Positions 1-17,389 of a stretch of DNA of 17,389 bases are shown piece after piece (within the stretch, counting starts at the first letter, position 1; the number at the start of each line of letters is the position of its first letter). Source of the stretch: Candidatus Desantisbacteria bacterium CG1_02_49_89 (GTDB taxonomy: Bacteria; Desantisbacteria; UBA1551); NCBI GenBank assembly GCA_001871075.1, contig MNUP01000146.1:1-17389 (forward strand), written 5' to 3'. The notes under the pieces are model-generated. The model ran no database searches, was not told where the DNA came from, and was given only the letters and a program-made list of their open reading frames with translations. Made by a program: the position numbers and the translations under genes.

Positions 1-114
1 GATTTTCTGCTCATCTTTTAACACAATAATCTTTTTGTTGGGGATAAGACACACGGTTACTTCTTGCTCCGGAAATCGACCTACCTTCCAGATTCTGCCT
101 TCGAGAGTACCCAC
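1..114 (-). pseudogene. Possible transposase/integrase C-terminal fragment, runs off the window
   Basis: The minus strand is open from about 180 to the window edge. From 114 downward it reads like real protein: GTLEGRIWKVGRFPEQEVTV, then CLIPNKKIIVLKDEQKI. The pattern of alternating hydrophobic residues with an R-[FWY]-x-V-G-R core resembles the small C-terminal beta-barrel of IS481/IS21-type DDE transposases, but this is recollection of a fold pattern, not a match I could run. The part before 114 is the translation of a palindromic repeat (120-166), so the protein-like stretch looks truncated at its N-terminus. Direct repeats at 205-255 resemble an insertion-sequence end. It could also be the tail of another gene. 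Low confidence. Confidence 0.25.
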
Positions 115-119
115 CCCCC

Positions 120-166
120 TCACCCTACCCCTCTCCCTCGAGGGGAGAGGATAAAGGAGAGGGTGA
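120..166. repeat. Nested palindromic repeat (TCACCCT...AGGGTGA)
   Basis: The outer arms TCACCCT (120-126) and AGGGTGA (160-166) pair. Inside them CCTCTCCC (130-137) pairs with GGGAGAGG (143-150) around a short TCGAG loop. There is no U-tract on either side, so a dispersed intergenic palindrome is more likely than a terminator. Confidence 0.55.
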
Positions 167-204
167 TTATTACCTGATTTTTAAACCAGCCAGCCTAAAT
201 CAAT

Positions 205-255
205 TTCCCCCAGATAGGTATACTTCTGATTGTTCCCCAGGTATACTTTTGATTA
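205..255. repeat. Two direct repeats of CCCCAG(ata)GGTATACTTNTGATT, IS-end-like
   Basis: Two units about 28 bp apart share GGTATACTT[C/T]TGATT preceded by TTCCCCAG. The first unit has an extra ATA. Reiterated transposase-binding sites of this sort are known at ends of some insertion sequences, IS21-type for example. No transposase body is present, so this would be a remnant. The remaining DNA between here and 300 is AT-rich with nothing else recognised. Confidence 0.35.
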
Positions 256-299
256 TTTCCGCACAGCAATTTAATAAAGTATATTCTATATAATAGAAA

Positions 300-321
300 C
301 TGCCGGTTTTTAAGCCGGCAG
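300..321 (-). terminator. Hairpin CTGCCGG/CCGGCAG, terminator-like on minus strand
   Basis: Stem CTGCCGG (300-306) pairs with CCGGCAG (315-321) around an AT-rich loop. Read on the minus strand it is followed by TTTCTATTATATAG. Nearly the same hairpin occurs at 8952-8974. It lies downstream of the hicBA terminator, so it may be a backup terminator or a small dispersed palindrome. Confidence 0.4.
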
Positions 322-442
322 TATCATCATCAATTACAACCTTGCAGGCTGGAATTCATACGGTCTCATTATTTTCCAGCGGAAAAAATTAATGTAAGTC
401 CCTTTCCAAAGTAATCATTTTCTCGATTTTTAGCCTCCTGAT

Positions 443-484
443 AATAATAAAAAACCCACTCGGTTAGGTTCTGTCGAGTGGGTT
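443..484 (-). terminator. Rho-independent terminator of hicBA
   Basis: On the minus strand a perfect 10-bp stem (475-484 with 453-462, AACCCACTCG) has a 12-nt loop and is followed by TTTTTTATTATTAT. It begins about 55 nt after the hicA stop, the expected place for the operon end. Confidence 0.85.
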
Positions 485-539
485 ATATTTTCAGCATAAG
501 ACTGGAAATGGGTTTATCCTGCCAATATCCTTATCGGTT

Positions 540-758
540 TCAGGCATTATCGCTCTCCCAATCTTCCGTTGAAATGTCCGCCTGCCTTAAAATCTCCTTC
601 AGCAAAGGATACGAAATATCTCTAGAACCATGCGGATTCGGGATCCTGAGTTTAAGAGAACTCTTTATCATGAACTGGTGCTTGCCTCCGGAAAATGGAC
701 CATCAAATCCAAATCCCCTAAGTTTTGTTATGAGTTCTCTCCGTGAAATTGTTTTCAT
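540..758 (-). CDS. hicA: HicA-family mRNA interferase toxin
   Basis: This 72-aa protein is the toxin of a HicAB type II toxin-antitoxin pair. HicA toxins have a small double-stranded-RNA-binding fold and cleave mRNA in the cytoplasm until bound by HicB. Seen in the sequence: the typical start MKTISRRELITKLRGFGF, then the GGKH motif whose His27 corresponds to the catalytic histidine, then L+IPNPHG and a C-terminal helix (LLKEILRQADIS). Length is normal for the family and nothing is truncated. Its ATG overlaps the antitoxin stop in an ATGA (755-758), implying translational coupling, and no separate ribosome site is evident. The order is antitoxin first, toxin second. A strong terminator follows at 443-484. 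Confidence 0.93.
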   Translation of the reverse strand: MKTISRRELITKLRGFGFDGPFSGGKHQFMIKSSLKLRIPNPHGSRDISYPLLKEILRQADISTEDWESDNA

Positions 759-1000
759 ACCCGGATTTTTTCCTGCACGCGGATCTGCGTTTTATCAATA
801 ACCGGAAAGGGATCCCCGTCTTTAACTTTTAACAGAATCCACTCTTCTAAAACTTCGGTGAGTTCTTTTCTGCAGTCCTCTACGGTTCCGCCATTCGCCC
901 ACACGCCTTTAAACTTAGGTATCTCGGCAAACCAGGTATTATCCTCGAGTTTTTTATATTGCGCCCTTTGCAAAGCTTTTTGAATATATTCCATCAGCAT
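755..1000 (-). CDS. hicB: HicB-family antitoxin
   Basis: This 81-aa protein is the antitoxin partner that would bind and neutralise HicA. It shows the partial RNase-H-like HicB core: first strand with YIQKALQRAQYKKLEDNTWF, then AEIPKFKGVWANGGTVEDC (the E-x-P-x-x-x-G-x-W-A-x-G-x-T signature), then an amphipathic helix (KELTEVLEEWILLKV). I chose ATG 1000 because GGAGGGTAAA lies immediately upstream (1001-1010). A GTG at 1042 in frame would give 95 aa but has no such site, and an ATG at 994 is too far from it. No C-terminal ribbon-helix-helix or HTH is visible, so DNA binding and autoregulation by this short form are uncertain. Confidence 0.92.
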   Translation of the reverse strand: MLMEYIQKALQRAQYKKLEDNTWFAEIPKFKGVWANGGTVEDCRKELTEVLEEWILLKVKDGDPFPVIDKTQIRVQEKIRV

Positions 1001-1055
1001 TTTACCCTCCTGTCCGCTTTCCGCAAGATATTCCAGTTTCACAGGTTATATTTTC

Positions 1056-1072
1056 TGCTTTATATTATAGCA
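1056..1072. promoter_or_regulatory. Imperfect palindrome over the hicBA -10, possible operator
   Basis: TGCT and AGCA half-sites lie 9 nt apart in a 17-bp imperfect palindrome covering the -10 element. The position suits repression by the HicAB complex. The short HicB without an obvious DNA-binding domain weakens this reading. Confidence 0.3.
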
Positions 1073-1092
1073 TAAATACTCTTATATGTCAA
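1064..1092 (-). promoter_or_regulatory. Consensus sigma-70 promoter of hicBA
   Basis: A perfect -35 TTGACA (1092-1087) and perfect -10 TATAAT (1069-1064) are separated by exactly 17 nt. Start of transcription is expected near 1057, giving a ~57-nt leader before the hicB ATG. Confidence 0.85.
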
Positions 1093-1111
1093 GAAGCATG
1101 ATAATAGAGTT

Positions 1112-1223
1112 AAAAATGGGGACAGTCCCGACCGCAGAGTCATTGGCTCAGTTCTGACTCGTAGGTCCCTGTGTTCAGCCCCGGTTCACCGGGGCTACAG
1201 GGATTGGGACAGTCCCCATTTTT
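1112..1223. repeat. MITE/REP-like element with terminal inverted repeats and nested hairpin
   Basis: Left end AAAAATGGGGACAGTCCC (1112-1129) and right end GGGACAGTCCCCATTTTT (1206-1223) are inverted copies apart from one base. Inside is a nested hairpin: TCCCTGT (1166-1172) with ACAGGGA (1197-1203), enclosing AGCCCCGG (1177-1184) with CCGGGGCT (1189-1196). It contains no gene. Similar ends are known from short palindromic elements mobilised by IS200-like Y1 (RAYT) transposases; that assignment is inference. A partial copy of the end lies at 9107-9130. Confidence 0.6.
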
Positions 1224-1250
1224 TATGACAAACCCTTCTTCACCTTCCTT

Positions 1251-1364
1251 AATTATGAATTATGAATACTGAGTTATGAGCCAAAAACAAGGTATTTAAT
1301 TTGAATGAAACTCCATGCTGTTGATTCATAATGCCCCTTGGGGCATAACTCATAATTCATAATT
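1251..1364. repeat. Inverted degenerate repeat (AATTATGAATTATGA) with central palindrome
   Basis: The short-period repeat AATTATGAATTATGA...GAGTTATGAG (1251-1280) recurs inverted at 1345-1364. Between them is ATGCCCC-TT-GGGGCAT (1331-1346). It lies just past the TonB receptor stop but has no U-tract, so I do not call it a terminator. Confidence 0.5.
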
Positions 1365-1369
1365 GATTT

Positions 1370-3565
1370 TTAGAATTTAAGCGCTATGCCTCCGAACACG
1401 ACTGTCCCGGGCAGGGGGTAGCCGTATTTGTCCTCAACGCGCTGGTTAAGAAGGTTGTCTATCTTGATCGAAGCGTGCAGCCACTCAACTATCTTGTAGT
1501 TGAAGTTCACGTCTACGATGTTAAGGTTGCCCACCTGCTTTACCTGCGCGGGTTCGTTCAGGGGCTGGTAAAGGTCTCTGCGATCTCCCACGAACCTGTA
1601 GTTGCACCTCAGGTTCATCCTCTTCCCCTCAAAATCAACCCCGCAGTTCGCCTTGAATTTCCCGACGTTGTACACATCCCTCTGGTTCGTGATGTCCCAG
1701 TTTTTCAGAAGCCAGGTGAAATTCGCGTAAGCCCTCACTGTCTTTGACCAGCCCCAGATGTCGCTCAAAACCACTGTTGCTTTGCCTTCTATGCCGTATG
1801 CCTCGGCGTTCACCGCGTTCTGGTATGTCAGCGTGGCGCCGGTTGTCGTTTTCTCTATCCCGCCGTTAAGAAAGGAATAGAAATATGAGATGTCCGCGTA
1901 AACCGCCGGCATGTTGAAGGTCACTCCCGCGTCGTAAACAACATTTTTCTCAGGCAGAAGATCAATGTTCCCGTGCACGGCGCGCGTGTCGCCTGTTGGC
2001 GGGGTGAACGAACCGATCTTCTGATAGGGCTCGGGAACAACAAATCCAGTGCCTGCTGACGCGTGCACCTGCGCTATGTCCGAAACCCTCCACGCCGCGG
2101 CGACCCTGGGATCGAAGCTTGACGAATACTCCTCCCCCGGAGAGTTTTTCAGAAAGTCGGTTGAAAGCGCGTCCAGCTTGTACCCGTCATACCTTATGCC
2201 CAGTGTGAGCATGAGCCTTTCGTCCATTACGCGCAGCCTGTCGCAGGCGAACACGCCGAAATTGAATTTTTCGCTGTCAGGCGCAAGCGGTGCGGTATTT
2301 GCCCCGTTTGCGCACCTGCCGTTCACGGTTTTGTCCCAGTTGTAATCCGCGCCGAAAACCACCTCGTGGTGGTCGGAAAAACGCTCCCTGTCCTGCGCGG
2401 ATATGTTCATGTAATCGGTGCGCGAATCGTTTGTTTTGTAACCTGCCTGCGACTTATAGGCTGAAACGTTGTTGCCGCCGTAAAACCTTGCCTGCCACAT
2501 GTGCTCGTCGGTCTCTGTTTTCCCTCCGTAGATCACGTCGTAGGTAAGCCTGCTCATGTCCTTTTTGCCCGGATCCTGCACCTTGTTCTCGAAATCGCCC
2601 GCGTAATTCATGTCCTGGGCGAGGAACATATCCACCCGCCAGTCGATCCTGTGGTTGTCCGTGAGCTTGAAGCCGGACCTGTAAGCGCCGTTGTAATTGG
2701 TGCAGCTGTTGCCCAGCCAAAGGCGGTTCGCAGGCGGTACCGGGTACTGCGCCTCTTCAAACGCGAGTAAAGTGAGGTCGTAATCAGTGCCCGGGAACGC
2801 CGAACCGCCGATATCCGCGAAACCCTTCCATGCCATGAACGTCCTGAACTCATAACCTACCTCGCCCTTCACTTTTTCTCTGCTGTGCTTTGTGACTATG
2901 TTGATCGCGCCTCCCATGCCGCCTGAACCGTATAAATAGGAAGCAGGCCCTTTCAAAACCTCTATCCTTTCCACATCGTCTATTAAGATAGTGGAAAGAT
3001 TTGTTGTCAGGATCTTCCTGCCGTCCACTAAAACCGCTGTGCGCCTCATGTTCGAACCGGGATTAGGCGCGAACCCCCTTATGCCTACGTCGCTTAACCC
3101 TTCGGGGTACGAAATGATGTCAGCCCCGCAGTTCCTCGCGATCGCGTCCGCTACGTTCTTCGCGTTGGTCTTCTCGATATCTTTCCTTGTTATAATGTCC
3201 ACCACCACAGGCAGGTCTGAAAGCATGCACTCTCCCCTGTTCGCTGTGACCACAGTGCCGTCCAGCCCGTTGGCTATCCTGCTTTCCTTATATAACCTTT
3301 CAGCCCTGTCAACCGGGTCCTCTTCCCCTTCATCCTGGGCCGGCACCTCGTTATACACCAGCCGCTCAACCTTGTTCCTGGGAACAGTAAACCTGCCGAA
3401 GTCTGTTGACAGCGTCACGAAGTCCGTGTCAGACGACGTGACCGTGCCTGTAAGCACCTTGCCGTCCCTCAGGTAAAGCTTTGCCGCGCAGCCGTCTGCG
3501 CTCCATACTGCCACCGCGAGAACCATTATTACTCCCGCAACTGCCCCTTTCACACCTTTTAACAT
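1370..3565 (-). CDS. TonB-dependent outer-membrane receptor with extra N-terminal small beta domain
   Basis: This 731-aa protein should import a scarce nutrient (siderophore, cobalamin or glycan; the ligand is not deducible) across the outer membrane using TonB energy. Order: signal peptide 1-28 (MLKGVKGAVAGVIMVLAVAV); a ~45-residue domain 29-73 with YLRDGKVLTGTV; an acidic linker; TonB-box-like DGTVVTAN 102-109; plug domain with DVGIRGF and ERIEVLKGPASYLYGSGGMG (199-218); 22-strand-type barrel to the end, with the family-typical final stretch NLLNQRVEDKYGYPLPG and terminal Phe. I chose ATG 3565 because CAGGAGGTTAAA precedes it and the signal peptide begins there; an upstream in-frame ATG (3661) would add 32 basic residues before the signal. 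The N-terminal domain occupies the place of the STN signalling domain of transducer receptors. It is G+C-richer by eye than the 9-17 kb genes. Confidence 0.92.
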   Translation of the reverse strand: MLKGVKGAVAGVIMVLAVAVWSADGCAAKLYLRDGKVLTGTVTSSDTDFVTLSTDFGRFTVPRNKVERLVYNEVPAQDEGEEDPVDRAERLYKESRIANGLDGTVVTANRGECMLSDLPVVVDIITRKDIEKTNAKNVADAIARNCGADIISYPEGLSDVGIRGFAPNPGSNMRRTAVLVDGRKILTTNLSTILIDDVERIEVLKGPASYLYGSGGMGGAINIVTKHSREKVKGEVGYEFRTFMAWKGFADIGGSAFPGTDYDLTLLAFEEAQYPVPPANRLWLGNSCTNYNGAYRSGFKLTDNHRIDWRVDMFLAQDMNYAGDFENKVQDPGKKDMSRLTYDVIYGGKTETDEHMWQARFYGGNNVSAYKSQAGYKTNDSRTDYMNISAQDRERFSDHHEVVFGADYNWDKTVNGRCANGANTAPLAPDSEKFNFGVFACDRLRVMDERLMLTLGIRYDGYKLDALSTDFLKNSPGEEYSSSFDPRVAAAWRVSDIAQVHASAGTGFVVPEPYQKIGSFTPPTGDTRAVHGNIDLLPEKNVVYDAGVTFNMPAVYADISYFYSFLNGGIEKTTTGATLTYQNAVNAEAYGIEGKATVVLSDIWGWSKTVRAYANFTWLLKNWDITNQRDVYNVGKFKANCGVDFEGKRMNLRCNYRFVGDRRDLYQPLNEPAQVKQVGNLNIVDVNFNYKIVEWLHASIKIDNLLNQRVEDKYGYPLPGTVVFGGIALKF

Positions 3566-3574
3566 TTTAACCTC

Positions 3575-3638
3575 CTGTTTCCCGCTGGCTCCCCTTCCTG
3601 CTTTCCGGGGAACAGCCCGCCGATCTTGCTGGGCGGGC
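3575..3638 (-). promoter_or_regulatory. GC-rich structured leader of the TonB receptor gene
   Basis: The 5' leader folds well. GCCCGCC (3615-3621) pairs with GGCGGGC (3632-3638), and CTGTTCCC near 3608-3615 can pair with GGGAAACAG (3575-3583), ending right at the ribosome site (3566-3575). This could gate translation. I do not recognise a known riboswitch: no cobalamin B12-box was found. The same stretch is open in frame with the receptor, so a coding extension is the alternative. Confidence 0.35.
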
Positions 3639-3675
3639 ATCAAATCTTTGCGGTTTTTCATTTTCTACGCCTATC

Positions 3676-3684
3676 ATTATACCA
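3676..3684 (-). promoter_or_regulatory. Extended -10 promoter of the TonB receptor gene
   Basis: TGGTATAATG on the minus strand is a full TATAAT with an extended TGn motif; no good -35 is visible 16-18 nt upstream. Transcription would begin near 3669, giving a ~100-nt leader. Confidence 0.5.
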
Positions 3685-3721
3685 CAATTTTTTAATAATA
3701 ACAGACGGTTTTCGGCCAAAC

Positions 3722-3946
3722 TTTACGTATCTTGCTATAAAAAATGATTACACAGACTTTAGAGGATGATTACACGGATTTAGCGTGAAAGGCGGGCCGG
3801 GAAGAAAACAATTACCGGGGGAAAACTGAGGAAAGAGGGAAAAAGGCAATAAAAAAAGCCCTGTTGGAAAAAACACAGGGCTCTTCGATAAAAACCGCTG
3901 AATTTGCCTATTTTACGTTTCTTGCTTACACTTTACGTTTATTGCC
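3722..3946. repeat. Dispersed TTTACGTwTyTTGCy repeats and GATTACAC repeats
   Basis: Three near-identical 15-mers, TTTACGTATCTTGCT (3722-3736), TTTACGTTTCTTGCT (3912-3926) and TTTACGTTTATTGCC (3932-3946), flank the terminator. Between them ATGATTACACAGAC and ATGATTACACGGAT occur as an imperfect direct repeat (3743-3780). No gene is seen in this stretch. Confidence 0.4.
3851..3882 (-). terminator. Rho-independent terminator of the four-gene envelope operon
   Basis: On the minus strand AGCCCTGT (3882-3875) pairs with ACAGGGCT (3864-3857) around a T-rich loop, followed immediately by TTTTTTTATTG. It separates the operon ending at 4175 from the TonB receptor gene, although about 290 nt of repeats lie in between. 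Confidence 0.85.
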
Positions 3947-3963
3947 GTAGCGCCATCCGCTCA

Positions 3964-4046
3964 GTTCTGGCGCGAAGGTCCCTGTGTTACCCGCCAATAT
4001 TCGTGGCGGGACAGGGACAAAATACCGTTCTGACTCGAAAGTCCTT
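3964..4046. repeat. Nested-hairpin repeat related to the 1112-1223 element
   Basis: GTTCTGGCGCGAAGGTCCCT (3964-3983) and GTTCTGACTCGAAAGTCCTT (4027-4046) are close copies of 1151-1170. Between them GTCCCTGT (3978-3985) pairs with ACAGGGAC (4011-4018), enclosing CCCGCCA (3990-3996) with TGGCGGG (4004-4010). The layout equals the element at 1112-1223, including a 4-nt GTTA/GTTC bulge, but the inner stem sequence differs. Confidence 0.55.
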
Positions 4047-4049
4047 TAC

Positions 4050-4146
4050 CACAGAGAACACAGAGAAATACCATTTTCCACGAATTCAACCTTTTCAACC
4101 TCTTTAACCTTTTCAACCTCTTTAACCTTTTTAACCCTTTTAACCA
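4050..4146. repeat. Degenerate tandem repeats (CACAGAGAACACAGAG; AACCTTTTCAACCTCTTT)
   Basis: CACAGAGAACACAGAG is followed by about eight 6/12-bp units of the type TTCAACC/TTTAACC up to 4146. The repeat translates to artefactual KRLKRL peptides and is not a gene. Confidence 0.65.
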
Positions 4147-4174
4147 ATACAACGATTTCTAACAAACAACATCT

Positions 4175-4849
4175 CTAGAACAGGTAAATATTATAGCCTA
4201 CTGCAAGCCAGAGATTATGAAATGAACCGTAATATAAATAGTATGAGTTTACAGGCCCGTAATAATATCCTATTTCCGCAGAGATCGCGTACGGGATCTC
4301 AGGGTCTCTGAGCACGTCCCCGCTTATAATACCCATAAATCCCGTGCTCAGGCCGTAACCGGTGTTCATAAGCACAACCCCGCCGCCAACGCTCAGATAG
4401 CGCATGTCTTCGCGCAGGAAACCCCACAAACCTTTAATAATAATTGTCGGGCCGCTTCCGTAAAGCTCGAACACGTTGTATTCAAACTGTATGGCTGCTG
4501 CCGGCGTGACCCACCATTTTACGGTCGGGCAGAGGAACATGCCGCTGTAATATCCTATCATGTCCATCTGGAAACCCACTGAAAGGGTTTTCAGCTTTTT
4601 TGCAGGCGCCTTCTCCGCCTGAAGCGGCGCCGCTTCTTCGTCCTGCGCTGGTTTAACGTACTCGATCCTGAGTATCTCTTCCTGCCTTATAAGCACTTCG
4701 CCGTAGGAAGTTTTCACCCGGATGCTCTCAGAATCCGAACCTGTGACCGAACCTGAGATCACGTCCCCTTTTTTAAGGTAGATCTCCTCAGCTGATACCG
4801 CTCCGGCAAGGGAACCCAAGATCAAAAACAGGATTACGGTCTTTTTCAT
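4175..4849 (-). CDS. Exported beta-barrel-like protein with N-terminal small beta domain (224 aa)
   Basis: Not a family I can name. Signal peptide 1-20 (MKKTVILFLILGSLAGAVSA) is followed by the shared domain 21-65 (EIYLKKGDVISGSVTGSDSE ... SYGEVLI ... ILRIEY), then an acidic Ala/Lys-rich linker, then ~140 residues of alternating aromatic strands (VKWWVTP, EIGYYYGPVNSYYLYYG) ending NIYLF. A terminal Phe after a strand suits an outer-membrane barrel, probably small (about 8 strands, an inference). It is a clear paralogue of the next gene upstream (WW-TP, GLWGF/GFWGF, EIGYY, IYLF). Start ATG 4849 follows GAGGAAG; an upstream in-frame start would add 21 residues before the signal peptide. It is the last gene of the operon, 13 nt after the previous stop, and ends with TAG. 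Confidence 0.8.
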   Translation of the reverse strand: MKKTVILFLILGSLAGAVSAEEIYLKKGDVISGSVTGSDSESIRVKTSYGEVLIRQEEILRIEYVKPAQDEEAAPLQAEKAPAKKLKTLSVGFQMDMIGYYSGMFLCPTVKWWVTPAAAIQFEYNVFELYGSGPTIIIKGLWGFLREDMRYLSVGGGVVLMNTGYGLSTGFMGIISGDVLRDPEIPYAISAEIGYYYGPVNSYYLYYGSFHNLWLAVGYNIYLF

Positions 4850-4862
4850 GTCGGTTTCTTCC

Positions 4863-5573
4863 TCAGAACAGGTATATTTCCATTCCGTAGTGGAAATAAA
4901 AACCCTTGTCATCCAGATTCATGGGGTTAAAGTAATAGCCTATCTCAAGCGACACAGGCATGGGATATTCATAGATATCGGTTTGCGGCGCCCAGTAAGT
5001 ATCGTAACGCGATCTGGGATAGAAGAACTCTATGCCGAACAGCCCGACAAGCCCGGGCACCCACGCGTTCGCTGGGTTATTGATGATCATCCCCCCGCCC
5101 AGGTACAGGTTATACCTCTTATTGCGGCTGAAACCCCAGAAACCCTCCAGGTTTATCAGGGGAGAGACCGGCCCGTACCAGCTCAGGATGGGGAAACCCA
5201 CCCCTGCCCTGAACCCTATATCAGGAGTGATCCACCACTTAATGTTTCCGCCTATATCAAAGAACGAAAAGAAAGAGGCGTCCTCGTGGAACCCGATGGA
5301 GAAGACCTTTGTTGAAATATCAGCTTCGTGGAAAACCGGGCCTCTCGGCGCTTCCTCCTTCTTTTCCTCGCGCTTCTGCTTTACGTATTCTATGTCCTTG
5401 ATCTCGCTCATCTTGACCAGCACTTCCCCGTATGAGGTTTTGACCTTCATAATCTCGGTGTCCGAACCGGTTATTGTCCCGCTTATGACAGTGCCATCCT
5501 TGAGATATACCTCCTCGGCGCAAACCGGCAGGGATATAAGCAGGATCATAATTAAAAACACGGTCTTTTTCAT
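4863..5573 (-). CDS. Exported beta-barrel-like protein with N-terminal small beta domain (236 aa)
   Basis: Family unnamed. Signal peptide 1-19 (MKKTVFLIMILLISLPVCA) is followed by the shared domain 20-64 (EVYLKDGTVISGTITGSDTE ... SYGEVLVKMSEIKDIEYVK), a charged KQKREEKKEE linker, and then a strand-rich region to a terminal Phe (GMEIYLF). Features shared with the neighbouring 224-aa protein are IKWWITPDIGF, a G[LF]WGF motif, a glycine-rich strand (YLGGGMIINN) and LEIGYYF. The most likely location is the outer membrane. Its ATG lies 1 nt after the stop of the propeller gene and no strong ribosome site precedes it, so it is probably translated by coupling. The two paralogues look like a tandem duplication that diverged. 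Confidence 0.8.
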   Translation of the reverse strand: MKKTVFLIMILLISLPVCAEEVYLKDGTVISGTITGSDTEIMKVKTSYGEVLVKMSEIKDIEYVKQKREEKKEEAPRGPVFHEADISTKVFSIGFHEDASFFSFFDIGGNIKWWITPDIGFRAGVGFPILSWYGPVSPLINLEGFWGFSRNKRYNLYLGGGMIINNPANAWVPGLVGLFGIEFFYPRSRYDTYWAPQTDIYEYPMPVSLEIGYYFNPMNLDDKGFYFHYGMEIYLF

Positions 5574-5574
5574 G

Positions 5575-6630
5575 TTATTTGTAGCCGTCAGTCCTTATGA
5601 CGGCTATATGCCCCCTTGAATAAGTATAGGCTGACACGTAAACATAATTTCCGTCCGGGGAAACCGCGATCCCTTTCGGGCTTCCGCTGAAACTTATGGT
5701 CTTGACCACGGCGTTGCCGGGTATGCTTACAATATAGAGCGTGCCTGAATAAGAGGAGTAGTAATCTTCCGGGCAGCTTGCGATATAGGCATACCTGCCG
5801 CTTGGCGCGACAGCCACTCTCGGGTAATCGCCCACAGGTATGGTTTTTATCACGGATGTGTCGGAAGTGCGTATCACGGACACGTTTTCGGAATAGTAGT
5901 TAGCCGCGTAAACGTATTGTCCGTCAGGGGTCACCGCTATACCTGTCGGCTCTTCTCCCACAGTGACCGTGCCGGCGATAGTCCCGTCAGAAACACGGAC
6001 TATGTCCACTCTGCCAGGCCAGCGATACGTGCTGGTAACGTATAAGTAAGCGCCGTCCGGGCTGAACGCCAGGGCCTGGGGTTCGCTGTCCACCGCGATG
6101 GTACTGGTAACGCTGTTATCGGATGTCCGGATAATAGAAACGTCATCGGAAAATTCGTTCGCGGTATATACGTATTTCCCGTCCGGAGACACTGCAAGTC
6201 CTTTTGGCGCTGAGCCGACGATCACTGTTTTAACCACTGTGTTGTCAGAAACGCGTATAACAGAGACCGTATTGTTGTAACCATAGGAATGGGACACATA
6301 AACATAATTCCCGTCAGGGGTTATCGCTATCTGCTCAGGATTGCTCCCTACCGCTATGGTAGCGGCTATCGCGTTGTCACCGGCGCGGACCGCGTAAACT
6401 TTGTCATTATAATCGTCGGCCACGTATATATACTGCCCGTCCGGGGTGACTGCCAGGCCTTCAAGATATTCCCCGACCGATATCAGCTCGCTCGCGTAAG
6501 CCGTTTCCTTCATTTTGCTTATTTTGTCCCTGAACGCGTCCACGATACCCACGAAAAATCCGCTTTCAGCCGGCGCGGACAGGATAAAAAGCGCGATCAA
6601 GACCAATACCGCTGTTCTCAGTTCCTTCAT
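5575..6630 (-). CDS. Exported seven-bladed YVTN-family beta-propeller protein
   Basis: Signal peptide about 1-22 is followed by a short helical stretch (DAFRDKISKMKE) and seven repeats of roughly 43 residues. Each carries the YVTN signature [TS]PDGxYxYV[AS] near residues 62, 104, 148, 190, 234, 276 and 324, followed by V.VIR.SD..V..TI.VG. The last repeat lacks its final TIxVG strand, which the N-terminal ELISVG (48-53) can supply, a usual velcro closure. Such propellers are secreted or envelope proteins that serve as binding platforms; there is no sign of catalytic residues. Start ATG overlaps the upstream stop (ATGA, 6627-6630). The placement between small barrel proteins suggests it works with them in the envelope. 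The blades are also visible as DNA repeats of about 130 bp. Confidence 0.9.
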   Translation of the reverse strand: MKELRTAVLVLIALFILSAPAESGFFVGIVDAFRDKISKMKETAYASELISVGEYLEGLAVTPDGQYIYVADDYNDKVYAVRAGDNAIAATIAVGSNPEQIAITPDGNYVYVSHSYGYNNTVSVIRVSDNTVVKTVIVGSAPKGLAVSPDGKYVYTANEFSDDVSIIRTSDNSVTSTIAVDSEPQALAFSPDGAYLYVTSTYRWPGRVDIVRVSDGTIAGTVTVGEEPTGIAVTPDGQYVYAANYYSENVSVIRTSDTSVIKTIPVGDYPRVAVAPSGRYAYIASCPEDYYSSYSGTLYIVSIPGNAVVKTISFSGSPKGIAVSPDGNYVYVSAYTYSRGHIAVIRTDGYK

Positions 6631-7475
6631 TTCTTCTTGCCCTTGGGGAAGTAATAGTTAAACCCGACGTTGAGGATGAAATCAAGCCCTCCGGCGTAAC
6701 CTCCGGGAGGGTCAAAAGCCATCACCCAGGCAGGGCCGATGTCCGCGGTGAATGAAATGCTTTTCGTAAGCCTGTATTCCACTCCGGCAAAGCCCTCGAA
6801 CGCAAGCCCCCAGCCGTCGATATCGTCCACGCTGAAGAAAGAAACGTCGACCTCCCCGCCGAAAAGCAGGAAGAACGCCTGGTGCAAAGGCAGGTTGTAG
6901 TAGAACCTGAACCCCGCGACCCCGATGCCCGGCCCTGCCGCTCCCCTTATTTCAATGGCCCAGGGCGATTCTGTCCAGTACTTGAAAGTGATCCCCGGGT
7001 AGAACAGCCCGATCCCCCACCTGTCCAGCATCGGGTATATAGGGCTTGTTTCCGGTATTATTTCCTTAGCCGGTTCAACGGGAGCCGGCTGCGCCGCGGT
7101 CTCCTCTTCCTTCGCGATCCTCGCGATGATATCCTTCCTGAAGCTGGTCTCGCCGGCAACGGTCCTCACCCATATCGTATCGGTGTCAAACTTTAATATC
7201 GTGCACCTGACAAGAGAGCCGTTTAAAAAGTAGATCACGTCCTTACCGCCTGCGTCCGAGGCATATTCGATCTTATCGATATATTCAATGCGCTCGATCT
7301 TCTCCCTGGGTATCACAATTTCGCCTGCCGTGTTCTCAACGGTTACGCCGTCCGCGCCGTAGCTTTTGACGGTTCCCGTGGCAACGGTCCCGTCAGTCAG
7401 GTATACCTGGTGGGCTGACGCGGCGCAGGCGGACAGGACCACACCCAAAATTATCATCAACATTTTTCGTTTCAT
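6627..7475 (-). CDS. Exported protein with two tandem small beta domains and a barrel-like C-terminus (282 aa)
   Basis: The signal sequence MKRKMLMIILGVVLSACAAS could be cut after ASA (residue 21) or, because LSAC fits a lipobox, be lipidated at Cys17. The shared domain occurs twice: 22-67 (QVYLTDGTVATGTV ... AGEIVIPREKIERIEY) and a diverged copy 79-123 (DVIYFLNGSLVRCTILKFDT ... AGETSF). A Pro/Glu/Ala linker follows, then about 130 residues of Gly/aromatic strands (WAIEIRGAAGPGIGVAGFRF, VGFNYYF) and a lysine tail KGKKK. Role unknown; an envelope protein is inferred. ATG 7475 was chosen because the signal peptide starts there; 24 further in-frame codons upstream are just translated tandem repeat. 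It is the first gene of the operon, with the next gene overlapping by 4 nt. Confidence 0.8.
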   Translation of the reverse strand: MKRKMLMIILGVVLSACAASAHQVYLTDGTVATGTVKSYGADGVTVENTAGEIVIPREKIERIEYIDKIEYASDAGGKDVIYFLNGSLVRCTILKFDTDTIWVRTVAGETSFRKDIIARIAKEEETAAQPAPVEPAKEIIPETSPIYPMLDRWGIGLFYPGITFKYWTESPWAIEIRGAAGPGIGVAGFRFYYNLPLHQAFFLLFGGEVDVSFFSVDDIDGWGLAFEGFAGVEYRLTKSISFTADIGPAWVMAFDPPGGYAGGLDFILNVGFNYYFPKGKKK

Positions 7476-7499
7476 ATTTTTACCCCGGAAGCACGAAAT

Positions 7500-7710
7500 A
7501 AACCACGGAGGCACAGAGTAATCTTTTGGTTTTCTGACAACTGACAACTCACAACTGATAACTGCCCTTTAACCACGAATTTACACGAATTTTCACGAAT
7601 GTCAACTTTGCAAACTTTGTAAACTTTGTAAACTGTAAAAACTATGTAAACTTTGTAAACTTATAAGCTTGGAACTTTGACACGCTGATACGTTGACACG
7701 TTGATACGCT
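7500..7710. repeat. Run of several degenerate tandem repeat families
   Basis: In succession: ACCACGGAGGCACAGAG; CTGACAACTGACAACTCAC with AACTGATAACTG (7536-7562); ACCACGAATTTACACGAAT with TTTCACGAAT (7572-7600); AAACTTTGTAAACTTTGTAA and variants (7611-7661); GACACGCTGATACGTTGACA with CGTTGATACG (7679-7708). Each family has its own 7-20 bp period. No gene is present in 7476-7827. Confidence 0.6.
7578..7605 (-). promoter_or_regulatory. Weak candidate promoter of the envelope operon
   Basis: TTGACA (7605-7600) and TAAATT (7583-7578) are separated by 16 nt on the minus strand, about 100 nt before the 282-aa protein. Both boxes arise partly from tandem-repeat sequence, so this may be fortuitous. 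Confidence 0.3.
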
Positions 7711-7719
7711 TTAAATTAA

Positions 7720-7796
7720 GGACAGTGGTCGCCTCAACGGCGACTCGCCGAAGTGGCGAGACCGTCGACCGCCTGTCCTACGAAGCCTTGGCGTAG
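7720..7796. repeat. Nested palindromic repeat between regulator and envelope operon
   Basis: Outer stem GGACAG/CTGTCC (7720-7725 with 7773-7778), then GGTCG/CGACC, ACGG/CCGT and CTCGCC/GGCGAG (7744-7749 with 7755-7760) stack into one long hairpin. A second small hairpin CTACG/CGTAG (7778-7796) abuts it. There is no U-tract. It may halt or stabilise the regulator transcript, or be a REP-like element. Confidence 0.55.
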
Positions 7797-7827
7797 TAGG
7801 GTGGACTGTGGACTTATTTAAGGCCTG

Positions 7828-8691
7828 CTATGGACTGCTGACAATGGACTTCAGCAGGCTTCGATAGTCCCTTGGCGACATCTTCTCCAAGTCCTTGAAC
7901 ATCCTGTTGAAATGCGTGATGTTGTCGTAACCCACGCTTGTGCCTATGTCCGTTATCTTTGAATCCGTTGTGGAAAGCAGTTCCTTCGCCTTGTCCATGC
8001 GGGTGCGGGTCAGGTATTCTATGAACGTGAAGCCGGTCTCCTTCTTGAACGTCCTGCTGAAATGGTAGATACTGAGGTTCACCGTTTTCGCGGTCTCGTC
8101 AAGGCTGATGTCGTCAAAGTAATTTTCCTGTATGAACCTTTCAACCTTTTCAACGTGCGGGCTCTTTGCGGCTCTTGCCGCCCCCAGTTTCAGTATCTCC
8201 TCCGCCTTACCCAGGTAGCTGAAGAACATGTGCCCCAGTTTCAGGTATTCCTTAAGCCTTATCTCAGGCACCACGGAAACGTCAAAATACGCGTCTTCAA
8301 GTTTTTTAAGGTCTATCTTCATCCCCTTCACCTTCTCTTTGACCCGCGCGAAGCTCTCCTGGGAAGGCGGGGCTGTAAGGCAGGAGCGGAAATAGACGTT
8401 GGTTATGAACCTGTCCCCGATGAATATTGGGAACGCTATGTCGGTCAGGCCGAACTGGCACTCGTAGTAATAAGGGCCCTGGTTCTCGCGGGCGATTGAC
8501 CCGCCTTTCGCGTCTGACACAAGGCACCCCCTTACACCCTGCGGAGCCGTGTGCATTAATTCGCAGAACGTGTTGAGCTTCCACCCCCGCTTCACGAACT
8601 CCCTGTATATGTTCTCGGATTTTATAGCGTCCAGCATGCCTTCGAACACCGCGGCTATCGTGCCGGGAAAATCCTGCCACAGCTGTTCCAT
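7828..8691 (-). CDS. AraC-family transcriptional regulator with N-terminal PocR sensory domain
   Basis: This 287-aa cytoplasmic DNA-binding protein has an N-terminal PocR-type ligand domain (about 10-160) and a C-terminal AraC double HTH (about 183-281). PocR features seen: FCELMH (Cys43), GCLVSD (Cys56), YYYECQFGLTDIAFPIFIGD (Cys78) with the C-x2-GL-D-x-A-PI pattern. AraC features: ISLDETAKTVNLSIYHFSRT, FKKETG, F..Y....R...A.ELL, ITDIGTSVGYDNITHFNRMF, SPRDYR. In other bacteria PocR senses small metabolites such as 1,2-propanediol; the ligand here is unknown. ATG 8691 follows GGGAGGCAGAG. It lies upstream of, and in the same direction as, the envelope operon, which is the natural regulatory target. 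Its last few codons and TAG stop come from a degenerate AGTCCA repeat. Confidence 0.93.
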   Translation of the reverse strand: MEQLWQDFPGTIAAVFEGMLDAIKSENIYREFVKRGWKLNTFCELMHTAPQGVRGCLVSDAKGGSIARENQGPYYYECQFGLTDIAFPIFIGDRFITNVYFRSCLTAPPSQESFARVKEKVKGMKIDLKKLEDAYFDVSVVPEIRLKEYLKLGHMFFSYLGKAEEILKLGAARAAKSPHVEKVERFIQENYFDDISLDETAKTVNLSIYHFSRTFKKETGFTFIEYLTRTRMDKAKELLSTTDSKITDIGTSVGYDNITHFNRMFKDLEKMSPRDYRSLLKSIVSSP

Positions 8692-8856
8692 CTCTGCCTC
8701 CCGAACCTGTATATCGCGAATCGTTTTAAAACAGTTATAGGCAAAATCGATAAATGCACTTAATAGTTCAAAACTCGATAGTTCACGGATATTTATTAAA
8801 TTTTTTCTTTATTCTTAAAATCCATTTTTGATTCCTGATTCCCCCTTACTCTAATT

Positions 8857-8884
8857 ATTATACTATGCTTATGTAAAAAGTCAA
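8857..8884 (-). promoter_or_regulatory. Sigma-70-like promoter of the AraC/PocR gene
   Basis: TTGACT (8884-8879) and a perfect TATAAT (8862-8857) are separated by 16 nt. The leader to the ATG would be about 160 nt; it is AT-rich and contains no recognised element. Confidence 0.7.
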
Positions 8885-8892
8885 GCAATTTA

Positions 8893-8928
8893 TTGAATTA
8901 CCCTGCGGCTTGCCGCGGGGTAATTCAA
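8893..8928. repeat. 36-bp near-perfect palindrome upstream of the AraC/PocR promoter
   Basis: Arms TTGAATTACCCTGCGGC (8893-8909) and GCCGCGGGGTAATTCAA (8912-8928) match with one G-T wobble. The palindrome starts 9 bp upstream of the -35 box. Possible roles are an upstream regulator site or a hairpin protecting the promoter from read-through. Confidence 0.65.
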
Positions 8929-8951
8929 AGTATATCCGTTATAAAATAAAA

Positions 8952-8974
8952 CTGCCGGATTCTTAAACCGGCAG
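8952..8974 (-). terminator. Hairpin CTGCCGG/CCGGCAG, terminator-like on minus strand
   Basis: The stem pairs 8952-8958 with 8968-8974. On the minus strand it is followed by TTTTATTTTATAACGG, a plausible terminator for the LamG/GH99/adhesin transcription unit. It is a second copy of the hairpin at 300-321, with similar flanks. Confidence 0.55.
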
Positions 8975-8999
8975 TATTAATCATGAGATCGCGTAACTC

Positions 9000-9130
9000 A
9001 GGGCTTTTCGAAGACCCGCCTTTGTCCGCCAATTCTTATGGTGGAAATCTTTAATGTGGGAGCCCTAATTATAGTATTCAGAATTCCCTTGAAAAATAAA
9101 GGTAATAAAAAATGGTGGCTGTCCCTATTT
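9000..9130. repeat. Remnants of hairpin repeats and of the MITE-like end
   Basis: AGGGCT (9000-9005) and AGCCCT (9061-9066) bracket CCGCCAATTCTTATGGTGG, a decayed version of the hairpin at 3990-4010. AAAAAATGGTGGCTGTCCCT (9107-9126) matches the inverted end of the 1112-1223 element with two differences. No gene is seen. Confidence 0.4.
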
Positions 9131-9140
9131 ATCATTGCCT

Positions 9141-9818
9141 TTACTTACTTGCCTTTTCTCCATAATGCCCTGCGATCTCCTCGGGAGAAAGCACGCGGTT
9201 ATAGATACGCACTTCATCAATCATCCCGATAAATCCTGCGCCGATAAGGACCGGATTATCAGCAGGGCTTGGTTCCATTTTTCTGATAGATTCCTTTTTT
9301 TTGCCATTGACCCATAACTGCAGTTTCTCCCCTGTCCATATCCCCACAATATGGGACCATTTCTACAGAGCGGGCACAGAGTTTGAAACCCTGGGCTCCC
9401 AGCTCCCGTCTGAATAAATGAGCAGAGAGAATTGGTTCTTTTCCTGGGGCGGGTCAACGCGCAACTGGTATTCATCCTGCTTGTTTACAATAAACCGCCA
9501 GCCTTCAATTTCAGCCGGGCAGACCCATGCCTCGATGGTAATCCCTTTTGCCAGCCTTAAATCTCCGGCATCAGGAATCTCGACGCTGCTGTTCCCGTCA
9601 AATAAAAGCGCCTTTCCGGATTTGCCGTCCACCCACCCGGCACCCGCAATCTGGCCGTCATATCCCTTTCCTGAAGAGTCCCTGGCAACTTCACCGTCAC
9701 CTTCGTCAAACTTCCACCAGCCCACAAGACCCTTCTCCTTTTCAGCTGCCAGACACCAGACTCCGGACACCAGACAGCAGACAACCAGAACCGCTACCAG
9801 ACCGAATTCCTTTTTCAT
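9141..9818 (-). pseudogene. Secreted LamG/concanavalin-A-like lectin protein, interrupted by in-frame TAG
   Basis: A 225-residue frame codes a signal peptide (MKKEFGLVAVLVVCCLVSGV) followed by one LamG domain: GLVGWWKFDEGDGEVARDSS, GKALLFDGNSSVEIPD, ITIEAWVCP, then WSHIVGIWTGEKLQLWVNGK, and the end motif GMIDEVRIYNRVLSPEEIAG. A TAG at 9363-9365 splits it just before WSHIVG, in the middle of the fold, with the reading frame unchanged on both sides. ATG 9818 follows GGAGGGTAAA. Genuine genes here end in TAG (for example 4175, 7828, 12765), so the codon is very probably a stop. LamG domains bind glycans or proteins outside the cell. It closely resembles the second LamG of the large protein at 12765. 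Alternatives: sequencing or assembly error, or a shortened product. Confidence 0.75.
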
Positions 9819-9887
9819 TTTACCCTCCAAATGCAGATTTAGATTAAGATTAAAGTTAATTGTAAAAAAGAATTTGATCTCTCTCGG

Positions 9888-9908
9888 TCTCCCTTTATAA
9901 AAGGGAGA
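9888..9908. repeat. Perfect 9-bp hairpin in the gap between GH99-like and LamG genes
   Basis: TCTCCCTTT (9888-9896) pairs perfectly with AAAGGGAGA (9900-9908) around ATA. No U-tract follows on either strand, so it could attenuate transcription or mark a processing site rather than terminate. Confidence 0.4.
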
Positions 9909-9930
9909 ATCAGAAGGAATCTAACCTGTT

Positions 9931-12756
9931 TTATTTTTCTACCAGCCGGATATAGTCTACTTCTGCAGTAACTCCTTCTTCGCCGGTGGGGTCAAATCGT
10001 AAATCCGTGATGAGGTCTGACAACCAAAGAGAGTTTTTCCCAACATTGAGTTTATACTCATGAAATTCTCCGTCTCCTTTAATCCTAAAACCGAAACTCA
10101 TGGGTTCATTATAATTCTGAGACGACTTTGTAAGCCAGAATATTTGCCCCTGGGAATTTTTGCTTATTTTGACCCGTATGACAATAAACGGAAATTTTTC
10201 TCCGTTGATTTCTAACTCAGAACTTCTAAACGCAGAATCATTCGTGGCAGATGTGCCCTTTAACACTCCGCCTGCCACCCCTGCGTCATTTAAATTCATA
10301 AGGGGGTTCCAGCCCTCTCCGTTCCCGTCCTCATTGAATTCCCAGGCAATCATCCGGCTAATGTCCTGCCACTGTTTTACTGAAAGACCTGCATCCTGAG
10401 GAATAACATCCTGGTGGCCCTTTGATTCAGTGGTAAACACTTCTCTTATTGCATCCAGGTATCCAAATCCAAATTCTCTGTGCGGCTCTATAAAATCTCC
10501 TTCGCCAAACTCATTCCATGCTTCTGCCAGAACAATATTAAGTTTATCTTTTCCAACAGGGTGTTTGTCTGTAAATCCCTTTGCCAATTCAAGCATCTTT
10601 TTGAATTTATCCGGATGTTTACCCGTGCGCGTGAATGCCTGTTCCCCGTGCCAGGGACGGGCATCCCAGCCCGGGTCAGTAACAGCAATATAATCCAGCA
10701 ATCCATACCCCGCAATCTCTTCCCAGATGGCATTATAGCCCTGTATTGCCAGATCATAGGGAGAAGTCTTTTCTCCTGAATTCGCACCTGCAGACGGATA
10801 GTTATAACCTGTAACCGCGTCATAGCCCTCTTCCTTGAGCGCCTCAACTGTTCCCTTTCCGGGATATGCACAAGCTGCCAAGTACAACCCGCTAAAACCT
10901 TCTTTCCTGCATAACTCTCTCATTTTTTCAAAAGCAATCTTTGCCTTCTCAACTCCCATATCTTTGGTTATCCTGTCAGGGCTGAAAATAATTACCACAG
11001 GTTTATTGTCTATCTTCAGATATTCCGGCTCTTTGAAGTAATTCTTCAGCCAGTAATTGGTAACCTTGAGCAAGTCCTGTTCTGAGGAAGTTTTGTCCGG
11101 ATTGTGGTTGCACCAGCAGATGCAGAACATAAGGTATTTGCGATATCGGGATTTTAAATACCCGTTATTTAAAGCATGGTCAAGCTGCCTTGCGCCTCTG
11201 TCCCAGTACCAGTCATATGCAAAAAAGGAAATTCCGTGTTCCACAGCCCATTTTATATGCCAGTCTGCGATGTCAGGCTCTCCTTCCTGATACCAGCCCA
11301 GCACGGGTTTGCGTTCAGGAAAGTTTTTTATGGCAGCCCATCCTTTATGAGCGCCCTGCTTCCACCCCGGGAAGTAGTAGGCGCCAACCAGGTAATTTGA
11401 TTTCGCAGGTTTTGGTTCCGGCACATATGGTTTGCCTTCAACAATTCCAGGAGAAACAGAAATCTTCGCTGTGAAAGAAAGAACAGCGGATGCAGAGACA
11501 GGCGTAAAATTCTTTCCCGTAATTTCGAGCCTTGCAATATCCTGAATTGGATTCGGACCTTGAATGAACCAGCGAATTTCTTCTTTTTTCTCCAGAACTT
11601 TAATTTTTTTGGTGGTCCTTTCTCCCTCCATAACCTGAACTCCTGCCGGAAGCAACACAGAAAGGTTGATTTCCTCACCGGGTTCTCCGCCGATGTTTTC
11701 CAGCACACAGATCAGGTCTGCATCCTGTCCTGCCCTGTTGATTGCTTCCTCTAAACCGAAATACATCACTTTCATCTCTGCCGGACCCTTTGGTTTTTCT
11801 GCAATTCTGACGGACTTCAGTTCAGCCCTTGCCCCATTTGCATCAGAAGGACGCAGGGCTATGGCAATAACTCTTTTATCCCATTTGGGCGCAGAACTTA
11901 TGTTTATAGCGTAAACATGGAACTGTTCGTCTGCAATAAGGTCAAAAACCCTTCTCTCCATTCCGGGCTCTCCTTCTCTCATCCAGCGGATCTCTCCTTT
12001 TGTGCCTTTATCCACCTTCATTATAAATGAAACCCAGGCAAAATCCGCGATGTTTTTGATTTCTATGCGCGGAGAAAGAATCAATGGCTCTTTCCCTGCA
12101 GCCACAATTTTGAGCGCGCCTTCTGCAGCATCTATCTTAGCATCCTGCCATACTTTCCAGCCCTGCAGGTTCTTTTCTTTGTCAAATGTCCAGTCAGGCA
12201 AAACAGATTCCCTGTCTTCCTTTAGAAGTTTTTCACCCAGCGTGAGCACCGGTTTATCCTCTTGATTTTTCACAGGTCCGATTCCTATCCAGTCAATGAA
12301 TAAATTTCTGTCTGATGCCGCTGCTGCATAATCATTTATAAAAGAAATGCTTATAATGTGCTCCCCTCTGTTAAGAGTAAAAGCATCTGTGAAATAGACT
12401 TTTGGCTTGCCCATATCTTCTTTCACCTCCCACTCAAAACTCCCCGCATCACCCCCGTCAATCTCAACAACCATTTTCGGCCATTTTTCTTCTGTATCCG
12501 GGTCTAATGCAGGTGTTCCTGCTGACTGCACTGCAACTTTATAAAGTCCTTTTTCTTTCACATTGCACTTCACAGTCAAACTGGCATTAGCCCAGAACGC
12601 CCACCAGCCGGGGATATTACCCATTCCTCCGGTGTGTTCCAATGCCTGGTCCTCAGCCTCAACGATCCCCGGGACCTCTATCTGTGCATGGCAGACCACA
12701 AAAAACACACAGCTAAACATCACAACAACCAATCCGCCGATTAAAACTCTTTTCAC
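9931..12756 (-). CDS. Secreted GH99/WbsX-like glycan-active protein with three carbohydrate-binding-like modules
   Basis: A 941-aa exported protein. Signal peptide 1-24; jelly-roll module 27-162 resembling calcium-dependent carbohydrate-binding modules (EAED, GWWAFWANASL, LFIDWIGIG); module 189-320 (W.FD ... GW ... FHVYAINI ... W); Ig-like linker 327-450; GH99/WbsX-like TIM-barrel 455-775 (GAYYFPGW, EPDIADWHIKWAVEHGISFF, AYDWYW, AWNEFGEGDFIEPH); then a second copy of the 189-320 type module, about 800-941 (WEFNEDGNGEGW, FHEYKLNV, VDYIRLVEK). Glu749 and Glu752 form the E-x-x-E pair typical of GH99 endo-mannosidases. WbsX members are often labelled glycosyltransferases, but secretion and binding modules argue for a hydrolase; the substrate is unknown. 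GTG start 12756 sits 8 nt after the upstream stop behind a G-rich ribosome site, so it is coupled to the large surface protein. Confidence 0.85.
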   Translation of the reverse strand: MKRVLIGGLVVVMFSCVFFVVCHAQIEVPGIVEAEDQALEHTGGMGNIPGWWAFWANASLTVKCNVKEKGLYKVAVQSAGTPALDPDTEEKWPKMVVEIDGGDAGSFEWEVKEDMGKPKVYFTDAFTLNRGEHIISISFINDYAAAASDRNLFIDWIGIGPVKNQEDKPVLTLGEKLLKEDRESVLPDWTFDKEKNLQGWKVWQDAKIDAAEGALKIVAAGKEPLILSPRIEIKNIADFAWVSFIMKVDKGTKGEIRWMREGEPGMERRVFDLIADEQFHVYAINISSAPKWDKRVIAIALRPSDANGARAELKSVRIAEKPKGPAEMKVMYFGLEEAINRAGQDADLICVLENIGGEPGEEINLSVLLPAGVQVMEGERTTKKIKVLEKKEEIRWFIQGPNPIQDIARLEITGKNFTPVSASAVLSFTAKISVSPGIVEGKPYVPEPKPAKSNYLVGAYYFPGWKQGAHKGWAAIKNFPERKPVLGWYQEGEPDIADWHIKWAVEHGISFFAYDWYWDRGARQLDHALNNGYLKSRYRKYLMFCICWCNHNPDKTSSEQDLLKVTNYWLKNYFKEPEYLKIDNKPVVIIFSPDRITKDMGVEKAKIAFEKMRELCRKEGFSGLYLAACAYPGKGTVEALKEEGYDAVTGYNYPSAGANSGEKTSPYDLAIQGYNAIWEEIAGYGLLDYIAVTDPGWDARPWHGEQAFTRTGKHPDKFKKMLELAKGFTDKHPVGKDKLNIVLAEAWNEFGEGDFIEPHREFGFGYLDAIREVFTTESKGHQDVIPQDAGLSVKQWQDISRMIAWEFNEDGNGEGWNPLMNLNDAGVAGGVLKGTSATNDSAFRSSELEINGEKFPFIVIRVKISKNSQGQIFWLTKSSQNYNEPMSFGFRIKGDGEFHEYKLNVGKNSLWLSDLITDLRFDPTGEEGVTAEVDYIRLVEK

Positions 12757-12764
12757 TGGCCCCC

Positions 12765-15700
12765 CTATTTAACCCGCACTCTAAATTTAATACTCCTCTG
12801 TTCGTTGACGCCCAGCGTGTTTATTCCCCATCGCAAACCTTTAATGTTTTCCGCGCCGGCAGGCGGACTGCTGTTCCACGGCTCCCATATTGCGCCGGCC
12901 GGGTCAGCAGCATATGTCCAGGAATCAGCAATTGTTTCACTATCCATTGAGAGGAATGCCACCGGAGTGTATACCGCCGTGTTGAATGTTATGGTATCAG
13001 TGATTATGAGATTTATGGCAGTTTCTCCTCCAACATTTGAAATCTTCAGCCTGAATTCTAAAGTATCACCGGCAGAGAGTAAAACAATTGTTTGCGTATC
13101 CTGCCCGGTGAGCTGTTCGTTCCTGACAAATTTTTCAAGGAGGATAACAGGCATCACGATTGTTTCCTTCTGACTGCTGATAATATCAGAAGAAGTTATG
13201 GTAATGACAGGTGCTCCACCGCGGCTGTCCTTATAGAAAAATACTATGGAGCCGGAAGAGAACCTGATGATACTTGTGTCAGACCAGGATTCCCTGCCCA
13301 GTGAAAATCTGCCTTTTGAAGAAGTTGATTTCAGAGACGCTGTTTCATTCCAGCCTGTATCTGTATTGCCCGATTCATCCCTGGCAACAACTGCAATAGT
13401 ATCAGACGCCTGTATTGAAGAAATCACAAACGGCGGAGAAAGGAATTGCAGCTTGGAAGCAGTAATGGTTTCCTGCTGTGCCGCGGGAGTCAGCCCTGAA
13501 TGGGTAATTGTAATAACCGGGCTGCCGATAAGGTAGTCCCTGTAATAGAATGCGGCAGAGCCGTTTGTCAGGGTTACTGTATTTATATTTACCCAGTTCT
13601 GTGTCAGCGAGAAAGAACCGCTCTCAGAAGAAGTCAAGAGATTAGCAGCCTCATTGAAATTGCTGTCAACATTACCAACTCCATCCTCAGCAACAACAGT
13701 AACAGGAACTGCCTGGCCGGATTTAGCCTTAAAAGGAGAATTTGTAATTTTCAGCTGAGTAGCCAATATCCTGAAGGTAATCGGTTTCTGCCTTCCTTCA
13801 TAACTTGCCACAATCTCATCCGCAGGCAATGCTTTATTATACAACCTGACTTCATCAATAACGCCGGGCCAGCTTGTTCCTATATTAACCGGATTTGACG
13901 TTGAATCAATTGAGCCCGTCCTTGTGGAAGACGCCTTGAATTCTCCGTTAACATATATCTTAAGGTTGCCTGCTCCTGCATTTTTGTCATAGGTTGTTAC
14001 CACGTGATACCAGATTCCTGCACCCGGCTGTATCCCGCTGTTTACCCTTGGCTCCCAGCCTGCGCCGATAACCACAAAAGAGGTGAAGTTTCCACTCTCT
14101 GTGGGCGGAAGAGGGTCGCGGCGGAGCTGGAAACTGTTGCTCTTATCAATGTACATCAGCCAGGTGCCTTCACCCACCCGTTTTAACCACAGCTCCGCTG
14201 TCAACTCATCACTAAAATGCAGAGAATCAGTATCAGGGATTGTTACATAATTCCCGGTCCCGGTGAATTCAAGCCCGGAACCATAATATCCGCTGGCCCA
14301 GGCAGGACTACCCGTAAGAGAACCGTTGTTTTTATATGGAGAGACATCATAAGCCGCAGTTCCTTCTCCCTCATCAAAATTCCACCCGCCTGCGAGAAGA
14401 TTATCTTTGAAGATTGTATTCTTTATGGTTTTTGAGCTGTCGCCTAAAAGATAAGCTGTAATGGTGTCCTTTCCCGGGAGGGTTGAAACAAGCAGGCCCG
14501 TGCACCACCCGTTTGTATCGGTTACCTGCCCGTTTGGATAAGTAATCGTGTCATATGCATCATCCGCTGTTCCCTTGCGGCTTGTAGTGATTACCACTGT
14601 TTTGCCGGGAACAGGATTGCGGCACCTGTCTGTTACAACTGCTATCACGGGACAGGGGGTGATTCCGTCTATACCCGCATTGCGGGAACCAACTATAATA
14701 TACGAAGCGGTTTCGCTGAAATCACCGAGGTTGACATACTGAGCCTGGGTTGTTTCAGACAAAGACCCGCTTCTGACTGTGAGCGTATAAGAACCGGGTT
14801 TTATATCTTTGAAGAAAACGTATGTCTCGCCGCTTACAAACCTTAAGGTCAGAGAAGAAGCCCAGTTCTCTCCGCCGGGCGCGGCAGAAAACCTGCCGGT
14901 TGGCGATGAGGACGAAAATTCGCAATCTTCATTGTAGTTATCTGCCTTTGAACCGTCAGACCACTGCGCCTGGACCACTATTGACTCAGATGCAGAACCG
15001 GCAACAATCGTTCTGGGGGGAGTAAGAAACGCAATTTTTGACGCTGCTGCCCAGGTAATGGGTTTTTTTCTTCTTCCTTCATAATCTGCCCTGACTTCCT
15101 CTGCGGACAGGGCCTTGTTGTATATGCGCACTCCATCCAGCAATCCGGGGAAGTTATACCCGCCGCCTCCGCCATAGGAACCTATGTAAAGGTCCCCGGA
15201 AGAAGGATTTATGCCCCCTATCCTGTCCAGAGTTGCTGTTTCAACTCCGTTAACATACAGGCGCAGTTTTGAACCGTCACTTGTTCCCACCACATGGGTC
15301 CACTGGTAAAGCGGCACAGCGTATGGACTGGTAAAGTAATGGCTCCATGGAGTCAGGGGGACATGCCATGCCACATACCCGTCCCCGCCAAAGCCCAGAC
15401 GATAACCCTGGGCTCCATCTGTCACTTTATTTATCATCCAGGAATCGCCTGTTGTGCCTGTGCGATAAAACCACAGTTCAACTGAAATCTGCTGGGGGTC
15501 AAGGGAATCAGTGTCAGGGACTGAAACATAGTCTGTGGAACCGTTAAAAGAAAGGGAAGAACCGTATTTGCCTTGAGCCCAGGTCGGACCATAGAGCCTT
15601 CCGCTGTTCGCAGGAGAACCGGCAATGTCTCCGCCTGCCTCATCAAAGTCCCACCTTCCAGCAGGAGCCGAATTAAAGAATGTGAGTTCAATGATCTTTC

Positions 15701-17389
15701 CCGGTTCTCCGGTTACTGTTGCAGTAATCGTGTCTTTTCCTTCAAGCGAAGAAACTACTATGCCTGTTGCCATTCCGTTTTCGTCTGTGGGCTGGGAAGG
15801 CTGGGTTATTGTATCGCAGGTGTCCTCAGAAGTGCCCTTGCGGCTTGTAGTAATTAAAACAGTTGCACCCGGGATTGGATTGTAATAGATATCCGTTACA
15901 ACGACTCTTATTTTACACTGGTTCTGCCCGTCTCCAATGGGATTACGGGGACTAATTACAATATATGAAGCAGTTTCAGAGAATACGCCTGGCGTTATTA
16001 ACTGAACTTGTGTTGTATCCGGTAATCCAGGACTTTTTACTGTAATTATGGATGGGCCGGCTTTCGTGCCTTTGTAATAAACATAGGTTTCGCCATCAAC
16101 TACCCTGAGTGAAATCGAAGAAGACCATGTTTCACCTGTCTGGGTATCGCAGAATAAACCGTTTGATGACAGGAATTGGCAATTTGCGTTAAAATTAGCA
16201 GCTTTTGAACCATCAGCCATTTGCGCCTGCACGCATATGGACTCCGATACACTGCCGGCAACCAGTGTCCTTGCTGGAGTGATAATCGCAAGTTTGTCTG
16301 CACTGGTGAATTCAATTGTAGGGACCCTGCTGGCGCGCACGCAGTCAAACCATGCAGTGCCCACCCCACCCTGCATGCACCTGTATTCCATCTGGTATGC
16401 ATCTGCAGGGACACTGAACAGTGCGCTCAAAAGTGTCCAATCAGAATTGCCAGAGAGTCCGCTGGAATTGACATCTCCCCTGACAATACCGCCGTCCCAC
16501 CAGATTATCCTTATCACGGCGCTGCCGCTGGACAGGTCAGTCTTTGTATACTGGGTGAAACGATATGCACTGCCGGGGATAACAGACTTTTTAACAGAAG
16601 GGGCAGCAAAATTGTCTGCTGCGCTGGTACACGTATGCCTGATTGCCTTAACTCCTGAATATGGTGTGTCACTTACCAATGACCAGGAACCTGAATTTGC
16701 GGCAAAACTCCAATCATCTGGTCCAGACCCTTTTTCAAACGACGGATTAGGAAGAACGTTCTCAGTTATGGTCACGCCCTCGGAGAAGGCAACTACTGTA
16801 TCCTGGCCTGCCACAGAAGAAACTATCGTTCCCGTGCTTTGCCCGTTTGAATCTGTCAGTCCCGGCTGGAAGATTGTATCTGCAGTAGAACCGCGGGATG
16901 ACACAATAGTAACCTGCCTGCCGGAGAGGGGATTCCCGATGTTATCCCTGATAAAAATCGCAACCTTGCACTGGTTAACTCCGTTTGCCGGAAGTGAGCC
17001 TGTGCCGGGAGAAACGATACGCAGATAAGAAGCAGTCTCTGAAACAGGAATACTGGCAAGGACTTCCACAATTTGCGTGTCTGAAATCAAGCCCTGTCTG
17101 GACACAGTAATCACAGGACTGTCTGCTTCAGTATCGGAATAATAGAAAATTCCGGAACCCGCACCAAGCGTAATTGAGCTGTCGTTTGATGTGCTCCAGT
17201 TAAATTTATCTGTTGAAAACCGTCCTGATACCGAAGAAGATAAGAGACCGACAGTCTCATTGAATGTCCCAGCCTTTTCCCCGAAATTGTCCAGTACCTC
17301 AATGGCAATTGACTCGGAAGCAGAACCGGTAAAAACCGTCCTGGGGGGAGTGATGATTGCAATCTCAACTGGTCCGACAAATTCAATAG
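12765..17389 (-). CDS. Giant modular surface protein (Ig-like, invasin Big_1-like, CBM and LamG repeats), N-terminus beyond window
   Basis: The frame stays open to the window edge, giving about 1540 visible residues. Visible order in nucleotides: Ig-like module (17386-17046); Big_1-like (17045-16764); CBM_4_9-like jelly roll (16763-16314; LPNPSFEKGSGPDDW); Ig-like (16301-15981); Big_1-like (15980-15663); LamG (15662-15078); Ig-like (15044-14721); Big_1-like (14720-14391); LamG (14390-13794); two Ig-like modules (13769-13155); a DUF11-like C-terminal domain (13148-12768). Big_1-like motifs are SETASYIVI, VVTDxxxNPIPGxxVxITTSRKGT, TDxNGxxTG and GKDTITA. Ig-like ones are [LI]AxxTPxRTxVAGS.SES and F[FY]KD. 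No sorting signal or anchor is seen at the C-terminus. Probably an adhesin or glycan-binding matrix protein. It ends in TAG 8 nt before the GH99-like gene. Confidence 0.88.
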   Translation of the reverse strand, partial: IEFVGPVEIAIITPPRTVFTGSASESIAIEVLDNFGEKAGTFNETVGLLSSSVSGRFSTDKFNWSTSNDSSITLGAGSGIFYYSDTEADSPVITVSRQGLISDTQIVEVLASIPVSETASYLRIVSPGTGSLPANGVNQCKVAIFIRDNIGNPLSGRQVTIVSSRGSTADTIFQPGLTDSNGQSTGTIVSSVAGQDTVVAFSEGVTITENVLPNPSFEKGSGPDDWSFAANSGSWSLVSDTPYSGVKAIRHTCTSAADNFAAPSVKKSVIPGSAYRFTQYTKTDLSSGSAVIRIIWWDGGIVRGDVNSSGLSGNSDWTLLSALFSVPADAYQMEYRCMQGGVGTAWFDCVRASRVPTIEFTSADKLAIITPARTLVAGSVSESICVQAQMADGSKAANFNANCQFLSSNGLFCDTQTGETWSSSISLRVVDGETYVYYKGTKAGPSIITVKSPGLPDTTQVQLITPGVFSETASYIVISPRNPIGDGQNQCKIRVVVTDIYYNPIPGATVLITTSRKGTSEDTCDTITQPSQPTDENGMATGIVVSSLEGKDTITATVTGEPGKIIELTFFNSAPAGRWDFDEAGGDIAGSPANSGRLYGPTWAQGKYGSSLSFNGSTDYVSVPDTDSLDPQQISVELWFYRTGTTGDSWMINKVTDGAQGYRLGFGGDGYVAWHVPLTPWSHYFTSPYAVPLYQWTHVVGTSDGSKLRLYVNGVETATLDRIGGINPSSGDLYIGSYGGGGGYNFPGLLDGVRIYNKALSAEEVRADYEGRRKKPITWAAASKIAFLTPPRTIVAGSASESIVVQAQWSDGSKADNYNEDCEFSSSSPTGRFSAAPGGENWASSLTLRFVSGETYVFFKDIKPGSYTLTVRSGSLSETTQAQYVNLGDFSETASYIIVGSRNAGIDGITPCPVIAVVTDRCRNPVPGKTVVITTSRKGTADDAYDTITYPNGQVTDTNGWCTGLLVSTLPGKDTITAYLLGDSSKTIKNTIFKDNLLAGGWNFDEGEGTAAYDVSPYKNNGSLTGSPAWASGYYGSGLEFTGTGNYVTIPDTDSLHFSDELTAELWLKRVGEGTWLMYIDKSNSFQLRRDPLPPTESGNFTSFVVIGAGWEPRVNSGIQPGAGIWYHVVTTYDKNAGAGNLKIYVNGEFKASSTRTGSIDSTSNPVNIGTSWPGVIDEVRLYNKALPADEIVASYEGRQKPITFRILATQLKITNSPFKAKSGQAVPVTVVAEDGVGNVDSNFNEAANLLTSSESGSFSLTQNWVNINTVTLTNGSAAFYYRDYLIGSPVITITHSGLTPAAQQETITASKLQFLSPPFVISSIQASDTIAVVARDESGNTDTGWNETASLKSTSSKGRFSLGRESWSDTSIIRFSSGSIVFFYKDSRGGAPVITITSSDIISSQKETIVMPVILLEKFVRNEQLTGQDTQTIVLLSAGDTLEFRLKISNVGGETAINLIITDTITFNTAVYTPVAFLSMDSETIADSWTYAADPAGAIWEPWNSSPPAGAENIKGLRWGINTLGVNEQRSIKFRVRVK

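Follow-up and report, generated by a model that had tools for sequence, protein, structure and literature searches.

How should one understand a domain of about 45 residues that recurs, directly after the signal peptide, on a TonB-dependent receptor and on several small proteins encoded beside it? The case comes from Candidatus Desantisbacteria bacterium CG1_02_49_89 (a genome of 2.48 Mb, 93.5% complete), on a stretch of 17,389 nucleotides analysed as a whole (the window). The genes concerned lie on the minus strand, transcribed in the order AraC/PocR-type regulator, E, D, C, B and TonB receptor A:

7828-8691, minus strand: AraC-family regulator with PocR sensory domain, upstream (PocR 6e-22, HTH_18 2e-23)
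7578-7605, minus strand: promoter-like site ahead of E-D-C-B, TTGACA-16-TAAATT, a consensus match only
6627-7475, minus strand: gene E, 282 aa; signal peptide, two domain copies and a probable small barrel
5575-6630, minus strand: gene D, exported YVTN beta-propeller of 351 aa (TIGR02276, 4.5e-42)
4863-5573, minus strand: gene C, 236 aa; signal peptide, domain, disordered linker and predicted 8-stranded barrel
4175-4849, minus strand: gene B, 224 aa; signal peptide, domain and small outer-membrane barrel with C-terminal Phe
3853-3886, minus strand: intrinsic terminator at the B/A boundary (12-bp stem, T-tract, -17.7 kcal/mol, z -5.6)
1370-3565, minus strand: gene A, TonB-dependent receptor of 731 aa, AGGAGG ahead of the ATG at 3565; signal peptide, domain with predicted Hfq fold (residues 28-74), acidic linker, TonB-box-like DGTVVTANRG, plug, barrel

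Genes E and D share a 4-nt ATGA overlap, D and C are 1 nt apart, and C and B 13 nt apart; because of this spacing the four look like one operon, of which the AraC/PocR regulator is a possible controller. D carries no copy of the domain, though it lies inside the operon. The strong intrinsic terminator ahead of A argues that the receptor gene is its own transcription unit, apart from E-D-C-B. A is a TonB-dependent receptor by its Pfam matches (PF07715 plug, 1e-22; PF00593 barrel, 1.5e-32; both above cut-offs); Rfam gave no match at the gathering threshold, hence no cobalamin or other riboswitch that would explain it. The barrel of E is called from a single weak Pfam match (OMP_b-brl, 0.39).

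The remainder of the window holds further features. At 540-1042 (minus strand), a HicA-like 72-aa ORF, recognised by eye, overlaps a UPF0150/HicB-like ORF (Pfam 1.2e-29) behind a perfect TTGACA-17-TATAAT promoter; the pair is probably a HicAB toxin-antitoxin. At 9221-9830 (minus strand), a LamG ORF (9363-9830) stops before its LamG domain is complete and shares sequence with an ORF in another frame (9221-9475); the gene may be broken, or the assembly may be wrong here. The contig end cuts an adhesin-like protein of very large size (12765-17387, minus strand), which carries Big_1, Invasin_D3 and LamG domains; adjoining it is a WbsX/GH99-like protein with a CBM60-type module (9931-12756, minus strand), and the two may form a surface glycan locus.

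The original prediction held that one exported domain is used five times in this cluster. Homology, as opposed to a matched pattern, was tested by leaving each copy out in turn: an HMM built from four copies was used to seek the fifth in all reading frames of the window (Z = 10,000), where chance matches have i-E values of 15 or more. The copies and their recovery are:

7272-7412, minus strand: copy E1, from residue 22 (i-E 1e-11)
7101-7241, minus strand: copy E2, divergent, from residue 79 (i-E 0.028; in register)
5376-5516, minus strand: copy C, from residue 20 (i-E 1e-16)
4649-4789, minus strand: copy B, from residue 21 (i-E 3e-17)
3344-3484, minus strand: copy A, from residue 28 (i-E 2e-9)

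By profile comparison, homology is certain for A, B, C and E1, and the prediction stands to that extent; E2 is probably a fifth copy: its own score is weak, but it lies in register, and proteins of other genomes also have the domain in tandem. The five segments align over 47 columns without gaps, with Y4, G8 and G30 invariant, and share 26-66% identity with copy C. The common I.RIEY ending that had been described does not extend to all of them: A has VERLVY, and E2 has IARIAK. A five-copy profile found no sixth copy in the whole genome (next match E = 0.37); within this genome, the domain is confined to the cluster. That the four proteins have different C-termini was overstated: B and C are paralogous over their full length (42% identity over 231 aa; barrels alone, E = 2e-15), so there are three kinds, not four. 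The barrels of E and C showed no significant similarity (0.018, one comparison), and no relatives of full-length C were found in named genomes.

The prediction had also guessed at a small, Sm-like beta-barrel, and structural modelling supports the guess. An AlphaFold2 model of C residues 20-72, made with 17 natural sequences, has a mean pLDDT of about 91 (model residues 1-40), small-barrel strand order and a short helical turn ahead of the last strand; its six strand segments, with one bent strand counted twice, correspond to the five-stranded, strongly bent barrel of Sm and Hfq proteins. Foldseek against the PDB gave Hfq in all of the best 50 rows listed (TM 0.68-0.76 by query length, mostly 0.6-1.0 Å rmsd over 40-43 columns); the top match has probability 1.00 and an E-value of 0.012, E-values being weak here because the domain is so short. 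VIA-align Z-values (about 7 for Hfq; 8.2, at a poor rmsd of 5.2 Å, for the Kustd1711 nose domain discussed below) agree with Foldseek and are not decisive alone. Searched against PDB sequences, the domain profile matched LSm proteins over the Sm1 motif (EDC3 2.4e-4, Sm D1 0.0026). In full-length C, the domain is modelled at a pLDDT of about 95, and a disordered linker connects it to eight long strands at moderate confidence (pLDDT mostly 65-79); the best PDB matches of this barrel by Foldseek are OprF and OmpA, suggesting that C continues into an eight-stranded barrel of OmpA/OprF type.

The likeness to Hfq and LSm proteins lies in the fold (TM 0.75 by query length, rmsd 0.9 over 43 columns) and in an Sm1-like LKNG..I.G.I motif. 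The window's domain differs in being exported, in having no N-terminal helix in the model, and in showing no sign of RNA binding. Only 3 of 37 aligned copies match the Hfq families PF17209 and TIGR02383, below their cut-offs (best 0.0059 in Pfam, 0.0045 in NCBIfam). Binding of RNA, as in Hfq, would follow the shared fold; it is hardly credible for an exported domain with net charge near zero or negative, whose solved exported relative is acidic (PMC11791136).

That relative is the nose domain of Kustd1711, an anammox cytochrome (PDB 7zs0): exported, recognised as Hfq-like and acidic, and assigned neither a function nor a known partner (PMC11791136). It was the only relevant work found in the literature on exported Sm-like or Hfq-like domains. 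The sequence relation is distant and runs through two insertions of TIGR02603-type cytochromes, L086 and L091, which match the domain profile at i-E 1e-3; L086 matches Kustd1711 across the insertion at 2e-24. Unlike the window's copies, the nose domain is inserted inside a cytochrome c domain rather than N-terminal, and has no barrel; full-length A, B, C and E have no cytochrome c match, and their copies come after a signal peptide, so that they are not TIGR02603/CxxCH insertions.

A closer family exists in NCBIfam as NF047433 (Lepto_7_Nterm, the N-terminal domain of Leptospira LA_0442/LA_0875), which pairs a signal peptide with the same domain; the model's name refers to Leptospira alone, and neither fold nor breadth is described in it. 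It matched 34 of 37 aligned copies at E ≤ 0.1 (best 5e-9). In B, C and E (1.5e-9, 1.2e-7 and 4e-6) it aligns from model position 2 or 3 to 60-62 of 63, including the signal peptide region. The curated cut-off is 43 bits; none of the four proteins of the cluster that carry the domain reaches it (B 37.4, C 31.3, E 26.4, A 21.8), and a protein of a sister genome, L015, passes it (45.3); the window's copies are, on these alignments, homologous to NF047433 and formally non-members. Pfam gave no match above cut-off for the domain, in the full proteins or in 37 copies. YgdI/YgdR (PF06004, PDB 2jn0), another small exported beta domain, aligns end to end by hhalign at a probability of only 3.6% (E 0.012) and is absent from the fold matches listed; it is a lipoprotein and is not fused.

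The domain is thus of a known but under-described kind, and the ‘undescribed system’ for which it was first put forward as a candidate is not supported: the family has an NCBIfam model and a solved distant relative (PMC11791136), and roughly one sampled genome in six has it, on proteins unrelated to one another. A ten-copy profile found it in 50 of 290 genomes at E ≤ 1e-3 (43 of 256 among good-quality genomes). Named matches fall in Desantisbacteria, Cloacimonetes, Acidobacteria, Gamma- and Zetaproteobacteria, Elusimicrobia and Omnitrophota; the 11 named loci come from a search with a five-row alignment led by a consensus sequence. A signal-like hydrophobic stretch stands just ahead of the first copy in 61 of 68 domain proteins, by a simple count rather than a signal-peptide predictor. 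What these proteins contain besides the domain is varied: TPR in at least 8 of 62 proteins; DUF481 in three; FecR, SLT, F5/8C, PDZ and T2SSE in two each; CsgG, kinase, trypsin and SBP_bac_5 in single cases. Tandem copies occur in E and at loci L017, L026 and L030. A sister genome of the same order has three copies, each on a different contig.

Some carriers deserve separate mention. At L063 (577-3411, minus strand), and also at L024, a single frame encodes the domain, TPR-like repeats and, after them, a GspE/PilB-type ATPase (T2SSE best 3e-125), an odd fusion given that such ATPases are cytoplasmic. At L051 (1710-2096), a short zetaproteobacterial protein has two apparent tandem copies, the second seen by eye, and no clear signal peptide; a cytoplasmic version of the domain may exist. 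At L057 (536-3448, genome G025), a Ser/Thr kinase has the domain in its probable extracytoplasmic part, and the gene adjoins a second one with the domain.

One way to account for the recurrence is the assembly signal that the original prediction offered; a general signal for outer-membrane assembly is unlikely, since the sister genome's TonB receptors do without the domain and barrels are a minority among the carriers elsewhere. The other suggestion of that prediction, a common envelope partner, may hold. We favour, tentatively and ahead of the other readings, a periplasmic module for docking or self-association, which would unite the products of the cluster or link them to a shared periplasmic partner. 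Exported and placed directly after the signal peptide, the Hfq/Sm-fold domain would sit in the periplasm beneath the outer-membrane proteins, ahead of the TonB box in A and of the small barrels in B, C and E, with the flexible linker as a tether. Docking or self-association would proceed by pairing of edge strands, as in Sm rings; the cluster products would thereby be gathered together or brought to a common partner. The periplasmic placement is suggested by the order of parts (the domain precedes the TonB-box-like motif and plug in A, and the eight-stranded barrel in C) and from the signal-like stretch in most carriers.

Docking is suggested, too, by the conservation pattern. Over 78 copies, the conserved positions (L5 0.87, G8 0.97, G13 0.92, G30 0.84, and alternating hydrophobics) look structural, and there is no invariant polar cluster resembling an active site, which makes an enzyme or a narrow ligand site unlikely. 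The domain's fusion partners are unrelated to one another and in many cases of an interaction type (TPR, PDZ, CsgG, FecR), and it occurs in tandem; in the operon, E, D, C and B follow one another with a short overlap and short gaps. Against docking stand the divergence of the copies, the moderate confidence of the predicted C barrel and the want of a known partner for the Kustd1711 nose domain (PMC11791136). The sister genome's scattered copies also mean that the clustering here may be local duplication.

A second perspective supposes that the domain binds a non-protein ligand of the envelope, whether peptidoglycan, the phosphate of lipid A or some other anion, and thereby holds exported proteins in place or sets their orientation. 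Two basic positions, K/R6 (0.83) and K/R36 (0.62), are semi-conserved and speak for it; K/R36 falls in the alignment at the place of Hfq K56. It is likewise in favour of this view that the carriers include DUF481 barrels, proteins of the FecR kind and lytic transglycosylases. However, the role of K6, which stands before a beta-turn, may be structural, and Sm D1 shares the LKNG motif; net charge is -3 to +1 for the window's copies, with a family mean of -0.7; and no known wall-binding family matched in Pfam (37 copies). Ligand binding is, on balance, rather unlikely. Third, and a little less likely again, the domain may be a portable unit of folding or spacing after the signal peptide, one that has no specific partner and owes its local spread to duplication and fusion. 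The paralogy of B and C fits this, as do copies elsewhere on functionally unrelated proteins and the high variability of sequence outside the core; a partnerless spacer would not lead one to expect a conserved core kept across many phyla, or that all five copies found in the genome should fall in one cluster. We infer the order docking or self-association, envelope ligand through the basic positions, partnerless spacer.

What is unusual about the locus is the fusion to a TonB receptor, where the domain stands between the signal peptide and the TonB-box-like motif. No PF07715 gene other than A was found in this genome, although TonB and ExbD genes are present; in the two TonB receptors of the sister genome, the TonB box directly follows the signal peptide. 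In a search of 280 genomes with A's N-terminal 198 aa, from domain to plug, A's own was the one match among those listed that covered the domain, and rare fusions may have escaped the search; the six other receptors that were checked are without it. The position recalls the STN and carboxypeptidase-regulatory-like domains of TonB receptors, placed ahead of the TonB box; these have another fold and no Pfam match in A. A role in signalling or gating, like that of STN in FecA-type transducers, would suit this position and the presence of TonB and ExbD; it is improbable, as A has no Pfam STN match up to E = 1, the domain is also on non-receptor proteins, and no FecI/FecR gene lies within the window.

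Should the module dock as we suggest, the domains of A, B, C and E might pair into a mixed Sm-like assembly coupling the TonB receptor to the small outer-membrane barrels. This stronger form is a long shot; if true, it would be a use of an exported Sm ring not known before. The receptor fusion offers a convenient place to ask what the domain does, with transport as the read-out. The domain is missing from Pfam and present in NCBIfam under a Leptospira name only; naming it would join scattered DUF481, FecR, TPR and barrel proteins, together with the cytochrome nose domains, under a single question that experiments can address, namely what an Sm fold in the periplasm binds.
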